Assembly: GCF_900111485.1 (NCBI RefSeq)
Contig: NZ_FOIC01000002.1
Span: forward strand, 186,001 to 250,000
Source: Natrinema hispanicum
GTDB taxonomy: Archaea > Halobacteriota > Halobacteria > Halobacteriales > Natrialbaceae
DNA length: 64,000 nt
Direction: 5' to 3'
Part shown: positions 1 through 64,000 of the stretch, in pieces
Numbering within the stretch: position 1 is the first letter of the stretch
Layout: each line of letters begins with the position of its first letter
The notes under the pieces: model-generated
Database searches by the model: none
Told to the model about the DNA's origin: nothing
The model's input: the letters and a program-made list of their open reading frames with translations, nothing else
Program-made: the position numbers and the translations under genes

Positions 1-396
1 TTTTCGCTGCTCAACGAGGCCGGCATCGTCGATGGGATGCCTCGCCTGCTTGGCGCACAGGCGGCCGGCTACGCGCCGATCGTCGCCGCACTCGGTGGTG
101 AGCCGACCGACGACGACGGCACCCGGGCGACCATCGCAGATGGCATCCAGATCACCGAACCCGCACGCGGGACCGAAATCCTCGAGGCGATCGAGGCGAC
201 CGACGGCGATGCGATCGCCCTCGGCGACGATCCGATCGAGTCCACGCTGGATCGTCTCCACCGTACCGGATTCTACGTCGAGCCGACCTGTGCGGTCGCG
301 CCGGCAGCTCTCGAACAGTACCGCGAGCGCGGCGTCCTCGACCCGGACGACGACGTCGTCGTCCCGCTGACCGGCAGCGGATTGAAAACCCTATGA
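1..396 (+). CDS. thrC: Threonine synthase, C-terminal part (truncated by window edge)
   Basis: The reading frame is open from base 1, so only the last 131 residues of a PLP-dependent enzyme are visible. The C-terminal pattern, with an open lid segment followed by VVPLTGSGLKTL, matches the end of archaeal threonine synthases, which convert O-phosphohomoserine to threonine in the cytoplasm. The PLP lysine and phosphate-binding loop lie outside the window. A related fold-type II PLP enzyme (cysteate synthase-like) cannot be excluded from the tail alone. The next gene starts 26 bp downstream on the same strand. Confidence 0.7.
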   Translation, partial: FSLLNEAGIVDGMPRLLGAQAAGYAPIVAALGGEPTDDDGTRATIADGIQITEPARGTEILEAIEATDGDAIALGDDPIESTLDRLHRTGFYVEPTCAVAPAALEQYRERGVLDPDDDVVVPLTGSGLKTL

Positions 397-421
397 CCCG
401 TCAGTGCTGACGACTTTGTAG

Positions 422-958
422 ATGGTCAGCCGACCGCCGACGTTCTGTCCCGACTGCGGAAGCCGTCTCGAGTCGATAGTAGCCGACGACCGCGAGCGCA
501 TGCGCTGTCCGCGTTGCGAGGCGATCGTCTGGCACAATCCCGTGCCGTGTGCCGGCGTCGCGGTCGTCGACCGCTCTCGGCCCGACCCGGCGGTGCTCTG
601 TGTCGAACGCGGGATTCCGCCGGGTGTCGGCGAGTGGACGATCCCCGGCGGCCACATCGAAACCGGCGAAGAGCCGCCCGAAGCGGCCGCCCGCGAACTC
701 GAGGAAGAGACCGGTGTTGCCGTCGATCCAAGCGATCTCGAGATCCTGGCCGCGTCGGCGATGCCACCGCGGGCGGGCAAACACGTCGTAACGGTCCACT
801 ACGTGGCCGACTGGGAAGACGCCGACGGCGAGCCGGTGGCGGGCAGCGACGCCACGGACGCCCGGTTCTGGACGCCGGCTGACTTCGACGCCTCCGACGA
901 GACCTTTCGGCCGGTCCATTACGAGCGGTTTCGGGAGGCCGCGGCGTTGCTCGAGTGA
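422..958 (+). CDS. NUDIX hydrolase with N-terminal zinc ribbon
   Basis: This 178-residue protein starts with a zinc ribbon (C9, C12, C29, C32) and carries a complete Nudix box at residues 77-99, G-x5-E-x7-REL-x-EE-x-GV, the Mg-binding catalytic helix. The layout resembles the NADH pyrophosphatase/ADP-ribose pyrophosphatase branch, which cleaves nucleoside diphosphates linked to another group. The substrate cannot be told from sequence. A short inverted repeat (CGTCAG-TG-CTGACG, 399-412) lies between thrC and this start and could be a small regulatory site. It probably reads through from thrC or from its own weak promoter. Confidence 0.85.
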   Translation: MVSRPPTFCPDCGSRLESIVADDRERMRCPRCEAIVWHNPVPCAGVAVVDRSRPDPAVLCVERGIPPGVGEWTIPGGHIETGEEPPEAAARELEEETGVAVDPSDLEILAASAMPPRAGKHVVTVHYVADWEDADGEPVAGSDATDARFWTPADFDASDETFRPVHYERFREAAALLE

Positions 959-1028
959 TGTCGGCGACGGTTCTTCGTTCGGCTGGCTTCGGCGACAGGC
1001 GAGGACAGAAGTCGGCGGGGAGACTGTC

Positions 1029-1652
1029 CTACGCTGAATCCCGCGTATTGATTTCCTCGGAAACCCGTTCGCCAGGGCGACGGAGGGTGTCGCTTTCGAC
1101 TTCGTAGACGTAGCCGTGGACGGTGACCTCGTCGGGAACGAGCGGGTGGGCCTCGAGATAGTCGAGTTGGGCCTGACACGCCTCGTCGATGTCGTCAGTC
1201 ATCGAGACCCACTCAGCGATCGATGCGTCGCCGAGCTCTAAACTGGGGAGTGCGGGATTGAGATCGACATCGTCAAGGCTACCACCAGCGACGGCCTCGA
1301 GTCCGTCGACGATGGCCTCGTCTGGTGCGCTCATCATCCCACAATCCGTGTGATTGACGACGATGATTTCCGTCGTATCGAAGAAGTTCGTACTCAACGC
1401 GGCGCTCCGGATGACGTCGTCGGTTACCTTGCCGCCGGCGTTTCGAAAGACGTGAGCGTCACCCAAGGAAATGCCGAGTGCGTCTTCGACGGGAATCCGT
1501 TCGTCCATACACGCGATAACGAGGAGCTGCTTGTTGGTTGGGATGTCTTTCCGGCGGCGGCGCGCCCAGTCATCTCGCTGCTCGACGTGTTCGTCGACCC
1601 GCTCGAACACTCGTCCAGCTTCTGGCTCGGATTGGTCAGTTGGTCTCGGCAT
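1029..1652 (-). CDS. Beta-class carbonic anhydrase
   Basis: Product of 207 residues with the zinc ligands of beta-carbonic anhydrases: C48 and D50 in ACMDERI, H101 and C104 in NHTDCGM, plus the NAGG turn at 71-74. It would interconvert CO2 and bicarbonate in the cytoplasm. I chose the ATG at 1652 rather than the upstream GTG at 1676 because an A/T-rich TATA element (cataattt on the minus strand) lies about 28 bp before it, giving a leaderless transcript. Convergent with the NUDIX gene and divergent from argS. Confidence 0.9.
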   Translation of the reverse strand: MPRPTDQSEPEAGRVFERVDEHVEQRDDWARRRRKDIPTNKQLLVIACMDERIPVEDALGISLGDAHVFRNAGGKVTDDVIRSAALSTNFFDTTEIIVVNHTDCGMMSAPDEAIVDGLEAVAGGSLDDVDLNPALPSLELGDASIAEWVSMTDDIDEACQAQLDYLEAHPLVPDEVTVHGYVYEVESDTLRRPGERVSEEINTRDSA

Positions 1653-1848
1653 ATGTGGTGTGCTATACTGTGGCACAAATTATGATTGGCGTTACGGCAA
1701 CCACCGCCAGCATCTATGACGGTCGAATCCGCTAGAGGTCACGGAAAGAAACACCAGAAGCATCCGACCTGTCTCCGGAGCTATCCCGACTCCTGTCCTC
1801 GAGACGAAACCCGACATTCCTTTACTCGAGCCCTGAATACGGGCGGGT

Positions 1849-3627
1849 ATGTTCCTCTCCCTACGCGCGGAGGTCGAGGACGCCCTTGAGGGGGCGCTTT
1901 CCGCACTCGACTTCCCGACGGACGATCTGGGCCTCGAAGAACCGCCGGACGACGTTGCGAGCGTCCTCGCCTCGAGCGTGGCGTTCCGGCTGGCCGGCGA
2001 AGCCGGTGCAGCACCGCCGCAGGTCGCCGCACAGATCGCCGACGAGATCGACGCCGCCGACCTGACCTACGTCGCCGAGATCCAGACACAGGGGCCGTAT
2101 CTCAACTTCCTGCCGAGTGATGCGTATCTCGCCGAGACGCTCGCGGACGCGACCGACGACTCGTATGGCCACCTGCCAGATCGCGAGGAGTCCGTCGTCG
2201 TCGAGCATACGAGCGCGAACCCGACAGGACCAGTCCACGTCGGCCGCGCACGCAACCCGATCATCGGTGACGCAGTCTGCAATCTCCTGGATTTCGCCGG
2301 CTACGACGTCGATCGTCACTACTACGTCAACGACGCCGGTCGGCAGATGGCCGTCTTTACCTGGGCCTACGAAACCTTCGACGAGGAGGACTTAGAGAGC
2401 GAGCCCGAACGCGACCGCATCGAATACGATCTCGTTCGGTACTACCGCAAGGGCAACGCCTACCTCGAGAACGCCGCCGAGAGCGAGGCCGAGCAGGCTG
2501 AAGCCGAAATCGAATCGATCATGCAGGGCCTCGAGGCTGGCGACGACGAGGCCTACGAGCGCGTCAGCGAGGTCGTCGATCAGGTACTCGGCGGGATGAC
2601 GGAGTGTCTCGCGCGCCTGCCCGCTGAGTTCGACGAGTTCGTCAAGGAAACCCGGTTCATGCGCAACGGCGACACCGACGACCTCGTCGCCCGTCTGAAA
2701 GACCTCGACGAGTCCGTTTACGAGGAAGACGCCTGGCAACTCGAGCTCGACGACCACGGGATCGACAAGAACCTCGTCTTCCTGCGCTCGGACGACACCT
2801 CGCTGTATGCCACCCGCGACCTGGCCCACCACGAGTGGAAGTTCGACAACTACGACCACGCGGTGACGGTCCTCGGCGAGGACCACAAACTACAGGCGAA
2901 CCAGCTCCGGACCACCCTCGAGTTGCTGGGCAACGACACCGACCAGCTCCAGCAGGTGCTGTACTCCTACGTCAACCTCCCCGAGGGGAAGATGAGTACC
3001 CGCCGCGGGACCGGCGTCGATCTCGACGACCTGCTCGACGAGGCGATCGACCGCGCCAGACAAGAAGTCGAAGACCGACTCGACGACCGTATCCGCGACG
3101 ACGACTTGGACGAAGACGACATCGAGCGCATCGCCCATCAGGTCGGCATCGGCGCGGTCCGCTACGATATCGTCTCCAAGCAGCCGACGAAGGCGATCAC
3201 CTTCGAGTGGGATCGCGCGCTCGATTTCGAGGCCCAGTCGGCCCCGTACGTCCAGTACGTCCACGCGCGCTGCTGTGGGATCCTCGAGGAAGCGGGGATC
3301 GACCCCGAAACCGGCATGGACGACGTCGAGACTGCCGTCGACGCCGACCTGCTCGCAACCGAAGCCGAACGAGACCTCCTCGAGACGATCGCGCGGTTCC
3401 CGGCGGTCGTCGACGAGGCGGCCGACGACTTAGAGCCCCACGGGATCGCGACCTATACGCGCGAGTTCGCCGATCGCTTCAACGGCTTCTACCGGGAGTG
3501 TCCGGTACTCGCCGACGACGTCGACCCCGACGTCCGCGAGGCGCGGCTGGCACTGGTTGCGGCCTCGAAACACGTGGTCGCGAACGCCCTGTCGATTCTG
3601 GGCGTGGCCGCACCGCGGTCGATGTAG
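1849..3627 (+). CDS. argS: Arginine--tRNA ligase
   Basis: 592 residues, normal length for ArgRS. The N-terminal additional domain (about 1-110) is followed by the class I signature HVGRARN at 130-136 (HIGH variant), the Rossmann core, a KMSTRRG loop at about 381-387 (KMSKS variant) and the C-terminal alpha-helical anticodon-binding domain ending near residue 592. It charges tRNA-Arg with arginine. A TATA-like tttact at 1821-1826 sits about 27 bp before the ATG, so the mRNA is probably leaderless. A tRNA-Arg gene is present further along at 49404. Confidence 0.97.
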
Positions 3628-3734
3628 GGCATCGGCGACCGTTACCGCTCTCGAGTTCGTACCCACGGGCGGCCCCACGGCTGCTCGATCAGTACGTTCG
3701 AAAGAACAACGTGTCAGCGCCGCTGTAATCGTCT

Positions 3735-4268
3735 CTATGGCGTTTCGTCGGCGGTGTCGAGCACGGTCTGGACGAACTCGTCCTCGCTCATCTCGCCGTT
3801 GATATACGCGATCGCCCACTGCACGTCGATGTAGAACGACATCACCCTCGCGCCATCCTTCTTTAACATCCAGGTGACGCTGTTGAGCTCAGCTTTGAAC
3901 GCTTCGGGGTCCGTGATCGCCTTCTGGAGGCTCCGGCTGAGCGACTGGACTTCTGCAGCCAGCATCTCGGGATCGGTCGTGGTCGTTGTCGCAACGATGT
4001 CGATCTTGTCTCCGTCTTTGTTGACGTCTTTGATCGAGACCTTCCCGCTGTCGATTTTGAGTTTGTCGCGGTCAAGACCCGGGACGTCGGACGCGTCCGA
4101 ATCGGCTCCGTCGTTGCCGTTGTCTTCGTCGCCGTTGTTACCGTCGCCATTGTTTCCGGCGGGCGGTTCGTCGTCGGAAGAGTCGGAGTCTGTCTCGTCA
4201 CTGGAACACCCCGCAAGTACGGTCGCGAGTGCAGTGCCACTGCCGAGGAGTATCTGTCGTCGCTCCAT
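3735..4268 (-). CDS. Tat-type lipoprotein of unknown function
   Basis: 177 residues from the ATG at 4268. The N-terminus has RR, a short hydrophobic stretch and a lipobox LAGC, so it is probably exported by Tat and lipid-anchored outside the membrane. A long Asp/Asn/Gly/Ser linker follows, typical of haloarchaeal surface proteins, then a globular domain of about 110 residues. I do not recognise a function. The start at 4268 is preferred to 4280 because an A/T-rich palindrome (4293-4305) lies at TATA distance. Convergent with argS. Confidence 0.75.
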   Translation of the reverse strand: MERRQILLGSGTALATVLAGCSSDETDSDSSDDEPPAGNNGDGNNGDEDNGNDGADSDASDVPGLDRDKLKIDSGKVSIKDVNKDGDKIDIVATTTTTDPEMLAAEVQSLSRSLQKAITDPEAFKAELNSVTWMLKKDGARVMSFYIDVQWAIAYINGEMSEDEFVQTVLDTADETP

Positions 4269-4292
4269 ACGCGAGGGCATCGATACCCGACA

Positions 4293-4305
4293 TGATTAGT
4301 AATCA
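4293..4305 (-). promoter_or_regulatory. Palindrome over the lipoprotein promoter
   Basis: TGATTAGTAATCA is a perfect inverted repeat with 6-bp arms around one base. It lies about 25-37 bp upstream of the lipoprotein start, where the TATA box should be, so it could be TATA element and repressor site together. A second perfect repeat, GTCACG-AGC-CGTGAC, occurs at 4421-4435 in the same 295-bp gap. No gene was seen in this gap. Confidence 0.35.
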
Positions 4306-4563
4306 GCACGTGAACGACATCGGCACCGATCAGTCAGCTGGTAATCAGGTCGACTCGAGGGAACGCAATCACCGCTGGGACTCGAGTCGCGGCTGCCACG
4401 GAATAATCAAGGGAGCGGTTGTCACGAGCCGTGACGAGGGAGTAGGCGTCACCTACTGGCGGCGGTCCGCTCTGCTGGCAATTGTCGCACTATCGATCGA
4501 TATCGTGCCGACACACCCGAGATCGTCGTCTGCCCGTGCCGAGACAGCGCTGTCACAGCACTC

Positions 4564-5454
4564 TCAGGTATCCGATTCGGCTTCCGTAATCGCGCTCGAG
4601 ACCTCGTCGTGTGCTGCCTCCTGCCCATCGTCACTGTCGTTCTCGTTCGACTCCGTGTCGCTCGAGACGGTCTCGACGACGGCCTGTGTGGCAGGTTCGT
4701 CGCCGGCCGGTTCGCCACCGTCGCTGGTGTCCGGGCCCTGAATCTCGACGTCGGTCAGCTCCGCGGCGAGCCGGCGGTAGGCGACCGACGCTGGGCCGTC
4801 GGGATTGAAAACGACCAGCGGCGTGCCGGCATAGACGCTCTCGCGGGCCGCGGGGTCTTCGGGGATCGTCCCGAGGAGCGAGACCTCGAGCCGGTCGGCG
4901 AGGTCGTCATGGGAGATGTCACTCCCCGAACGGGTGCGGGTCAGAACCAGGCCAGCGACATCGCCGCCGGAGCGTTCGGTCAGTTCGACCGTCTTTTTCG
5001 TGTCGTTGACGGCAGCGGGTTCGGGCGTCGAGACGAGGACGACAGCATCGGCCAGGCCCAGTGGCAAGACGGTCTCGTGACTGATGCCCGCGCCGACGTC
5101 GAGGAAGACGTAGTCGAACTGGTCTCGGAGGTCGTCGACGACCTCGCGAAGCCCCTCGGGTGACGTTTCGGCGTACTCGTCGAGGCTCGTGCCACTCGGG
5201 ATGGCGACGATATTATCCGCCAGTCGATAGGTGGCGTCGTCGGTCGATGCAGCTCCGGCTAACACGTCGTGAAGGGTGGTCGAGTCGGGAGCGAGACTGA
5301 CGAACCCAGCGAGGTTCGCCATGCCGAGATCGGTGTCGACGATGGCGACGCGCTCGCCGGCCTCCGCGAGGGCCGTCCCGAGGTTCACCGTCGTCGTCGT
5401 TTTCCCGACGCCGCCCTTTCCGCTCGCGATGGCATATACCGTCTCCTGAGACAT
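4564..5454 (-). CDS. minD: MinD/ParA-family ATPase
   Basis: 296 residues. The deviant Walker A motif KGGVGKTT at 13-20 with the signature lysine, the VDTDLGMANL switch and a long ATPase core mark the MinD branch of ParA-type ATPases. Haloarchaeal MinD homologues act in placement of cell-surface machines such as archaella and chemosensory arrays rather than division, so that role is likely but not shown here. The last 70 residues are an acidic, low-complexity tail without the usual amphipathic MinD helix. It is divergent from the aRF1 gene, with a TATA-like tttaa near 5491. Confidence 0.85.
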   Translation of the reverse strand: MSQETVYAIASGKGGVGKTTTTVNLGTALAEAGERVAIVDTDLGMANLAGFVSLAPDSTTLHDVLAGAASTDDATYRLADNIVAIPSGTSLDEYAETSPEGLREVVDDLRDQFDYVFLDVGAGISHETVLPLGLADAVVLVSTPEPAAVNDTKKTVELTERSGGDVAGLVLTRTRSGSDISHDDLADRLEVSLLGTIPEDPAARESVYAGTPLVVFNPDGPASVAYRRLAAELTDVEIQGPDTSDGGEPAGDEPATQAVVETVSSDTESNENDSDDGQEAAHDEVSSAITEAESDT

Positions 5455-5623
5455 ACTCGGTTACTGTTCGGTTCCTAGAACGGCACCACCTTAAATCGTG
5501 ACCACACTTCCCCCGTCTGATTATGCAGTCGACATGTCGGGAGCGATGACAGCGAACGGCACTCCGTGTCAGTCGGCAGGTGTGTCAAAGGATTCTTACC
5601 CACAGCACTGTTTTAGACGGCTA

Positions 5624-6883
5624 ATGAGCCAGGAGGGCGAGCAGGAGCAATCCGACCGGAAGAAATACGAGTTCCGGAAGGTTCTCGAGGATCTCAAAGA
5701 CTACGACGGCTCCGGAACGCAGCTCGTGACGATCTACGTTCCAGAGGACAGACAGGTCAGTGACGTCGTCCAGCACGTCACGCAGGAACACAGCGAAGCG
5801 GCCAACATCAAGTCAAAACAGACGCGAACGGCCGTCCAGGACGCACTGACGAGCATCAAGGATCGGCTGCGCTACTACGACACCTACCCGCCGGAAAACG
5901 GCATGGTGCTGTTTTCGGGAGCCGTCGACTCCGGCGGCGGCCGCACCGACATGGTCACGAAGGTCTTGGAGAGTCCACCCCAGCCTGTCGAATCGTTCCG
6001 GTATCACTGCGACTCGGCGTTTCTCACCGAGCCGCTCGAGGAGATGCTCGCCGACAAGGGCCTGTACGGCCTCATCGTCCTCGACCGCCGCGAGGCCAAC
6101 GTCGGCTGGCTGAAGGGCAAACGCATCGAACCGGTCAAGTCTGCGTCCTCGCTCGTCCCCGGTAAGCAGCGCAAAGGTGGCCAGTCCGCCCAGCGATTCG
6201 CCCGCCTGCGCCTCGAGGCCATCGACAACTTCTATCAGGAGGTCGCAGGGATGGCAAACGACCTGTTCGTCCCCAAGCGCCACGAACTCGACGGCATTCT
6301 CGTTGGCGGTCCCTCGCCGACCAAAGACGAGTTCTTAGACGGCGACTACCTCCACCACGAGATTCAGGACAACGTCATCGGCAAGTTCGACGTCGCCTAT
6401 ACTGACGAATCCGGTCTGAAAGACCTCGTCGACAACGCCGAGGACGCCTTGGCCGACGCCGAGGTGATGAAGGACAAACAGCAGATGGAGGAGTTCTTCG
6501 AGGAACTCAACGCTGGCGACCTGGCGACCTACGGCTTCGAGCAGACCCGCCGAAACCTGATGATGGGCGCGGTCGACCGACTGCTGATCAGTGAGGACCT
6601 CCGGAAGGACGTCATCACCTACGAGTGTCCAGAATGTGGCAATACAGATCGCGAAGTGATCGATCGGCGCAAGTCGACGCCCGATCACACCTGTAGCGAG
6701 TGTGGCACCGAGGTCGAGGCGACCGACGAGGATCGCGAGGACGCCATCGACCACCTCATCGAGATCGCCGAACAGCGTGGCACCGAGACGAAGTTCATCT
6801 CGACGGACTTCGAGAAGGGCGAACAGCTCTACAACGCCTTCGGCGGCTTCGCTGGCATTCTGCGATACTCGACCGGCGTGTAA
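5624..6883 (+). CDS. prf1: Peptide chain release factor aRF1
   Basis: 419 residues. The NIKS motif at 61-64 (stop-codon recognition) and the GGQ motif at 185-187 (peptidyl-tRNA hydrolysis) are intact, and the C-terminal domain keeps a CPEC...CSEC zinc module. It terminates translation at all three stop codons, with aRF3/ABCE1-type partners encoded elsewhere. The frame is open upstream to 5498, but the ATG at 5624 has a TATA-like element about 27 bp before it and gives the family-typical N-terminus. Confidence 0.97.
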   Translation: MSQEGEQEQSDRKKYEFRKVLEDLKDYDGSGTQLVTIYVPEDRQVSDVVQHVTQEHSEAANIKSKQTRTAVQDALTSIKDRLRYYDTYPPENGMVLFSGAVDSGGGRTDMVTKVLESPPQPVESFRYHCDSAFLTEPLEEMLADKGLYGLIVLDRREANVGWLKGKRIEPVKSASSLVPGKQRKGGQSAQRFARLRLEAIDNFYQEVAGMANDLFVPKRHELDGILVGGPSPTKDEFLDGDYLHHEIQDNVIGKFDVAYTDESGLKDLVDNAEDALADAEVMKDKQQMEEFFEELNAGDLATYGFEQTRRNLMMGAVDRLLISEDLRKDVITYECPECGNTDREVIDRRKSTPDHTCSECGTEVEATDEDREDAIDHLIEIAEQRGTETKFISTDFEKGEQLYNAFGGFAGILRYSTGV

Positions 6884-6979
6884 ACGGCTCCAGCATCCCT
6901 CCGCTCTTCGTTCTTACAAGCGCCGCCGGCGCGCCGAGAAACCCAACAGGATTAACACCCCGTCGGCAAACCATCGACC

Positions 6980-7909
6980 ATGTCTCTCTCGAGCCGACGC
7001 GTCCTCGTCACGGGCGGTGCCGGATTCATCGGGTCGCACCTGACCGAGCGCCTGCTCGCCGACGGCGCGGCCGTGACCGTCGTCGACGACCTCTCGAACG
7101 GCGACCGCGATCGCATCCCCGACGGAGCCGACTTCCTCGAGGCCGATCTCACCGATCCCGATGCCCTCGAAGGGCACCTCGAGGATATCGACCTCGTGTT
7201 CCACCTCGCGGCGTCGAAACACGTCGACACGGATCGACCACACGGCCAGTTCGACGACAACACGCGAATGACCCGGAATATCCTCGAGGCGATGGCCGAC
7301 GCCGGTGTGACCGAGATTGCCTACACCTCCTCCTCGACGGTCTACGGCGAAGCGCCGCGGCCGACGCCCGAAGATTTCGCCCCGCTCGAGCCGATCAGCG
7401 CCTACGGCGCGAGCAAGCTAGCCGACGAGGGGCTGCTCTCGGCGCGGGCCCACAGCCACGACCTGACGGTCTGGAACTTCCGCTTTGCGAACGTCGTCGG
7501 CCCGCGACTGCGCGGCGCGGTGATTCCCGATTTCATCGAGAAACTGCTCGACGATCCCGAGCGGCTGACGATTCTGGGCAACGGCCGCCAGGAAAAGTCC
7601 TACCTGCACATCGAGGACTGTCTGGACGCAATGTGCCATGTCGTCGAACACGCCGACGACGCGATGAACACCTACAACCTCGGCACGCGGACGACGACCT
7701 CAGTCGACCGGATCGCGACCATCGTCGCCGACGAACTCGGCGTCGACCCCGAGCGAGAGTACACCGGTGGTGAGCGTGGCTGGACCGGCGACGTCCCGAA
7801 GATGCGCCTCTCGATCGAGAAGCTCGCGGCGCTTGGCTGGGAACCGCGCCGCTCGAGCGACGAGGCAGTGCGCCAGTCGACCCGCGAACTCATCAACGAA
7901 CTGCGCTGA
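6980..7909 (+). CDS. NAD-dependent sugar-nucleotide epimerase/dehydratase
   Basis: 309 residues of the extended short-chain dehydrogenase family: NAD-binding GGAGFIGS at 12-19, the SSST segment and the Y142-G-A-S-K146 catalytic pair. UDP-glucose 4-epimerase-like enzymes of this type interconvert or modify nucleotide sugars in the cytoplasm. The exact substrate is unknown. It lies just before the iron-box cluster and could supply its sugar donor, but no iron box lies at its own promoter, which has a gattaac TATA-like element near 6953. Confidence 0.88.
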   Translation: MSLSSRRVLVTGGAGFIGSHLTERLLADGAAVTVVDDLSNGDRDRIPDGADFLEADLTDPDALEGHLEDIDLVFHLAASKHVDTDRPHGQFDDNTRMTRNILEAMADAGVTEIAYTSSSTVYGEAPRPTPEDFAPLEPISAYGASKLADEGLLSARAHSHDLTVWNFRFANVVGPRLRGAVIPDFIEKLLDDPERLTILGNGRQEKSYLHIEDCLDAMCHVVEHADDAMNTYNLGTRTTTSVDRIATIVADELGVDPEREYTGGERGWTGDVPKMRLSIEKLAALGWEPRRSSDEAVRQSTRELINELR

Positions 7910-8062
7910 GACCGGCTGCTGTCACTGTGTCTCGCCGCACGATACGGCAGGTCACGGGGACACTAGCACTAACTGATCGGTGTTCGCATAAGCACGGAAA
8001 CTAGAACTGATCCCATTCGAAGAAACGCCCTCGAGAGCGGGGTTCGACCCCGTCCACGCGAG

Positions 8063-8080
8063 TTTTAGGTGGGCTTAAAT
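8063..8080 (+). promoter_or_regulatory. Iron-box-like operator 1 (flippase promoter)
   Basis: TTTTAGGTGGGCTTAAAT is an imperfect palindrome of the TTAGG-N4-CCTAA type bound by DtxR/IdeR-family metalloregulators. The right half has one mismatch. Its right end overlaps the TATA element (cttaaata, about 8074-8081), which lies about 27 bp before the ATG at 8104, so bound repressor would block TBP. Confidence 0.6.
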
Positions 8081-8103
8081 ATGCGGAGTCATGAGAGGGG
8101 TGT

Positions 8104-9234
8104 ATGACCGACGGTGACGAGCAGTCCAATGCTAACAGCCGGGTCGCGTCAGCGCTGACCCGCCGCCGGCTGACGATCGCCGGGACGATACTCGTCGTAG
8201 CCGGGCTGGCCGTTGCCGTCCGTGAAATCGAGCTCCGGACCGTCGTCGCCGAGATTGCGAGTGCCGATCCAGTCGTCCTCGGGGCTGCAGTCGCCGTCTA
8301 CGTCGTCTCGTGGCCGCTTCGTGGGCGACGATACAGTGACGTGCTTGCGGCAATGGAGCAGCGCAGTGACACTGCCGTTGCGACGATCGCCGTCTTCGTC
8401 AGCCAGACGGCCAACCTCGCGATTCCGGCCCGGGCAGGTGATGCGGTGCGTGCGTACGTGATGAACCGCCAGCGGGAGGTGCCCTATGCCGCCGGGTTCG
8501 CCTCGCTGACCGTCGAGCGACTGTTCGACCTGGCGACGATCGCGACGCTCGCGGTGCTCGCGATGGCGTGGCTCGCGGTCGGCGGCGAAACCGGCCCGCT
8601 CGAGGTCGTCACCGAGGCCAGCGGCGCACGGACCGCCCTGCTGGCTGCGGCGGTCGTAAGTACGGCGACCGTCGGCGTTGGTGCCGTCGTCGTCACGTCC
8701 GCACGGGCCGACCACGGGCTCGGCGCGTGGCTCCGCGCGCAGGGACAGAATCGGCCATGGCTCGAAGGCGTCCTCGAGGCCGCGGTCCAATTCGTAGCCG
8801 ACGTGCAAGTTGTCGCCTGCCAGCCACGAGCGCTGGCCACGATCGGGGCCGGGAGTCTGCTGGTGTGGTCGCTCGACGTGCTCACGGCAGTACTGGTTCT
8901 TGGGGCGCTCGACAGCGGGCTCTCGATCGGAGCGTTGCTCTCAGTTGGGACGCTGGCAGTCAGCGTCGGCAATCTCGCGAAGGTGTTGCCGCTCTCGCAG
9001 GGCGGCGTCGGACTCTACGAGGCGGCGTTTACGGCGCTCGTGGTCGGGTTGACGCCCGTCGGCGCGAGCGTAGCCTTGGCTGCTGCGATCGTCGATCACG
9101 CGCTGAAAAACGGCGTGACGCTGCTCGGCGGTGTGGGCGCGGGGGCCTGGCTCGGACTGTCGCTATCGGACGCAACGACACAGCCGGAGGCGACACGAAA
9201 AACCGGTAGTGTTTTAGGCGAGCCTAAAAAATAA
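8104..9234 (+). CDS. UPF0104/LPG-synthase-TM family membrane protein (flippase-like)
   Basis: 376 residues, mostly hydrophobic, with about eight predicted membrane spans. The SQTANLAIPARAGD region and the later LSQGGVGLYEA segment are hallmarks of the UPF0104 family, which includes the membrane half of lysyl-phosphatidylglycerol synthase and the C-terminal half of haloarchaeal AglD. Members are thought to move or help load lipid-linked sugars, but that role is inferred. Its promoter carries an iron box. The last codons contain the iron box of the next gene. Start ATG 8104 fits a leaderless TATA spacing. Confidence 0.85.
   Translation: MTDGDEQSNANSRVASALTRRRLTIAGTILVVAGLAVAVREIELRTVVAEIASADPVVLGAAVAVYVVSWPLRGRRYSDVLAAMEQRSDTAVATIAVFVSQTANLAIPARAGDAVRAYVMNRQREVPYAAGFASLTVERLFDLATIATLAVLAMAWLAVGGETGPLEVVTEASGARTALLAAAVVSTATVGVGAVVVTSARADHGLGAWLRAQGQNRPWLEGVLEAAVQFVADVQVVACQPRALATIGAGSLLVWSLDVLTAVLVLGALDSGLSIGALLSVGTLAVSVGNLAKVLPLSQGGVGLYEAAFTALVVGLTPVGASVALAAAIVDHALKNGVTLLGGVGAGAWLGLSLSDATTQPEATRKTGSVLGEPKK
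9212..9229 (+). promoter_or_regulatory. Iron-box-like operator 2 (RGP-like gene promoter)
   Basis: TTTTAGGCGAGCCTAAAA has perfect 8-bp arms around GA and is the strongest of the five boxes. It ends 12 bp before the ATG at 9242, and its left half is at TATA distance. It lies inside the last codons of the preceding gene. Confidence 0.7.
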
Positions 9235-9241
9235 GCGGGCA

Positions 9242-10423
9242 ATGAGTCAGGACATCTGTGTTATCGTCCCGACGATTCGGGAATACGAGTGCATGCGCTC
9301 GTACTTTGCAAACGCCCGCGAGCACGGCTTCGACCTCTCGCGGCTCCACGTCGTCCTCGTCACCGAGGACTTCTGTGAGACCGACGCGATGGAAGCAATG
9401 CTCGAGGAGGAAGGCGTCTCCGGCGAGGTCTTCGACGGCTCCCGGCGCGAGGAGTGGTACGAGGACCACGGCGTCGCCGAGTACAGCCACGTCGTCCCGG
9501 CGGCGAGCCACGCCGAGACGAGCTTTGGCTTGCTCTACATGTGGGTCCACGACGAGTTCGACTACGGCTTCTTCATCGACGACGACACTCTTCCCCACGA
9601 CGACGAGGACTTCTTCGGCACGCACATGGAGAACCTCGCCTTTGCGGGCGAGATCGAGGAAGTCTCTTCCGACGAGCAGTGGGTCAACGTCCTCTACCAG
9701 AACGCCGACGAGCACGGCCTCTACCCGCGTGGCTACCCCTACTCGGCGATGGACGAGACCGTCGAGACCGACACGGCCGAGATCGACGGCGGGTCGGTCG
9801 TCGCCTCGCAGGGCCTGTGGACCAACGTCCCCGATCTGGATGCCGTTCGCATCCTCATGGATGGCGATCTCGAGGGGCAGGCACAGACTCGCACCACAGC
9901 CGAAGACTTCGGCGACGATTTCGTCGCGGCGCGGGACAACTACCTCACCGTCTGCTCGATGAATCTCGCCTTCCGGCGTGAGGTGATCCCCGCGTTCTAT
10001 CAGCTTCCGATGGACGACAACGAGTGGGACGTCGGCCGGTTCGACGACATCTGGTCGGGCGTTTTCCTCAAGCGCGCCTGTGACGTCCTCGGGACCCGGA
10101 TCTACAACGGTGCGCCGCTGTGTGAGCACAATAAGGCCCCGCGCAGCACCTTCGACGATCTCAATAACGAAGTGCCCGGCCTCGAACTCAACGAACACCT
10201 CTGGCAGGTAATTGACGAGGCAGGTGCAGACGCCGACTCCTACGCCGCCGTCTTCGAGGCAATGGCCCACGAACTGGCCGACGGAGACTGGTCGTCGTAC
10301 AACAACGGTGCGTTCTTCAACTACGTCGGCGAATACATGCTCGAGTGGCTCGAGTGCCTGTCGGCGCTCCGGCCGACGGCCGGGATCGAGACCGACCGCA
10401 CACACGTTGTCGCCGACGATTGA
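9242..10423 (+). CDS. Reversibly glycosylated polypeptide (GT75-like) sugar mutase/transferase
   Basis: 393 residues. The N-terminal ICVIVPTIRE strand and the metal/nucleotide-binding triad D113-D114-D115 in a FIDDDTLP context match the RGP family, annotated in haloarchaea as alpha-1,4-glucan-protein synthase. In plants the family includes UDP-arabinopyranose mutases. A likely role is converting or transferring a nucleotide-activated sugar in the cytoplasm. It starts 7 bp after the flippase-like gene but has its own iron box, so it can be transcribed separately. A plain GT-A glycosyltransferase remains possible. Confidence 0.75.
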   Translation: MSQDICVIVPTIREYECMRSYFANAREHGFDLSRLHVVLVTEDFCETDAMEAMLEEEGVSGEVFDGSRREEWYEDHGVAEYSHVVPAASHAETSFGLLYMWVHDEFDYGFFIDDDTLPHDDEDFFGTHMENLAFAGEIEEVSSDEQWVNVLYQNADEHGLYPRGYPYSAMDETVETDTAEIDGGSVVASQGLWTNVPDLDAVRILMDGDLEGQAQTRTTAEDFGDDFVAARDNYLTVCSMNLAFRREVIPAFYQLPMDDNEWDVGRFDDIWSGVFLKRACDVLGTRIYNGAPLCEHNKAPRSTFDDLNNEVPGLELNEHLWQVIDEAGADADSYAAVFEAMAHELADGDWSSYNNGAFFNYVGEYMLEWLECLSALRPTAGIETDRTHVVADD

Positions 10424-10439
10424 ACCGTCAGCTATAAGG

Positions 10440-10457
10440 ATTTAGGTCGGCCTAAAT
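10440..10457 (+). promoter_or_regulatory. Iron-box-like operator 3 (iron ABC transporter promoter)
   Basis: ATTTAGGTCGGCCTAAAT has perfect 7-bp arms ATTTAGG/CCTAAAT. A TATA element (ctataagg, 10432-10439) abuts it on the left, and the ATG at 10466 follows 8 bp after the box. The box therefore covers the likely transcription start. Confidence 0.7.
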
Positions 10458-10465
10458 TCACCACG

Positions 10466-11632
10466 ATGGACAATAGAGACGATAATGGAAAACGCGTGGT
10501 TTCGCGCCGAAACGCGCTGCGAGCAGGATCTGCATTCGGTGTCGCCTCGCTTGCAGGCTGTTTGGGGATGTTCGACAACCAACAGAACGCCGAGGTACCA
10601 TCGCTGTCGGAGTTCCGGGGCTCGGGCACGTTGGTCGAAGGGCGTTCCGCACCAGGTGGGACGTCCATCGAGGAGCTTCCGGATCTCTCCGGAGACCTCG
10701 CCCTCTATATCGGCGGTGGCGAGGGTGGCATCTACTACGACTTCGTGGAGATGCTCCAGAACATTTACCCCGATTTCACCGTCCACTCAAGCTCCAACTC
10801 GTCATCGTCGCTGGCCCAGACGATCGTCGAGGAGGTCGATGCCGGTGCGACCGAGGCAGACGTGTTCTGGTCGATCGACGCCAGCTCGCTTGGATTCGTC
10901 GCGGACAACGACGCCTACGAACCGCTCTCCGATACAGCGACCGAGCCGGTGGGCAACAGCCAGTTCGTCGGCGACGACAACGCGTGGGCCGGCGTCGCTG
11001 GGCGTGCACGCGCCGTCCCGTACAACACGAAGGAGTTGAGCGCGTCGGACATTCCGTCGACCGTCCAAGAGTTCCCCGAGACCAGTGCCCTGCAGGGAAC
11101 GATGGGCTGGGCACCGACCTACGGCGCGTTCAAATCGTTCGTGACGGCCATGCGGCTAATCGAGGGCGAAGATGCGACCCGCCAGTGGCTCGTCGACATG
11201 CGGGAGGCCGGTACCGAGCGCTACGGGAACGAATTCGCCGTCTCACAGGCGGTCGCCGACGAGGCGCTGACGGCCGGGTTCGCGAACCACTACTACGCGA
11301 TGCGTGTGAAAAACGGACGACCGGACGCGCCCATCGATCTGGCCTTTACCGAAGGCGACGCCGGCGCGCTGATCAACGTCGCCGGTGCGATGAAGGTCAA
11401 GGGGACTTCACGGGGAGAACTGGCTGACAACTTCGTCCGTCACCTGCTCTCCGCGGAGGCACAGGAGTTCTTCGCGACGGTCAGTTTCGCCTACCCGATG
11501 ATCAGCGGCGTCAGTCCAGTCGGCGGGCTGCCAACGATCGACGAACTGAGTCCACCGGACATCGACCTCGCGGAGCTCTCGAACCTGGAACCGACGCTTG
11601 ACCTGATGGACGACGCTGGCGTCTCAGGATGA
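10466..11632 (+). CDS. Ferric-type ABC transporter substrate-binding lipoprotein
   Basis: 388 residues. The N-terminus has a twin-arginine SRRNALRAG signal and a lipobox ending at C32, so it is exported by Tat and lipid-anchored. The mature part has the type II periplasmic-binding fold of FbpA/FutA-like Fe(III)-binding proteins, including LALYIGGGEGGIYYDF near the start. It would capture iron outside the cell and pass it to the permease encoded next, whose start overlaps its stop (ATGA). An iron box covers its promoter. Thiamine or another solute is possible, but the box argues for iron. Confidence 0.85.
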   Translation: MDNRDDNGKRVVSRRNALRAGSAFGVASLAGCLGMFDNQQNAEVPSLSEFRGSGTLVEGRSAPGGTSIEELPDLSGDLALYIGGGEGGIYYDFVEMLQNIYPDFTVHSSSNSSSSLAQTIVEEVDAGATEADVFWSIDASSLGFVADNDAYEPLSDTATEPVGNSQFVGDDNAWAGVAGRARAVPYNTKELSASDIPSTVQEFPETSALQGTMGWAPTYGAFKSFVTAMRLIEGEDATRQWLVDMREAGTERYGNEFAVSQAVADEALTAGFANHYYAMRVKNGRPDAPIDLAFTEGDAGALINVAGAMKVKGTSRGELADNFVRHLLSAEAQEFFATVSFAYPMISGVSPVGGLPTIDELSPPDIDLAELSNLEPTLDLMDDAGVSG

Positions 11633-13242
11633 CGATCCGCGGGTTGGTTGCACGGACTGTCGGGCGCGCAACGGGCGACGACAGCGGCGCAACCGACGTC
11701 GGACTCACCCTGCTTGCTGCGGCCATCGCAGCCGTGCTGGTACTGCCGCTGCTCTGGCTGGCCATCGACGCCGTCGGACTCGGCGGTCAAGCACTCGAGC
11801 TCGCCGTTGCCCCACAGACGCTCGAGGTACTGGTGAGAAGCGTTGCCCTCGTCGCGATCGTCACCGGCGCGAGCGTCCTCGTCGGCGTGCCGCTTGCGGT
11901 GATAACGGTTCAGGGATCGATTCCGTTCCCCCGGTTTTGGACCGTCCTCGCGGCGCTGCCGCTTGCGGTGCCGAGCTATCTCGGTGCGTTCGCGTTCGTG
12001 TCGGCGTTCGGGCCGCAGGGCGAATTCGCCGATCTCCTCGCGCCGCTTGGCATCGAGTCGATCCCGTCAGTGTACGGGTTCGCTGGTGCGGCGTTCGTCC
12101 TGACGCTGTATACGTATCCGTACGTGTTTCTGACGACGCGCGCGTCGCTGCTGTCACTCGATGGCTCGCTCGTAGAGGCGGCACGGACGCTCAACACCGG
12201 CCGCTGGACGGCGTTTCGCCGAGTCACCCTCCCGCAGATCCTTCCGGGGATCACTGCCGGAGCATTACTCGTGGCACTGTACGCCTTTGCGGACTTCGGT
12301 ACGCCCAACATCATGCGCGTCGAGGTGTTCACGCAGTTCATCTATGCCCGGTACAACGCATTCGCCCGTGACTACGCGGCGTTGCTATCGCTGCAGTTAC
12401 TGACGGTGACAGCGATCGTCCTCGCACTCGAGTCACGGATCGGCGTCGACGAGTCGGGAGCGTACGAAAGCAGTGGCCATCGCGGGAGCGCCAACCTCGA
12501 GCTCGGAAGCTGGCGGTACGTGGTGTTGCTGTTGCCGGCCGTCATCGCGTTGCTGGCGATCGTCCTCCCGATCGCGCTGTTCGCGACGTGGCTGACGGGC
12601 GGTGGGCCGGGCTATCAGGGCGGTGGACTGACGTTCAGCTGGGAGTACGGCTTCAATTCGGCGTACGTCGCCGTGCTTGCTGCTGGCGTCTCGATCCTCG
12701 TGGCGCTGCCGATCGCGCTCACATCGGCAACGTCGGATTCGCGGCTGGCGGAACTGGCCGACCGCGCGCCCTATATTGGCTATGCGACGCCCGGGATCGT
12801 ACTGGCGATCGCGTTGCTCAGCTTCAGCCTCGATGTCCTCCCAGCGGTCTACAAGACGGTGCCGTTGCTGGTCTTTGCGTACGTCGTTCGCTTCATGCCC
12901 CAGGCGATCGGTTCGATCAAGACCTCGACGTTGCAGGTCGATCAAGAACTCGTCGAAGCGTCCCGGACGCTGGGGCGGTCACGGCTGGCGACGTTCAGAA
13001 AGGTGACGCTGCCGCTGATCCTGCCGGGTGTGGCAGCAGGGGCTGCACTCGTCTTTCTCACGACGATGAAGGAACTGCCCGCAACGCTGATGCTGCGCCC
13101 GCTTGGCTTCGAGACGCTCGTGACCTACATCTGGGAGATCGAGGAGGCTGGCCTGTACGGACGGGCAGCGGTTCCAGCGCTCGTCTTGGTCGCCATCTCC
13201 GGCCTGTCGATGGCCGTCATGCTCGCACAGGATGGCCGGTGA
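11629..13242 (+). CDS. Ferric-type ABC transporter permease (fused two-domain, FbpB/ThiP type)
   Basis: 537 residues with two homologous membrane halves. Each has an EAA loop that contacts the ATPase: EAARTLNTG...LPQILPG in the first half and EASRTLGRS...LPLILPG in the second. This duplicated layout is typical of FbpB-type iron and ThiP-type thiamine permeases. It is translationally coupled to the binding protein (4-bp overlap). No ATP-binding subunit follows or occurs elsewhere in the window, so the pump must borrow one encoded elsewhere. Confidence 0.9.
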   Translation: MTIRGLVARTVGRATGDDSGATDVGLTLLAAAIAAVLVLPLLWLAIDAVGLGGQALELAVAPQTLEVLVRSVALVAIVTGASVLVGVPLAVITVQGSIPFPRFWTVLAALPLAVPSYLGAFAFVSAFGPQGEFADLLAPLGIESIPSVYGFAGAAFVLTLYTYPYVFLTTRASLLSLDGSLVEAARTLNTGRWTAFRRVTLPQILPGITAGALLVALYAFADFGTPNIMRVEVFTQFIYARYNAFARDYAALLSLQLLTVTAIVLALESRIGVDESGAYESSGHRGSANLELGSWRYVVLLLPAVIALLAIVLPIALFATWLTGGGPGYQGGGLTFSWEYGFNSAYVAVLAAGVSILVALPIALTSATSDSRLAELADRAPYIGYATPGIVLAIALLSFSLDVLPAVYKTVPLLVFAYVVRFMPQAIGSIKTSTLQVDQELVEASRTLGRSRLATFRKVTLPLILPGVAAGAALVFLTTMKELPATLMLRPLGFETLVTYIWEIEEAGLYGRAAVPALVLVAISGLSMAVMLAQDGR

Positions 13243-13263
13243 TCCGACTGTGACGAGTGACCC

Positions 13264-15273
13264 ATGAGACGACGAACATGGCGGGCGGCGGTCGTCGCCG
13301 TTGCACTTGCCGGTGCCCTCGCGGTCTGGCTGCTCGCGACGCGAACGTTTCCGTATCACTCGCTCAATCACGACGAGGGTGTCTATCTCCAGCAGGCAGC
13401 GATGCTGCTCGAGGGGCAACTGTTCATCCGGCCGCCCGTCGAGGAGAGTTTCCGCCCTTGGTTCTTCGTCGACGACGGCGACCGGCTCTATCCGAAGTAT
13501 GCACCCGTCCCTGCGGCCATCTTCGCACTCGGGAAGGTCGCAGGCGGCTACCGACTCGCGCTCGTTGGCGTCGCTGCCGCGACGCTCGCGCTCGTCGCTT
13601 TGATCGTCCGCGAGGTGTTCGACCGGCGAACCGCCATTGTGGCTGCCGTGATCATGCTCTGCTCGCCGCTGTTTGTGATCGAATCGGCCGTCTTCTTGCC
13701 GTACGCGCCGACGACGATGCTCAACCTGGCGTTTGCCTACGGCTATCTCCGGGCCGACCGGACGGGCGACTGGAGATTTGCCGGAGCAGCTGGCGCGGCG
13801 ATCGGCCTGGCCTTTTTCGCGCGGCCGTATACGGCGGTGCTGTTCGCGACGCCGTTTATCGTCCACGCATGCTGGACACTCGTTCGGGAGCCGCGAGTCG
13901 CCTTCCCCAGACAACTCGCAACGGCGGCGTTCGGACTGACAGGCGTCGGGCTTGCATTGGCCTACAACGCAACCGTAACCGGCTCACCGTTGGTGTTTCC
14001 CTACGAGGCGTTTGCACCGCTGGACGGGCTCGGCTTCGGGCAGCGCCGGATCCTCAACCACGAGATCGACTATACGCTCGAGCTGGCGCTGCGTGCGAAC
14101 GCACGAGTACTCGCGCAGTTCGTCACCGACTGGATCACGGGCGGTATTCTCGGCGCGGCAGTGGCCGCCGTCGGGGTCGGCGTCACCATCCGACGCGGGC
14201 TTTCGCCTCGCGAGGCCATCCTCGCCGGGCTGCTCGTCACCGTCCCCGTCGGCAACGTCTACTTCTGGGGCAACTTCAACATCCTCGGAGACCTCGAGCG
14301 CGCCGGTGACGGGCTGATCGCCACCCACGGCCCGTACTACCACTTCGATCTGCTGGTGCCGGTCGCGACCTTTAGTGCCGTCGGCGCGCTGGCGCTGGCC
14401 GCTGGGGCCCGCCGGCTGGCCGACCGGAAACTGACACCGGAGACCGCACGCGTGACGCTCGTCGCGGCGCTGCTCGTGAGCGCGCTCGCGGTTGGCGGCG
14501 TAACGGCGACGACCGTCGACGAGAAACTCGATCGGAACGCGGCCGTGACCGACACCTACGAGGAGGTCTACGCGCCGCTCGAGGATGGCCCGTCCGAGCA
14601 AGCGCTCGTCTTCCTCCCGACGCCGTACGGTGACTGGCTCGCCCATCCGTTCCAGGCGCTTCGCAACGATCCGGACATCGACGGCCAACGGGTGTACGCG
14701 CTCGACGAACAGCCGTTCGCCGTCGTCGACGCGTATCCCGACCGGTCGCTATACAGGCTTGCCTACCGCGGTGCCTGGGCACCGCATGCCAGCTCGCCAC
14801 AGGCGGCCCGGCTCCAGCCAGTCGACCACGTCGCCGGCTCCGCGGTCGCGTTGAACACCACAGTCGGCGTCCCGTCGACAGCCGAGGGGGTCACGATGAC
14901 CGTCACGACTGACGACGACAGCGACACCTACGTTGCCGAGAACGTCTCAGAAGAGATGCCCGTTCGACTGACCGTCACCCCCGAGACCGTGCGTATACAC
15001 GGGGCAGCCTGGGACAGCACCGAGCCGCTTCCCATCGACGACCGAGACGACATCGTCGTGGACGTGTTCGTCGATCAAGGGCCTGGCAGCAGTTTCAGCT
15101 ACCGACTCGAGCTGCCGGTTCGAACGGAAGACGAGACCGTCCGGGCGCTGACGCCCCACGTCGAACGGTGCAGTTCAATCCGTGATTGTGGCGGCGAAGC
15201 GGCGTACATCCCCGATCAGTCCACGGATAGCCTGTTCGTCCGGACTGAACTTTCCGTTCCGGACACGAACTGA
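13264..15273 (+). CDS. GT39-like (GT-C fold) membrane glycosyltransferase
   Basis: 669 residues. The first luminal-loop acidic motif H36-D37-E38 in LNHDEGVYLQQA and about ten to eleven membrane spans place it with dolichol-phosphate-sugar-dependent GT-C enzymes (PMT/ArnT type). These transfer a sugar outside the membrane. A C-terminal extracellular beta-rich domain of about 220 residues has Cys pairs (ERCSSIRDCGG). It starts 22 bp after the iron permease and probably shares its mRNA and iron box. The acceptor is unknown. Confidence 0.8.
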   Translation: MRRRTWRAAVVAVALAGALAVWLLATRTFPYHSLNHDEGVYLQQAAMLLEGQLFIRPPVEESFRPWFFVDDGDRLYPKYAPVPAAIFALGKVAGGYRLALVGVAAATLALVALIVREVFDRRTAIVAAVIMLCSPLFVIESAVFLPYAPTTMLNLAFAYGYLRADRTGDWRFAGAAGAAIGLAFFARPYTAVLFATPFIVHACWTLVREPRVAFPRQLATAAFGLTGVGLALAYNATVTGSPLVFPYEAFAPLDGLGFGQRRILNHEIDYTLELALRANARVLAQFVTDWITGGILGAAVAAVGVGVTIRRGLSPREAILAGLLVTVPVGNVYFWGNFNILGDLERAGDGLIATHGPYYHFDLLVPVATFSAVGALALAAGARRLADRKLTPETARVTLVAALLVSALAVGGVTATTVDEKLDRNAAVTDTYEEVYAPLEDGPSEQALVFLPTPYGDWLAHPFQALRNDPDIDGQRVYALDEQPFAVVDAYPDRSLYRLAYRGAWAPHASSPQAARLQPVDHVAGSAVALNTTVGVPSTAEGVTMTVTTDDDSDTYVAENVSEEMPVRLTVTPETVRIHGAAWDSTEPLPIDDRDDIVVDVFVDQGPGSSFSYRLELPVRTEDETVRALTPHVERCSSIRDCGGEAAYIPDQSTDSLFVRTELSVPDTN

Positions 15274-15353
15274 TACGGTTTGCTGTAACGATGTACCGGT
15301 GCAACCGCGACCGCCCTGCGGTTGCACCGGCAATGACTTACAGTAGACCGTAT
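15273..15353. repeat. 81-bp imperfect palindrome between convergent genes
   Basis: Two 36-nt arms (15273-15308 and 15318-15353) surround a 9-nt loop. When folded, the inner 13 bp (CCGGTGCAACCGC with its complement) pair perfectly, as do CTGTAA/TTACAG and the outer ATACGGT/ACCGTAT. The left arm begins on the last base of the GT39-like stop codon. It lies between two genes that converge and could be a two-way transcription terminator or a MITE-like mobile repeat. Confidence 0.6.
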
Positions 15354-15432
15354 GAGGGGGTTCGATCGCCGGCTCAGCGAGGACGCGGTGAGCTGTCCGA
15401 ATCGCTCAAAAACGAAAGACGATCGTCGAGTG

Positions 15433-16188
15433 CTACTGTGTCGGCTCGTGAGGGAGCTCGCGGAGCCGTTCCTCGAGCGAGACTTTGATGATCGATCGCG
15501 CGATCTCAGCACCGCCTTTCAGCGGATCCAGCTTCGTCTCGCCAGCACGCTCGCGGTACGCGATCGGGTGTTCGCGAATATCGTAGCCCCGCATCAGTGG
15601 CCGGATCAGGAGTTCGGCCGAGAGGCCGGTGTTTTCCGTCCACTCGATCGACTCGATCACCTCGCGCCGGTAGGCGCGCATCCCAGTCGTCGTGTCGTGG
15701 ACGCGGGTCCCCATCAGGAGGCTCGCGATCGCGGCGAAGGCATGGTTGCCAAAGCGGTTGAACGCCGGCATCGCCTCGGCACCGTGGTAGAGCCGGTCGC
15801 CGCTGACCACGTCGTAGCCTTGGTTGATCAACTCGAGGAACTCCGGTAACTGCTCCATCGGATAGGTGTCGTCGCAGTCGGTCGTGACGACGATCGGTCG
15901 ATCCGGTTCCGTGATGGCCGCATGGACGGCGACGCCGTATCCCTGCGGTTGTTGTTCGATGACCGTTGCGCCGTGCTCGCGGGCGATTTCGGGCGTGCGA
16001 TCGGACGAGCCGTCGACGCAGACGACCTCGGCCTTGCCGTCGGTGACGTCCTCGATGTCCGCGAGTACTTTGCCGATCGCTTCCTCCTCGTTGTAGGTAC
16101 CCATGACGACGCTGACGTCCTCGAAGGTGTATCGGTCGTCGGCGTCGTCGGTTCTCTCCGTCGTCTCGGGCTGCTCCCCGCTACTCAT
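15433..16188 (-). CDS. GT2 glycosyltransferase, dolichol-phosphate sugar synthase type
   Basis: 251 residues. VVMGTYNEEEAIG near the start and the metal-binding DCDDTYP segment are typical of GT-A-fold GT2 enzymes that move mannose or glucose from a nucleotide sugar to dolichol phosphate. There are no C-terminal membrane spans. In haloarchaeal AglD this domain is fused to a UPF0104-type membrane half, and here that half seems to be the separate gene at 8104. A leaderless start at 16188 fits a TATA element (gtataaat) about 27 bp upstream, just downstream of an iron box. Confidence 0.87.
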   Translation of the reverse strand: MSSGEQPETTERTDDADDRYTFEDVSVVMGTYNEEEAIGKVLADIEDVTDGKAEVVCVDGSSDRTPEIAREHGATVIEQQPQGYGVAVHAAITEPDRPIVVTTDCDDTYPMEQLPEFLELINQGYDVVSGDRLYHGAEAMPAFNRFGNHAFAAIASLLMGTRVHDTTTGMRAYRREVIESIEWTENTGLSAELLIRPLMRGYDIREHPIAYRERAGETKLDPLKGGAEIARSIIKVSLEERLRELPHEPTQ

Positions 16189-16219
16189 TGGCGCTACTCA
16201 CCGCCGACCACATTTATAC

Positions 16220-16237
16220 TTTTAGGTTTGCCTAAAA
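16220..16237 (-). promoter_or_regulatory. Iron-box-like operator 4 (GT2 promoter)
   Basis: TTTTAGGTTTGCCTAAAA (plus-strand reading) has perfect 7-bp arms. On the minus strand it lies directly upstream of the TATA element for the GT2 gene, over the BRE/TFB position. The GT2 gene therefore has its own iron-responsive promoter and is not only read through from the dehydrogenase genes. Confidence 0.7.
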
Positions 16238-16252
16238 CACAAAGGTCGGCAG

Positions 16253-17890
16253 TTACAGTCCCTCGAGTATGTGATCTGCGGCTTTCAGCGCCAGCGCCGC
16301 GATCGTCAGCGTCGGATTCATCGCGCCGCCGGTGGGGAAGACGCTACTCGAGGCGATCCAGCAGTTCTCGAGGTCGTGGGTCCGGAGGTCGGGCCCGACG
16401 ACGCTTGCGGCGGGGCCCGAACCCATTCGAGTCGTCCCCATGTGGTGGTAGGCCGGTCCCGTGTTCTCGGGGCCGACCTGCCAGGTGATCTCGGCACCGA
16501 GTTCGTCGAGGATCCGTTCCTGAATCTCGTTGACGCGCTCGATAGTTCGCAGCGCTCTATCGTCGACGTTCCAGTGGACGTCCGGAACCGGATTGCCGTG
16601 ATCGTCGGTCGTCGACGCGTCGAGCCCGACGGAGCTGTCCTCGCGGGGGAGTTGTTCGACGAGGCCACCCATCCCGATGTGAGTGCCGTACTCCGACCGG
16701 AGCCGCGTGAGTAAGTCGTCACCCCAGTCGTCGCCGGTCAGCGCCATCCCCACCGGGGACGGGCCAGCGTAGTTGAAAAACTCGAGTTTGAACGGGGCGT
16801 ACTCCGCATCGGCCTCGTCGTAGAACTGGTGGGACTCGCTCGTGAGAAAGCCGACGTGATTCTGCCGAGTGGGCTCGTCGAGGACGCCGCCCGTGCCGGC
16901 AAACAGGTGATCCATAAAGAAGTTACCGACGAGGCCGCTCGAGTTAGCCAGCCCGTCGGGATAGTGACTCGACTCGGAAAGCAACAGCAGACGCGGCGTC
17001 TCGACGCCGCCACAGGCGATCACGAAGGCGTCGGCTTCCTGTCGGTGTTTCTTGCCGTCAGGTGTCGCGTAGACGGCCGCCTCGATCGCATCGGGGCCGT
17101 GCTCGAGGCGCTGGACCGGTGCGCGGTCGATCACCGTCGCACCCTTTCGCTCAGCGCGCTTGACGTGGACAGTCGCGTCGTACTTCGCACCCGAGGGACA
17201 GACCGGCTGGCAGGTGCCGTAGCCGACACAGGCGTTGCGACCGTCGTAAGCCTCCGAGTTGCGGGCGTTGGGCACTGAGTGCATCGCGATCTCGAGGTCG
17301 TCGCAGGCCTCGGCGAACAGCGAGTCGCTGTAGGACGGCCGAAAGGCAGGCATCGGATGGGGCTCCTCGCGGGGCGGTGCGAACGGGTTGTCGTCGGCTC
17401 CCGCCACGCCGAGTTCGCGCTCCGCGACGGCGTAGTACGGCCGCAGGTCCTGATAGTCGATCGGCCAGTCGGTCCCGACGCCCCGGACGCTGGCCGAATT
17501 GAAGTCAGCCTCGTGGAGCCGCATCACCATCCCCTGCCAGTGGAGCGTCGAGCCGCCGACACCTCTCGCGCGAGCGTGGTTCAGCGGGTAGAACCGCTCC
17601 CCCGAAGACCCGTAAGCATCGCGCTCTGGGTCGCCGTTCCAGACATCCGGCCGATCGTAGGCGGGGCGGATCGCCCGCTCCTGTCTGGCGAGCCTGTCGG
17701 CCGAGTCGAACCGCGGTCCAGCCTCGAGAATTACGACCTCGTGGCCGGCCTCAGCGAGGCGATCAGCGACGAGCCCGCCGGCTGGTCCCGCGCCGATCAC
17801 GCAGATGTCGGCGTCCCCGACGGGAGTGCGGTCAGCGTCCGTCTCAGTCGCCGGCACCGCCGACTCGGCGGGTGGTCGATCCCAACTCAC
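16253..17890 (-). CDS. GMC-family FAD dehydrogenase, glucose/gluconate dehydrogenase type
   Basis: 545 residues. The FAD-binding motif VIGAGPAGG begins at about 31, and the C-terminal part has HMGTTRMG and SVFPTGGAMNPT, where GMC enzymes carry catalytic His and FAD contacts. Three cysteines, C221, C227 and C231, have the C-x5-C-x3-C spacing of the 3Fe-4S site described in the Burkholderia FAD-dependent glucose dehydrogenase. It should oxidise a sugar or sugar acid and pass electrons out through the cluster. Its start overlaps the stop of the small Tat subunit gene by 4 bp. No cytochrome c subunit gene is present. Confidence 0.88.
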   Translation of the reverse strand: MSWDRPPAESAVPATETDADRTPVGDADICVIGAGPAGGLVADRLAEAGHEVVILEAGPRFDSADRLARQERAIRPAYDRPDVWNGDPERDAYGSSGERFYPLNHARARGVGGSTLHWQGMVMRLHEADFNSASVRGVGTDWPIDYQDLRPYYAVAERELGVAGADDNPFAPPREEPHPMPAFRPSYSDSLFAEACDDLEIAMHSVPNARNSEAYDGRNACVGYGTCQPVCPSGAKYDATVHVKRAERKGATVIDRAPVQRLEHGPDAIEAAVYATPDGKKHRQEADAFVIACGGVETPRLLLLSESSHYPDGLANSSGLVGNFFMDHLFAGTGGVLDEPTRQNHVGFLTSESHQFYDEADAEYAPFKLEFFNYAGPSPVGMALTGDDWGDDLLTRLRSEYGTHIGMGGLVEQLPREDSSVGLDASTTDDHGNPVPDVHWNVDDRALRTIERVNEIQERILDELGAEITWQVGPENTGPAYHHMGTTRMGSGPAASVVGPDLRTHDLENCWIASSSVFPTGGAMNPTLTIAALALKAADHILEGL

Positions 17891-18405
17891 GCGCTCGGCC
17901 CCCGCTGATAGCTCGCGAGCCCGCCGGGGTGTCCCTGCGGATTCTCGATGCCGACCAATTCCCCACCCGTCGGCGAGGCATACAGCGCCAGCAAGAGATC
18001 GTTGACGACATAGTAGCGGACCCGTTCGCTTGCCGTTCCGGTTGGGTCCTCATCGGCGGTGTCCACATCGAGATTCCGAAGGACCTGCTCGCGATCAGTC
18101 ACCGACAGCGCCACAAACGGCTCGTCGTACCAGAACGTCGCGTTGTCATCCAGCTCCGTGACCGCCTCATCCAGACCGGCGACGTGTGTCGGGTCCTCGA
18201 GTCGGCCCTCGAGGAACGTCTCGACGAACGTCGCCGTGCCGGAGACCTCGCTCGGGTAGACGACGTCAGCGGCTGCGACCAGCGTCTCACGGAGCCGATC
18301 GACGTCGACCGGCTCGGATCCGGGCGGGGCCACACAGCCCGACAGCGTCCCACCGACGCCGAGTGCAGCCAGCGCGGCAACCGCGTCTCGCCTGGTCAGC
18401 TTCAT
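17887..18405 (-). CDS. Gluconate 2-dehydrogenase subunit 3 family protein (Tat-exported small subunit)
   Basis: 172 residues with a twin-arginine signal (R5-R6) and lipobox-like SGC at C24. In bacterial membrane sugar dehydrogenases this small subunit carries the folded FAD subunit across the membrane through Tat. It is the first gene of the operon and is coupled to the GMC gene by ATGA. An iron box lies between the TATA element (aatatatgg, about 18431-18438) and the ATG. The pair is likely an extracytoplasmic sugar-oxidising complex anchored to the membrane. Confidence 0.85.
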   Translation of the reverse strand: MKLTRRDAVAALAALGVGGTLSGCVAPPGSEPVDVDRLRETLVAAADVVYPSEVSGTATFVETFLEGRLEDPTHVAGLDEAVTELDDNATFWYDEPFVALSVTDREQVLRNLDVDTADEDPTGTASERVRYYVVNDLLLALYASPTGGELVGIENPQGHPGGLASYQRGPSA

Positions 18406-18412
18406 TGGAGAG

Positions 18413-18430
18413 GATTAGGTAAGCCTAAAC
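18413..18430 (-). promoter_or_regulatory. Iron-box-like operator 5 (dehydrogenase operon promoter)
   Basis: GATTAGGTAAGCCTAAAC keeps the core TTAGG-N4-CCTAA. On the minus strand it lies just after the TATA element and before the start codon at 18405, so it overlaps the expected transcription start of the dehydrogenase operon. Confidence 0.65.
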
Positions 18431-18500
18431 CATATATTCGTTGGAACGGAACGGTCGTTGCCGACGGAACGCGTCCCGTCACGAACCGCGACGGCGTCGG

Positions 18501-19214
18501 TCAGACTGTCTCGACTGGCTCGATCAGCGACGGCTCGTCAGTTGCCGGATCGTTCACTGCCGTCGAGACCGGCTCCGCACACATCCCGTCGGCCGGAAGC
18601 GGCTCGAGGACGTCGTGGCCGGCTTCACCTGTCAACCACCGCCGCTCGGTATCAGGCTCGAGAATCACCGCCATCCGATGATGAAGGTCCGCGACGAGGT
18701 CGTTCGGCTCCGTGGTGACGATGGTAAACGTCTCGAGAGGGCCGGTATCGGTCCCGTCGGCGACGCCGCCACCGAAGGCGTCGAGGCCGGCCTGGGTTGT
18801 CTCCGGCTCCCAGCGTTCCCAGAGGCCAGCCATCGCGAACACCCGGTCGTCGTCGAAGCTGACCCGATAGGGCTGTTTCCCCTCCGCAGTGTCGACCCAC
18901 TCATAGAAGCCGTCCGCAGGAACGAGACACCGGCGTTGCTCGTAGGCACCCCGGAAACTCGGCTTCTCAGCGACCGACTCGGCCCGCGCGTTGATCAGCC
19001 CGCCGCTGTCGTCGTCGGCCCACGACGGCACCAGCCCCCACTCGAGGCGTCGAATCGTCTCCGGCTGCTCGTTCGTGATCACCGGTAGCTGCTGTCCGGG
19101 TGCCATGTTATATCGCGGGCTGAAACTCGACGCGGCCCCGTCCTCGCGGAACCGGGCATCGAACCGCGCCTCGAGTTCGTCTTGCGCGACGACGAGCGTA
19201 TAGCGACCACACAT
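18501..19214 (-). CDS. SRAP-family protein (YedK/HMCES type, abasic-site DNA crosslinker)
   Basis: 237 residues. The start at 19214 is fixed by chemistry: the catalytic cysteine must be residue 2 (MCGRYTL), exposed after removal of Met1. N75 in NARAE with E79, and the LHHRMAVIL histidine complete the SRAP active site. The family protects abasic sites in single-stranded DNA by forming a thiazolidine crosslink. Length is slightly above the bacterial norm, with an acidic tail. Convergent with nothing close, divergent from the small gene at 19387. Confidence 0.93.
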   Translation of the reverse strand: MCGRYTLVVAQDELEARFDARFREDGAASSFSPRYNMAPGQQLPVITNEQPETIRRLEWGLVPSWADDDSGGLINARAESVAEKPSFRGAYEQRRCLVPADGFYEWVDTAEGKQPYRVSFDDDRVFAMAGLWERWEPETTQAGLDAFGGGVADGTDTGPLETFTIVTTEPNDLVADLHHRMAVILEPDTERRWLTGEAGHDVLEPLPADGMCAEPVSTAVNDPATDEPSLIEPVETV

Positions 19215-19386
19215 ATCCGTCCACTTGGGCCGTGAGGGCAAAGGTCATCCGCTCGAGCCGACTCGAGACGGGGAGGGCCGATATCGGCCCGGACGCGGTC
19301 GGTATGCAGTCCTTACCGCCAGGGATGGGGCTGGTACGGACCCTGTTACGATATCCCATCACAGTAGAGTTGTCGTCGGGGTCATC

Positions 19387-19500
19387 ATGGACGACCGATA
19401 CGAGATGGTGGTGTGTCAAAGCGGTACTCTGAAACTCAGAGATCCGGATGACCCCCACTGCTGGATTGCGACCGATTCCCCCGTGGAACTCGAGCAGTAA
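19387..19500 (+). CDS. Small 37-residue haloarchaeal-type protein
   Basis: The ATG at 19387 opens a 37-residue protein, MDDRYEMVVCQSGTLKLRD followed by PDDPHCWIATDSPVELEQ. The DPDDPxxWIAxDxPVEL ending resembles tails of very small conserved haloarchaeal proteins, but I cannot assign a function. The frame is open further upstream, but that part is Arg/Gly-rich and unlike the acidic local proteome. Expression is unproven. Confidence 0.5.
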   Translation: MDDRYEMVVCQSGTLKLRDPDDPHCWIATDSPVELEQ

Positions 19501-19630
19501 TCCAGCGCCTCCTTCGCGTACCCCTACCCGTTTGTCTCACTCGTCACACTCTCGGCGTCGACACTGTGTCGTACCAATGACAGATTGTAACTCCAGCGAC
19601 GCGTCGCTCGTAAGCGTTGAATTCGAAAAA

Positions 19631-19711
19631 CGCCAGGACTGGGATTTGAACCCAGAATCCCAAAGGGAACACGCTTTCCAGGCGTGCGCCTTACCGTTCG
19701 GCCATCCTGGC
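19631..19711 (-). tRNA. tRNA-Ser (anticodon GGA)
   Basis: On the minus strand the acceptor GCCAGGA (19711-19705) pairs with TCCTGGC, the anticodon stem CACGC/GCGTG holds the loop CTGGAAA (anticodon GGA), a long variable arm CCCTTTGGG-like follows, and the T-arm is CTGGG-TTCAAAT-CCCAG. The discriminator base is G, as expected for serine. CCA is not encoded. Confidence 0.97.
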
Positions 19712-19758
19712 TCAGGTTATCCTAACCACGTCCGTGGTTTAACCCTTACGAGATGCGA

Positions 19759-20004
19759 TCACTCCGTCGTGCGGTTGGCCGCCCACACAGCAAGCCGTGG
19801 CTCGAGCACATAGGCCCCACCAGCGACGGTACAGCCGACCAGCAACGCGAGCACCAACGCCTGCGTGATCGTCACGATCGGGGCGACAAGCAGCGTATAC
19901 CCCTGGACGCCGACCAGCACCGACAGGCAGCCGATAATGCCCCACAGCAGGGCCGACGTGGTGCGTGCCTCGAGTCCGAATAGCGCTGAAAGCGAGCCGG
20001 TCAC
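19759..20004 (-). CDS. Small membrane protein, unknown function
   Basis: 81 residues with two clear hydrophobic spans (about 17-38 and 44-66) and short polar ends. The likely start is a GTG at 20004, 15 bp after the ridA stop, so it is probably co-transcribed with ridA. I do not recognise a family beyond small haloarchaeal membrane proteins. Confidence 0.65.
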   Translation of the reverse strand: MTGSLSALFGLEARTTSALLWGIIGCLSVLVGVQGYTLLVAPIVTITQALVLALLVGCTVAGGAYVLEPRLAVWAANRTTE

Positions 20005-20019
20005 GGATTCGTCACCGCC

Positions 20020-20400
20020 TCACTCGAGGCTCGCGATCGCTTCGATTTCGATACCGACGCCCTTCGGGAGCGCACCGGCTTCGACGGCGCTTCTGGCCGG
20101 CGGCTCGTCGTCGAAGTAGTCGGCATAGGCCTCGTTCATCGCCTCGAAGTCGTCGATATCCGCGAGGAAGACAGTAGCCTTGAGGACATCGTCGGCCGAC
20201 GCACCTGCCTCCGCGAGGACTGCGTCGAGATTGGCAAGCGCCTGTTCGGTCTGGACCGCGATCGGCTCGTCGTCGAGCAACTCCCCGTCGGGCGTCAAGG
20301 GGATCTGTCCGGCGGTGAATACGAGCGAGTCGTTGCTGGTCGCTTGACTGTACGCACCGACCGCAGCGGGGGCCTCGTCGGTTTCGATGATGCGTTTCAT
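20020..20400 (-). CDS. ridA: RidA-family enamine/imine deaminase
   Basis: 126 residues, normal length. It has the RidA core: GAYSQAT near 16-22, FTAGQIPLTPDGEL, and the conserved arginine in the late PARSAVEAGALPKG region. RidA hydrolyses reactive 2-iminobutanoate and 2-iminopropanoate released by PLP enzymes. Its upstream neighbour on the same strand is threonine deaminase, the main source of 2-iminobutanoate, only 53 bp away, which strongly supports the role. Confidence 0.95.
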   Translation of the reverse strand: MKRIIETDEAPAAVGAYSQATSNDSLVFTAGQIPLTPDGELLDDEPIAVQTEQALANLDAVLAEAGASADDVLKATVFLADIDDFEAMNEAYADYFDDEPPARSAVEAGALPKGVGIEIEAIASLE

Positions 20401-20453
20401 ATCCCACGTCTCGGCCGGCGTTGGCTTAAAACGGAGTGGAACGGGGACCGCAC

Positions 20454-21665
20454 TCAGGCCAGCACGTCGACTTTGTAGCCCGCCTCACGGAGGTCGGCGA
20501 GGAACGCGTCGACGTGGTCGGGACCGCGCATCTCGAGTTCGATCTCGACTTCGGTGTCGCTCATCTCGACCTCGCGGGAGGTCCGGTCGTGGTGGATCGC
20601 GTAGATGTTCGCCCGATGGGCAGTGAAGATGTCCAGCAGGTCCTCGAGCGCGCCCGGTCGATCCTTCAGGACGGTCCGGATCTTCAGATACCGGCCGGTC
20701 TCGACCAGCCCGCGGACGATGACGTTCGTGAGCGTGTTGAGGTCGATGTTCCCACCGCACAGTGCGGGGACGATGATCTCGTCCTCATCGTAGTCGAACG
20801 CCTCGAAGAGGACGGCCGCAAGCGGAACCGCGCCTGCACCCTCGACGAGGGTCTTCGAGCGCTCGAGCAAGTAGACCAGCGCGACGGCGATCTCGGAATC
20901 GGAGACGGTGACGACCTCGTCGACGTACTCCTGAATGTGAGGGAAGGTCTGCTCGCCGATGCTGCGGGTCGCGATCCCGTCGGCGATCGTATCGACCCCG
21001 TCGATCGAGACGCGTTCGCCCTTTTCAAGTGAGGGCGCTGCGCTCGAGGCACCTTCGGCCTGTACCCCGATGACACGTGTGTCCGGTTTCTGTTCTTTGA
21101 CCGCGGTCGCGATGCCGCTGATGAGCCCGCCGCCGCCGATCGGGACGACGACCGTCTCGACGTCGGGGCAGTCCTCGACAATCTCGAGGCCGATCGTCCC
21201 CTGTCCGGCCATTACGTACTCGTCGTCGAAGGCGTGGACGTAGGTTCGGCCCTCCTCGCGTTCGATCTCGTGGGCGCGTTCGGCGGCTTCGTTGTAGTCC
21301 CGGCCCGCGAGAACGACCTCGGCACCGTAGCTTTTGGTCGCTTTGACCTTCGAGATCGGCGCGTACTCGGGCATGACGATCTTCGAGTCGACGCCCGATC
21401 GCGTGGCCGCAAGCGCGACTCCCTGTGCGTGGTTGCCAGCGCTCGCGGTGACGACACCGGCTTCCTTTTGTTCCTCGGAGAGTGTCGCGATCCGGTTTGT
21501 CGCCCCACGGATCTTGAACGCCCCCGTTCGCTGGAAGTTCTCCAGTTTGAGATAGATCTCGGCTCCAGTCATCGCCGAATAGGTGTGTGAATGCTCGAGG
21601 GGCGTCTGCCGGGAGGTCTCCCGGACCCGCTCGCGCGCCTCGAGAATATCCGCGAGTTCGAGCAT
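20454..21665 (-). CDS. ilvA: Threonine ammonia-lyase (threonine deaminase)
   Basis: 403 residues. The PLP-binding lysine is K51 in GAFKIRGA, and SAGNHAQG and the glycine-rich GGGGLISG phosphate loop are intact. A C-terminal ACT-like domain (about 325-403) suggests allosteric control. It converts threonine to 2-oxobutanoate plus ammonia for isoleucine synthesis, or for threonine breakdown. The length with one ACT domain fits the short catabolic-type layout common in archaea. ridA follows directly. Confidence 0.95.
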   Translation of the reverse strand: MLELADILEARERVRETSRQTPLEHSHTYSAMTGAEIYLKLENFQRTGAFKIRGATNRIATLSEEQKEAGVVTASAGNHAQGVALAATRSGVDSKIVMPEYAPISKVKATKSYGAEVVLAGRDYNEAAERAHEIEREEGRTYVHAFDDEYVMAGQGTIGLEIVEDCPDVETVVVPIGGGGLISGIATAVKEQKPDTRVIGVQAEGASSAAPSLEKGERVSIDGVDTIADGIATRSIGEQTFPHIQEYVDEVVTVSDSEIAVALVYLLERSKTLVEGAGAVPLAAVLFEAFDYDEDEIIVPALCGGNIDLNTLTNVIVRGLVETGRYLKIRTVLKDRPGALEDLLDIFTAHRANIYAIHHDRTSREVEMSDTEVEIELEMRGPDHVDAFLADLREAGYKVDVLA

Positions 21666-21699
21666 ACACCTGTCTACTCGGCGTGGGGTGTAAGGATTA

Positions 21700-21845
21700 C
21701 TGTCGGAGAGCGGGGAGCCGTTCCGGGCCCACCGTCGTCCCCCAACAGGAATGTGCTACGGCACGTAGCACGACAGGGAATACAGGGAATGCACGGCGTG
21801 TGACGTGCGAATGGAGAAGGGGACCCAGAGTATATAAATCTCATG
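21700..21845 (-). ncRNA. Candidate structured RNA or leader region
   Basis: The 252-bp gap between ilvA and the next gene holds no plausible protein. It contains a strong TATA-like gtatataaat (about 21829-21838), readable on either strand. Downstream on the minus strand are a possible GCACG/CGTGC stem and a perfect hairpin, GTGCTACG-GCA-CGTAGCAC, at 21753-21771. A small RNA of roughly 100 nt ending before ilvA is possible. Without expression data this is tentative. Confidence 0.3.
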
Positions 21846-21917
21846 CACCCGCGGCGAAAGTGAAACCGCAAGCAAGCGGCGGGTTAGAGCAGACGTCAGA
21901 CGAAGGACAGACAGACG

Positions 21918-22331
21918 TCATTCGATCTCCCGGACCACGACGACCCGCCATGAAACGACGCGTCGGACGCGGTCGCGAAACGGGCCATCCCCCGGCCACG
22001 TCACGTCGACGTCGAGTCGCTCAGGGTCGCCGACGTACACCCAGCAGCGATCGTCCGCGTCTTCCACACCGCTTCCGGCTGCCACCGCGACGCGCACGTA
22101 AAGTCCGCTGTCGACGCCTTCGTATCGGTCGAGGCGCTCGAGGCCCGCGTCGTCGACCGCGAGCAGCCGTCCGTCGACGCTGCCTCCAGGTGCGAGCGTC
22201 GGATATCGGCCGTCGACCCGATGACACCCCTCGAGGGTTGCGCGGCCGGCGAACTCGTACTGGCTGCTGTCACCGAGGACGGTCGCGACTTGCTCGGGAT
22301 CGGTCAGCGTTCCGTAGACGAAGACGAACAC
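21918..22331 (-). CDS. Gamma-glutamylcyclotransferase-like (AIG2 fold) protein
   Basis: 137 residues with the N-terminal FVYGTLTDP motif at 4-12, GRYPTLAPGG and a later LDRYEGVDSGLYVR segment, which form the active-site cavity of the gamma-glutamylcyclotransferase family. Members release 5-oxoproline from gamma-glutamyl amino acids or amines. The haloarchaeal substrate is unknown (gamma-glutamylcysteine is the main thiol in this group). Ends in a basic VRRVVSWRVVVVREIE tail. Divergent from the surface-protein gene at 22446. Confidence 0.85.
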   Translation of the reverse strand: MFVFVYGTLTDPEQVATVLGDSSQYEFAGRATLEGCHRVDGRYPTLAPGGSVDGRLLAVDDAGLERLDRYEGVDSGLYVRVAVAAGSGVEDADDRCWVYVGDPERLDVDVTWPGDGPFRDRVRRVVSWRVVVVREIE

Positions 22332-22445
22332 GGTGGTCCGTTTCAGCGCCAGCGCCTTGCTCGTACTGCTCCAGTCTCGGCACGCGAACAGTCATTCTAT
22401 CGTGACTACACAAAGCACTTATACAAGTGGTGTGCGCACGATGAT

Positions 22446-23519
22446 ATGAATCGCGAGTCCCTCCTGGCCATTGCGACACTCGTGGTCGTGACCGGGGCGG
22501 TCACGACCCTGGCGCTCACTGGAGCGGTGTCCGATCCCAGCGAGCCCGAGACGGCCGCTGATGTCGAGCACACCGGCCACGTGTCGCTGGCCGAAATCAC
22601 GATCAGCGCCGACGAGGTCACCGGCGGCACCGCCACCCTGGCCGTCGATACGTACCTCGAGCACCGTGGCGATCCCGTCACGAACGTCACCGTCGTCCAT
22701 CGCGCGACCGACACCAAGACCGGTCTCGTCGAGAACACCACCGAACGGGACGTCGAGACGCTGGCCGACGGCTCCGAAGTCGTTGTCACGGATACGGTGT
22801 CGGTCCCCCGCAAGAGCAGCTACGAGATCGAGACGTTCGTCTATCGAAACGGCACTCGTACCGATTCGACCAGCCATACTGTCGACGGCGTCGACGCGCT
22901 GACGCCCGCGTACGCTGCCACTGACGTCGAGTTCCACCGCTTCGGCGGCGACGCTGGCGGGAGCCCCGCGGACATCCCCGCGATCGGCTACTCGATCGAC
23001 TCGACGACCGCCAAGACGGCCACGCTGGAGGTCAGCAGCTATCTCACCAATACCGGCGACGTCGCCGAACGTGACCTCGAGCTCGAAGTGAACGCCCGCC
23101 AGGCAGCGTCGAACGTCATCGCAGACTCCGCGACCGTCGAGCTGTCGACGATCGAGCCCGGGAAAACCGCGTCACCGACCGTTGCGCTCGATGTCCCAGA
23201 GGGGCACGACTACTACCTCGATGCGATCCTCTGGCGGGACGGGACGATCGTCCGGACGAACCGCGCCGCTGCCAACCTCGGCTCCGGGTCGCTGTCCGTC
23301 AACGAAACAGCCAGTGAAACCGGACTCGAAGTAAGTGACTTTGCCAGCAGTTCCGACGATTATAGCGCGGCAGCCGACAGCAGCACCGAAACTGACAGCG
23401 ATGCCGAACGTGCGGACGCGAGTGCTGAGTCGAGTGGGGACGGAACACCTGGATTCGGGATCGCCGTCACCGCTGTTGCAGTCCTCGCCACGATCGCGCT
23501 TGCACGGAGGTTCCAATGA
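22446..23519 (+). CDS. Secreted surface protein with PGF-CTERM-like anchor
   Basis: 357 residues. A short signal-anchor (about 6-27) is followed by two repeated beta-rich domains of about 130 residues, rich in Thr/Asp/Val, as in DUF7490-type haloarchaeal proteins. A Ser/Asp/Ala linker precedes TPGFG, a hydrophobic stretch and RRF at the end, the PGF-CTERM layout recognised by archaeosortase A. It is likely cell-wall or lipid anchored. The ATG at 22446 fits a TATA element (acttatac, about 22417-22425). The next gene overlaps by 4 bp. Confidence 0.8.
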   Translation: MNRESLLAIATLVVVTGAVTTLALTGAVSDPSEPETAADVEHTGHVSLAEITISADEVTGGTATLAVDTYLEHRGDPVTNVTVVHRATDTKTGLVENTTERDVETLADGSEVVVTDTVSVPRKSSYEIETFVYRNGTRTDSTSHTVDGVDALTPAYAATDVEFHRFGGDAGGSPADIPAIGYSIDSTTAKTATLEVSSYLTNTGDVAERDLELEVNARQAASNVIADSATVELSTIEPGKTASPTVALDVPEGHDYYLDAILWRDGTIVRTNRAAANLGSGSLSVNETASETGLEVSDFASSSDDYSAAADSSTETDSDAERADASAESSGDGTPGFGIAVTAVAVLATIALARRFQ

Positions 23520-23854
23520 CTGATACATCGACACAGCCGACGACCGACACTGACCAGCCGACCGAGCAACAGCCACACCAGCGCGATGGCGCTCAGACGG
23601 CAGCCAAATCGAACGCCATCAGCGGATTCGATCCACGCTCCAACGAGATCCACCGCTATCTCGCCTGGGGCGCACTCGCCGTCTGCTCGCTGGTGGCCGT
23701 GTTCGCCCTGTTTCAGTTCTACGGGAGCGTTACCAGCACCATCGAGCTCTGGGTCGATCCCAAGTTCCAGCCGCCGATCCGCGCCGCGTTCAACCTCGCC
23801 GTCCTCCTGACGTCACTGATCGGCATCTCGCTGCTCGTTCGCGAGCTGAAGTGA
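23516..23854 (+). CDS. Small membrane protein coupled to the surface protein
   Basis: 112 residues: a polar Thr/Gln/Asp N-terminus (about 40 residues), then two membrane spans (about 48-70 and 90-108). Its ATG overlaps the preceding stop (ATGA), so the two are translated together and may work together at the membrane. I do not recognise a biochemical function. Confidence 0.75.
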   Translation: MTDTSTQPTTDTDQPTEQQPHQRDGAQTAAKSNAISGFDPRSNEIHRYLAWGALAVCSLVAVFALFQFYGSVTSTIELWVDPKFQPPIRAAFNLAVLLTSLIGISLLVRELK

Positions 23855-24008
23855 CCGGCTGCGAGCGGGAATCAAACCGTTCTGCCGTTCGTGTCGTTTG
23901 TAACGAGCGGCGGCGCTCACAGTCACGCGGGCCCGCGATCACCAACGCGTCGCTCTCGATCGGTGTGACAGACGGAAACTGAAGACAGAAAACGCGACTG
24001 AAACGGCG

Positions 24009-25157
24009 TTACCGTTCCTCGATCGGAACGAACTCCTGGTCCTCCGGGCCGGTGTAGCGGGCGCGCGGACGGATGAGACGGTTGTCCTCCTGGTACTCGA
24101 GGACGTGGGCGATCCAGCCGCCGGCGCGGCTCATCGCGAAGATGGGCGTGTACATGTCGATCGGGATGCCGAGCTGGTAGTAGACCGAGCCCGAGTAGAA
24201 GTCGACGTTGGGGGCGATGCCCTTCTCGGTGAGCCCCTTTTCCTCGGAGAGGTACTGTTCGATGGTGGTGGTGTACTTGTACCACTTGCTTTCGCCGTTG
24301 TTGGCGAGTTCCTCGCTGCGCTCTTGGAGGATCTTCGCGCGGGGGTCTTTGACGTTGTAGACGCGGTGGCCGAAGCCGGGGATGCGCCGCCCTTCTTCAG
24401 TGGCTTGCTCGACCCACTCGCGGTGGTCTAAGTCGCTCTCGTCGATCTCGATCAAGACCTCCATGACGTCCTGGTTCGCACCGCCGTGGAGCGGACCGGA
24501 GAGGGCGCTGATGCCGCCGGTGACGGCGCTGTAGATGTCGGCCATCGTCGAGCCGATAACCATCGACGTAAACGTCGAGGCGTTCAGGCCGTGGTCGGCG
24601 TGGAGGATGAGCGCCTGATCGAACGTCTCGGCGGCGATGTCGTCGGGCATCTCGCCGGTCAGCATGTAGAGGAAGTTCGCCGCGAGCCCGAGGTCGGGGT
24701 GGGGATCGACCGGCTCCTCGCCGAGTCGGTAGCGCTCGAAGGCCGCGAGCGCGGTCGGGATCTTGGCCGTGATCCGACGACCCTTCCGGAGCGTCGCCTC
24801 GAGGTCGTCTGGGTCGGCGTCTGTTTCGGGTTCAGTGGCCGAGAACATCGAGACTGCAGTTCGCAGCGCCGCCATCGGCTGTTCGTCGGCCGCGGCGAGC
24901 CGTTCCATCGTCGCGAGGACGTCCTCACTGACCTCGCGTTCTTCCATGAGCGCGTCTGCAAACGGCTCGAGTTCGTCTTCGGTCGGGAGGTGACCGTTCC
25001 AGAGCAAGTACAGAACTTCCTCGTAGCTCGCGCCGCGCGCGAGGTCCTCGATCGTGTAGCCGCGATAGATCAGCCGGCCCGCATCGCCGTCGATCGAGCT
25101 GAGTCCCGATTCAGCGACTAACACACCCTCGAGCCCTTTCTTGAGGTCGTCAGACAT
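24009..25157 (-). CDS. citZ: Citrate synthase
   Basis: 382 residues, type of the small archaeal/Gram-positive enzymes. Catalytic H224 (GPLHGG), H264 (PGFGHRVY) and D319 (NVDFYSG) are all present. It condenses oxaloacetate and acetyl-CoA to citrate, the first TCA step. Aconitase is encoded at 43756. A TATA-like element at about 25184 lies 27 bp before the start. Methylcitrate synthase activity is possible because the families overlap. Confidence 0.95.
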   Translation of the reverse strand: MSDDLKKGLEGVLVAESGLSSIDGDAGRLIYRGYTIEDLARGASYEEVLYLLWNGHLPTEDELEPFADALMEEREVSEDVLATMERLAAADEQPMAALRTAVSMFSATEPETDADPDDLEATLRKGRRITAKIPTALAAFERYRLGEEPVDPHPDLGLAANFLYMLTGEMPDDIAAETFDQALILHADHGLNASTFTSMVIGSTMADIYSAVTGGISALSGPLHGGANQDVMEVLIEIDESDLDHREWVEQATEEGRRIPGFGHRVYNVKDPRAKILQERSEELANNGESKWYKYTTTIEQYLSEEKGLTEKGIAPNVDFYSGSVYYQLGIPIDMYTPIFAMSRAGGWIAHVLEYQEDNRLIRPRARYTGPEDQEFVPIEER

Positions 25158-25405
25158 ACTCAGGGATTTCGGACCCTAATGGAAAAGTATTATCGTTTGG
25201 TCGGTGTCGGATGATAGCACGCCAAATCGCTGGCTGGCATTACCTTTTCACTCGAGAGTAAAGTGCGTTTCCGAATTGTAGTGGACAAACAGTCAGTTAT
25301 GCGACGCTGTTGACCGGCACTGGTTGACAATCGGTCACATCCTGTGAGATTCACCCAGCGATGGCTACGACCCGAGTTCGTTCAGCGACCCCAGGAGACG
25401 AGCAG

Positions 25406-25609
25406 TCAGCAATCGCGTGTGCGCGTCGCTGTCCGATCCGTTGGCTCGAGGAGGTCGTCGGTCGAAGAGCGGTCTCCAGCGTCACACCGCTCGACCGGCG
25501 AATGGCCCGTCTCGACGAAATGGTCGATCATCGCGCGGCTCAGTGCAACCGCGTCGTCCCCCTTGGTCCGATACTGCCACTCACACTCACCACAGTACGC
25601 GCTCGGCAC
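25406..25609 (-). CDS. Small putative zinc-binding protein
   Basis: 67 residues from a GTG at 25609. The pattern CGEC followed after about 25 residues by DHFVETGH gives C-x2-C and H-x6-H, a likely zinc site of the small haloarchaeal C2H2 type. I chose the GTG because a TATA-like gatttatcc lies 26 bp upstream. The frame could also start at a TTG ten codons earlier. Function is unknown. Divergent from the sulfatase gene. Confidence 0.55.
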   Translation of the reverse strand: MPSAYCGECEWQYRTKGDDAVALSRAMIDHFVETGHSPVERCDAGDRSSTDDLLEPTDRTATRTRDC

Positions 25610-25731
25610 GTTTTCCCCATCGAACGGTGGATAAATCAACGGTTGGGTTCATACGGCGGCGTCTTATGATCCCTGTCGAGCGGCCACGTTCAGGTTACAC
25701 CATTAACTACAGGGTCGGTGTACGATGCGTG

Positions 25732-27288
25732 ATGGCCGACGCTGACGCGAACAGCCGCCCGAACATCTTGCTCGTCCTGACTGACCAGGAGCGATACGAC
25801 GTTAGCGCACCCGGCGATCCACAGGTCGAAACGCCGGGAAGCGACTGGCTCTCTGACAGGGGCGTCCGCTTCGAGCAGGCGTTTACACCGATCAGCATCT
25901 GCTCGAGTGCCCGCGCGTCGCTGCTGACCGGGCGGTTCCCACACCGTCACGGCATGCTGAACAACTGCCACGAGCCGGACGCGCTCCAGCCGAACCTGCC
26001 GACCGACCTACCGACGTTTTCGGAGGAACTTGCCAATAACGGCTACAATCTCAGTTACATCGGGAAATGGCACGTGGGCCGCGACCAGACGCCGGAGGAC
26101 TTCGGATTTTCGTATCTCGGTGGCAGTGACAAACATCACGACGATCTTGATGCGGCGTTCCGTGAGTACCGGAAAGAGCGCGGCGTCCCCCTCGGCGAAC
26201 CCTACCTCGAGGATCAAATCTACACCGGTGAGGATCCACGGGACGCCAGCGAGGGGACGCTCGTCGCCGCCACGGCACCGATCGATGTCGAGGATACCCG
26301 GGCCTGGTTTATCGCCCAACGGACCATCGAGAGGATCAAAGAATACGCCAATGGAAGTCGATACACGCCGTTCTTCCACCGGACTGACTTTTACGGGCCA
26401 CACCACCCATACGTCGTTCCCGATGCGAAACCCGATCCCGATACTGTCCCCCGTCCCGATCCCAAACCATATTCGTCGATGTACAAACCTGAAAAGATCA
26501 ATCGACCCCCGAGTTACGACGAGACGTACGAGGGGAAACCGAATGTACAGAAGAATTACCTCGCTTACCGCGGTGTGGCCGACTTCGACTGGGAAACTTG
26601 GGCCGAGGTAATAGCGAAGTACCGGGAGTTCGTCACGCTGATCAATGACCAGCTCTGGCGTATCCTTGAGGCTCTAGAGGAACACGGTCTCGACAACGAG
26701 ACTGTCGTCGTTCACGCGGCGGATCACGGTGACTTCGTTGGGCATCACCGCCAGTTCAACAAAGGTCCGATAATGTACGACGACACCTACCGGATTCCGC
26801 TTCAGATCAGTGGGCCAGACTTCAAGAAGAAATCATCCTGTGAGTCCCCGGTTTACTTACACGATCTCGCGGCGACGTTCCTCGAAATTTGTGGTGTCGA
26901 CATCCCAGATACGTTCGATTCCCAGAGTCTTGTGCCGTTTCTCGATCCCGAGCGAGAAGACCCTACAGAAATTGATATAACCAACGGGAGGTACGGGAAA
27001 TCGGGCTACTGGCCCCGATCGATCTTCGGCCAGTACCACGGCGACGAGTTCGGCCTCTACAGCCAGCGGATGGTCCGCACAGACCAGTACAAGTACGTAT
27101 ACAACGGTCCCGACATCGATGAACTGTACGATCTCGAGGCCGACCCCGCCGAATTACAGAATTTGATCGATGATCCCGAATACGATGCTGAGCGACGGAA
27201 GATGCGGCAACGGCTTATTAAATGGATGGACAGAACAGAAGATCCGAACCGTATGTGGGTGACAGGCGCGCTCGAGGACGCGTCGTAA
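25732..27288 (+). CDS. Sulfatase family hydrolase with cysteine active site
   Basis: 518 residues of the alkaline-phosphatase superfamily. PNILLVLTDQER holds the first metal-binding aspartate, C57-S-S-A-R61 followed by ASLLTG is the formylglycine-type active site, and HAADHGDFVG and the late SQRMVRTDQYKYVYN segment complete the fold. It would cleave sulfate esters if a formylglycine-generating enzyme converts C57. The motif has Ser-Ala where C-x-P-S-R is usual. No signal peptide is visible, so it may be cytoplasmic. Codon use is less GC-biased than in its neighbours, hinting at transfer. Confidence 0.85.
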   Translation: MADADANSRPNILLVLTDQERYDVSAPGDPQVETPGSDWLSDRGVRFEQAFTPISICSSARASLLTGRFPHRHGMLNNCHEPDALQPNLPTDLPTFSEELANNGYNLSYIGKWHVGRDQTPEDFGFSYLGGSDKHHDDLDAAFREYRKERGVPLGEPYLEDQIYTGEDPRDASEGTLVAATAPIDVEDTRAWFIAQRTIERIKEYANGSRYTPFFHRTDFYGPHHPYVVPDAKPDPDTVPRPDPKPYSSMYKPEKINRPPSYDETYEGKPNVQKNYLAYRGVADFDWETWAEVIAKYREFVTLINDQLWRILEALEEHGLDNETVVVHAADHGDFVGHHRQFNKGPIMYDDTYRIPLQISGPDFKKKSSCESPVYLHDLAATFLEICGVDIPDTFDSQSLVPFLDPEREDPTEIDITNGRYGKSGYWPRSIFGQYHGDEFGLYSQRMVRTDQYKYVYNGPDIDELYDLEADPAELQNLIDDPEYDAERRKMRQRLIKWMDRTEDPNRMWVTGALEDAS

Positions 27289-27365
27289 CGGAAGCGTACG
27301 TTTACAATCTCGAAGCGGGTACCCTCGTTTATGATCGCGGACAGCAACGTGGTGGGGGATCGCCG

Positions 27366-27806
27366 ATGACCGAGCACAGTGCAGACGAGTCACCGGCCGA
27401 GCTTCGCGAGGAAGCCGCCGAACACGAGGAACTGGCCGACGCCCTCGAGGAGCTCCTCGAAGAGCTCCGCGACGGGGAGCTCAAGGGGTCGCGACTCGAG
27501 GGGCTGTTCGACGAGGTCAGCTCGAGCAATCCGAACATCTGGAACATTGTCAGCGCCTTCATCGATGTCGAGGACGGCGAAGCGGTCGTCACGGACGAGT
27601 CGAAGCTGGCGCAGGGAAGCTGGGCTCCCGAGATCGTCGAGGGCTGTGATACGATGATCACGCTCGACATCGAGTATGGAATGATGCCCGACGAGTTCAA
27701 ATACATCGCCGGAAAGAAGCTCAGCCAGCGGATCGAAGAGTTCCGCGAGCAAGCCGCTGAGGCGCGGAACAAGGCCGACGAACTCGAGGCCGACACGGAC
27801 AACTGA
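27366..27806 (+). CDS. Acidic coiled-coil protein, unknown function
   Basis: 146 residues with Glu-rich helical ends (about 8-45 and 118-144, likely coiled coils) around a compact middle containing NPNIWNIVSAFIDVEDGEA. Start ATG at 27366 is the first good codon after the sulfatase stop 77 bp earlier. No family recognised. Convergent with the JAMM gene, with only 6 bp between the stops. Confidence 0.7.
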   Translation: MTEHSADESPAELREEAAEHEELADALEELLEELRDGELKGSRLEGLFDEVSSSNPNIWNIVSAFIDVEDGEAVVTDESKLAQGSWAPEIVEGCDTMITLDIEYGMMPDEFKYIAGKKLSQRIEEFREQAAEARNKADELEADTDN

Positions 27807-27812
27807 GCAGGA

Positions 27813-28250
27813 TCAGTCGACGACGAGCCGTTCGCGCTCGAATCGGCCGTCAGCATCTGCGCCGTCACGATCGACGCGTGCCCGCCAGCGCCACGAGCCG
27901 ATCTCGTGGGGCTCGAGCGAACCGATCAGATACGACCGGTCGGGCCACGTCGCCAGCGCAGCGTCGGTATCGCTCGGCCGGGCCGGGCCGCGGGGATGGG
28001 AGTGATAGAAGCCGACGATTTCCTCGCCGCGAGCCTCGAGGCGGTCGAAGATCGCCAACTGCTGTTCGGGGTCGATCTCGTAGCGCGTTCGTGGGTTCTC
28101 GGCGACGTTGTCGGCGGGGTACTGCGAGTGGACGCGACTCGTCCCGTCGGGCTCGTACGTGCCGCCGAGGACGCCACAGATCTCTTCGGGGCTGCCCTCG
28201 CGAGCGCGCTCAAAGATTGCCTCGCGGATAGCGGTCGGCAGGACGATCAC
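27813..28250 (-). CDS. JAMM/MPN+ metalloprotease (desampylase-like)
   Basis: 145 residues with the full JAMM zinc site: E23 near the start, then H83-x-H85-x7-S93-x2-D96. Haloarchaeal proteins of this type (HvJAMM1) remove ubiquitin-like SAMP tags from proteins and recycle SAMPs for sulfur transfer, which is the likely role. Its start overlaps the stop of the preceding corrinoid-type binding protein gene by 4 bp, so the two are co-translated, although the functional link is unclear. An RadC-like or cysteine-lyase-linked role is less likely. Confidence 0.88.
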   Translation of the reverse strand: MIVLPTAIREAIFERAREGSPEEICGVLGGTYEPDGTSRVHSQYPADNVAENPRTRYEIDPEQQLAIFDRLEARGEEIVGFYHSHPRGPARPSDTDAALATWPDRSYLIGSLEPHEIGSWRWRARVDRDGADADGRFERERLVVD

Positions 28251-29215
28251 GAACTCGAACCAGTAGCCGCGGTGTCCGAAACCGACTCGAGCCCTGCAAG
28301 CTCGTCGAACGGAACCGCGATATTCGAATCAGGGCCGTCGAATCGGTCAGGCTGGACGATCGCCGCGAGCGCCTCGAGCGTGTCCACCAGCCGCGGGCCG
28401 GGTCGATTGAGATAGTGGTCGCCGTCCATCGCCCAGACGCGCCCCTCTTTGACTGCCGTGAGGTCGTCCCACCCGTCGCGCTCGGTGAGATCTGCGCTGT
28501 TGCGTGCGATCTGTGCGAGGCCGAAGCCACAGGGTGCGACGATCACGATTTCGGGATCGTAGTCACGAATTTCTTCCCACTCGCGCGGTCGTGAGCGCTC
28601 GCCGACGTCAGCCAGCCCGTACGTCCCGCCGGCCCAGTCGACAAGTTCGGCCGTCCAGTGGCCCGCGATCATCGCGGGGTCGGTCCAGTCGAAGATCGCC
28701 ACGCGCGGGCGGTCAGACGCGTCGATGTCGGCAGTTCGATCGCGGATGGCGTCGATGCGAGACTCGAGGTCGGCGCGGACTTCGCGAGCGCGCGCTTCGC
28801 GGTCGACCGCGCGACCGATCCGCTCGATGTCGTCGAGGACGTCGCCAACGCTGTGTGGATCGGTCGGTACGACCTCGGGATCGGCCGAAATCCGGTCGAC
28901 GGCGTCGGCGACGACGGTCTCGTCGACCGCACAGACATCACACATTCCCTGCGTGACGATCACGTCCGGCTCGAGATCGTCGAGCGTCTCGACGTCGATC
29001 TCGTAGACGCCATCCTCGGTCTCGGCGATCTCGAGGACCTGGCGGTCGATCTCAGCGCTCGAGGCCGACTCGTCGACATCGATTCTCGAGCGGGTAACGG
29101 TGGGGGCTTCCGCCGCACTCGGTGGGTAGTCACACTCGTGGGAGACGCCGACCGGCTCGCGTCCCAGTGCAGCCACCATCTCGGTCGCCGACGGGAGCGT
29201 CGTGATGATTTGCAT
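28247..29215 (-). CDS. BtuF/FhuD-like corrinoid or siderophore binding protein without signal peptide
   Basis: 322 residues of the TroA-like binding-protein fold: TLPSATEMVAALG at the start, the GVSHECDYPP loop, a CDVC motif and a C-terminal WAMDGDHYLNRPGPRLVDTL. Such sequences are annotated as cobalamin-binding BtuF. I start it at the ATG at 29215, where it has no export signal. The longer frame to 29293 adds a basic, unrelated stretch. A cytoplasmic corrinoid-handling role or an unusual secretion route must then be assumed. Overlaps the JAMM gene by 4 bp. Confidence 0.8.
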   Translation of the reverse strand: MQIITTLPSATEMVAALGREPVGVSHECDYPPSAAEAPTVTRSRIDVDESASSAEIDRQVLEIAETEDGVYEIDVETLDDLEPDVIVTQGMCDVCAVDETVVADAVDRISADPEVVPTDPHSVGDVLDDIERIGRAVDREARAREVRADLESRIDAIRDRTADIDASDRPRVAIFDWTDPAMIAGHWTAELVDWAGGTYGLADVGERSRPREWEEIRDYDPEIVIVAPCGFGLAQIARNSADLTERDGWDDLTAVKEGRVWAMDGDHYLNRPGPRLVDTLEALAAIVQPDRFDGPDSNIAVPFDELAGLESVSDTAATGSSS

Positions 29216-29334
29216 GGCCTTTCGTAGGGAGCGAGAAACCAAAAGCAGCCCCGTCGGCTCGCTGGCCTCGCGGGCGCTCGCGAACGCGGACACGTTCGAA
29301 CAGATATATCATCGCCGTCCGCCCTGGGAAGGGT

Positions 29335-29514
29335 ATGGCAGTCCTCTTACAGCTGCTCGGTGCGAACCCCATCGGCGGACTGGTGCTCGCGATCATCGTT
29401 CCGGTCGTCGTCGTCGCGTTCGGAACGTACGTCGGCGTGTTGATGGCGCTGCAGTCGTTTTTCGACGCCTCGTCGTGGCAGGAGGCGATGCGAACCGGCG
29501 ATACCGAGGAGTAG
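29335..29514 (+). CDS. Small 59-residue membrane protein
   Basis: A short gene between divergent and convergent neighbours encodes MAVLLQLLGANPIGG, then a 25-residue hydrophobic span, LMALQSFF and an acidic tail ending DTEE. It has one or two membrane segments. A TATA element (gatatatc, about 29303-29310) lies about 27 bp before the ATG, which supports a leaderless mRNA. Function unknown. Confidence 0.65.
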   Translation: MAVLLQLLGANPIGGLVLAIIVPVVVVAFGTYVGVLMALQSFFDASSWQEAMRTGDTEE

Positions 29515-29582
29515 GAACGTGGTAGTCGATCGGCGTTGCGTGTTGAGCGCCACCGTAACGTGGTGTCCGACTGCGGCCGACA

Positions 29583-31433
29583 CTACACGTCCGTGAGCGC
29601 CGCCTCGAGTTCCCGAACCCCATCCTTTGCCGTCCGATCGGGGTTTGCCAGCACGCACACCGGTTGCTCGCCGACGGGGACGAAGCCGAGATCGAGTCGG
29701 TCGGCAGTCTCGCGGAGGCCAAGGCCCGCGTCAGCATCGCCCGCGATGACTTTCCGTGCGGGACTCTCGTGGGCACGCAGCCCGAGGTCGTAGCCGTCGA
29801 TCGCGTCGGTCAGCTCGCGTCTGGTCGTCCCCCGGTCATCCGCGAGGGCAGCTACCGCGGCGTCCAGACTCGAGCGCAGCCCCGAGTCGGTCGTCCGATT
29901 GACGAATTGCAGGTCGCGATCGACCAGATCGGCCAGCCCCTCGATCTCGTCGGGATTACCGGGACGGACGACCAATCCCCACTCGCGCTCCCAGCGGTCG
30001 AGTTCGGTGGTCTCGACGTCGGCCTCGAGCGGGCCTGCGACCACGGCCACGTCGGGAACGCCCTCCCGGAGTCGTCGTAGGCCCGGCCGGGTACCGACCG
30101 AAAGGTAGCGTGGATTTTCGAGACCGTCGAGCAGCCGCGACACGGTCGGGTCGTCCTCCCCGACGGCGAAGAGAGTCGGCGGCCGGACGTCCGGTGAGAA
30201 CAGCGTGGCGGTGACGGGTTCGCCTGCTTCGAGGTAGTCGGTTTCGGGGCCGACTTCGACGACGCCGTCGGCGTCGGCGAGGCTGGTCGTCGCGCCGCTG
30301 CCCTTGTCGACGGGGTAGACGAGCGTCTCACCATCGCCGTCGGTGACTAAGCCAACGGGCATGAGCCGATGACGGCCCTCCTCGTAGCGTTCCTGTCGGG
30401 CCAGCCGGCCGGTAACGGTCGCCGACGCGGGTTCGGGGAGTCCGGCGGCCTCACTGATCGCCGGCGCGACGAAAGTGCGAAAGACCATCATCGCGGAGAC
30501 GGGATAGCCCGGGAGACCGACGTAAGCAGAGTTATCTAGCCGGCCGATCAGCATCGGCTTGCCCGGCTTGACGCTCACCCCGTGGAGCAGCAACTCGCCT
30601 TGCTCTTCGATGACGCGGTAGATGACGTCGACCGCGCTCGCGCTGGTCGACCCCGAGGAGAGGACGAGATCACACTCGTCGGCAGCCTCGCGGAGAATCC
30701 GCTCCATCTCGTCCTGCTCGTCGCCAGCGTGGGGATAGAGGACGGCCTCGCCGCCCGCGTCTTCGACGCCCGCAGCGATCGTGTAGCTGTTGACGTCGTA
30801 GATTTCCCCGCGCTCGCTCGCGAGGTCCTCACCCGGCCGTACGAGTTCGTCGCCGGTCGAGACGATGCCGACGCGCGGCTTGGCCCGGACTGGTACCTCG
30901 CCGACCCCGAGCGCCGACAGCAGGCCGATATCTCGAGGCGTGATCTGCGTGCCGGGACCGAGTGCGCGCTCGCCTGCGGCGACGTCCGCGCCGGCGAACA
31001 TGACGTTGTCGCCGGGAGCGACCGCGGTACGGACCAGCACATCATCACCCTCCTGATCCATGTCTGTGCGCTCGACCGGGACCATCGCGTCGGCACCGTC
31101 GGGCATCACTGCGCCGGTCGAGATTTCGGCCGCCTGGCCCTCCTCGAGCGCGACGTCCGGCTCTTCGCCGGCGTGAACCTCGCCGACGACCGCGAGCCGG
31201 GCGGGATCGGCCTCGTCAGCACCGAACGTATCCCGTGCTCGGAGGGCGTAGCCGTCGAGGCTCGCCCGGTCGAACCCCGGAACGTCGAGTTCGGCGTCGA
31301 GTCGCGCCACCAGCACCCGGCCCCGCGCCTCCGCGAGCGGGACGCGTTCGATGCCAGCCTCGAGCGCCAGCGAGTCGATCGCCTCGCGTGCCTCCGCGGG
31401 CGTGGCGAGATCGCGAAATTCCTTGCGGTTCAT
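29583..31433 (-). CDS. moeA: MoeA fused to a periplasmic-binding-protein-like domain
   Basis: 616 residues. The first 400 or so form MoeA, the molybdenum insertase, with ASLDGYALRA, ISTGAVMP, STGDEL, the SSGSTSAS loop and GLPGYPVS. About residues 410-616 form a LysR-substrate/PBP-like domain (TLFAVGEDDP onward), a fusion known in archaeal and bacterial MoeA/MoaA operons and thought to sense molybdate or a regulator. It loads molybdate onto molybdopterin. A second, unfused MoeA lies at 34791. Confidence 0.92.
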   Translation of the reverse strand: MNRKEFRDLATPAEAREAIDSLALEAGIERVPLAEARGRVLVARLDAELDVPGFDRASLDGYALRARDTFGADEADPARLAVVGEVHAGEEPDVALEEGQAAEISTGAVMPDGADAMVPVERTDMDQEGDDVLVRTAVAPGDNVMFAGADVAAGERALGPGTQITPRDIGLLSALGVGEVPVRAKPRVGIVSTGDELVRPGEDLASERGEIYDVNSYTIAAGVEDAGGEAVLYPHAGDEQDEMERILREAADECDLVLSSGSTSASAVDVIYRVIEEQGELLLHGVSVKPGKPMLIGRLDNSAYVGLPGYPVSAMMVFRTFVAPAISEAAGLPEPASATVTGRLARQERYEEGRHRLMPVGLVTDGDGETLVYPVDKGSGATTSLADADGVVEVGPETDYLEAGEPVTATLFSPDVRPPTLFAVGEDDPTVSRLLDGLENPRYLSVGTRPGLRRLREGVPDVAVVAGPLEADVETTELDRWEREWGLVVRPGNPDEIEGLADLVDRDLQFVNRTTDSGLRSSLDAAVAALADDRGTTRRELTDAIDGYDLGLRAHESPARKVIAGDADAGLGLRETADRLDLGFVPVGEQPVCVLANPDRTAKDGVRELEAALTDV

Positions 31434-31622
31434 AACGGCCTTTCGGGTGCCGAGGCTAAAAACGTCGGTCGAATGCGCCGGTTCGACACGATCTGGCAGC
31501 CCCTCGGGGCTTTCGTCATCGTCGATATACGTTCGTGTTATAATACTCGCGTCAAATGGTAGTTTGTCCCGAAACAGGGCGACATATGAAGGGTTTTAGC
31601 GTCTGGTCACGAACGATCCGTC

Positions 31623-33101
31623 GTGGCTTTTCGCTCGAGCGACGTTCCAAACCCCGTCCGGTGGCTGCTGCTCGCGGTCGGCTACCTGCTCGCACGGGTC
31701 GGCGTGATCGACGTGCGACGCGCCGAGCGGACGACCGACCTCGCCTGGCCCCGCATCGTCACGGGAATCGCGCGAATGTCCAAATCCGCGGCGGATGTCG
31801 CGATGGTCGGGATCGCGCTCGGGCCGGCGGCGATCGCCGGCGTCGGGCTGGCGACCCCCTACTGGGGGCTTGCCTTTGCGGTTGGCGGTGGGGTCGCCGG
31901 CGCGACCATTAGTCTGGTCTCCCAGCGATACAGCGGTGGGACCGCTGCGGGCCTCTCGCGGGCGGTGACGACGAGCGGCGTCATCGTTGCCCTGATCTTA
32001 CTGCCGCTCGCTGCCGTTTACGGGGTGGGTGCTGAGCGACTGATCGCACTCGTCGGCGACGACGCCGCCGCGATCACCTTCGGGGCGGACTACCTCCGGG
32101 TCGTCGCCGTCGGCGTCCCGCTGGCGGGGCTGAATCTCATCGGCAGCCGGACGCTCGTCGGTGCCGACGACGCGTGGACGCCCATGGTCCTTCGAGCGGG
32201 CGGCGCAGTCGTCAACGTGGCACTCAATGCGGTGTTGCTCTTCGTCCTCGAGTTCGGCGTCGTCGGCGCGGCGATCGGCACCGTCGTCGCGAACGCGCTC
32301 GTCCTGACGGCGTTCAGCATCGGTTTCACGGTCGGCCGGCTGCCGCTGCTCGGTGCGTTCCCCGTGACGGTCAGTATCGCGTGGCCGTCCGTGACGGGCG
32401 ACGAGATCCGCGACGTGCTCACCATCGGGATGCCGCTGGTGTTCACCAACGTCGCACGGCGGGCCGCCCAGTTCCCGATGCTCGCGATCGTCGCGCTCTT
32501 CGGGCCGAACGTCCTCGCCGCCTACGTCGTCGCCCGGCGCGTCCGGGATCTGATGGACACGCCCGGCTGGGGCTTTTCACTGGCTTCGAGCAGTCTGGTT
32601 GGTCAGGAGTTAGGCACCGGTGACGAAGGGGACGCCGACGCCTACGGTCGCGAGGTGCTCTGGTTTGGCACCGGCGTCTACGTCGTCAGCGCGGCGCTCG
32701 TGTTCGGCTTCGCCGACTGGATCGGGCGTCTGTTCGTAAGCGATCAGTCGATCCTGCCGCTCGTGAGCACGTTTATCGCCGTCGCCTGCGTCAGCGTCGT
32801 CTTCCGCGGTATAAGCGGCGGCGCGACAGGGCCGCTTCGTGCCAGCGGTGACACCCGCTGGCCGTTCTACGGGCAGGTACTCGGGCTGTATGGCTTCGCG
32901 CTTCCCGTCGCTCTGGTCGGTGCCGTCTCGATTCCGGTTCCGTTCCTCGAGGCCGTGACGCCGCTGGGCATCGGTGCGCTGTATGCCGCGTTGATCCTCG
33001 AGACGTTCGTCCCCGCCGCGGTCACGTACTATCGGTTTACGACCGGCCACTGGAAGACAATCAGCCGGGCGTATCGGCCCGACTCGTCGGCAGGCGACTA
33101 A
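31623..33101 (+). CDS. MATE family efflux transporter
   Basis: 492 residues, about twelve membrane spans in two halves with the inverted-repeat layout of MATE proteins (ADVAMVGIALGPAAIAGVGLATP early, VARRVRDLMDTPGWGFSLASSSLVGQELG in the second half). It exports organic cations or drugs by Na+ or H+ antiport. The substrate is unknown. I use the GTG at 31623, which has a ttttag element about 27 bp upstream. The next gene starts 54 bp later. Confidence 0.9.
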   Translation: MAFRSSDVPNPVRWLLLAVGYLLARVGVIDVRRAERTTDLAWPRIVTGIARMSKSAADVAMVGIALGPAAIAGVGLATPYWGLAFAVGGGVAGATISLVSQRYSGGTAAGLSRAVTTSGVIVALILLPLAAVYGVGAERLIALVGDDAAAITFGADYLRVVAVGVPLAGLNLIGSRTLVGADDAWTPMVLRAGGAVVNVALNAVLLFVLEFGVVGAAIGTVVANALVLTAFSIGFTVGRLPLLGAFPVTVSIAWPSVTGDEIRDVLTIGMPLVFTNVARRAAQFPMLAIVALFGPNVLAAYVVARRVRDLMDTPGWGFSLASSSLVGQELGTGDEGDADAYGREVLWFGTGVYVVSAALVFGFADWIGRLFVSDQSILPLVSTFIAVACVSVVFRGISGGATGPLRASGDTRWPFYGQVLGLYGFALPVALVGAVSIPVPFLEAVTPLGIGALYAALILETFVPAAVTYYRFTTGHWKTISRAYRPDSSAGD

Positions 33102-33155
33102 CTGATAGCTGTCTCGGGCGGAACGATTACAATCCCGCTGCTGGTTTCACATGGT

Positions 33156-34283
33156 ATGTCACGGCTTGCCGGATCCGACCGCGAGCGCATCGCCGCCCTC
33201 TTCGATCGCCACCTCGAGGTCGGCCTCCATCATGGGGCACAGCTGGCTGTCTTCGTCGACGGCGATCTCGTCATCGACCTCGCTGGTGGCACAACGGGAC
33301 CCGACGGCGACAGGGAGACCCACGAGACGCGTCACGTACTGTTCTCGTGTACGAAACCCTACGCCGCGGTGACGCTGCACTCGCTCGTCGAGGAGGGTGC
33401 GCTCGCGTACGACGACCGCGTCGTCGACCACTGGCCCGAGTTCGCCGAGGAGGGCACCGACAAGGCCGCTATCACCGTCCGACAGGTGCTCAGCCACACC
33501 GCAGGACTGCAAAAGAGCACGATCGACGATCGGCCGACCGTCTGGAGTGACTGGGACACCGTCATCGAGACGCTCGAGGACCAGGACCCGCTCTCGCCGC
33601 CGGGCGAGGTGCCGGCCTATCACGCGCTGACCTTCGGCTGGCTGGTTGGCGAACTCGTCCGCCGCGTCTCCGGGACGCCGATCGAACGCGCTGCCGCCGA
33701 CCGCGTCTTCGGGCCGCTCGATATGGCACAGACGGGCATCGGCCTCCGGGAAGCCGAGGACGACGACGTGGCGACGGTCGTCGGCTTCGAGCCGTTCGAC
33801 CGCTGTCGGGACCCCGGTGAGGGACTCGGCGACAACGCCGCGGTCGCGGCCCCGTTCAACGCCGAGACGGTCCACCGCGCGGTAGTCCCCGCGGCCAACG
33901 GGATCGGCACCGCCCGCGACATGGCCCGCTTTTATGCCTGTCTGGCAAACGGCGGTGAACTCGAGGGGGCCCGTCTCCTCAAGCCCGAGACCGTCGAGCG
34001 GATGACGCGTCTCGAGGCCGAGACGGAGTCCGACGGGACGCTCGACCGCGAGGCGCGGTTTGCGCTTGGCTTCTGGAAAGGGGGGACGACGATCGCACCC
34101 TACGGCTCGCTCTCGCCCGAGCACGTCTTTGGCCACGCCGGCCTTGGGAGCAGCGTCGGCTGGGCCGACCCCGAAGAAAACGTTGGCTTCGCGTACATCA
34201 CGAACGGGGTCCGCGACGGGTCGTACGAACACCTTGCCCGCGTGAACGCGCTGGCCGACGCCGTTCGGCTTGCGCTGCGGTAA
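33156..34283 (+). CDS. Serine beta-lactamase-fold hydrolase (esterase type)
   Basis: 375 residues. S64-C-T-K67 is the S-x-x-K nucleophile pair, YHALTFGWLVGELVRR carries the tyrosine motif in the form common to EstB-like esterases rather than beta-lactamases, and HAGLGSS is the KTG-box equivalent. There is no signal peptide, so it is probably a cytoplasmic carboxylesterase. Alternatives are a D-aminopeptidase or lactamase-like repair enzyme. Confidence 0.85.
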   Translation: MSRLAGSDRERIAALFDRHLEVGLHHGAQLAVFVDGDLVIDLAGGTTGPDGDRETHETRHVLFSCTKPYAAVTLHSLVEEGALAYDDRVVDHWPEFAEEGTDKAAITVRQVLSHTAGLQKSTIDDRPTVWSDWDTVIETLEDQDPLSPPGEVPAYHALTFGWLVGELVRRVSGTPIERAAADRVFGPLDMAQTGIGLREAEDDDVATVVGFEPFDRCRDPGEGLGDNAAVAAPFNAETVHRAVVPAANGIGTARDMARFYACLANGGELEGARLLKPETVERMTRLEAETESDGTLDREARFALGFWKGGTTIAPYGSLSPEHVFGHAGLGSSVGWADPEENVGFAYITNGVRDGSYEHLARVNALADAVRLALR

Positions 34284-34365
34284 GTATCCGACTCCTGTCG
34301 ATCACGTTCAGCACACTCGCGACCCGTCGTGTAGAGACGCCGGACCGTCGGTCCAGCAGACCGTC

Positions 34366-34716
34366 TCAGGCCTTCGGCGAGAGATGCCCGGCAAAAGTCT
34401 GGAACAGGATCGTCTCCTCGGGAACGTAGAACGTGTCCGTGGCGAACTCGTAAACGTTCTCGGGAGTTTCGGCTTCCCAGACGATGTAGGCGAACTCATC
34501 CTCGACGGTCTCTTGTTGCATGTCGATCGTGGCCTCCTCGTGATCGAACTCCGCGAAGAGGTCCTCGAAGAGCCCCTCGATCTCCTCGAGGCCGTGGAAC
34601 GTCCCCATGTTCGTCACGATCACCGACTCGTCGGTGTAGTCCTCCATAACGGCCTCGAGGTCTTGCTCGCCGAATGCCGTCAGGTGGTGGTCGAGTACGT
34701 CATCAGTCGTTGTCAT
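34366..34716 (-). CDS. SnoaL-like (NTF2-fold) protein
   Basis: 116 residues, acidic. LDHHLTAFGEQDLEAVMEDY at the start and FHGLEEIEGLFEDLFAEF are typical of the SnoaL-like/NTF2 fold, a cone-shaped barrel used as a small-molecule pocket or isomerase. Activity is unknown. It lies between the esterase-like gene and the second moeA. Confidence 0.75.
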   Translation of the reverse strand: MTTTDDVLDHHLTAFGEQDLEAVMEDYTDESVIVTNMGTFHGLEEIEGLFEDLFAEFDHEEATIDMQQETVEDEFAYIVWEAETPENVYEFATDTFYVPEETILFQTFAGHLSPKA

Positions 34717-34790
34717 TCGGATCCCTCAATGTGGGTTGGCAACACATGTCGATATCAAGGTTGTGGAAGAACGACTCCCTCTCGAGGGTG

Positions 34791-36095
34791 TTACGGATTG
34801 GCTTCCCAGTTCTCGACGGCAACCGTCTCGCCGGCTGGGATCCCCTCACGATCATCGTCGACGACCACCCAGCCATCCGCCAGCGCGACGCTCGAGAGCA
34901 CGCCTGACCCGCTCGCCCGGGTCGGGATCGCCGTGTACGCGGGTTCGTCGCGGGGGACGTCCTCGTCGCGGGTCTCGAGGCGCACCCGCGCGAACGTCCG
35001 CGTGCCAGGCTCGCTCGGGATCTTGCGCTCGAGTCGGGCCTGTGTCGTCGGGTGGGGATCGGGTTCTGTGCCCTCGAGCCAGCGCAACGTCGGCCGCAGA
35101 AACTGAACGGCGTTGATGATGCAGGCGACTGGATAGCCGGGCAATGCGAGTACGGGCGTGTCCTCGACGATTCCCAGACAGACCGGATGGCCGGGTTTGA
35201 GCCCGACGCCGTGGACCAGCACCTCACCCAGGTCGTCGATCACCTCCGGCAGCAAGTCCCGCTTACCGACCGAAGAGCCCCCAGTCGTGACGACCACGTC
35301 CTTCGTCAGATCGCGCTGGATTGCCACGCGCAGCGACTCGGGATCGTCGGTGACCACGTCGCGGTACGTGGCGCGAGCGCCCCAGCGCTGGGCCAGCCGC
35401 GACACCGTGAGCCCGTTGGTTTCGACGACTTCACCGGGGTCGGGATCGGCCTCGACCAGTTCCTCGCCGGTCGGGATCACGCCGACCGTCGGTTGCTGTG
35501 CGACCGCAACTTGCCCATAGCCCGCCGATCGCAACAGGCCCAGATCCGACGGTCGGAGCCGATGGCCCGCCTCGTAGAGCTGTTGCCCTTCCTCGATGTC
35601 CTCGCCGATCGGCGCGACGTTTTCGCCCTCCGCGACGGCGTCTTCGACCTCGAGGTCGCCGATCGATTCGCGTTCGGTGACGCGTTCGATCATGACGACG
35701 GCGTTGGCCCCCTCGGGGAGGGCGCTGCCGGTGTGGACCCGCGCGGCCGTCCCCGGGTCGATGCGGTCGGCAGTAGCGTGGTCCTCGTCGACTGCGTCGG
35801 GCTCGGTCAGTTCTAACACCTCCGGGGAGCGCCCGCTGGCCCCGAAGGTGTCCGCGGCCCGGACGGCGTAGCCGTCCATGGCCGCCCGTCGATAATGGGG
35901 GACGTTTCGGGCGGCTGTAACGGGTGCGGCAAGCACGCGGCCGTCAGCACGCGCGACATCGACGGTCTCGGTCCCACAGGGGACGTCGGCGTCCCCACGA
36001 TCTGCGACAGCCTCTCTGAGAATCCGGCGCGCCTCGGCGACCGGCGTCCGCACCTTGAACCCGGCTTCCGTGCGCTCGCGGTCCGCTCCTTCCAT
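34791..36095 (-). CDS. moeA: Molybdopterin molybdenumtransferase MoeA (second copy)
   Basis: 434 residues from ATG 36095. It keeps RRAAMDGYAVRA, the TGSALP loop, PTGEELV, TTGGSSVGKRD and LALPGYPVACI, that is, the substrate-binding and catalytic loops of MoeA. It inserts Mo or W into the pterin cofactor. It lacks the binding-protein fusion of the copy at 29583. Haloarchaea often have two MoeA proteins, possibly one for Mo and one for W or for sensing, but the sequence does not decide. A longer start at 36197 would overlap the divergent hsp20 promoter and is less likely. Confidence 0.92.
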   Translation of the reverse strand: MEGADRERTEAGFKVRTPVAEARRILREAVADRGDADVPCGTETVDVARADGRVLAAPVTAARNVPHYRRAAMDGYAVRAADTFGASGRSPEVLELTEPDAVDEDHATADRIDPGTAARVHTGSALPEGANAVVMIERVTERESIGDLEVEDAVAEGENVAPIGEDIEEGQQLYEAGHRLRPSDLGLLRSAGYGQVAVAQQPTVGVIPTGEELVEADPDPGEVVETNGLTVSRLAQRWGARATYRDVVTDDPESLRVAIQRDLTKDVVVTTGGSSVGKRDLLPEVIDDLGEVLVHGVGLKPGHPVCLGIVEDTPVLALPGYPVACIINAVQFLRPTLRWLEGTEPDPHPTTQARLERKIPSEPGTRTFARVRLETRDEDVPRDEPAYTAIPTRASGSGVLSSVALADGWVVVDDDREGIPAGETVAVENWEANP

Positions 36096-36195
36096 ACGGT
36101 GACTCGAGTCGCCGGACGCCAAAAGCATGGGGGCCCGTGGAGGGCAAATCGCCGCGACCGCGGGGTTTTTCGTAGCGGCGTTCAAACCTGTATCC

Positions 36196-36558
36196 ATGTC
36201 AGCGCTCCGCGACGCGTTGCGGGACCTCTCCGAGGACGTCTTCTTCGATCTACTCGAGAGCGAGGACGCCTATCTGCTCGTGCTTGACGTCCCTGGAGTC
36301 ACCGCCGAGTCGCTCGACCTCGCGATCGAGGACGGTCGCATCTCCATCGATGCCACCCGGGAAAAGGAGCCGACCGAAGACTACCAGTACATCGAGGAGA
36401 ACCGCTCGCTCTTTCTCGATGTCGATCTTCCGCTGCCCGACGACGCATCCGACGCCAACGCCGAGGCGACGGTCGACCGGGGCGTCCTCGAGTTGGTGCT
36501 GCCGAAACGAGGTTCCAGCGACGAGACAACGATCGAGATCGTCGACGAGGACGCCTAA
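36196..36558 (+). CDS. Hsp20/alpha-crystallin family small heat-shock protein
   Basis: 120 residues. The alpha-crystallin-like beta-sandwich runs from about 25 to 110 (VLDVPGVTAESLDL, then SLFLDVDLPLP and VLELVLPK). It is short and very acidic with no long N-terminal arm, so oligomers are likely small. It holds unfolding proteins until refolding. Starts at ATG 36196 and ends 11 bp before the UbiB-family gene. Confidence 0.85.
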   Translation: MSALRDALRDLSEDVFFDLLESEDAYLLVLDVPGVTAESLDLAIEDGRISIDATREKEPTEDYQYIEENRSLFLDVDLPLPDDASDANAEATVDRGVLELVLPKRGSSDETTIEIVDEDA

Positions 36559-36569
36559 CACGGGGGTGA

Positions 36570-38282
36570 GTGAGACTGGCCTCTCTTCGCGCATACAAGC
36601 GCTTCGTCATCGTCGCATGGCAGTTCCTCCCGCTGTTGCTCGCCTACGCCCGTGACCGGCGGCGCTTTCTCCTGTTTGGCCGCCCCCGGCAGGTCGGCCA
36701 CGAGACCCACAGCCGCCGAGCCGAGCGGTTGCTCGACTCGCTGTTGACGCTGGGGCCGACCTTTATCAAACTCGGGCAGTTGCTGTCGACCCGTCCCGAC
36801 ATCCTCCCACCGGCGTACATCGACACCCTCGCGTCCCTGCAAGACGCCGTGCCGCCGGCACCGTGGCCCGAGGCGAAACAGGTGCTCGAGGACGAACTCG
36901 GCCCCGTCGACGAGCGCTTTGCGGAATTCGATACCGAGCCGATCAGCGGCGCGAGTCTGGGACAGGTCTATCGGGCGCGACTCGACCCCGAAACGGAGCG
37001 GACGCGGGCCGACCCGACCGACGATGCCAGTCGCGAGGTCGCCGTGAAGATCCGCCGCCCGAACATCGAATCGCTCGTCAACGCCGATCTACGGGTCATC
37101 AAGTGGTCGCTGCCGATCCTGCTGTATTTCGTCGGCGAAGCGCGCGCGTTCTCACTCGAGAACTTGGCCGACGAGTTCTCGAAGACGATCCGCGAGGAGA
37201 TGGACTACGAGCGCGAAGCCAAGATGCTCACCGAGATCCGCGCGAACTTTGCCGACGACGATCGGTTTCGCATTCCCGACGTGATCGAGAGCCACTCCGA
37301 CTCGCGCGTGCTCACGATGGAGTACATCGGTGGGACGAAGATCAACGAGCTCGAGGAACTCGAGCGCAAAGGGATCGACCGAACACAGATTGCAGAGAAC
37401 TTAGAGCGGTCGTACCTCCAGATGATCATCGACGATGGGGTCTTCCACGCCGATCCCCACCCCGGCAACCTTGCGGTGACCGACGAGGGGAAGATCGTCT
37501 TCTATGACTTCGGGATGTCGGGACGGGTCGATTCGTTCATTCAGGACAAGATCGTCGACTTCTACGTCGCTGTCGCCAACCAGGACATCGACGGCATCCT
37601 CGACGCGCTGGTCGAGATCGGGACGCTATCACCCGACGCCGACCGCGGTGTGATGTCCGAGGTGATGGAGATCGCCATCCAGGACGCCCGTGGTGAGGAC
37701 GTCGAACAGTACCGGGTCAACCAGATCGTCGGCCAGATCGAGGACTCGATCTACGAGTTCCCCTTCCGGCTTCCGAAAAACCTCGCGCTCGTCCTCCGGG
37801 TCGCGACCGTCGTCGAAGGCGTCTGTGTCACTCTCGATGAGGACTTCGATTTCATCGCGACGGCGACCGACTTCCTGACCGAAGAAGGGTATCGCGAGGA
37901 AACCATCCGAAACTATATCGACGAGACGGGCCAGCAGCTCCGCCGAAGCGGCGAGTCGCTGACTCGACTTGCACCCAAGACCGAGCGCGCACTCGACCGA
38001 CTCGACCGCGACGACCTCTACCTCCGCATCGGCGTCGAAGACTCGGACAAGGTCTTCGAGAACCTCGCCAAGCGCATGATCTACGGCATGCTGTTGACGA
38101 TGTCGCTGTTCTCGACCGGCGTGCTCTACGCGCTCGAGGCCCCCCTTGGATCGATCGTCGCAGCGGCCTTCTCGGTGGTCGTGCTGATCCAACTCTACCG
38201 GTCGTTTCGCTCACCCAAATCGATCGGTGCACGGCCACAGTTTACGCGCCAGAACCTCCGCCAGCGCCGCGGCGAGGAATGA
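36570..38282 (+). CDS. UbiB/ABC1 (AarF) atypical kinase family membrane protein
   Basis: 570 residues with the ABC1 domain: KLGQLLSTRPDILP near 70, the GASLGQVYRA A/G-rich loop, VKIRRP lysine, DGVFHADPHPGN catalytic loop and FYDFGMSG DFG site. Two C-terminal membrane spans (about 505-545) anchor it. Relatives act in ubiquinone synthesis or lipid homeostasis. In haloarchaea menaquinone/prenyl-lipid metabolism is the likely area. Start is a GTG at 36570. It lies 11 bp after hsp20, probably one operon. Confidence 0.92.
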   Translation: MRLASLRAYKRFVIVAWQFLPLLLAYARDRRRFLLFGRPRQVGHETHSRRAERLLDSLLTLGPTFIKLGQLLSTRPDILPPAYIDTLASLQDAVPPAPWPEAKQVLEDELGPVDERFAEFDTEPISGASLGQVYRARLDPETERTRADPTDDASREVAVKIRRPNIESLVNADLRVIKWSLPILLYFVGEARAFSLENLADEFSKTIREEMDYEREAKMLTEIRANFADDDRFRIPDVIESHSDSRVLTMEYIGGTKINELEELERKGIDRTQIAENLERSYLQMIIDDGVFHADPHPGNLAVTDEGKIVFYDFGMSGRVDSFIQDKIVDFYVAVANQDIDGILDALVEIGTLSPDADRGVMSEVMEIAIQDARGEDVEQYRVNQIVGQIEDSIYEFPFRLPKNLALVLRVATVVEGVCVTLDEDFDFIATATDFLTEEGYREETIRNYIDETGQQLRRSGESLTRLAPKTERALDRLDRDDLYLRIGVEDSDKVFENLAKRMIYGMLLTMSLFSTGVLYALEAPLGSIVAAAFSVVVLIQLYRSFRSPKSIGARPQFTRQNLRQRRGEE

Positions 38283-38342
38283 GACGCGCTTCCACCGAGT
38301 GGCCGCCCAACGTTTCTTGCGGTGTCGGGTCGAAACACAGCT

Positions 38343-39419
38343 ATGGACTACGATCGGATCGCCGACCTGTCGCTGACGATCGCGTCGGTCGAAAGCGAGC
38401 GCCGCGAGCGCGAGACCTCGAGCGACTTCACCCGTGTCACGACTGAATTTGCGCTTTCGGGACCGACACCGGACGGCGACGGGACGGTTACGGGACGCGG
38501 TGAGGACGTGACCTACGACACCGAAGATCACGACCGGCTGGCTGAGACTGGCCTGCCGGAACTCACCGGCGAATACACGTTCGAGTCGTTTTCCAAGCGA
38601 CTCGCGGCCCTCGATCTCTTTCCCGGCGGTGCACCCGACCGTGAGGTCTTTCGCAACTACCGGCGGTGGGGCATCGAGAGTGCGGCGCTCGATCTCGCGT
38701 TGCGACAGGCCGAGACAGACGTTGCGAGCGTCCTCGAGCGGTCGCTCGAGCCGGTTCGGTTCGTCGCCAGTACCCGCCTCGGCGAGCCGCCGACGACCGA
38801 CCGACTCGAGGTCCTACACGAACAGGTCCCCGACCTCGACTTCAAACTCGATCCGACGCCCGAGTGGGACGCTGATCTCGTCACCGCCATCGACGAAACG
38901 GTCGGCACTGACGCGGTCCGCATCCTCGATCTGAAAGGCCAGTACGAGGGCACCGAGGTCGACGTGCCGGCCGATCCCGAACTATATGAACTCGTTCTCG
39001 AGGGATTCCCAAACGCCATCATCGAGGATCCGGCGCTGACCGACGAGACGCGGCCGCTGTTCGAGGACTCGGCGGTTCGATCGCGCGTCTCGTGGGACGC
39101 GCCGATCCACGGGCTCGAAGACGTCGAAGCGCTGCCGTGGGAGCCTGACTGGCTGAACGTCAAACCGTCGCGCTTTGGCTCGCTCGCGTCGCTGCTCGAG
39201 ACGATCACCTACTGCAACGAGCGCGGGATTCGGCTGTACGGCGGCGGTCAATTCGAACTCGGCGTGGGTCGCGGGCAGGTTCAGATGCTTGCCTCGCTGT
39301 TCTACCCCGACAGCCCCAACGACGTTGCCCCGCGGGCGTACAACGAGCCCGCAGTCGGTGACGGGCTGCCGGCGAGCCCGCTCGAGCCAGCCGGCGAGTC
39401 CGTCGGATTCCGCTGGTAG
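38343..39419 (+). CDS. Enolase-superfamily (muconate cycloisomerase-like) protein
   Basis: 358 residues. It has the enolase-like layout: a capping N-terminal half and a barrel with metal-ligand-like ILDLKGQYEG, IIEDPAL and DAPIHG strands, and NVKPSRFG. The classical K-x-K base pair is not obvious, so the catalysed reaction is unknown and the active site may be altered. ATG at 38343 is the best start. A separate transcription unit after the UbiB-family gene. Confidence 0.7.
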   Translation: MDYDRIADLSLTIASVESERRERETSSDFTRVTTEFALSGPTPDGDGTVTGRGEDVTYDTEDHDRLAETGLPELTGEYTFESFSKRLAALDLFPGGAPDREVFRNYRRWGIESAALDLALRQAETDVASVLERSLEPVRFVASTRLGEPPTTDRLEVLHEQVPDLDFKLDPTPEWDADLVTAIDETVGTDAVRILDLKGQYEGTEVDVPADPELYELVLEGFPNAIIEDPALTDETRPLFEDSAVRSRVSWDAPIHGLEDVEALPWEPDWLNVKPSRFGSLASLLETITYCNERGIRLYGGGQFELGVGRGQVQMLASLFYPDSPNDVAPRAYNEPAVGDGLPASPLEPAGESVGFRW

Positions 39420-39772
39420 CGGCTGGCCCGTTTAGCCACATCATGACAACAGGATCGTAATCACTCGAGCGGAACGTCTGTTCGGCCACCAACACTTTAC
39501 GTGATGGTGACAAGATTGAGAAGTCCGGGGTGGACTGGATGGATGTGAGTGCTGTGGTCCAGCCTGGATGTGAGTTTTTCCCGGACGTTCCACGGGTTTC
39601 GATTCCGCTGTAAAATAGCTGGGGGTTCGTCGCTCGCCAAAGGGTGTGTCCGCCGATGCTCGAGACGGCCGGATCCGACCTCGCAGTGACGGAGATAGTC
39701 CTGTTAGCACACCGAACAGGCTCCAGCGGCCATTCCAAACGGTTTATGGCCGTCGGTTGATTACGCCGGGAC
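39420..39772. other. 353-bp intergenic region, no clear gene
   Basis: No convincing gene is present. A TATA element (gtttat, about 39742-39747) belongs to the aIF5A gene. The middle part has an 11-bp direct repeat TGGATGTGAGT (39540-39550 and 39565-39575) and is A/T-richer than the genes around it. It could be a remnant of a mobile element, but I cannot identify one. Confidence 0.4.
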
Positions 39773-40147
39773 ATGGCGAAACAGCAGACCGAAGTTCGCG
39801 ATCTCCAGGAAGGCAGCTACGTCATGATCGACGATGCTGCGTGTAAGATCAACGCCTACTCGACCGCCAAGCCCGGCAAACACGGCAGCGCCAAGGCGCG
39901 CGTCGAGGCCAAGGGTGTCTTCGACGGCAAGAAACGCTCGCTGTCCCAGCCTGTCGACGCCAAGATCTGGGTGCCGATCATCGAACGCAAAAACGGACAG
40001 GTCGTCTCCGTCGACGGCGACGACATGCAGGTCATGGACTTAGAGACCTACGAGACCATCACGATGCGCATTCCCGAGGACAAAGATGTCTCGCCCGACG
40101 AGAACATCGAGTACCTCGAGATGGAAGACCAGCGAAAGATCGTCTAA
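39773..40147 (+). CDS. eif5A: Translation factor aIF5A
   Basis: 124 residues, full length. The exposed loop around K36 (PGKHGSAK) is the hypusine/deoxyhypusine modification site, and a C-terminal OB domain runs from about 75. It helps ribosomes through difficult peptide bonds, such as Pro runs. The next gene, an agmatinase, overlaps its stop by one base, which fits the haloarchaeal route where deoxyhypusine is made from agmatine and then trimmed by an agmatinase-like enzyme. A leaderless start is supported by the TATA element. Confidence 0.97.
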
Positions 40148-41004
40148 TGTTTCCTGGGGCGGCCGACGAGCGCGAGGGGACCGACACGGCGGCCGATGCC
40201 GACCGTGGAGATGCGAACTTCGTGGTCGTCGGTGCGCCCCTGGACGCCACGACGACCTTTCAGCCGGGAACCCGGTTCGGGCCCCGGCGAATCCGTACGT
40301 TTGCCGAACCGTTCGACGATTACGACCACCGGACGGACCAGCATTTCTCTGAACTGGGCGTCGTCGACCGCGGCGACATCCGCGCGTGGGACGATGCACA
40401 GGAGTACCTCGACTACCTGACGAGTACGCTACGCGAGTCCGTCTGGAACGACGCCGTCCCACTGCTCCTAGGAGGTGAGCACACCGTCTCGCTCGCGGGC
40501 GCACGCGCGGTCGAACCTGACGTGTTCGTCTGCCTCGACGCCCACCTCGACCTCTATGGTGCCTACGACGGGAACCCGCTCTCCCACGCTGCCGTTACCC
40601 GACGGATTCTCGAGGACGTCGACACGGTCGAAGAGGCGATTATCCTCGGTGCGCGCACTGGCAGCGAAGCCGAGTGGGAGCGCGCCGCGGCGGACGACGT
40701 GACCGTGGTGCCGCCCGAGGACGTGGCTGACTGGGATCCTGGCGATCGACTCGCCGATCGCGACGTCTACCTGAGCGTCGACATCGACGCCGCCGATCCC
40801 GGCTTCGCGCCAGGCACCGGGACGACCGAGCCGTTCGGCCTCGAGCCCCGGGAACTCCGTGACGTCGTCCGTGCGGTCGCACCCCACGCTGACGGCTTCG
40901 ACGCCGTCGAAGTCAACGACCGCGACGACGGGCAGGCGGCCGCGCTGGCTGCCAAACTCGTTCGCGAGTTCGTCTTTTCGCACGCCAGCGGCGTCGACAC
41001 ATAG
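40147..41004 (+). CDS. speB: Agmatinase-family ureohydrolase
   Basis: 285 residues with the two-Mn site: H112 (GGEHTVS), D131, H133 and D135 (DAHLD), D212 and D214 (SVDIDAADP). It would remove urea from agmatine, or from agmatine-modified lysine in aIF5A, as described for Haloferax volcanii. The one-base overlap with eif5A supports the latter. Note that the usual GGDHS is GGEHT here, a conservative change at a metal-site loop. Confidence 0.93.
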   Translation: MFPGAADEREGTDTAADADRGDANFVVVGAPLDATTTFQPGTRFGPRRIRTFAEPFDDYDHRTDQHFSELGVVDRGDIRAWDDAQEYLDYLTSTLRESVWNDAVPLLLGGEHTVSLAGARAVEPDVFVCLDAHLDLYGAYDGNPLSHAAVTRRILEDVDTVEEAIILGARTGSEAEWERAAADDVTVVPPEDVADWDPGDRLADRDVYLSVDIDAADPGFAPGTGTTEPFGLEPRELRDVVRAVAPHADGFDAVEVNDRDDGQAAALAAKLVREFVFSHASGVDT

Positions 41005-41057
41005 CCATCGGCCACGCGAGAGCGCACGTTTTTCCCACTCCGCCCGAACTCCCGAGT

Positions 41058-41549
41058 ATGCTCGAGACGACGCTGTGTTTCCCGCTCCGGGATAGCGATT
41101 CCAACGTGGGTCGCGACGTGCTCCTCATCGAGAAACGCCGCGGGCTCGGCGAGGGCTGGTACAATGGCCCTGGCGGAAAATGCGAACCTGGCGAGACACC
41201 CCCAGAGTGTGCTATCCGCGAAACGCGCGAGGAGGTCGGCCTCGAGGTCACAGCCCTCGAGAAAGCCGGCGAGCTTACCTTTCTGCTCGACGGCGACACA
41301 CACTCGGTCTGTCACGTCTTTCGGACGCGGTCGTTTACCGGCGAGCCGACCGCGTCCGACGAGGCTCACCCGGAATGGATCGCCATCGAAGACGTGCCAT
41401 ATGACCGGATGTGGGACGACGATCACCTGTGGCTCCCCGGCGTGCTCGAGGGGCGGACCGTCGTCGGCGAGTTTCGGTTCGAAGGTGGCGAGCCCTTAGA
41501 CGAGGCCGAGTTCGTCGCTCACGATCTCGAGTGGGACGTCTCGGTGTGA
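41058..41549 (+). CDS. NUDIX hydrolase, MTH1-like oxidised-nucleotide phosphatase
   Basis: 163 residues. LETTLCFP, the LLIEKRRGLGEGWYNGPGGK entry loop and the Nudix box GGKCEPGETPPECAIRETRE... follow the MTH1/8-oxo-dGTP diphosphatase pattern, which removes oxidised purine nucleotides. Substrate may be broader. It lies 53 bp after the agmatinase gene on the same strand but likely has its own promoter. Confidence 0.88.
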   Translation: MLETTLCFPLRDSDSNVGRDVLLIEKRRGLGEGWYNGPGGKCEPGETPPECAIRETREEVGLEVTALEKAGELTFLLDGDTHSVCHVFRTRSFTGEPTASDEAHPEWIAIEDVPYDRMWDDDHLWLPGVLEGRTVVGEFRFEGGEPLDEAEFVAHDLEWDVSV

Positions 41550-41565
41550 TCGCTCGATTGCCACT

Positions 41566-42540
41566 TTAGGGTTTCAGTACGACCTTGCCCGAGCTCTTCC
41601 GGTCCTCGATGTACTGGTGAGCGTCGGCGGCGTCTGCGAGCGCGAACGACTCGCCCAGTACGACCTCGAGATCGCCGCTTGCGAGTCCCTCGGTGAGATC
41701 CGGAACCGCCTGCATGATCCTGCTCGGGTCGTGGGTGGCTGCCTGACCGAGGTGGAATCCTGTGACGGTCTTGTTCTCGAAGAGCAGCCGCTTGTTGCTG
41801 ACCTCGGCGGGGACGCCGCTGGCGACGCCGTAGGTGACCATCCGGCCGAAGTGGGCCATCGCGTCGAGGCTGCGCTCGAAGACGTCGTCGCCGACGCTCT
41901 CTAAGACGAGATCGACGCCTTTCCCATCGGTTTCGTCCGCGATTACCTCGCGGAAGTCCGTTTCGGTGTAGTCGATCGGATGGTCACAGCCCAACTCGGC
42001 CGCGAGCTCGAGCTTTTCCTCCGAACTCGCGGTCCCGAAGACCTCCGCACCGGCGTTCGACGCCAACTGGACGGCAGCTGTGCCGACCCCGCCCGCGGCG
42101 GCCTGGATCAGGACTGACTCGCCGGCCTCGAGGCCACCCCACGCGAACAGACAGCTATGGGCGGTGAGAAACTGGATCGGGAAGCCAGCGGCTTCCTCGA
42201 GACTCATCGCCTCCGGAACCGGAAAGAGCATCTCGGTGGTCGCGACGACGGACTCGGCGTAGCCGCCGGTTTCGACCATCGCGACAACGCGGTCGCCCTC
42301 CGAGACGTCCTCGACGCCGTCACCGACTGCGTCGACCCGTCCTGCGGCTTCCATCCCCGGAACGTATGGTGGCTCGGGACCGCCGGGATAGTGGCCGCGA
42401 CGCTGCATGATGTCCGCGAAGTTGATCCCGGCCGCCTCGACGGCGATGCGGACCTCGCCCGGCCCCGGGTCCGGTTGCTCGATGTCGACAACCTCGAGTC
42501 GGTCGCTGTCGCCGTATTCTGTTACCTCGATTGCGTCCAT
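41566..42540 (-). CDS. NADPH:quinone oxidoreductase-like MDR enzyme (zinc-independent)
   Basis: 324 residues. GINFADIMQRRGHYPGG, the NADP-binding AAAGGVGTAAVQLA and GKVVLKP end match the zeta-crystallin/QOR branch. The catalytic-zinc ligands of alcohol dehydrogenases are absent. It reduces quinones or enals with NADPH. The physiological substrate is unknown. Convergent with the NUDIX gene, 16 bp between stops. Confidence 0.9.
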   Translation of the reverse strand: MDAIEVTEYGDSDRLEVVDIEQPDPGPGEVRIAVEAAGINFADIMQRRGHYPGGPEPPYVPGMEAAGRVDAVGDGVEDVSEGDRVVAMVETGGYAESVVATTEMLFPVPEAMSLEEAAGFPIQFLTAHSCLFAWGGLEAGESVLIQAAAGGVGTAAVQLASNAGAEVFGTASSEEKLELAAELGCDHPIDYTETDFREVIADETDGKGVDLVLESVGDDVFERSLDAMAHFGRMVTYGVASGVPAEVSNKRLLFENKTVTGFHLGQAATHDPSRIMQAVPDLTEGLASGDLEVVLGESFALADAADAHQYIEDRKSSGKVVLKP

Positions 42541-42655
42541 ACTACTCCTGCGGGCGACAGGCGGATAAACCTCTGAGAACCGGAGGAAACGACCGGGCAG
42601 TTGTGGGACGTGGTGTCGTTACGATAGACGGGGACGGGATTCGTTACCCGAGACG

Positions 42656-43579
42656 CTACAGCTGGTCGATGATCTCGTCGGCGAACGTCGACAGCGCTGC
42701 CTCTCGGTCCTCGTTCTGAATACCGATAATGGCGTGATCGAGACTCAGTTCCTCGAGCCGACTGAAGTACTCGCGGAACCACTCGACGCCAGCCCGGAAG
42801 CCGAGATGCAGCGGCTCGGGCTCGGCCGTTCGGTCGTCGGCCAACTCGACGCGCACCGCGATGGCAAACGGTTTCTCACCGGCGCGGTCGCGCCAGTCGT
42901 GGAGGTAGGTCTCGAGTGTGCGTTCGGGCAAGTGATAGAACAGCCAGCCATCGCCGTGCTCGGCGATCCACTCTTTCGACTGGCGGGCGTGGCCAGTCGG
43001 GAGCAGTGGGATCGTCTCACTGGTCGGCTTTGGGACGACATCGAGGTCTCCCTCCAAGGTCCCCCACTGCCCCTCGAGAGCGGGAAAGTCCTCGCGCCAG
43101 ACCGTTCGGATGGCGTCAACGGACTCGCGAAACAGCTGCCCGCGGTTGTCGGGATCGACGTCGAAGGCAGGGTACTCCGGATCGCGGTCGCCGGAGGCGA
43201 TCCCGAGGACGAGCCGCCCGTCCGAGAGTTGGTCGACCGTCGCCGCGGATTTGGCGACGTGCAGTGGGTGGCGAAGTGTGAGGACGACACTCGAGGTGCC
43301 GAGCGCGATGTCGTCGGTCTGGGCCGCGACGTGTGAGAGCCACGGCCAGGTGTCGAACGTCTGGCCGGCGTCGCCGAACTTCGGCCAGTCGGTCGGGACG
43401 TCACGCGCCCAAAGGCCGTCGAAACCGACCGCCTCGGCGTGTTCGGCGAGTCGGAGTTCGGCGTCGATATCCGGCTGCGAGCGGTTCGTTCCGGTCAGCG
43501 GGAAGCCAGCACCGAAGGTCAGCCCGTCGTGGTCGAACAGCCGTCGGTAGCCAGCGTTTACGTGTCCTCCGGAGTGCAT
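42656..43579 (-). CDS. LLM-class flavin-dependent oxidoreductase
   Basis: 307 residues with a bacterial-luciferase-like barrel: GLWARDVP, ALGTSSVVLTLRHPLHVAKSA and LVLGIASGDRDPEYPAFDVD bind FMN or F420. Haloarchaea often use F420 in this family. The substrate is unknown. Followed downstream by the quinone reductase gene (115-bp gap), so a redox theme is possible. Confidence 0.88.
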   Translation of the reverse strand: MHSGGHVNAGYRRLFDHDGLTFGAGFPLTGTNRSQPDIDAELRLAEHAEAVGFDGLWARDVPTDWPKFGDAGQTFDTWPWLSHVAAQTDDIALGTSSVVLTLRHPLHVAKSAATVDQLSDGRLVLGIASGDRDPEYPAFDVDPDNRGQLFRESVDAIRTVWREDFPALEGQWGTLEGDLDVVPKPTSETIPLLPTGHARQSKEWIAEHGDGWLFYHLPERTLETYLHDWRDRAGEKPFAIAVRVELADDRTAEPEPLHLGFRAGVEWFREYFSRLEELSLDHAIIGIQNEDREAALSTFADEIIDQL

Positions 43580-43755
43580 TCGATCGTGCTATCGGGCGAA
43601 GCAGTATGACGATGGCGTTGTCCGACGGCCGTTGTCGGGCCACCACGTGCCAGTTACTGGATCACTCGCGTTGAATGACTGTGTTGCCACTCGGGCGACG
43701 CGAAAAAGTGGAGAATTCGAGATGGCAGTGGCAGCCTGGTCGTCAGTCGAGCCGA

Positions 43756-45729
43756 TCAGTCGTCGGCGGGTGCAGCGCCGGAGCCTTCCTGGGCCTGCTC
43801 TTTGGTCCAAGAGAGCTTGCCGCCGGCTGCGAGGATTGCGCGCTCGCGCTCGGAAGCGTCGAGCGTCGCCGTGTACTCGTCCTCGCCGTTGACGCGGACG
43901 GTGAACTCTTTCTGACCGGAGGTGACGGCGTCGTAGACGTCGTCGACGATCTCGACGTCGTCGCCCTGCTCGATGTTCTCGTAGGTGTCCTCGTCGATCG
44001 TCAGCGGGACGATGCCGAAGTTGAAGAGGTTCGCACGGTGGATGCGTGCGAAGCTCTGTGCGAGGACGCCCTCGATACCGAGGTACATCGGGCACATGGC
44101 AGCGTGCTCACGCGAGGAGCCCTGGCCGTAGTTCTCGCCGGCGACGAGGAAGCCGCCGTCGGCGTCAGCGGCGCGCTGGGCGAAGGTCTCGTCGACACGG
44201 CTCAGGGTGAACTCCGAGAGCTTGTCGATGTTCGACCGGTACATCAGGATGTCCTGCGTCGCAGGGATGATATGGTCGGTCGTGATGTTGTCCTCCATCT
44301 TGAGGAGGGCGTCGCCCTCGATGTCGGAGTCGAGCTGGTCTTTCAGCGGCACGTCGCCGATGTTCGGGCCCTTGACGAGCTCGTCGTCGGGGGCCTCGTC
44401 GGGCGTGATGAGGTCGGTCTTCGAGCCGTCGTACTCGTCGGGCAGCTCGATACCGGGTGCCTCGAGGTCGCCGAGTTCGTCGGCGAGGTCGCGCGGGTCG
44501 ATGATCTCGCCTTTGATCGCCGCAGCGGCGGCGACTTCCGGCGAACAGAGGAAGACGTTGTCGTCCTCGATACCCGAGCGGCCCTCGAAGTTGCGGTTGA
44601 ACGTCCGCAGCGAGACCGAATCAGAGGCGGGGACGTGGCCGATGCCGATACAGGCACCACACGTCGCTTCCGAGAAGTTGACGCCAGCGGCCATCATCTC
44701 CGCGACCCACCCCTCACGGGCGAGCATCTCGGAGGCCTGCTTGGAGCCGGGCGCGACGATCATCTCGGTCGTCGGGTTGACCTCGCGGTCCTCGAGCATC
44801 TTCGCGGCCGGGAGGATGTCCTCGTAGCCGCCGTTGGTACAGGAGCCGACGATGACCTGTTCGACGGACTGGCCGGCGACTTCGCTGACGGGCACGACCT
44901 TGTCCGGCATCGAGGGCTGGGCGATCAGCGGCTCAAGGTCGGAGAGGTCGACGACGATCTCATCGTCGTACTCGGCGTCGTCGTCGGGCTGGAGTTCGAC
45001 GTACTCGTCGCCACGGTTGACGCGCTCGAGGTAGTCTTTGGTCTGCTCGTCGGTCGGGAAGATCGACGTGGTCGCACCGAGCTCGGTGCCCATGTTGGTG
45101 ATGGTCATCCGCTCGGGTGCGGTGAGCGACTCGACACCGGGGCCGGTGTATTCGAGGATCTTGCCGACGCCGCCCTTGACGGTCAGCCGTCGCAGGAGCT
45201 CGAGGATGACGTCTTTCGCGGTGGCCCACTCGGGGAGTTCGCCCTCGAGGCGGACGTTGACGACTTCGGGCATCTCGATGTAGTAGGGAGCGCCACCCAT
45301 GGCGACGGTGACGTCGATCCCGCCAGCGCCGATGGCGAGTTCGCCGAGACCGCCGGGGGTCGGCGTGTGGCTGTCCGAGCCCAGCAGGGTCTTGCCGGGG
45401 GCCGCGAAGTTCTCGCGGTGGACGTTGTGACAGATGCCGTTACCGGGGCGAGAGAAATACGCGCCGTAGGTACCGGCCGCAGAGCGGAGGAAACGGTGGT
45501 CGTCAGTGTTCTTAAAGTCGAACTGATAGGTCTGGTGGTCACAATACTGTGCGGCGATTTCGGTCTGGACCTCGTCCAGCCCCATGGCTTCGAACTGGAG
45601 CCAGACCATGGTCCCGGTCGTGTCCTGTGTGAGAACCTGGTCGATCTCGATCCCGATCTCCTCGCCGGTCTCGAGTTCGCCCTCGACGAGGTGGTCGTCG
45701 AGAATCTTCTCGGTGAGCGTCTGTCCCAT
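43756..45729 (-). CDS. acnA: Aconitate hydratase
   Basis: 657 residues from ATG 45729. The 4Fe-4S ligands are in GSCTNGG and TCGACIG. SDSHTPTPGGLG and the C-terminal swivelling domain with ENYGQGSSREHA are intact. It isomerises citrate to isocitrate in the TCA cycle, next to citrate synthase at 24009. Type is the mitochondrial/archaeal-like one, and a homoaconitase role is unlikely because the substrate loop fits citrate. Its cluster makes it iron dependent, but no iron box was seen at its promoter. Confidence 0.95.
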   Translation of the reverse strand: MGQTLTEKILDDHLVEGELETGEEIGIEIDQVLTQDTTGTMVWLQFEAMGLDEVQTEIAAQYCDHQTYQFDFKNTDDHRFLRSAAGTYGAYFSRPGNGICHNVHRENFAAPGKTLLGSDSHTPTPGGLGELAIGAGGIDVTVAMGGAPYYIEMPEVVNVRLEGELPEWATAKDVILELLRRLTVKGGVGKILEYTGPGVESLTAPERMTITNMGTELGATTSIFPTDEQTKDYLERVNRGDEYVELQPDDDAEYDDEIVVDLSDLEPLIAQPSMPDKVVPVSEVAGQSVEQVIVGSCTNGGYEDILPAAKMLEDREVNPTTEMIVAPGSKQASEMLAREGWVAEMMAAGVNFSEATCGACIGIGHVPASDSVSLRTFNRNFEGRSGIEDDNVFLCSPEVAAAAAIKGEIIDPRDLADELGDLEAPGIELPDEYDGSKTDLITPDEAPDDELVKGPNIGDVPLKDQLDSDIEGDALLKMEDNITTDHIIPATQDILMYRSNIDKLSEFTLSRVDETFAQRAADADGGFLVAGENYGQGSSREHAAMCPMYLGIEGVLAQSFARIHRANLFNFGIVPLTIDEDTYENIEQGDDVEIVDDVYDAVTSGQKEFTVRVNGEDEYTATLDASERERAILAAGGKLSWTKEQAQEGSGAAPADD

Positions 45730-46036
45730 AGCACACCGAAATGGGCCGTCTATCATGATAAAACCAGCGTGTTTCTACGAAGCGTAACCGTCATGAGAGT
45801 ATCTCAATTGGTAGTCTGAACGTTCTTCGTGTGATAAGTGTACGCCCACCAGAGATTTGGTCCGCCTCGGGACTAGTGGTTCGTCACGCCTGCCGTTGCG
45901 GGTCGAACCGATCGCGGTTCTCTGGTTCGACTCGCACGTCGACGCGTGACGGAGTACTAGCGTGTCAGGTGGTACCGACTCCTCGAGAGGTCGCGAACGG
46001 ACATGCTTTTCTCGTCGCCGCGGCGTTAACACAGGT
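45730..46036. promoter_or_regulatory. 307-bp intergenic region with inverted repeat
   Basis: Divergent promoters of aconitase and the dUTPase-type gene. GTCGAACC (45902-45909) and GGTTCGAC (45924-45931) form an 8-bp inverted repeat. An inner GAACCG/CGGTTC pair allows a second fold. It may be an operator or transcript hairpin. No protein gene seen in it. Confidence 0.3.
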
Positions 46037-46519
46037 ATGTTCCGTTCCGGTGCTTTCGTCGCCGACCACGTCTCGCCGACGACCGACGCGCAGATTCAGC
46101 CCAACGGCGTGGACCTCACTGCCGACATCGTCTTCGAGCAGCTAGAACCGGGCCGCATCGGCACGGAAGACAAGGAGATCGGCGACCGCGTTGCCCGCCC
46201 CCTCGAGGAACTCAAGGAAGCCGACCCCGACACCTACTACCTGCCAAAAGGTGCCTACGTGGTCCGCTACGGCGAGCGGATCGCGATTCCGGAGGGGCAC
46301 GTCGGCTTCGTCTACCCCCGGTCGTCGCTCATGCGCAACTCCTGTATGCTCAACACGGCGGTGTGGGACGCCGGCTACGAAGGTCGTGGCGAGGGCCTGT
46401 TGCAGGTCCACCACGACATCGAACTCGAGCGCGGTGCCAGAATCGCCCAGCTCGTCTTCGCCGAGGCCGACCACGAGGACGTCTACGACGGCAGTTATCA
46501 GGGCGAGAACCTCGAGTGA
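46037..46519 (+). CDS. dut: dUTPase / dCTP deaminase family protein
   Basis: 160 residues. YPRSSLMRNSCMLNTAVWDAGYEGRGEG (read in parts) covers the conserved motif region of the dCTP deaminase/dUTPase trimer, with a nucleotide-binding AVWDAGYEG loop. The family makes dUMP or dUTP and keeps uracil out of DNA. Whether this one deaminates dCTP or hydrolyses dUTP cannot be decided. Start at ATG 46037 gives MFRSGAFV. Confidence 0.87.
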   Translation: MFRSGAFVADHVSPTTDAQIQPNGVDLTADIVFEQLEPGRIGTEDKEIGDRVARPLEELKEADPDTYYLPKGAYVVRYGERIAIPEGHVGFVYPRSSLMRNSCMLNTAVWDAGYEGRGEGLLQVHHDIELERGARIAQLVFAEADHEDVYDGSYQGENLE

Positions 46520-46609
46520 CCGGCGACTGGCGCTGACCGACGTCGTCCCCTCGCCTACCGGTTCGCATACCGTTTTGGCAGTCCCCGACCTACGATCGAG
46601 CGAGCCCCG

Positions 46610-47164
46610 ATGATGGCGACCACCCACGCGTTTACCGGCCTCGCGATCGTCGCGCCGCTCGCTTACGCCCTCCCCGAGTTCGCGACCGCACTCGCCGTCG
46701 GCGCGATCCTCGGCGGCATCGCTCCCGATTTCGATCTCGTCTTCGCTCATCGACGAACGCTACACTTTCCAGTGACCGGGCTCGCCGTCGCCGTTCCCGC
46801 GGTTGCTGTCGCAGCGAGTACCCCCTCGAGCCTGACCGTCGCGGTCGCCGCGGCCGCCGTCACGGCCTGGCTCCACGCCGCAAGCGACGCGATCGGTGGC
46901 GGCCTAGAGATGGACCCCTGGAACGACCGTACCGAGCGAGCCGTGTACGATCACGTTCGCAGCCAGTGGATCCGTCCGCGGCGCTGGATCCGCTATGACG
47001 GCGCACCGGAAGACGCCGCGGTCGCCGTCGCGCTCGCGATCCCGGCGCTGGTCGTCTTCGACGGCTGGCTCACGCCCGTCATCGCCGGCGGCGTGGCCAT
47101 CTCGCTGTGCTATGCGCTGGTTCGCCGGCGACTCGTCGCGTGGACGCCCGACTGGCTCGAGTGA
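46610..47164 (+). CDS. DUF457/YdjM-type membrane metal-dependent hydrolase
   Basis: 184 residues with about four or five membrane spans and conserved T-H-A-F-T near the start, GGIAPDFDLVFAHRRTLHFP and a second His/Asp cluster in AWLHAASDAIGG. The family is predicted to be a membrane hydrolase, with no biochemical role known here. It begins 90 bp after the dUTPase-type gene. Confidence 0.8.
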   Translation: MMATTHAFTGLAIVAPLAYALPEFATALAVGAILGGIAPDFDLVFAHRRTLHFPVTGLAVAVPAVAVAASTPSSLTVAVAAAAVTAWLHAASDAIGGGLEMDPWNDRTERAVYDHVRSQWIRPRRWIRYDGAPEDAAVAVALAIPALVVFDGWLTPVIAGGVAISLCYALVRRRLVAWTPDWLE

Positions 47165-47237
47165 CCGGTCGGCCTCGGCGACTGTCTCGCGAGCCGAAGT
47201 CGGAACGCTGATACGCGCGCTGGCCGAGCGGCTCAGT

Positions 47238-47702
47238 ATGGTCGACCAGCTCGCTGCCAGAACGACACATCTGGTATTTGCCGCACTCTGGGCCGGTAGC
47301 GTCTGTTTCGTCGCCGCCGTCGTCCTGCCGCTGGCACGCGACGGGGCGTTCAACACGACCCGCCCGCTCGAGGTTATCTCGAGCCGGCTCACCACTGTCT
47401 CGCGAGTGAGTTCACTCGTCCTGTTTCTTTCGGGGAGCCACCTGGCGGGGACCACCTACACCGTCGAGAGTCTCTTCGGCTCGGTCAACGGGTGGCTGGT
47501 GCTCGCGATGGTCGCACTCTGGCTGGTCCTGACGGCACTCGTCGAGATCGCGGCAAAGCGATTCGAGGCCGGCCTCACCGGAAAGAAGATCCGCGAGCCG
47601 GCACGCGAGGCGCTGCCGATGTTCTGGGCTGCTGCCGTCGCCGCCGTCGGATTGTTGGTCGTCGCGGGGCTGCTCTCAGCCAACGTCGCGCGACTGCTGT
47701 AG
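47238..47702 (+). CDS. CopD-like four-helix membrane protein
   Basis: 154 residues, four spans. TTHLVFAALWAGSVCFVAAV has the His...W-x-G pattern seen in the CopD/copper-resistance-type family. It may take part in copper handling or be a heme/quinone protein. No copper gene lies next to it. ATG at 47238 gives a standard start, 73 bp after the preceding stop. Confidence 0.65.
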   Translation: MVDQLAARTTHLVFAALWAGSVCFVAAVVLPLARDGAFNTTRPLEVISSRLTTVSRVSSLVLFLSGSHLAGTTYTVESLFGSVNGWLVLAMVALWLVLTALVEIAAKRFEAGLTGKKIREPAREALPMFWAAAVAAVGLLVVAGLLSANVARLL

Positions 47703-47783
47703 GACAGCCCGATACGTCCAGCGCCGATGGCTACGGACGTTCTTACGAAAGATACTTAGTCAGTTACTGTAAGGTACTCGCTA

Positions 47784-48218
47784 ATGATCAGGGGTAAAGA
47801 GATGGTCTTCTCGCTTCTCGCGGTGGGAACGGCTGCCGTGGCCGGGTACGTCCTCCGTTCCGGGCGATCACGGACCTCCGCGTCGCGCTCGAAGGCCGAC
47901 CTCGGTGCCCGTCTCGTCAGCCCGGCTGCCGTGCCAACCGACGCGACAGTGGTCGACGCGTCCGCACGACGGCTCGGCGAAATCCCCGGTGCGCGACGCG
48001 CACTGGATCGGGCAGTCCGCAACGGCGCGCGCGAGGAATGGGAACACATCACTCTCGAGCGCGACGGTGCCTGGTCGGTCGTCGACCGGATTCGCGAGTC
48101 GCTACCCTACTACGAGTCCGACACCGACGCCTACAACGGCGTCTACGTCCGGTACAACGACCGCATCGTCGTCCTCGATGCGATCGGCTGGGCCCGGCTC
48201 GAGGAGCCGATCCAGTAG
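47784..48218 (+). CDS. Haloarchaeal protein of unknown function with N-terminal membrane anchor
   Basis: 144 residues. One hydrophobic anchor (about 7-25), then a soluble domain with PAVPTDATVVDASARRLGEIPGAR (read in parts) and YNGVYVRYNDRIVVLDAIGWARLEEP at the end. No function recognised. A TATA-like gatacttag lies about 27 bp before the ATG. Confidence 0.72.
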   Translation: MIRGKEMVFSLLAVGTAAVAGYVLRSGRSRTSASRSKADLGARLVSPAAVPTDATVVDASARRLGEIPGARRALDRAVRNGAREEWEHITLERDGAWSVVDRIRESLPYYESDTDAYNGVYVRYNDRIVVLDAIGWARLEEPIQ

Positions 48219-48371
48219 GCGACACCGATCGCTCCGGCTGGTCGGTCACAGGCTTCGGTTCTCGGACAGTCGGCGATCGTCACGAGCCGCCGCGCTGCGC
48301 TCGGCACCGTCGACGACCGTCCACCGCCCCGAATCGCAACCACTACCACCGCGGCCACCAGAGCCCCATCC

Positions 48372-49271
48372 ATGCAACTGGGCCTGATCGGACTCGGACG
48401 GATGGGACAGATCGTCGTCGACCGAACCCTCGCGGCGGGCCACGATGTCGTCGCCTTCGATCTCGACGACGAGGCCGTCGCAACAGCAGCCGACGCCGGT
48501 GCCGACCCTGCCGACTCGCTTGCGGACTTCGTCGACCAGCTCGGATCGGAGAAACGCATCTGGCTGATGGTCCCCGCCGGCGAGGCAGTCGACGTCACGC
48601 TCGAGGAACTCGAAGACCATCTCGACGGCGACGACGTCGTCGTCGATGGCGGCAACTCCTACTTCGAAGATTCGGTGCGCCGCGCCGAGTCCTGTCCGGC
48701 AGCGTATCTCGACTGTGGTACCTCCGGCGGCCCCGCCGGTGCCGAACTCGGCTTCTCGCTGATGGTCGGCGGTCCCCAGTGGGCCTACGACGAACTCGAG
48801 CCAGTCTTTGACGCCGTCGCGACCGGCCCCGACGGCCACGAGCGGATGGGCCCAGCGGGATCGGGCCACTACGTCAAAATGATCCACAACGGCGTCGAGT
48901 ACGCCCTGATGCAGGCCTACGGCGAGGGCTTCGAGCTGCTCCACGAGGGCCGGTTCGATCTCGACCTCGAGAACGTCGCCTCCGTCTGGAACAACGGCGC
49001 GGTGATCCGGTCGTGGCTGCTCGAACTCTGTGAGGAGGCCTTCCGCGAGGAGGGCACCGACCTCGGAACAGTGGCCGACCGCGTCGAGGGTGGCTCGACC
49101 GGCACGTGGACCGTCCAGGAAGGTCTCGAGCAGGAAGTGCCCCTGCCGCTGATCTATACGGCGCTGTCCGAACGGTTCGGGTCGCGAGCCGACGACGGCC
49201 GGTTCTCGCGACGGCTCGCGAACCGGCTCCGCTATGGCTTCGGCCGTCACGAGGTCCCGCGCCGAGAGTGA
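48372..49271 (+). CDS. gnd: 6-phosphogluconate dehydrogenase (short, decarboxylating type)
   Basis: 299 residues. The NAD(P) Rossmann start LGLIGLGRMG, the GGNSYFEDS segment, TSGGPAGAELGFS and GHYVKMIHNGVEYA with its catalytic lysine define the short GndA-type 6PGDH. It makes ribulose 5-phosphate with CO2 release. Haloarchaea use this branch for the oxidative pentose phosphate route. Cofactor choice is unresolved. Confidence 0.95.
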   Translation: MQLGLIGLGRMGQIVVDRTLAAGHDVVAFDLDDEAVATAADAGADPADSLADFVDQLGSEKRIWLMVPAGEAVDVTLEELEDHLDGDDVVVDGGNSYFEDSVRRAESCPAAYLDCGTSGGPAGAELGFSLMVGGPQWAYDELEPVFDAVATGPDGHERMGPAGSGHYVKMIHNGVEYALMQAYGEGFELLHEGRFDLDLENVASVWNNGAVIRSWLLELCEEAFREEGTDLGTVADRVEGGSTGTWTVQEGLEQEVPLPLIYTALSERFGSRADDGRFSRRLANRLRYGFGRHEVPRRE

Positions 49272-49403
49272 TCGAGGCCGACAGAGACGCGATCGATCTC
49301 GACCGGTTCGGTTCACCGTTTGCCGTGGAGGGGCCAGCCTCGAGGCCATAGCTGTTGCAGAAAGGGGAACCGTTATGTCTCCGCTGTGGCTAGAATCGCT
49401 CGA

Positions 49404-49476
49404 GGGCGCGTAGCTCAGTGGACAGAGTCCTTGGTTCCGGACCAAGATGTCGGGGGTTCAAATCCCTCCGCGCCCG
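49404..49476 (+). tRNA. tRNA-Arg (anticodon CCG)
   Basis: Acceptor GGGCGCG pairs with CGCGCCC, D-arm GCTC...GAGT-like, anticodon stem CTTGG/CCAAG with loop TTCCGGA (anticodon CCG), T-arm GGGGG-TTCAAAT-CCCTC and discriminator G. Reads CGG codons. The 3' end is repeated downstream, see the repeat entry. Confidence 0.97.
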
Positions 49477-49569
49477 TGCAGCGAGGAACGCAGTGACGAG
49501 CGAACCGGCACGGAGGATTTGAAGCAGAGAACGGGGAAGAATGAGCCGTTCGCGTGGTTCAAATCCCTC
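49455..49569 (+). repeat. Repeated tRNA-Arg 3' end (possible attachment-site footprint)
   Basis: GGTTCAAATCCCTC from the tRNA T-arm/acceptor (49455-49468) recurs exactly at 49556-49569. An inverted degenerate copy (GGATTTGAA, 49515-49523) lies between. Such partial tRNA copies are left when integrases target tRNA genes. No integrase gene is in the window, so the element is lost or lies beyond view. Confidence 0.5.
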
Positions 49570-49693
49570 TCGCGTCTGTCGGTTGAGAACTCTTTTCCAC
49601 CGTTCTCGAGAGTGACACCACGTACGTCGAAGCTGCAGGGAGACACTGGTTTCTCCAAACGCTTATTTTCACATAATCAAACATATTGGCTCC

Positions 49694-50101
49694 ATGGCCG
49701 AGTGTGCACGGTGTAGTGCGTTCACCGACAATCATGCAAAGGGAGACTATCCATACTGTGACGATTGCCACGATCGATTCGAGAACGTTCGGGAGAGCGG
49801 CGTGATCGTACGGCAAATTCCTGATTCGGGGGAGTATCAAATCGACGTGACTACCAGTACGGGACGGAATCAGGGTGGAACGGAGAAAACACAAGTCGAT
49901 GCACTTGCGCGCGGGAAGCACTTAGCCGACAAATATGGCCTCGAGGCGCTGTTCGAATACCAGCGAAGCGGTTCACAGTGGATGCTCGACGAATACCTGC
50001 AGGCCCATCCCAAGATCAGACAGGACGTCCGAGAGCGACTGCGTCGCACGCCGGAGAAGACAGACGGTGGCTTCGTGAAACGACTTCGAAACTTGTTCTG
50101 A
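49694..50101 (+). CDS. Small zinc-motif protein next to the tRNA
   Basis: 135 residues. Two Cys pairs, C4-x2-C7 and C22-x2-C25, form a likely zinc knuckle in the first 30 residues. A basic C-terminus (RRTPEKTDGG...KRLRNLF) follows. Upstream DNA is A/T-rich with a TATA-like gcttatttt about 27 bp before the ATG. No family is recognised, but its position between a tRNA footprint and an origin suggests an accessory element gene. Confidence 0.65.
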   Translation: MAECARCSAFTDNHAKGDYPYCDDCHDRFENVRESGVIVRQIPDSGEYQIDVTTSTGRNQGGTEKTQVDALARGKHLADKYGLEALFEYQRSGSQWMLDEYLQAHPKIRQDVRERLRRTPEKTDGGFVKRLRNLF

Positions 50102-50164
50102 AATCCGCCTCGGCGACCGGCAGTGACCGATCGCGAGCGATGGGCAGGGCCGATGTGGACAGAG

Positions 50165-50186
50165 ACACACCACCGTTGCAAGTGAA
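50165..50186 (-). repeat. Origin-recognition-type repeat (ORB) a
   Basis: On the minus strand: TTCAC at positions 1-5, A at 10, TGGTG at 15-19, followed by TGT. Matches the orc1-flanking set. Confidence 0.65.
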
Positions 50187-50385
50187 GCTGTAGAACAGGG
50201 GTGGGGTGGGTGTCGCCGGTCGTCGCTGCCTCGAGCCGACAGCCCCAACGAAACGCTGTGAGCGGCCGACGACTGGAACAAACGCGGGTACGCCAGACCG
50301 AGCCGTGTAATCGATCTGCCACAATATGTCAGCGCTTTAGACGAAACCGTGGACTGTTCACTCTAGCACTCCCACTAGACTAGTC

Positions 50386-50407
50386 TTCACATGAAATAGT
50401 GGTGTGT
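50386..50407 (+). repeat. Origin-recognition-type repeat (ORB) b
   Basis: TTCACATGAAA, then TAGTGGTGTGT. Same 22-bp set, plus orientation, 63 bp before the orc1 start codon. Confidence 0.7.
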
Positions 50408-50469
50408 GTGAGTTCACTTGCATCAGATGAACAAGTGGCTTTAAGTAGTGTATGTTGCTTGGTACGGAT

Positions 50470-51696
50470 ATGCCTCGGTTCGAGCGGAAGCAGAACATCT
50501 TCCGGAACAAGGACGCCCTCGGGGAGTCGTACCAGCCCGAACGGATCGAAGAGCGCGACGACGAGATCGAGGCGTATATGGACGCGCTCCAGCCCATCAT
50601 CGACGGCTGGGAGCCAAACAACATTTTTCTCTACGGGAATACAGGCGTCGGCAAAACCGCCGTCACGGACTACCTCCTCGATGTCCTCCAAGAAGACGTC
50701 ACCAGATACGATGACGTCGACCTCTCCGTGCTCAGCGTTAACTGCAAGACGCTCAACTCGTCGTATCAAGTCGCCGTCGAACTGGTCAACACGCTCCGAC
50801 CTGCGGGTGCCGAGATCAGCACGACCGGCTACCCCCAACAGACCGTGTTCAAGAAACTCTACAGCGAACTCGAGGCACTCGGCGGCACGGTCGTTATCGT
50901 CCTCGACGAAATCGACTCGATCGGCGATCGCGACGAACTCCTGTACGAACTCCCACGGGCGCGCTCGAACGGCTATCTCGAGGCGACGAAGGTCGGGCTC
51001 ATCGGTATCAGCAACGACTTCAAGTTCCGTGAGCAGCTCGATCCCCGCGTCCAGGACACGCTCTGTGAGCGCGAACTCCAGTTTCCACCCTACGAGGCGT
51101 CCGAACTCACGAATATCCTCGAGTCGCGAGCCGAGGTCGCGATCGCGGACGACAGCTGTGACGACGGCGTCCTCAATCTCTGTGCGGCACTCGCCGCCCG
51201 CGACAGCGGGAGCGCCCGGCAGGCGCTGGATCTCCTCCGGCTGGCCGGAGAGGTCGCGGAGAACAACGACGACGAGGAGATCCAGGAACACCACGTCGAT
51301 CAGGCGCGCTCGAAACTCGAGCAAGAACGCGTCGAAGAGGGGATGCGGGAACTGACGACCCACGGCCGCCTCGCCTTGCTGGCAGTCGTCTCGAAAGCCG
51401 CCAAGGAGTCGACGCCCTGCCGGACGCGGGAACTCTATCAGGAGTACGAGGCGCTGTGTGAGTCGGCAGGCACCGACTCGCTCGCCCAGCGGTCGGTCCA
51501 CAATCACCTCTCCGATCTTCGGATGCTTGGGATCCTCTCGGCGAAGGAAAACCGCAGCGGCTCTCGAGGCAACTACTACAGTTACGAACTCGACGTGCCC
51601 TTTATGAGTGCCGTCGACGCGATGGCCGACGTGCTCTATCTCGATGCGGAGATTGAGACGATCCGTGACATCGCACGGATGAACGACGTTGTTTGA
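50470..51696 (+). CDS. orc1: Orc1/Cdc6 replication initiator
   Basis: 408 residues. Walker A GNTGVGKT is at 56-63, Walker B is VVIVLDEID, and sensor-1/arginine-finger regions lie in the AAA+ core (about 30-290). A winged-helix domain closes the C-terminus. It binds origin repeats, melts DNA and loads MCM. I start at ATG 50470, 27 bp after TATA ctttaagt and with the usual MPRFERKQNIF start, not the upstream ATG at 50452. Repeats of the type it should bind flank both ends. Confidence 0.95.
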   Translation: MPRFERKQNIFRNKDALGESYQPERIEERDDEIEAYMDALQPIIDGWEPNNIFLYGNTGVGKTAVTDYLLDVLQEDVTRYDDVDLSVLSVNCKTLNSSYQVAVELVNTLRPAGAEISTTGYPQQTVFKKLYSELEALGGTVVIVLDEIDSIGDRDELLYELPRARSNGYLEATKVGLIGISNDFKFREQLDPRVQDTLCERELQFPPYEASELTNILESRAEVAIADDSCDDGVLNLCAALAARDSGSARQALDLLRLAGEVAENNDDEEIQEHHVDQARSKLEQERVEEGMRELTTHGRLALLAVVSKAAKESTPCRTRELYQEYEALCESAGTDSLAQRSVHNHLSDLRMLGILSAKENRSGSRGNYYSYELDVPFMSAVDAMADVLYLDAEIETIRDIARMNDVV

Positions 51697-51731
51697 GACC
51701 GTCGGGTCGGTCTTGGACAGGTTGTGCCTCC

Positions 51732-51753
51732 CCACACCACCGTTGCGAGTGAA
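51732..51753 (-). repeat. Origin-recognition-type repeat (ORB) c
   Basis: Minus strand TTCACTCGCAA then CGGTGGTGTGG, nearly identical to copy a on the other side of orc1. Opposite orientation to the neighbouring copies. Confidence 0.7.
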
Positions 51754-51802
51754 CGCCGGTCGAGCCACCTCGAGTCGTGGTGATACCGTTGCCACCTGTG
51801 AT

Positions 51803-51824
51803 TTCACTTGTATCGGTGGTGCGT
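51803..51824 (+). repeat. Origin-recognition-type repeat (ORB) d
   Basis: TTCACTTGTAT then CGGTGGTGCGT, plus orientation. Confidence 0.65.
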
Positions 51825-51890
51825 CACCGACCGTCGTTTGATGACAGCCCCGTCGGTTGACCGATCGATCCGGCTTCCAGTCGGCGCGTG

Positions 51891-51912
51891 TTCACGTGCA
51901 AGAGTGGTGTCC
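51891..51912 (+). repeat. Origin-recognition-type repeat (ORB) e
   Basis: TTCACGTGCAA then GAGTGGTGTCC, plus orientation. Confidence 0.65.
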
Positions 51913-51953
51913 GTGGGAACCGGATCCAACTCGAGCGATGTTAGTGTGTCCTG

Positions 51954-51975
51954 TTCACATGAAACAGTGGTGTGT
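51954..51975 (+). repeat. Origin-recognition-type repeat (ORB) f
   Basis: TTCACATGAAA then CAGTGGTGTGT, plus orientation. Differs from copy b by one base. Confidence 0.7.
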
Positions 51976-51985
51976 CGCCGACTAG

Positions 51986-52007
51986 TTCACTTGCAGCGAT
52001 GGTGTGC
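51986..52007 (+). repeat. Origin-recognition-type repeat (ORB) g
   Basis: TTCACTTGCAG then CGATGGTGTGC, plus orientation, ending 19 bp before the stop of the nuclease-like gene. Confidence 0.65.
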
Positions 52008-52026
52008 GAACATGGCCAGCATGTCT

Positions 52027-53277
52027 CTAAACGGGCTCTCGAAGCGCCCAGACGTCCGCGAGTGGCTCGAGCCGGTGTGGCTCCGCTCCGCGGTCGGTTA
52101 AAATGCCAGTATGGTACAGCATCGCCTTCAGCTGGAACACCGTCGGTGAGTGGTAGACAGTGCCATCCTCGAGCGCCGAGCGTCGAAGGTCGCCGTCGTC
52201 GGTCAGCACTCGGCTTCGAACGGCATCGTCGCCCTTGATGAACAGTTCGACGGTAAAGGTCGGATGCAGTGCGTGTAAATACTCGACTGTGTCGACCAGC
52301 GACGGCTCCGCGATTCCGTCCTCGAGCATCGTCTGCAACTCCGAGACCAGCAGTTCCGTTGCGGGATAGGCAAAGACCACCCGCCGAGCCAGCCGTCCCC
52401 ACGCCGGCGCGAGGTCGACGAATCGTTTGGACGACCGGTACCAGCTTTCGAACTCCGCAAGTGCCGCCTCGACGGTCCCGTAGCGTGCCTTCGCAAAGCG
52501 GACGACCTCTTCGCCGAGCGAGGTCAGCTCGATACCTTCCACACCGACGCGGTCCTCGATCAACCCCAGAAACGCGGCCCCGCGTCGGGCTGCCGTGACG
52601 GCGCTTACGACCTTGTGCTCCGAAAGCAGGGTCTCGTTCTCCCCAGCCGCGTAGTGTGCCAGCGGGTAGCCGAGGTAGTTCTTCGGATGGTTCAACCCGA
52701 ACGACGCGTCCGCGACACCCTGGACGCTGGCCTGAAATCGCAGCGCCGTTGCCTCGCTCGTCGTTCGATTGCCAACGACGCGTGGCACCTCGAGTGCCTC
52801 GACTGTCCCCGCTGTATCCACACCGAGTACGCCGACGTTCAACTCCCGTGCGAGTGTCCGATCGGTCTGGGAGATCGAAGCCGCTGGTGCGGCGAGGTAG
52901 GCCGCGTTCGCTTCGTGGAGTCGGTCGTACGCTTGGACGATCCCGCGTTGGGTGTCGACGCCGCCGCTCGCGTGGCCTTTCGCCTCGATGGCGATCAGTG
53001 GCGGGTCGTCGCCGAGCCGGTCGACGGCCAGCAGGTCTGACTCGAGGGGTCGCACGCCAACGAGATCCGGATAGCCGCCGCCGATCCGGACGTGATTGAA
53101 CGGAGCCAGCCGCTCTCTGATCGCGGGATCGACCGGCTGGCCGGGACGCCACTCCGCTGTCGCAAACTGGGTATCAGCCACCGCATACGCGGTCGACTCG
53201 TCCTCGTTCGGGAAGAGTCGCCCTTTCGTGTGGGCCAGCACCTGTGGTTCCGTCAGCGGCCCAGCCGCGCTACTCAT
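52027..53277 (-). CDS. Origin-adjacent protein with PD-(D/E)XK nuclease-like domain
   Basis: 416 residues. YPDLVGVRP followed about 20 residues later by LIAIEAKGHASGG is the D...E-x-K pattern of the restriction-endonuclease-like fold, with GIVQAYDRLHEANAAYLAAP after it. The rest (about 190-416) is a helical domain with a possible winged-helix segment (RSRVLTDDGDLRRSALEDGT). It may process or sense DNA at the origin. No known name. Its 3' end abuts the repeat array, and it converges with orc1. The DUF393 gene is divergent. Confidence 0.7.
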   Translation of the reverse strand: MSSAAGPLTEPQVLAHTKGRLFPNEDESTAYAVADTQFATAEWRPGQPVDPAIRERLAPFNHVRIGGGYPDLVGVRPLESDLLAVDRLGDDPPLIAIEAKGHASGGVDTQRGIVQAYDRLHEANAAYLAAPAASISQTDRTLARELNVGVLGVDTAGTVEALEVPRVVGNRTTSEATALRFQASVQGVADASFGLNHPKNYLGYPLAHYAAGENETLLSEHKVVSAVTAARRGAAFLGLIEDRVGVEGIELTSLGEEVVRFAKARYGTVEAALAEFESWYRSSKRFVDLAPAWGRLARRVVFAYPATELLVSELQTMLEDGIAEPSLVDTVEYLHALHPTFTVELFIKGDDAVRSRVLTDDGDLRRSALEDGTVYHSPTVFQLKAMLYHTGILTDRGAEPHRLEPLADVWALREPV

Positions 53278-53425
53278 GGGTCGTCATTGGCCAGCGCGTT
53301 CATTATTGTTCTGACACCGGCTCGAGATGGCTGACACGCGGCCCGTGATCGATCGTGGGATGCCCTACTGCCCTACTCGGTCCGTATCGGAGCAGCCTTT
53401 GTATCTCGAGTACGTTCCGGCAGCT

Positions 53426-53812
53426 ATGAGCGAGGCGATCCTCGTCTACGACGACGACTGTGGCTTCTGTACGTGGTGGGCCGAGTTCTTCGCGGCGCGG
53501 TCGAACCTCCGTCTCGTCGGCTTTCGCGACCTCACCGACGAGTTGCGCGAGCGCCTGCCCGACGACTACGAAGAGTGTGCACATCTGGTAACCGACGACG
53601 AGGTTTCCTCTTGTGGGGCCGCGGTCGACGAAGCGCTCCTCCGCGCCGACATCGGCGGTCCCGTCGATGACGTCGTCACGTTCCTCCGGCAGTTCGACGA
53701 CTACGAGCAGTACCGCGAGCGAGCCTATCGGTGGATCGCGAACAACCGCGATCGGTTGGGGACGTATCTCTCGACGACGCCACCGGCACGTCGAGAATCG
53801 AGCGACAGTTGA
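53426..53812 (+). CDS. DUF393 (DCC-motif) thiol-disulfide oxidoreductase-like protein
   Basis: 128 residues. The family motif Y-D-D-D-C-G-F-C (residues 8-15) lies at the N-terminus, a thioredoxin-like CxxC. The substrate is unknown. The frame extends upstream, but the ATG at 53426 has a TATA-like cctttgtat about 27 bp before it. Ends 84 bp before the convergent P-type ATPase stop. Confidence 0.8.
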   Translation: MSEAILVYDDDCGFCTWWAEFFAARSNLRLVGFRDLTDELRERLPDDYEECAHLVTDDEVSSCGAAVDEALLRADIGGPVDDVVTFLRQFDDYEQYRERAYRWIANNRDRLGTYLSTTPPARRESSDS

Positions 53813-53896
53813 GCGCGTCGCTCGGCGACGCTGCGCGTTGACTCGTCCCGAAAAGAGACCGCTCGAGCGACTCCGCCGAACACCCGTTGGGTGCCG

Positions 53897-56422
53897 TTAG
53901 TCGTCGATCAACGACCGCTCCGCGTTGGCGGCGATGAGGGACGCACCGACGACGACGGCGACGGTCGTGACGAGCGGGTTCACGAGACCGAGGACGGCCG
54001 GCGGGATGGCGATCGCGTTGTAGACGAACGCGAGGCCGAGGTTCTGCCGGAGTCGGTCCTGTGCGGCCCGCGCTAGTGTAAACGCCTGATCGACGGCGGC
54101 CAGATCGTTGTCGACGATCGCGACATCGGCCGCGTCGGCGGCGAGTGCCGTGCCGCTGCCCAGTGAGATCCCGAGATCGGCCGCGGCGAGTGCCGGCGCG
54201 TCGTTCGTCCCGTCGCCGACCATCGCTACTCGATCGTCGATTTTCATCCGCTCGACAGCCGCCGTCTTCCCCTCCGGAGAGACGCCGGCAAAGACGTGGT
54301 CGACGCCCGAATGCCGGTCGAAGACGTCGGCGGCCGGTCCATCGTCGCCGGTCAGAACCACGATGTCCATCCCCGCGTCGTCCAGTGCTGTGACCGTCTC
54401 GTCCCACGTCTCGCGGGGTTCGTCACCGACGACGACGACACCCTCAGCGGACCCGTCTCTCCCGACGACGACGGGGAGGTGGCCCGCGTCCCGTGTGCGC
54501 TCGAGTCGTGCCGCGAGATCGTCGGTGATCGTCCACCCGCGCTCGCGGAAGAGATCGGGGTGGCCGACGAGCACCGTTCGCCCGTCGACGGTGCCCTCGA
54601 CGCCGGTGGCGTGCGTGTGGAAGTCCTGTACCTCTCGCTCACCGGCCGCAGCCGTCCCGCCATCTGTGCGAGCCACATCGTCGCCGGTTCCGCTCCCGTC
54701 GAACGCCTCGGCGATCGCCGTCGCTGCCGGGTGGGCCGCACGCTGCTCGAGCGCGGCAGCGGCCGTCAGGAGATCGTCAGGCGCGTCGGCTTCGAGGACG
54801 GACATCTCGCCGGTCGTCAGCGTCCCGGTCTTGTCGAAGACGACGGTGTCGACCGCCCGCAGGCGCTCGAAGATCGTCTCGTCGAAGACGACGATCCCGC
54901 GCTCGAGGGCTTCCTCGAGGGTCGTTGCGACGGAGTACGGCGTTGCGAAACCGAGCGCCCACGGGCTGGCGACCATGAGTGTCATGAGGACAGCCAGCGC
55001 GGTCGTCAGGGTGCTTGCGCCGGAGAGGGCAGTTCCCACGCCGACGACAATCGGGGCCGCGAGGACGATCGGTGCAAGTCGCGCTGCGAGTTCGTCGGCC
55101 TGACGCGTGACGCCGTGGTCTGCGCTCTGGACGTTCCAGACGACCCGCATGAGCCGGTCGATGCTGCTGGTCGTCCGCTCGCCGACGTCGACGATCGCCG
55201 CGTCAGTCGTGACGATCGACCCGCCGACCACCTCGTCACCCTCGCGTTTCGTGACCGGCAGTGACTCGCCGGTGACCACGGCCTCGTCGACTGCACACTC
55301 GCCCTCGGCCAGCGTCCCGTCGACGGGGATACGTTCGCCCTCCCGGACGAGAACTTGATCGTCCGACTCGAGGTCGGCGACGGGGATTTCCGTCGTCGAG
55401 CCATCGTCGGCGTAGTAGCGCGCCGTATCGACCTGCGAGACGGTGAGATCGGTCAGTCGGTCGGTCGCGCGGCGCTTGACCGTCGCCTCGTAGTAGGTCG
55501 CGCCCATCACGACTGACGCGACAACGATCGTCAGGTCGAAGTAAATAGCGCTCCGCCCGAGTCCGGAGACGATGATGCTGAAGACGTACGCGCTGACGAT
55601 CGTCAACGACGCGAGTAAGTCCGTCGTCGGTCGCCGGAGTTTGAGACTGACATATGCGCCCCGGAGCAGCGGGCCGCCGGTCAGATAGAGGATCGCCCCG
55701 GTCATGATCAGAAACAGCGGGAGATACAGCGGGCCGGTGAACCCCGTAAACGCACCCTCGAAGTGCGAGATCGCACCCCAGTTGATAAACTCGGTGAGAT
55801 ACATCGGGTAGAAGACGGCCACGAACGGCAACAGCAGGAACGAGCCGAAGACGATCCCTACGATGTATCGCATCTCGAGCATGTCTTCCGAGCGGCGCTT
55901 CCGGATGCCGGTCATCTCCCGCGAGCGCCGTGTGCCGCCGGTCTCGTCGTCGGCAGTCGCCTCCTCGCGCAGATAGGCCGTATAGCCAACCGTGCTCAGC
56001 GCGTCCTCGAGGGCGGCCGCCGAAACCCGATCCGGATCGTGATCGACCCGGACCGTCTCGGTGACGTAACTGGCCTCGGCGTCGATGACACCCTCGCGGT
56101 CCTCGGCGACAGCCTCGAGGAACGCCTCGCAGGTCGCCGAGTGCATGCCGTCGACTCGGAGGAACGTGCGGACGGTGTCCGGGTCGTCCGCGGCCGCTCG
56201 TCCAGTGGCCGTACTCTCACTGTCGGTCCCAGGTTCGGGTGGGGCGTCGACTCCGCGTCCGACCGGCGCGTCGTCATCGCTCGCGTCAAACTCGGCGGCG
56301 ATGTCGCGACAACCCGTCGAACAGAAGCCACTCGAGACGGGTTCGCCGGCAGTCCGCGAGAGCGGTGACCCACACAGCCGACAGCGGTCGAACTGGTCGT
56401 CGCCCGCGCGTCGATCGCTCAC
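53897..56422 (-). CDS. Heavy-metal P1B-type ATPase with unusual SPW membrane motif
   Basis: 841 residues, GTG start. N-terminal zinc-type Cys (C14, C17, C34, C38), then an HMA domain whose metal motif is degenerate (GMHSATC, one Cys kept where GMxCxxC is usual). Pump core: TGES (actuator), DKTGT (phosphorylation), AHP (P1B-type), GDGTNDAPALA (hinge). The transport motif in the membrane, usually CPC, is S-P-W in ASPWALGFATP. It pumps metal across the membrane, but the ion cannot be predicted because both metal-site cysteines are gone. Copper or another cation is possible. Confidence 0.87.
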   Translation of the reverse strand: MSDRRAGDDQFDRCRLCGSPLSRTAGEPVSSGFCSTGCRDIAAEFDASDDDAPVGRGVDAPPEPGTDSESTATGRAAADDPDTVRTFLRVDGMHSATCEAFLEAVAEDREGVIDAEASYVTETVRVDHDPDRVSAAALEDALSTVGYTAYLREEATADDETGGTRRSREMTGIRKRRSEDMLEMRYIVGIVFGSFLLLPFVAVFYPMYLTEFINWGAISHFEGAFTGFTGPLYLPLFLIMTGAILYLTGGPLLRGAYVSLKLRRPTTDLLASLTIVSAYVFSIIVSGLGRSAIYFDLTIVVASVVMGATYYEATVKRRATDRLTDLTVSQVDTARYYADDGSTTEIPVADLESDDQVLVREGERIPVDGTLAEGECAVDEAVVTGESLPVTKREGDEVVGGSIVTTDAAIVDVGERTTSSIDRLMRVVWNVQSADHGVTRQADELAARLAPIVLAAPIVVGVGTALSGASTLTTALAVLMTLMVASPWALGFATPYSVATTLEEALERGIVVFDETIFERLRAVDTVVFDKTGTLTTGEMSVLEADAPDDLLTAAAALEQRAAHPAATAIAEAFDGSGTGDDVARTDGGTAAAGEREVQDFHTHATGVEGTVDGRTVLVGHPDLFRERGWTITDDLAARLERTRDAGHLPVVVGRDGSAEGVVVVGDEPRETWDETVTALDDAGMDIVVLTGDDGPAADVFDRHSGVDHVFAGVSPEGKTAAVERMKIDDRVAMVGDGTNDAPALAAADLGISLGSGTALAADAADVAIVDNDLAAVDQAFTLARAAQDRLRQNLGLAFVYNAIAIPPAVLGLVNPLVTTVAVVVGASLIAANAERSLIDD

Positions 56423-56503
56423 AGTAGTCGCTGCGCGTTCGACGGCAATAACAGTGGCCGATTTCGACGGCCACCGTCGACAGCCGGCAGTCGCCCCGTC
56501 GGC

Positions 56504-57634
56504 TCAGGTGGTATCCAGCTCGAGACGCGAGAACGTCCACGACGTGGCCGAAGTCGACTCGATATCGATCCCGTCCGTGAGGTTCCGCGCGAACAGCGTC
56601 CGGGACGTCGGTCGGAGCAGCGTCGACAGGGGCGCTCGCGTATCCGGATAGAACCGGAATCGAAGCGGCGCGGGAAGCGTCTCGCCGAACGCCTCGATGT
56701 AGCTCCGGTCTGCGAAGTCGTCGAGCGCCGCCACGAGCAGCGCCTCGAGCGCTGCCGTCTCGGTCTCGAGCGTCCGCGGAAGCGTCTCGACGAGCCGCAC
56801 GTGATCGGCAGCGCTCGAGACGACCAGCGCAGCCACCGGCTCGCCGGCACGACGTGCGACGTAGCTGATGTACGTCTGGGCAGGGTTGTCGAACCGCCAG
56901 CGGTAGAACGCCGCGGTTCGATTCGTGTGGATCGCATCGGGAATCGAGCGCCGATAGACCGCGGCAAGGGTGTCAGCCGGTGGCGGCGTCGTCCGCTCGA
57001 TCTCGAGGGTGGACTCGGCGTCGACGAGCAGCCGGTCACAGACTCGATGCGTTGCCGTGACAACATCCCGAAGCTTGGTTGTAACCGCGGCGGCCACGCC
57101 CGTCTCGCTCGCTCGCGATCGGCTCCGCGTTGTGTGCTGTGTGTCAGTGGCCACTCGCTCGAGGACGCCCGCGGGGTTTTGCGGGCGGTAGTAGGCCGGG
57201 ACCGTCCCGATCTCGCGCCAGCCGTGCTTGCGATTCCCGCGTTTCGAGTGCTCATTTGGGAAGTTGAAGAAACACGACGGCCGACCGTCGGTGTAGCGCT
57301 CGATGGCCCGTTCGTTCATGCGGTCGAACAGGCCGCGCTTGCGGTGATCCGGGTGGACCATCGTATCGCAGGGCTGGAACGCGGGGAGGATGGTGTCACC
57401 GGCACGTAGTTCCTGGGCGAAAAACGAGCGGAAGCCGACGGGGTCGCCACCGTCGCTGGCCACGATGATCGGGACGTGATCGGCAAACGGATTCTCGCGG
57501 AACTTCCAGCGAAACCAGTCGGCGCTTCGCTCGTGTCCGAACACTGTTTCGTACATGGACAGGAACGTCGCTCGATCGGCCGGGTCGAACGCGCGGACGG
57601 TGTATTGCGTCGCCGTTCGTGTGGGTGTGCTCAT
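56504..57634 (-). CDS. GNAT-family N-acyltransferase, double domain
   Basis: 376 residues from ATG 57634. FDPADRATFLSMYETVFG and PCDTMVHPDHRKRGLFDRM (acyl-CoA loop) mark a GNAT fold. A second related region with YRWRFDNPAQTYISYVARRAG is repeated near 260. Such double-GNAT proteins occur in haloarchaeal polysaccharide loci and might acylate sugars. The substrate is unknown. Confidence 0.78.
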   Translation of the reverse strand: MSTPTRTATQYTVRAFDPADRATFLSMYETVFGHERSADWFRWKFRENPFADHVPIIVASDGGDPVGFRSFFAQELRAGDTILPAFQPCDTMVHPDHRKRGLFDRMNERAIERYTDGRPSCFFNFPNEHSKRGNRKHGWREIGTVPAYYRPQNPAGVLERVATDTQHTTRSRSRASETGVAAAVTTKLRDVVTATHRVCDRLLVDAESTLEIERTTPPPADTLAAVYRRSIPDAIHTNRTAAFYRWRFDNPAQTYISYVARRAGEPVAALVVSSAADHVRLVETLPRTLETETAALEALLVAALDDFADRSYIEAFGETLPAPLRFRFYPDTRAPLSTLLRPTSRTLFARNLTDGIDIESTSATSWTFSRLELDTT

Positions 57635-57835
57635 GATCGAGGGCGTCTCACGCCCGCGTGCAGGGGGATAGCCTGCTGTGTGGACGCGAACATGCTGTCT
57701 CCACCTACCGGCAGAATACTGGTTGGCCCTGAATACGCCGATTCGACCGGTCGACGAACGTCTCCAGCAGCTGACTATCCGCCAGCGATGGGCCACAGCG
57801 GCGGCCACTCTTGTCGGTCGCACAGCGGTTTTCCA

Positions 57836-59059
57836 TCACTGCCGTTCGACAACGGTCCCGTTCTCACCCACTGCGACCGCTCGATCGCCGGTGGCATCGA
57901 CCGAGACGGCGAGCAGCGGCTCGGGTGCGACCGTGTCGGCTCGTTCCCACTCGGCCATCGGGGTCCGCTCGTGGATCGCGCCGACCGCATCGCAGGCGAT
58001 CGTCTCCCCCTCGCGCCGAGTGAGCCCACAGATCGCCTCGTCACCGACTCGTTCGGGCGTCCACGTCTGCCCGTCGTAGCGGTGGACGACGCCGTCGTCA
58101 GTACTGACAAAACAGTCGCCTCGCCCCAGCGTCGCGAGATTCTCGAGTGTCCCATCGGCCCCTACCGGCCCGACGCGAGCAAACGAGTCGCCACCGTCGG
58201 TCGTCTCGAAGACGCCATCGTTCGTGTCACAGCAGTAGCCGACCGATTCGTCGGCCAACCCAACCCCGCTCAGACTCGAGCCGCTGCCGGGCGTAACAGG
58301 GTCGTCCCACGAGAGGTCGCCATCGCGATAGCGCCCTCTGAGGATGGCACCGGAGCCGTTGATCAACAGGACCGTCTCGTCGCCGTTCGATCCGCCGACA
58401 GCGACCCCGAGCCAGTTGTCGGTGATTCCCGCAGGTGCCGTGTAGTCCGTGTGGCGACCGGTCGCGGCCTCGAGTCGACCCACTGCGCCGCTATCGCCGG
58501 CAACCCAGATGGCCGCTCCGTCGGCCGTGGCGGCGACCCCGTGGAGGTCCTCGCCCGTGGCGGCCGGTCCATCCTCGAGCGTGATCGACCACTCACGGCC
58601 TGTGCTGTCGGGGGCCGCTCCGGCGAGAACCAGCCCGTCTTCACCTACTGCGTGGACCGCGCCGGCCGCGGTGACACAGACGTCCCGGAGCGTCGCCTCG
58701 ATCGGGGCGTCGACGATAGTCCAGGTGCCGGCGCGCTCGGGCTCGGGACTCGTCTCGTCGGCTGCCCGCTCGAGCGGCACGGTCTGCGCGTCCGTCGAAC
58801 CGTCGCCGGTCACCGCCGTCTCCGTGCTGTCGGCAGTGACGTCGCTCTCGGCTCGGTCAGTCGACGCCTGCCGCAGGTACAGCACGATCGGCGGCACGAC
58901 ATAGGCGGCGAGCGCGAGGACGGCGAACCCGCGGTGGACGATCGTCAGCGTCCCGAAGGCGGTCATGCCGGCCGCCGCGACCGCGTGCACCCACGTCTGC
59001 GCGTAGTGGCGAAAGAACGGGACGAATCCATCGCCGGACGATGCATCGTGGGGAGTCAT
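57836..59059 (-). CDS. Membrane-anchored beta-propeller (Ycf48-like) protein
   Basis: 407 residues from ATG 59059. Two hydrophobic helices (about 22-55) anchor it. The rest has seven short repeats of about 40 residues, each with a GVAVGGSNGDETV-like or GLADESVG strand, as in Ycf48/BNR-type propellers. It may be a structural or binding platform at the membrane. No enzymatic motif is seen. Confidence 0.72.
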   Translation of the reverse strand: MTPHDASSGDGFVPFFRHYAQTWVHAVAAAGMTAFGTLTIVHRGFAVLALAAYVVPPIVLYLRQASTDRAESDVTADSTETAVTGDGSTDAQTVPLERAADETSPEPERAGTWTIVDAPIEATLRDVCVTAAGAVHAVGEDGLVLAGAAPDSTGREWSITLEDGPAATGEDLHGVAATADGAAIWVAGDSGAVGRLEAATGRHTDYTAPAGITDNWLGVAVGGSNGDETVLLINGSGAILRGRYRDGDLSWDDPVTPGSGSSLSGVGLADESVGYCCDTNDGVFETTDGGDSFARVGPVGADGTLENLATLGRGDCFVSTDDGVVHRYDGQTWTPERVGDEAICGLTRREGETIACDAVGAIHERTPMAEWERADTVAPEPLLAVSVDATGDRAVAVGENGTVVERQ

Positions 59060-59359
59060 TGCTCGACTCAACGGCGTCCGTCCAGTATCCGACTGACGAG
59101 CAAAAGTATGCTGCAGGAACGCTGCCGAAGGCTGTCGCGGCGCGCGAAACAAGACTATACGACGTCGTCTCTTCTGTGGGAGGGACCGTCGACGGCTCGC
59201 CGAATCGAAGGTGGGTACGCGACTACCGGCGACTGCCGACCGACCAAGCGACGGCCGCCGGCCGCCGGGTCAGAGCGTGACGCTGCGACCGTCGTTGCTG
59301 AAGTCGCCTTGCGTTCGTCGCCGACGACGAGGCGGGGGTGCAGTGTGATTGTTCGCTCG
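59060..59359. other. 300-bp intergenic region, nothing convincing
   Basis: Between the beta-propeller gene and the sulfatase stop. I see no gene, tRNA or strong repeat. Confidence 0.5.
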
Positions 59360-60859
59360 CTACAGATAGCCCAGCTCCGCGAGTCGATCTTTCGTCCCTG
59401 CACGGATCTCAACGTCTGCCCCCTCGTCTTCCGATTCGCTGGCCGCCTCGAGCGGGTCGAACCGTTCCTCGAGTCGGCGACGAAGCGTCTGCGCTCGCTG
59501 GGCGTCGTCGTCGCTGCTGTCGGTGTGCTCGAGTGGGTCGGTCCGAACATGGTGAAGCCGCTCGAAGCCGTCGTCGCCGCAGACGTACTTGTACTCGGCC
59601 GTGCGGATCGCCCGGAGCCGCCGGTCGAACGTCCGAACGCGCTCGGGGATGTCGCCGAACCGTTCCTCGAGCCGGTCGATCGAGGGCTGCGGGGCGACGT
59701 ATTCGGCGTAGATCGCGTCACGGGCGTCGTCGCTCGAGCCAGAATGAAGCGACCGGCTCGACCACTGTTCGCGGAGCGCAGGATCGTCCACGCCGGCCGT
59801 CTCGAGCAGCGTCGCGGGGAGATCGAGTAGTTGAACGAGGTCGTGGCGTCGCTCGCCATCGGTGAAGGGACCGCCACAGAACACGAGCGGGACGTTGAGA
59901 ACCGTGTCGTAGAGGTTGTACTGGTGACCGAAGAAACCGTGTTCGCCGACGTGCTCGCCGTGGTCGCCACAGACGACGAACAAGGTGTCCTCCCACTCGC
60001 CGGCGTCCTCGAGCGTGGTCCGGAGTCGGCCGAGCTGGTGGTCGACGTAGGCCAGTTCCGCCCGATAGAGGCCCCGGAGCATGGCGAATTCGTGATCCGA
60101 GAGGTCGTACTCCTCGCAGTCGTAGGCACGGGGGTCCTGTCTGATCGCGGTCGCGTCTTCGTAGCTGGCACCGTCGGGGAGGAATCGCTCGGCGTACTCC
60201 CGCGGGGGATCGTACTCGACGTGGGGTTCGATGAAGTTACAGAACAGGAAAAACGGCCGGTCGCCGTCTCGACTGCCGAGCCAGTCGGCGATCCAGTTGC
60301 TCGCCCGGTCAGCGCCGTCGTCGCTCGATGGCTGTACGAACTCGCTGTAGAGGACGTTGGCGGCGTTGACCAGCGGATTGCCGTCGAAAAGTCGGTTTCG
60401 CGTTGCCGCGAACTTCTCCCGGAGGTTCTCACCGCGAACCACGGCTCCCATGTCGGCGTCGGACTGGATGTACTGCCAGCCCTTGCGAAGGTCGTCGAAT
60501 CCGCGGTCGAAGCCGAACTCCTCGGTGATCCAGGTATTGTTCGAGACACCGATCGTCTCGAATCCCGCGTCGGCGAACGCCTCGGGCAGCGTTCGCAGGT
60601 CGCCGTCGAGATAGGTGTGTCCGCCGTGGGTGCCGTGTTCGGAAGGATACGTCCCGGTGAAAATCGACGCGTGAGAGGGCAGCGTCCAGGGCGCGGTCGC
60701 AAAGGCGTTCTCGAAGGGGGTTCCCGCCGCAGCCAGATCCGTCAGCGTCGGCATCAGTTGCGCATCGACGCTTTTCGCTCGAGCCGTATCGAGAACGACG
60801 AGAACGACGTTTCGCACAGTGCTATGTGACTCGTCGTCACGTCCGTTGTACTCCGACAT
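59360..60859 (-). CDS. Sulfatase-fold hydrolase with T-L-P-S-H active site
   Basis: 499 residues from ATG 60859. NVVLVVLDTARA holds the first metal aspartate, and APWTLPSHASIFTG the nucleophile region, where Thr replaces the formylglycine Cys or Ser. VVCGDHGEHVGEHGFFGHQ supplies the metal-binding D and H residues. Such proteins may be phosphodiesterases, phosphoglycerol or phosphoethanolamine-type transferases. No signal peptide. Flanked by a beta-propeller and PAP2 genes, so envelope polymer work is plausible. Confidence 0.83.
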   Translation of the reverse strand: MSEYNGRDDESHSTVRNVVLVVLDTARAKSVDAQLMPTLTDLAAAGTPFENAFATAPWTLPSHASIFTGTYPSEHGTHGGHTYLDGDLRTLPEAFADAGFETIGVSNNTWITEEFGFDRGFDDLRKGWQYIQSDADMGAVVRGENLREKFAATRNRLFDGNPLVNAANVLYSEFVQPSSDDGADRASNWIADWLGSRDGDRPFFLFCNFIEPHVEYDPPREYAERFLPDGASYEDATAIRQDPRAYDCEEYDLSDHEFAMLRGLYRAELAYVDHQLGRLRTTLEDAGEWEDTLFVVCGDHGEHVGEHGFFGHQYNLYDTVLNVPLVFCGGPFTDGERRHDLVQLLDLPATLLETAGVDDPALREQWSSRSLHSGSSDDARDAIYAEYVAPQPSIDRLEERFGDIPERVRTFDRRLRAIRTAEYKYVCGDDGFERLHHVRTDPLEHTDSSDDDAQRAQTLRRRLEERFDPLEAASESEDEGADVEIRAGTKDRLAELGYL

Positions 60860-61099
60860 AGGAGAGTACTCCACGACAGACAGGGAAGGTCGTCAGCCCG
60901 GAGCATGCAGGGTGGAAATCGAAGAAATCATCCGTTACCGGAGCGGAAACCGACGATCTCGACAGTGTGTGCTGGCTATCAGTTCCGCCCGCAGTTGCCA
61001 TCGGATCACACCCGCCGGTAGCAGCCATCGTCGGCGCGGGGTAGTCATCTGCTGGTCGAATATTCATCCCGCCGTAGCGGCTAGGTCGATATCGTTCCA

Positions 61100-61855
61100 A
61101 TGACGACAGATACAGATCACGACGCGACGACGGACATCTCGCCGAACGAGGGCGACGACCTCGAGCAACTGGACACGCCGATCGGACGAGCCGCCGCGAT
61201 AACAGCCGATGCACTCGAGAGCGGAACGCTGCCGCTGGTCGGCGGCGGACTCATGCTCGGGGCGGCGATCCGATCGCTGGCCGCGAACCGACAACGGGCG
61301 ATTCCACTTGGCATCGCCGGGGGCGCACTCGTCGGGCTCGGGCTCCAGAATCGCCGCTCGAGCAGAGAGGGCGTTCCGGACGTCGAGAGCCAAACGGCGG
61401 GCAAAGAAACGTCGGACGAGGCCAGCGCCGCCGCCGACCGCATCGATGCCGGCCGGGTGTCCGAGGTCCAGCCCGGCGACGAGATTGCGGATGAGCCGGA
61501 GATAGACGAGACGCGAGACGAGGGGTCCGAGATCGCGTTCACCGAAGAGCCAGACGACGACCGATCCCGGTCCAGACCCGATCTCGGAGCAGCCTCAAAA
61601 GACCCGCGACGCGACACCGAGGACGACGAGGTGGCGGTCGACGTCTCCGATGCGGCACTGGCCGACGAGGAAAGCGAGGCCACAGGTCCGGATCCGCGAC
61701 AGGCCCAGCCAACCCAGACCGAAGACACGGAACCGGACGAGAGCCCCGCGGAGGACGCTTCGAACATGACGGTCGATCCACCCGACACGGACGAATCAGA
61801 GTCGGAGTCTGACGACACGGACGCGACAGACGACGAGTCAGCGGATCGCGACTGA
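61100..61855 (+). CDS. Very acidic protein with short hydrophobic core, unknown function
   Basis: 251 residues. A hydrophobic patch at about 42-82 (LPLVGGGLMLGAAIRSL and IPLGIAGGALVGLGLQN), then a 165-residue Asp/Glu/Ser/Thr-rich, likely disordered tail. No family recognised. It may be a membrane-associated surface or linker protein. Divergent from the sulfatase-fold gene. Confidence 0.65.
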   Translation: MTTDTDHDATTDISPNEGDDLEQLDTPIGRAAAITADALESGTLPLVGGGLMLGAAIRSLAANRQRAIPLGIAGGALVGLGLQNRRSSREGVPDVESQTAGKETSDEASAAADRIDAGRVSEVQPGDEIADEPEIDETRDEGSEIAFTEEPDDDRSRSRPDLGAASKDPRRDTEDDEVAVDVSDAALADEESEATGPDPRQAQPTQTEDTEPDESPAEDASNMTVDPPDTDESESESDDTDATDDESADRD

Positions 61856-61877
61856 TCTCGAGTGCCAGTGTGACGGC

Positions 61878-62816
61878 CTATTGCGAGCGAATGGGCGACC
61901 CCCGGACGAGGTCACCGACGTGGTCCGAACGATACAGGACCGGTGCCGTGACGAACGCGGCAGCGGCCAGTCCGAGGAGGCCGCTCCCGGCGATCACTGG
62001 CACGGCCCAGTATGAGACCGTGACGGCAGCCAGCCCGACGACGACGAGGGCCGCGACGGTTGCTCTGGCGATCAGCGGCCGGCTGGTCCGGATCGGCCCG
62101 TTACCGGCCTCGAGATCGCGAACGAGGACGGCGAGTTGCCAGCCGGCAAACGCGCCCAGTGACGTCCCGAACAACAGGACGGCATCGGGATCCGTCCGGG
62201 CCGGCACGAGCGAGAGCACAGCAACGCCGACCGCGATCGCGAATCCGATCGTGCCGCGGTGGTCCGGATACCGGTCGCAGAGTCCGGCCGCGAGCAACAG
62301 AAACACCAGCGCGACGGCGACGCCGGCAATGACATCGACGAGGTAGTGGACGCCGAGCGCGACGCGGGAGAAACTGACTGCCGTAATGATCCCCGCCGCA
62401 CCGAGGTATCGCTGCCGGCGCGTCCCGACCGAAAGATACTCGGCCAGACTCAGATAGACGATCGTCGACATGAGGGCGTGGCCGCTCGGGAAGCCGTAGC
62501 CGGTCGCCGTCGCAGTGGCCCGATACAGCGGGTGGACCGTCTCCGGCAGCGTCTCGACTGCCACGAACACCCGGTCGGGCCGCGAGAGCGCGAAGACCTC
62601 TTTCAGCCCCGTGATCAGCGAGAGGCCGGCCAGCGTCACCCCGAGGACGGTTGCGGCTTCGTCACGGCGGTCCGGCACTGCCGCCCAGTAGACGACCCCG
62701 ACGAGGAAGCCGAGAAACCACACGTCGCCGAGTTGGGTCACCAGCCCGAGCAACACGACACTCCAGTCGGGGGCGACCGCACGAAACGAGTCGAACCAGC
62801 CGATCCCGCGAGTCAT
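61878..62816 (-). CDS. PAP2-family membrane phosphatase
   Basis: 312 residues with about eight membrane spans and the three phosphatase motifs: KEVFALSRPDR, YGFPSGHA and RVALGVHYLVDV. It hydrolyses lipid or polyprenol phosphates on the outer face of the membrane, possibly recycling the glycan lipid carrier. Convergent with the acidic-protein gene and divergent from nuoCD. Confidence 0.88.
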   Translation of the reverse strand: MTRGIGWFDSFRAVAPDWSVVLLGLVTQLGDVWFLGFLVGVVYWAAVPDRRDEAATVLGVTLAGLSLITGLKEVFALSRPDRVFVAVETLPETVHPLYRATATATGYGFPSGHALMSTIVYLSLAEYLSVGTRRQRYLGAAGIITAVSFSRVALGVHYLVDVIAGVAVALVFLLLAAGLCDRYPDHRGTIGFAIAVGVAVLSLVPARTDPDAVLLFGTSLGAFAGWQLAVLVRDLEAGNGPIRTSRPLIARATVAALVVVGLAAVTVSYWAVPVIAGSGLLGLAAAAFVTAPVLYRSDHVGDLVRGSPIRSQ

Positions 62817-62982
62817 GTCCTACGCTACGGACGACGTGATACATAAACGATTTCCGTGGCCGCGACAGCTGCAACACCGATCGGGTAGCCAACGGAGAGA
62901 GTCACCGGAACGCGGGAAAACCCTCATCTCCGCGTCACCTGTACCCTTCAGGGACGCCGGCCGTCGGCGTGGTGTCCGGCCC

Positions 62983-64000
62983 AATGAGCGAAACAACCGA
63001 GCCCGAACCAGAGCACGAGCGCATCGATCCGAAGTACGACCACCGCCGCGAGGAGGGCGTCGACGAGACCGCCCTCGAGGCCCTGCTTTCCGACTACGCG
63101 ATCGGGCGCGACGACCACGAGAACGCGCCTGCCTTCGTGATCCGACCGGACGAGGTCCGGGAGGTGGTTCGTCTATTGCGCGACGAGGCGGGTTTCGACC
63201 ACCTCACGTGTCTCACGTCCCAGCAGTATGAGGACCGCTACGAGTCGCTCATCCACCTGACGAAGTACGACCAGCGCACTCACGAGGTGGCGCTGGTCAT
63301 CCCACTGCCGACGGACGAGCCGGTCTGTGAGTCTGCCGAACCGGTCTTTCGCACCGCCGACTGGCACGAACGCGAGGCCTTCGACCTCGTCGGCATCGAA
63401 TACGACGGCCATCCCGACCTCCGGCGGATCCTCCTCCCCGAATCGTGGCAGGGTCATCCGCTGGCGCTGGATTACGATCAGGACAAGCCACAGGTCGTCC
63501 GGTATGCCGAACACGCAAACCCACTGCAGGGCGACCGGCACGTCCCCGAGTCGGACACGATGTTTCTCAACATCGGACCCCACCACCCGGCGACCCACGG
63601 CGTGCTCCACCTCGAGACGGTGTTAGACGGCGAGTCAGTCGCAGACGTCAGGCCCGACATCGGCTATCTCCACCGCTGTGAGGAACAGATGTGCCAGCAG
63701 GGGACCTACCGCCACCAGATTATCCCCTACTCGAACCGCTGGGATTACACGGCGAACCTCCCAAACGAGTGGGCGGTCGCCCGCGCGATCGAGGACATCG
63801 CCGACATCGAGGTGCCCGCCTACGCGCAGATCCTGCGAACGATGGCAACCGAGTTCGGGCGCATGCTCGGGCACTTCCTTGCCGTCTCGACGTTCGCACT
63901 GGACGTTTACGGCGACTTCACCGCCATCTTCCAGTACGGCATGCGCGACCGCGAGGTCGTCCAGGACATCTTGGAGGACCTGACCGGCCAGCGAATGATG
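62983..64000 (+). CDS. nuoCD: NADH dehydrogenase-like complex subunit NuoCD (5' part)
   Basis: Open to the window edge. 339 codons are visible. Residues about 40-165 are NuoC (30-kDa type: WHEREAFDLVGIEYDGHPDLRRIL, read in parts), and from about 185 NuoD (49-kDa type: NIGPHHPATHGVLHL, then GYLHRCEEQMC). Complex I moves electrons to quinone. Haloarchaea lack NuoEFG, so the donor may be ferredoxin or F420H2-like. Nothing resembling nuoA or nuoB lies upstream, and the 166-bp gap to the PAP2 gene holds only a promoter. Confidence 0.9.

Follow-up and report, generated by a model that had tools for sequence, protein, structure and literature searches.

The best described relatives of the enzyme considered here are bacterial. 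In the FAD-dependent glucose dehydrogenase of Burkholderia cepacia (BcGDH) the 3Fe-4S cluster has Cys212, Cys218 and Cys222 as ligands and lies at the protein surface. His105 is the residue linked to FAD, and His476 and Asn519 are the catalytic pair (PMC6719666). A GMC enzyme of Collimonas, with small, large and cytochrome subunits, makes gluconic acid, which acts in mineral weathering, and the level of the small subunit goes up when the medium lacks Fe and Mg (PMC12542777). This shows that metal mobilization can be served by such an enzyme. On the regulatory side, PMC11349517 mentions a ferR regulon signal before the fhu operons in H. volcanii.

We have analyzed a stretch of 64,000 nucleotides of the Natrinema hispanicum genome (the window). 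It very probably encodes an exported sugar dehydrogenase of the Fe-S type, which is controlled by an iron box and forms part of a ferric-acquisition module. Control by an iron-starvation box, kept in most haloarchaea, is counter-intuitive for a sugar dehydrogenase whose cofactor is rich in iron. The conserved tie to a ferric importer and to dolichol-linked glycosylation provides a specific and testable idea on how archaea might gain iron in salt brines, and the enzyme would be an example of how a sugar dehydrogenase with a 3Fe-4S cluster can work without the usual cytochrome.

The dehydrogenase and its small partner

The pair consists of a catalytic subunit (GMC) and a small subunit (SUB3).

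16253–17890, minus strand: GMC, 545 aa with GTG start, catalytic subunit of a FAD sugar dehydrogenase of the GMC family; C221/C227/C231 are the probable 3Fe-4S site, H117 is the equivalent of the FAD-linking His, and H483/N525 are the putative catalytic pair
17887–18405, minus strand: SUB3, Tat-signaled small (hitchhiker) subunit with a lipobox, PF13618, 172 aa

The large subunit scores above the cut-off for Pfam GMC_oxred_N/C. Its best solved relatives in a phmmer search, matched over the full length, are the Burkholderia FAD-glucose dehydrogenases 6A2U and 8HDD, with E about 2e-88 (1.9e-88). Gluconobacter fructose dehydrogenase (FDH) also gives a full-length match, with E about 3e-74, and these two enzymes far outscore every other GMC enzyme when GMC is the query. 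The nearest named relatives are from Natrinema and Haloterrigena, with GMC identity of up to 96%. C221-x5-C227-x3-C231 aligns without a gap onto the cluster cysteines 212, 218 and 222 of BcGDH, and H117, H483 and N525 align with His105, His476 and Asn519. The initial annotation had remarked on this cysteine spacing, and was right both in that and in the coordinates and frames of the two open reading frames. The cluster cysteines, the FAD-His and the His/Asn pair are invariant in 81 of 81 haloarchaeal GMC sequences. Yet 162 of the 545 positions are invariant in the same set. Invariance by itself therefore carries modest weight, and it is position and kinship that support the assignment of the cluster site. 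When seven cysteines are placed randomly in 545 residues the C-x5-C-x3-C spacing arises anywhere in 0.07% of trials. The motif is kept in 16 of 17 more divergent relatives (51–71% identity); a GMC relative on a DL31 plasmid has C-x5-C-x2-C instead.

The AlphaFold model of GMC is of moderate quality, with a pLDDT of 69 that falls below 50 in the cluster loop. It is closest to the fructose and glucose dehydrogenases, with a Foldseek TM of about 0.8 and VIA Z scores of 34–40 (rmsd 3.3–3.5 over about 500 residues), whereas other GMC proteins reach a Z of about 30 at most. Both sequence and model indicate that GMC is close kin of the Fe-S FAD sugar dehydrogenases, and by homology it probably carries FAD and a 3Fe-4S cluster. 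Asn475 of BcGDH is a proposed sugar contact. In the alignment it is replaced by H482 of GMC, so the substrate cannot be carried over from BcGDH and may differ.

The genes for SUB3 and GMC overlap by 4 nt. This had been read as ATGA coupling but the overlap is GTGA, and a 4-nt overlap occurs in 74 of 79 loci. The Tat small subunit that had been noted is borne out, as the N-terminus in N. hispanicum has both a Tat signal and a lipobox (MKLTRRDA...LSGC), and RR is found close to the SUB3 N-terminus in 77 of 80 cases. There is a conserved stretch at the C-terminal end, GGELVGIENPQGHPGG, that recalls the hydrophobic C-terminal loop touching the cluster region in the gamma chain of BcGDH. SUB3 falls into the gluconate 2-dehydrogenase subunit 3 family PF13618 with 36.5 bits (cut-off 23.4), a kinship that the initial annotation had not noticed. 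All 32 aligned relatives (32/32) score to this family. At three Halosimplex-like loci (L080, L138 and L139) SUB3 is not adjacent to GMC. We do not take SUB3 to be missing from Halosimplex-type genomes in which GMC alone has the box, since two of these contain PF13618 genes elsewhere, in one of them directly beside the hexose transferase, and since the model overlooks a clear SUB3 in another genome (G086). SUB3 was also considered as a homologue of the BcGDH gamma chain. This is not supported, as no match was obtained by phmmer against the PDB, by profile or by Foldseek, searches that could miss a loose match.

Iron boxes and the conserved module

The other features of the locus are as follows, the boxes being given without strand.

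8104–9234, plus strand: membrane protein of the LPG_synthase_TM / UPF0104 type, possibly a lipid-sugar flippase, assigned to the module tentatively
9214–9227: iron box TTAGGCGAGCCTAA, preceding the RGP gene
9242–10423, plus strand: RGP-family protein, PF03214 (reversibly glycosylated polypeptide / 'alpha-1 4-glucan-protein synthase')
10442–10455: iron box TTAGGTCGGCCTAA, preceding the gene for the ferric-binding protein
10466–11632, plus strand: FbpA/HitA-type ferric-iron-binding protein (7w3w_A, E 3.1e-43)
11629–13242, plus strand: iron ABC transporter permease with two BPD domains, SfuB/FbpB-like, same name in relatives
13264–15273, plus strand: GT39/PMT_2-like membrane glycosyltransferase with DUF7846
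15433–16188, minus strand: dolichyl-phosphate hexose (Dol-P-hexose) transferase, NF041391, above the curated cut-off
16222–16235: iron box TTAGGTTTGCCTAA, preceding the Dol-P-hexose transferase gene
18415–18428: iron box TTAGGTAAGCCTAA, in the SUB3-GMC promoter, 23 nt from the ATG
18432–18437, minus strand: TATA-like ATATAT just upstream of the TTAGGTAAGCCTAA box, with the same geometry in relatives

The TTAGGYNNRCCTAA box has 16 mismatch-free copies in the 3.96 Mb genome, where about 0.3 are expected from base composition and a reversed-pattern control gives 0. Four of the 16 perfect boxes are in this locus, starting at 9214, 10442, 16222 and 18415, and a box with one mismatch is found at 8065–8078, by the LPG_synthase_TM / UPF0104-type gene. 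Elsewhere in the genome there are boxes before a set comprising a FecCD siderophore-type transporter, two binding proteins and a DUF5059-halocyanin lipoprotein (contig C74), and before an orphan TOBE-type ABC ATPase (contig C53), which suggests that the boxed set is an iron regulon. The TTAGG-N4-CCTAA-type box resembles the target of bacterial DtxR/IdeR. Two clear DtxR-family regulator genes are present in the genome, and by homology it is likely that a DtxR-type protein represses the boxed genes. In SUB3 promoters the box starts 21–25 nt before the ATG, directly after a TATA-like element, so a repressor bound there would block a leaderless start. The initial annotation assigned the pair to an iron-starvation-type operon. 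The box is indeed perfect and conserved, but the arrangement is better described as a predicted two-gene SUB3-GMC unit with its own box, within a cluster of four boxed transcription units.

Conservation of the boxes was surveyed in 80 named haloarchaeal loci, scoring a perfect TTAGG-N4-CCTAA upstream of each gene. Such a box was present upstream of SUB3 in 75 of 78 cases, of the Dol-P-hexose transferase in 71 of 76, of the ferric-binding protein gene in 43 of 48 and of the RGP gene in 23 of 23. In the controls, equal-length stretches within SUB3 contained nothing within two mismatches of the box, and neighbors outside the module (SRAP, threonine deaminase) had no box with one mismatch or fewer. 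We examined 12 further genomes picked for divergence or relocation, and 11 have a perfect box directly upstream of SUB3-GMC or of GMC alone; in the three Halosimplex-like loci it stands immediately before GMC itself. In the twelfth (L147) the pair follows boxed importer genes transcribed in the same direction. A chance origin of the boxes is ruled out by the counts, the reversed-pattern control and the conservation in relatives.

The ferric-binding protein matches FbpA, HitA and SfuA, and its paired tyrosines (YY) are aligned to 7w3w. With this protein and the permease as neighbors, the context fits the earlier suggestion that the product of the enzyme helps to gain iron. No importer ATPase gene was recognized between the importer genes at this locus; one is present in the Salarchaeum locus. 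The Dol-P-hexose transferase, the GT39-like protein and RGP, which share regulation and phyletic distribution, did not figure in the earlier annotation.

Within 6 kb of GMC we find SUB3 in 79 of the 80 loci, the Dol-P-hexose transferase in 76, the permease in 74, GT39/PMT in 65, the ferric-binding protein in 58 and RGP in 48, the lowest of these counts (RGP, ferric-binding protein etc.) being often reduced by locus ends. The permease adjoins SUB3 in most relatives and is elsewhere in this window. On Salarchaeum pJOR178 the genes are consecutive on one strand, in the order RGP, binding protein, permease, ATPase, GT39, SUB3, GMC and hexose transferase, with boxes before RGP, the binding protein, SUB3 and the hexose transferase, i.e. 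the same four genes as here. Halobaculum plasmids have a similar run.

GMC matches of any strength are present in 252 of 292 Halobacteria genomes. Counting as strong those with E below 1e-100, as read off the match table (226 genomes), and the hexose transferase when over its curated cut-off (232 genomes), both are present in 224, GMC only in two, the transferase only in eight and neither in 58. Just 10 of the 292 are thus discordant (phi 0.90; Fisher P about 1e-49, which overstates the case since species are not independent). RGP is found in 226 of 284 genomes, including all eight with the transferase only and neither of the two with GMC only. In several genomes (G086, G275 and G058 among them) GMC is tens to hundreds of kilobases away from the hexose transferase or RGP and all are kept, so linkage alone does not explain the co-occurrence, and block inheritance can be rejected as its sole cause. 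Judged from these sequence comparisons, SUB3-GMC belongs to a conserved iron-box module with an FbpA/FbpB-type importer, RGP, the Dol-P-hexose transferase and the GT39-like transferase.

Proposed mechanism and alternatives

The presence of the same predicted iron switch on the dehydrogenase, the ferric importer and the sugar-attaching enzymes suggests that sugar is oxidized outside the cell to obtain iron. The control element would be the DtxR/IdeR-type palindrome that sequence and comparative data place between the TATA-like element and the SUB3-GMC start, with the same box at the ferric-binding protein, RGP and Dol-P-hexose transferase genes. By homology, a DtxR-type repressor would sit on the boxes when iron is plentiful, and on starvation the units would be transcribed together. 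GMC would fold with FAD and its cluster in the cytoplasm, and would then be exported along with SUB3, whose Tat signal would serve both, staying bound to SUB3 at the cell surface. We propose that a sugar unit is oxidized there, most likely one from the Dol-P-hexose / GT39 / RGP pathway of the module, and that the keto, lactone or carboxylate groups formed could bind or solubilize Fe(III) near FbpA. FbpA would pass the Fe(III) to FbpB and an ATPase. Electrons would exit singly via the 3Fe-4S cluster, and their acceptor, in solution or in the membrane, would not be a dedicated cytochrome c subunit.

This specific mechanism, in which extracellular sugar oxidation by the enzyme aids the uptake of ferric iron, is a plausible candidate that we put forward tentatively. 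A number of observations weigh against it. An Fe-S enzyme costs iron during starvation, and linkage with co-regulation is no proof that the oxidized sugar contacts iron. The glycosyl genes are retained in eight genomes that lack the dehydrogenase, and a relative in Halarchaeum is in an unboxed catabolic cluster. In an elaborated form the substrate would be a dolichyl-phosphate-derived surface or secreted glycoconjugate built on starvation, which after oxidation outside by the Fe-S dehydrogenase would capture Fe(III) for the FbpA-type importer, in effect an enzyme-activated glycan siderophore. We regard this form as speculative and rather improbable.

Alternatively, free aldoses might be oxidized outside to aldonic acids that free iron by acidity and Fe(III) chelation, the glycosyl genes being a separate matter. 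The closest characterized homologues use free glucose and fructose (PMC6719666), and the Collimonas enzyme provides a precedent. Moreover, the Halarchaeum pair, 61% identical, lies without an iron box in an arabinofuranosidase/Gfo6/GntP sugar cluster, together with a sugar ABC transporter, the Gfo6 xylose dehydrogenase and the GntP permease, so that enzymes of this type appear to act in ordinary sugar catabolism as well. Yet free sugars would leave unexplained the near-perfect co-inheritance and co-regulation with the Dol-P-hexose transferase and RGP, and the replacement of the sugar-contacting Asn475 by H482 suggests that the substrate may differ. Oxidation of free sugar is possible, but we think it doubtful.

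The pair might instead be co-regulated with the importer and have no direct part in iron capture, remodeling the surface layer or feeding the respiratory chain under iron starvation. RGP, Dol-P-hexose and GT39 are surface glycosylation families, the Halarchaeum relative appears catabolic, and iron regulons generally also hold metabolic and surface genes. However, the ferric importer genes are repeatedly linked even after rearrangement, and the permease is beside SUB3 in most relatives. A role of this kind is therefore unlikely in our estimation.

The nature of the electron acceptor bears on a further possibility. The absence of a cytochrome c gene, stated earlier for this locus, extends to its relatives, with no acidic CXXCH open reading frame in the 80 loci with flanks of up to 6 kb. 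The sole CXXCH open reading frame in the 64-kb window (49694–50101) is zinc-finger-like, and the genome has one unlinked di-CXXCH protein (C49:77566). In a bacterial relative, from Pantoea, a cytochrome c gene adjoins that of the dehydrogenase. The halocyanin suggested in the initial annotation does not hold as a general rule. No halocyanin gene was recognized in the cluster, and of four cupredoxins in the genome one is boxed. The sole iron-boxed halocyanin is the DUF5059 fusion on contig C74. Present in 28 of 106 sampled genomes, its family is much less common than the dehydrogenase and so cannot be the general acceptor. An extracellular ferric reductase, with sugar as electron donor only, would need no cytochrome subunit, since the surface 3Fe-4S cluster would transfer electrons directly to Fe(III) chelates; this fits the lack of a linked cytochrome in the 80 loci and of a universal boxed cupredoxin partner, the surface position of the BcGDH cluster (PMC6719666) and the iron boxes across the module, but the importer linked to it is an FbpA-type system that binds Fe(III) and not an Fe(II) carrier, acceptors are often encoded far from the dehydrogenase so that local absence is weak evidence, and we consider it distinctly unlikely.

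Comparison with known systems

Taken singly, the parts of the module are all of known kinds. Their conserved combination did not turn up in the papers searched, although some of them may be listed in the regulon study of Leyn and Rodionov 2015; a full-text literature search yielded nothing on this GMC in haloarchaea.

The pair shares with the Burkholderia cepacia FAD-GDH (6A2U, 8GRJ) the GMC fold, the C-x5-C-x3-C site, the FAD-His and His/Asn positions and a small Tat hitchhiker subunit. It differs in being archaeal, in lying under an iron box and in having no linked triheme cytochrome c. BcGDH has an inter-subunit disulfide, Cys213-Cys152, whereas here V222 is at the position of Cys213 and the mature SUB3 has no cysteine. 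SUB3 also scores to PF13618, and it gave no match to the BcGDH gamma chain by sequence or Foldseek. The closest structural match of the model is Gluconobacter FDH (7W2J, 8K6J), with a VIA Z of about 40 and a shared motif region, but the identity is 32% and there is no heme c subunit here. SUB3 shares PF13618 with gluconate 2-dehydrogenase subunit 3 (32/32 members), although the haloarchaeal pair has no linked cytochrome subunit. The Collimonas GMC also has small and large subunits, and its products (gluconic acid and protons) mobilize metals; it is bacterial, has a cytochrome subunit and, in the passages of its description cited here, is not placed in a boxed ferric-importer/glycosylation module. 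Lastly, the locus resembles the FbpABC/SfuABC/HitABC importers under DtxR/IdeR-type boxes in its FbpA-like protein, double-domain permease and TTAGG-N4-CCTAA palindromes. It departs from them in that the ATPase is encoded elsewhere and that the importer genes appear to be co-regulated with a Dol-P-hexose transferase, RGP and a sugar dehydrogenase.

Boxed genes elsewhere in the genome

Predicted iron boxes of the source genome were located outside the window in the following loci.

L105 (contig C53), 3351-4550, minus strand: orphan TOBE-domain ABC ATPase, iron box at 4558
L103 (contig C74), 6625-9099: large Tat/lipobox lipoprotein with DUF5059 and a C-terminal halocyanin domain, own iron box at 6606
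L104, 7735 and 7771; L106, 6359; L107, 7079; L108, 7649: remaining perfect boxes, two in tandem on contig C49

The boxed orphan on C53 is probably the ATPase missing from the ferric importer of the window. The DUF5059-halocyanin lipoprotein, a family present in 28 of 106 haloarchaeal genomes, is perhaps an iron-linked cupredoxin, and its gene adjoins a FecCD transporter whose two binding proteins are also boxed. Genes near the remaining boxes include one of ferritin-like type and others that encode DUF7551/DUF7552 proteins and either a methyltransferase or a DUF7090 protein.

Gene order and unboxed relatives of SUB3-GMC

In the clade of the window the ferric permease gene lies between the binding protein and GT39 genes. 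In most other haloarchaea (loci L002-L081, upstream of SUB3) it diverges from the adjoining SUB3, and the two share a boxed intergenic region. In Halosimplex-like genomes (L080, L138, L139) the box precedes GMC alone and SUB3 is non-adjacent; in one such genome, G275, a PF13618 gene instead adjoins that of the Dol-P-hexose transferase.

The Halarchaeum plasmid NZ_CP054708.1 carries a 61% identical SUB3-GMC pair (L111, 11438-13587) lacking an iron box, within a cluster of arabinofuranosidase, sugar ABC, Gfo6 and GntP genes. This pair provides a natural control and a lead on substrate. A 51% identical relative on the DL31 plasmid CP002989.1 (L112, 8004-9686), where the iron box is also absent, has C-x5-C-x2-C in place of C-x5-C-x3-C.

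A UPF0104 membrane protein

Window, 8104-9234: LPG_synthase_TM/UPF0104 membrane protein gene, one-mismatch iron box just 5'

The box, TTAGGTGGGCTTAA, occupies 8065-8078, immediately before the gene. A UPF0104 protein of H. volcanii, HVO_1859, is reported to be up 11.6-fold under iron starvation (PMC11349517).
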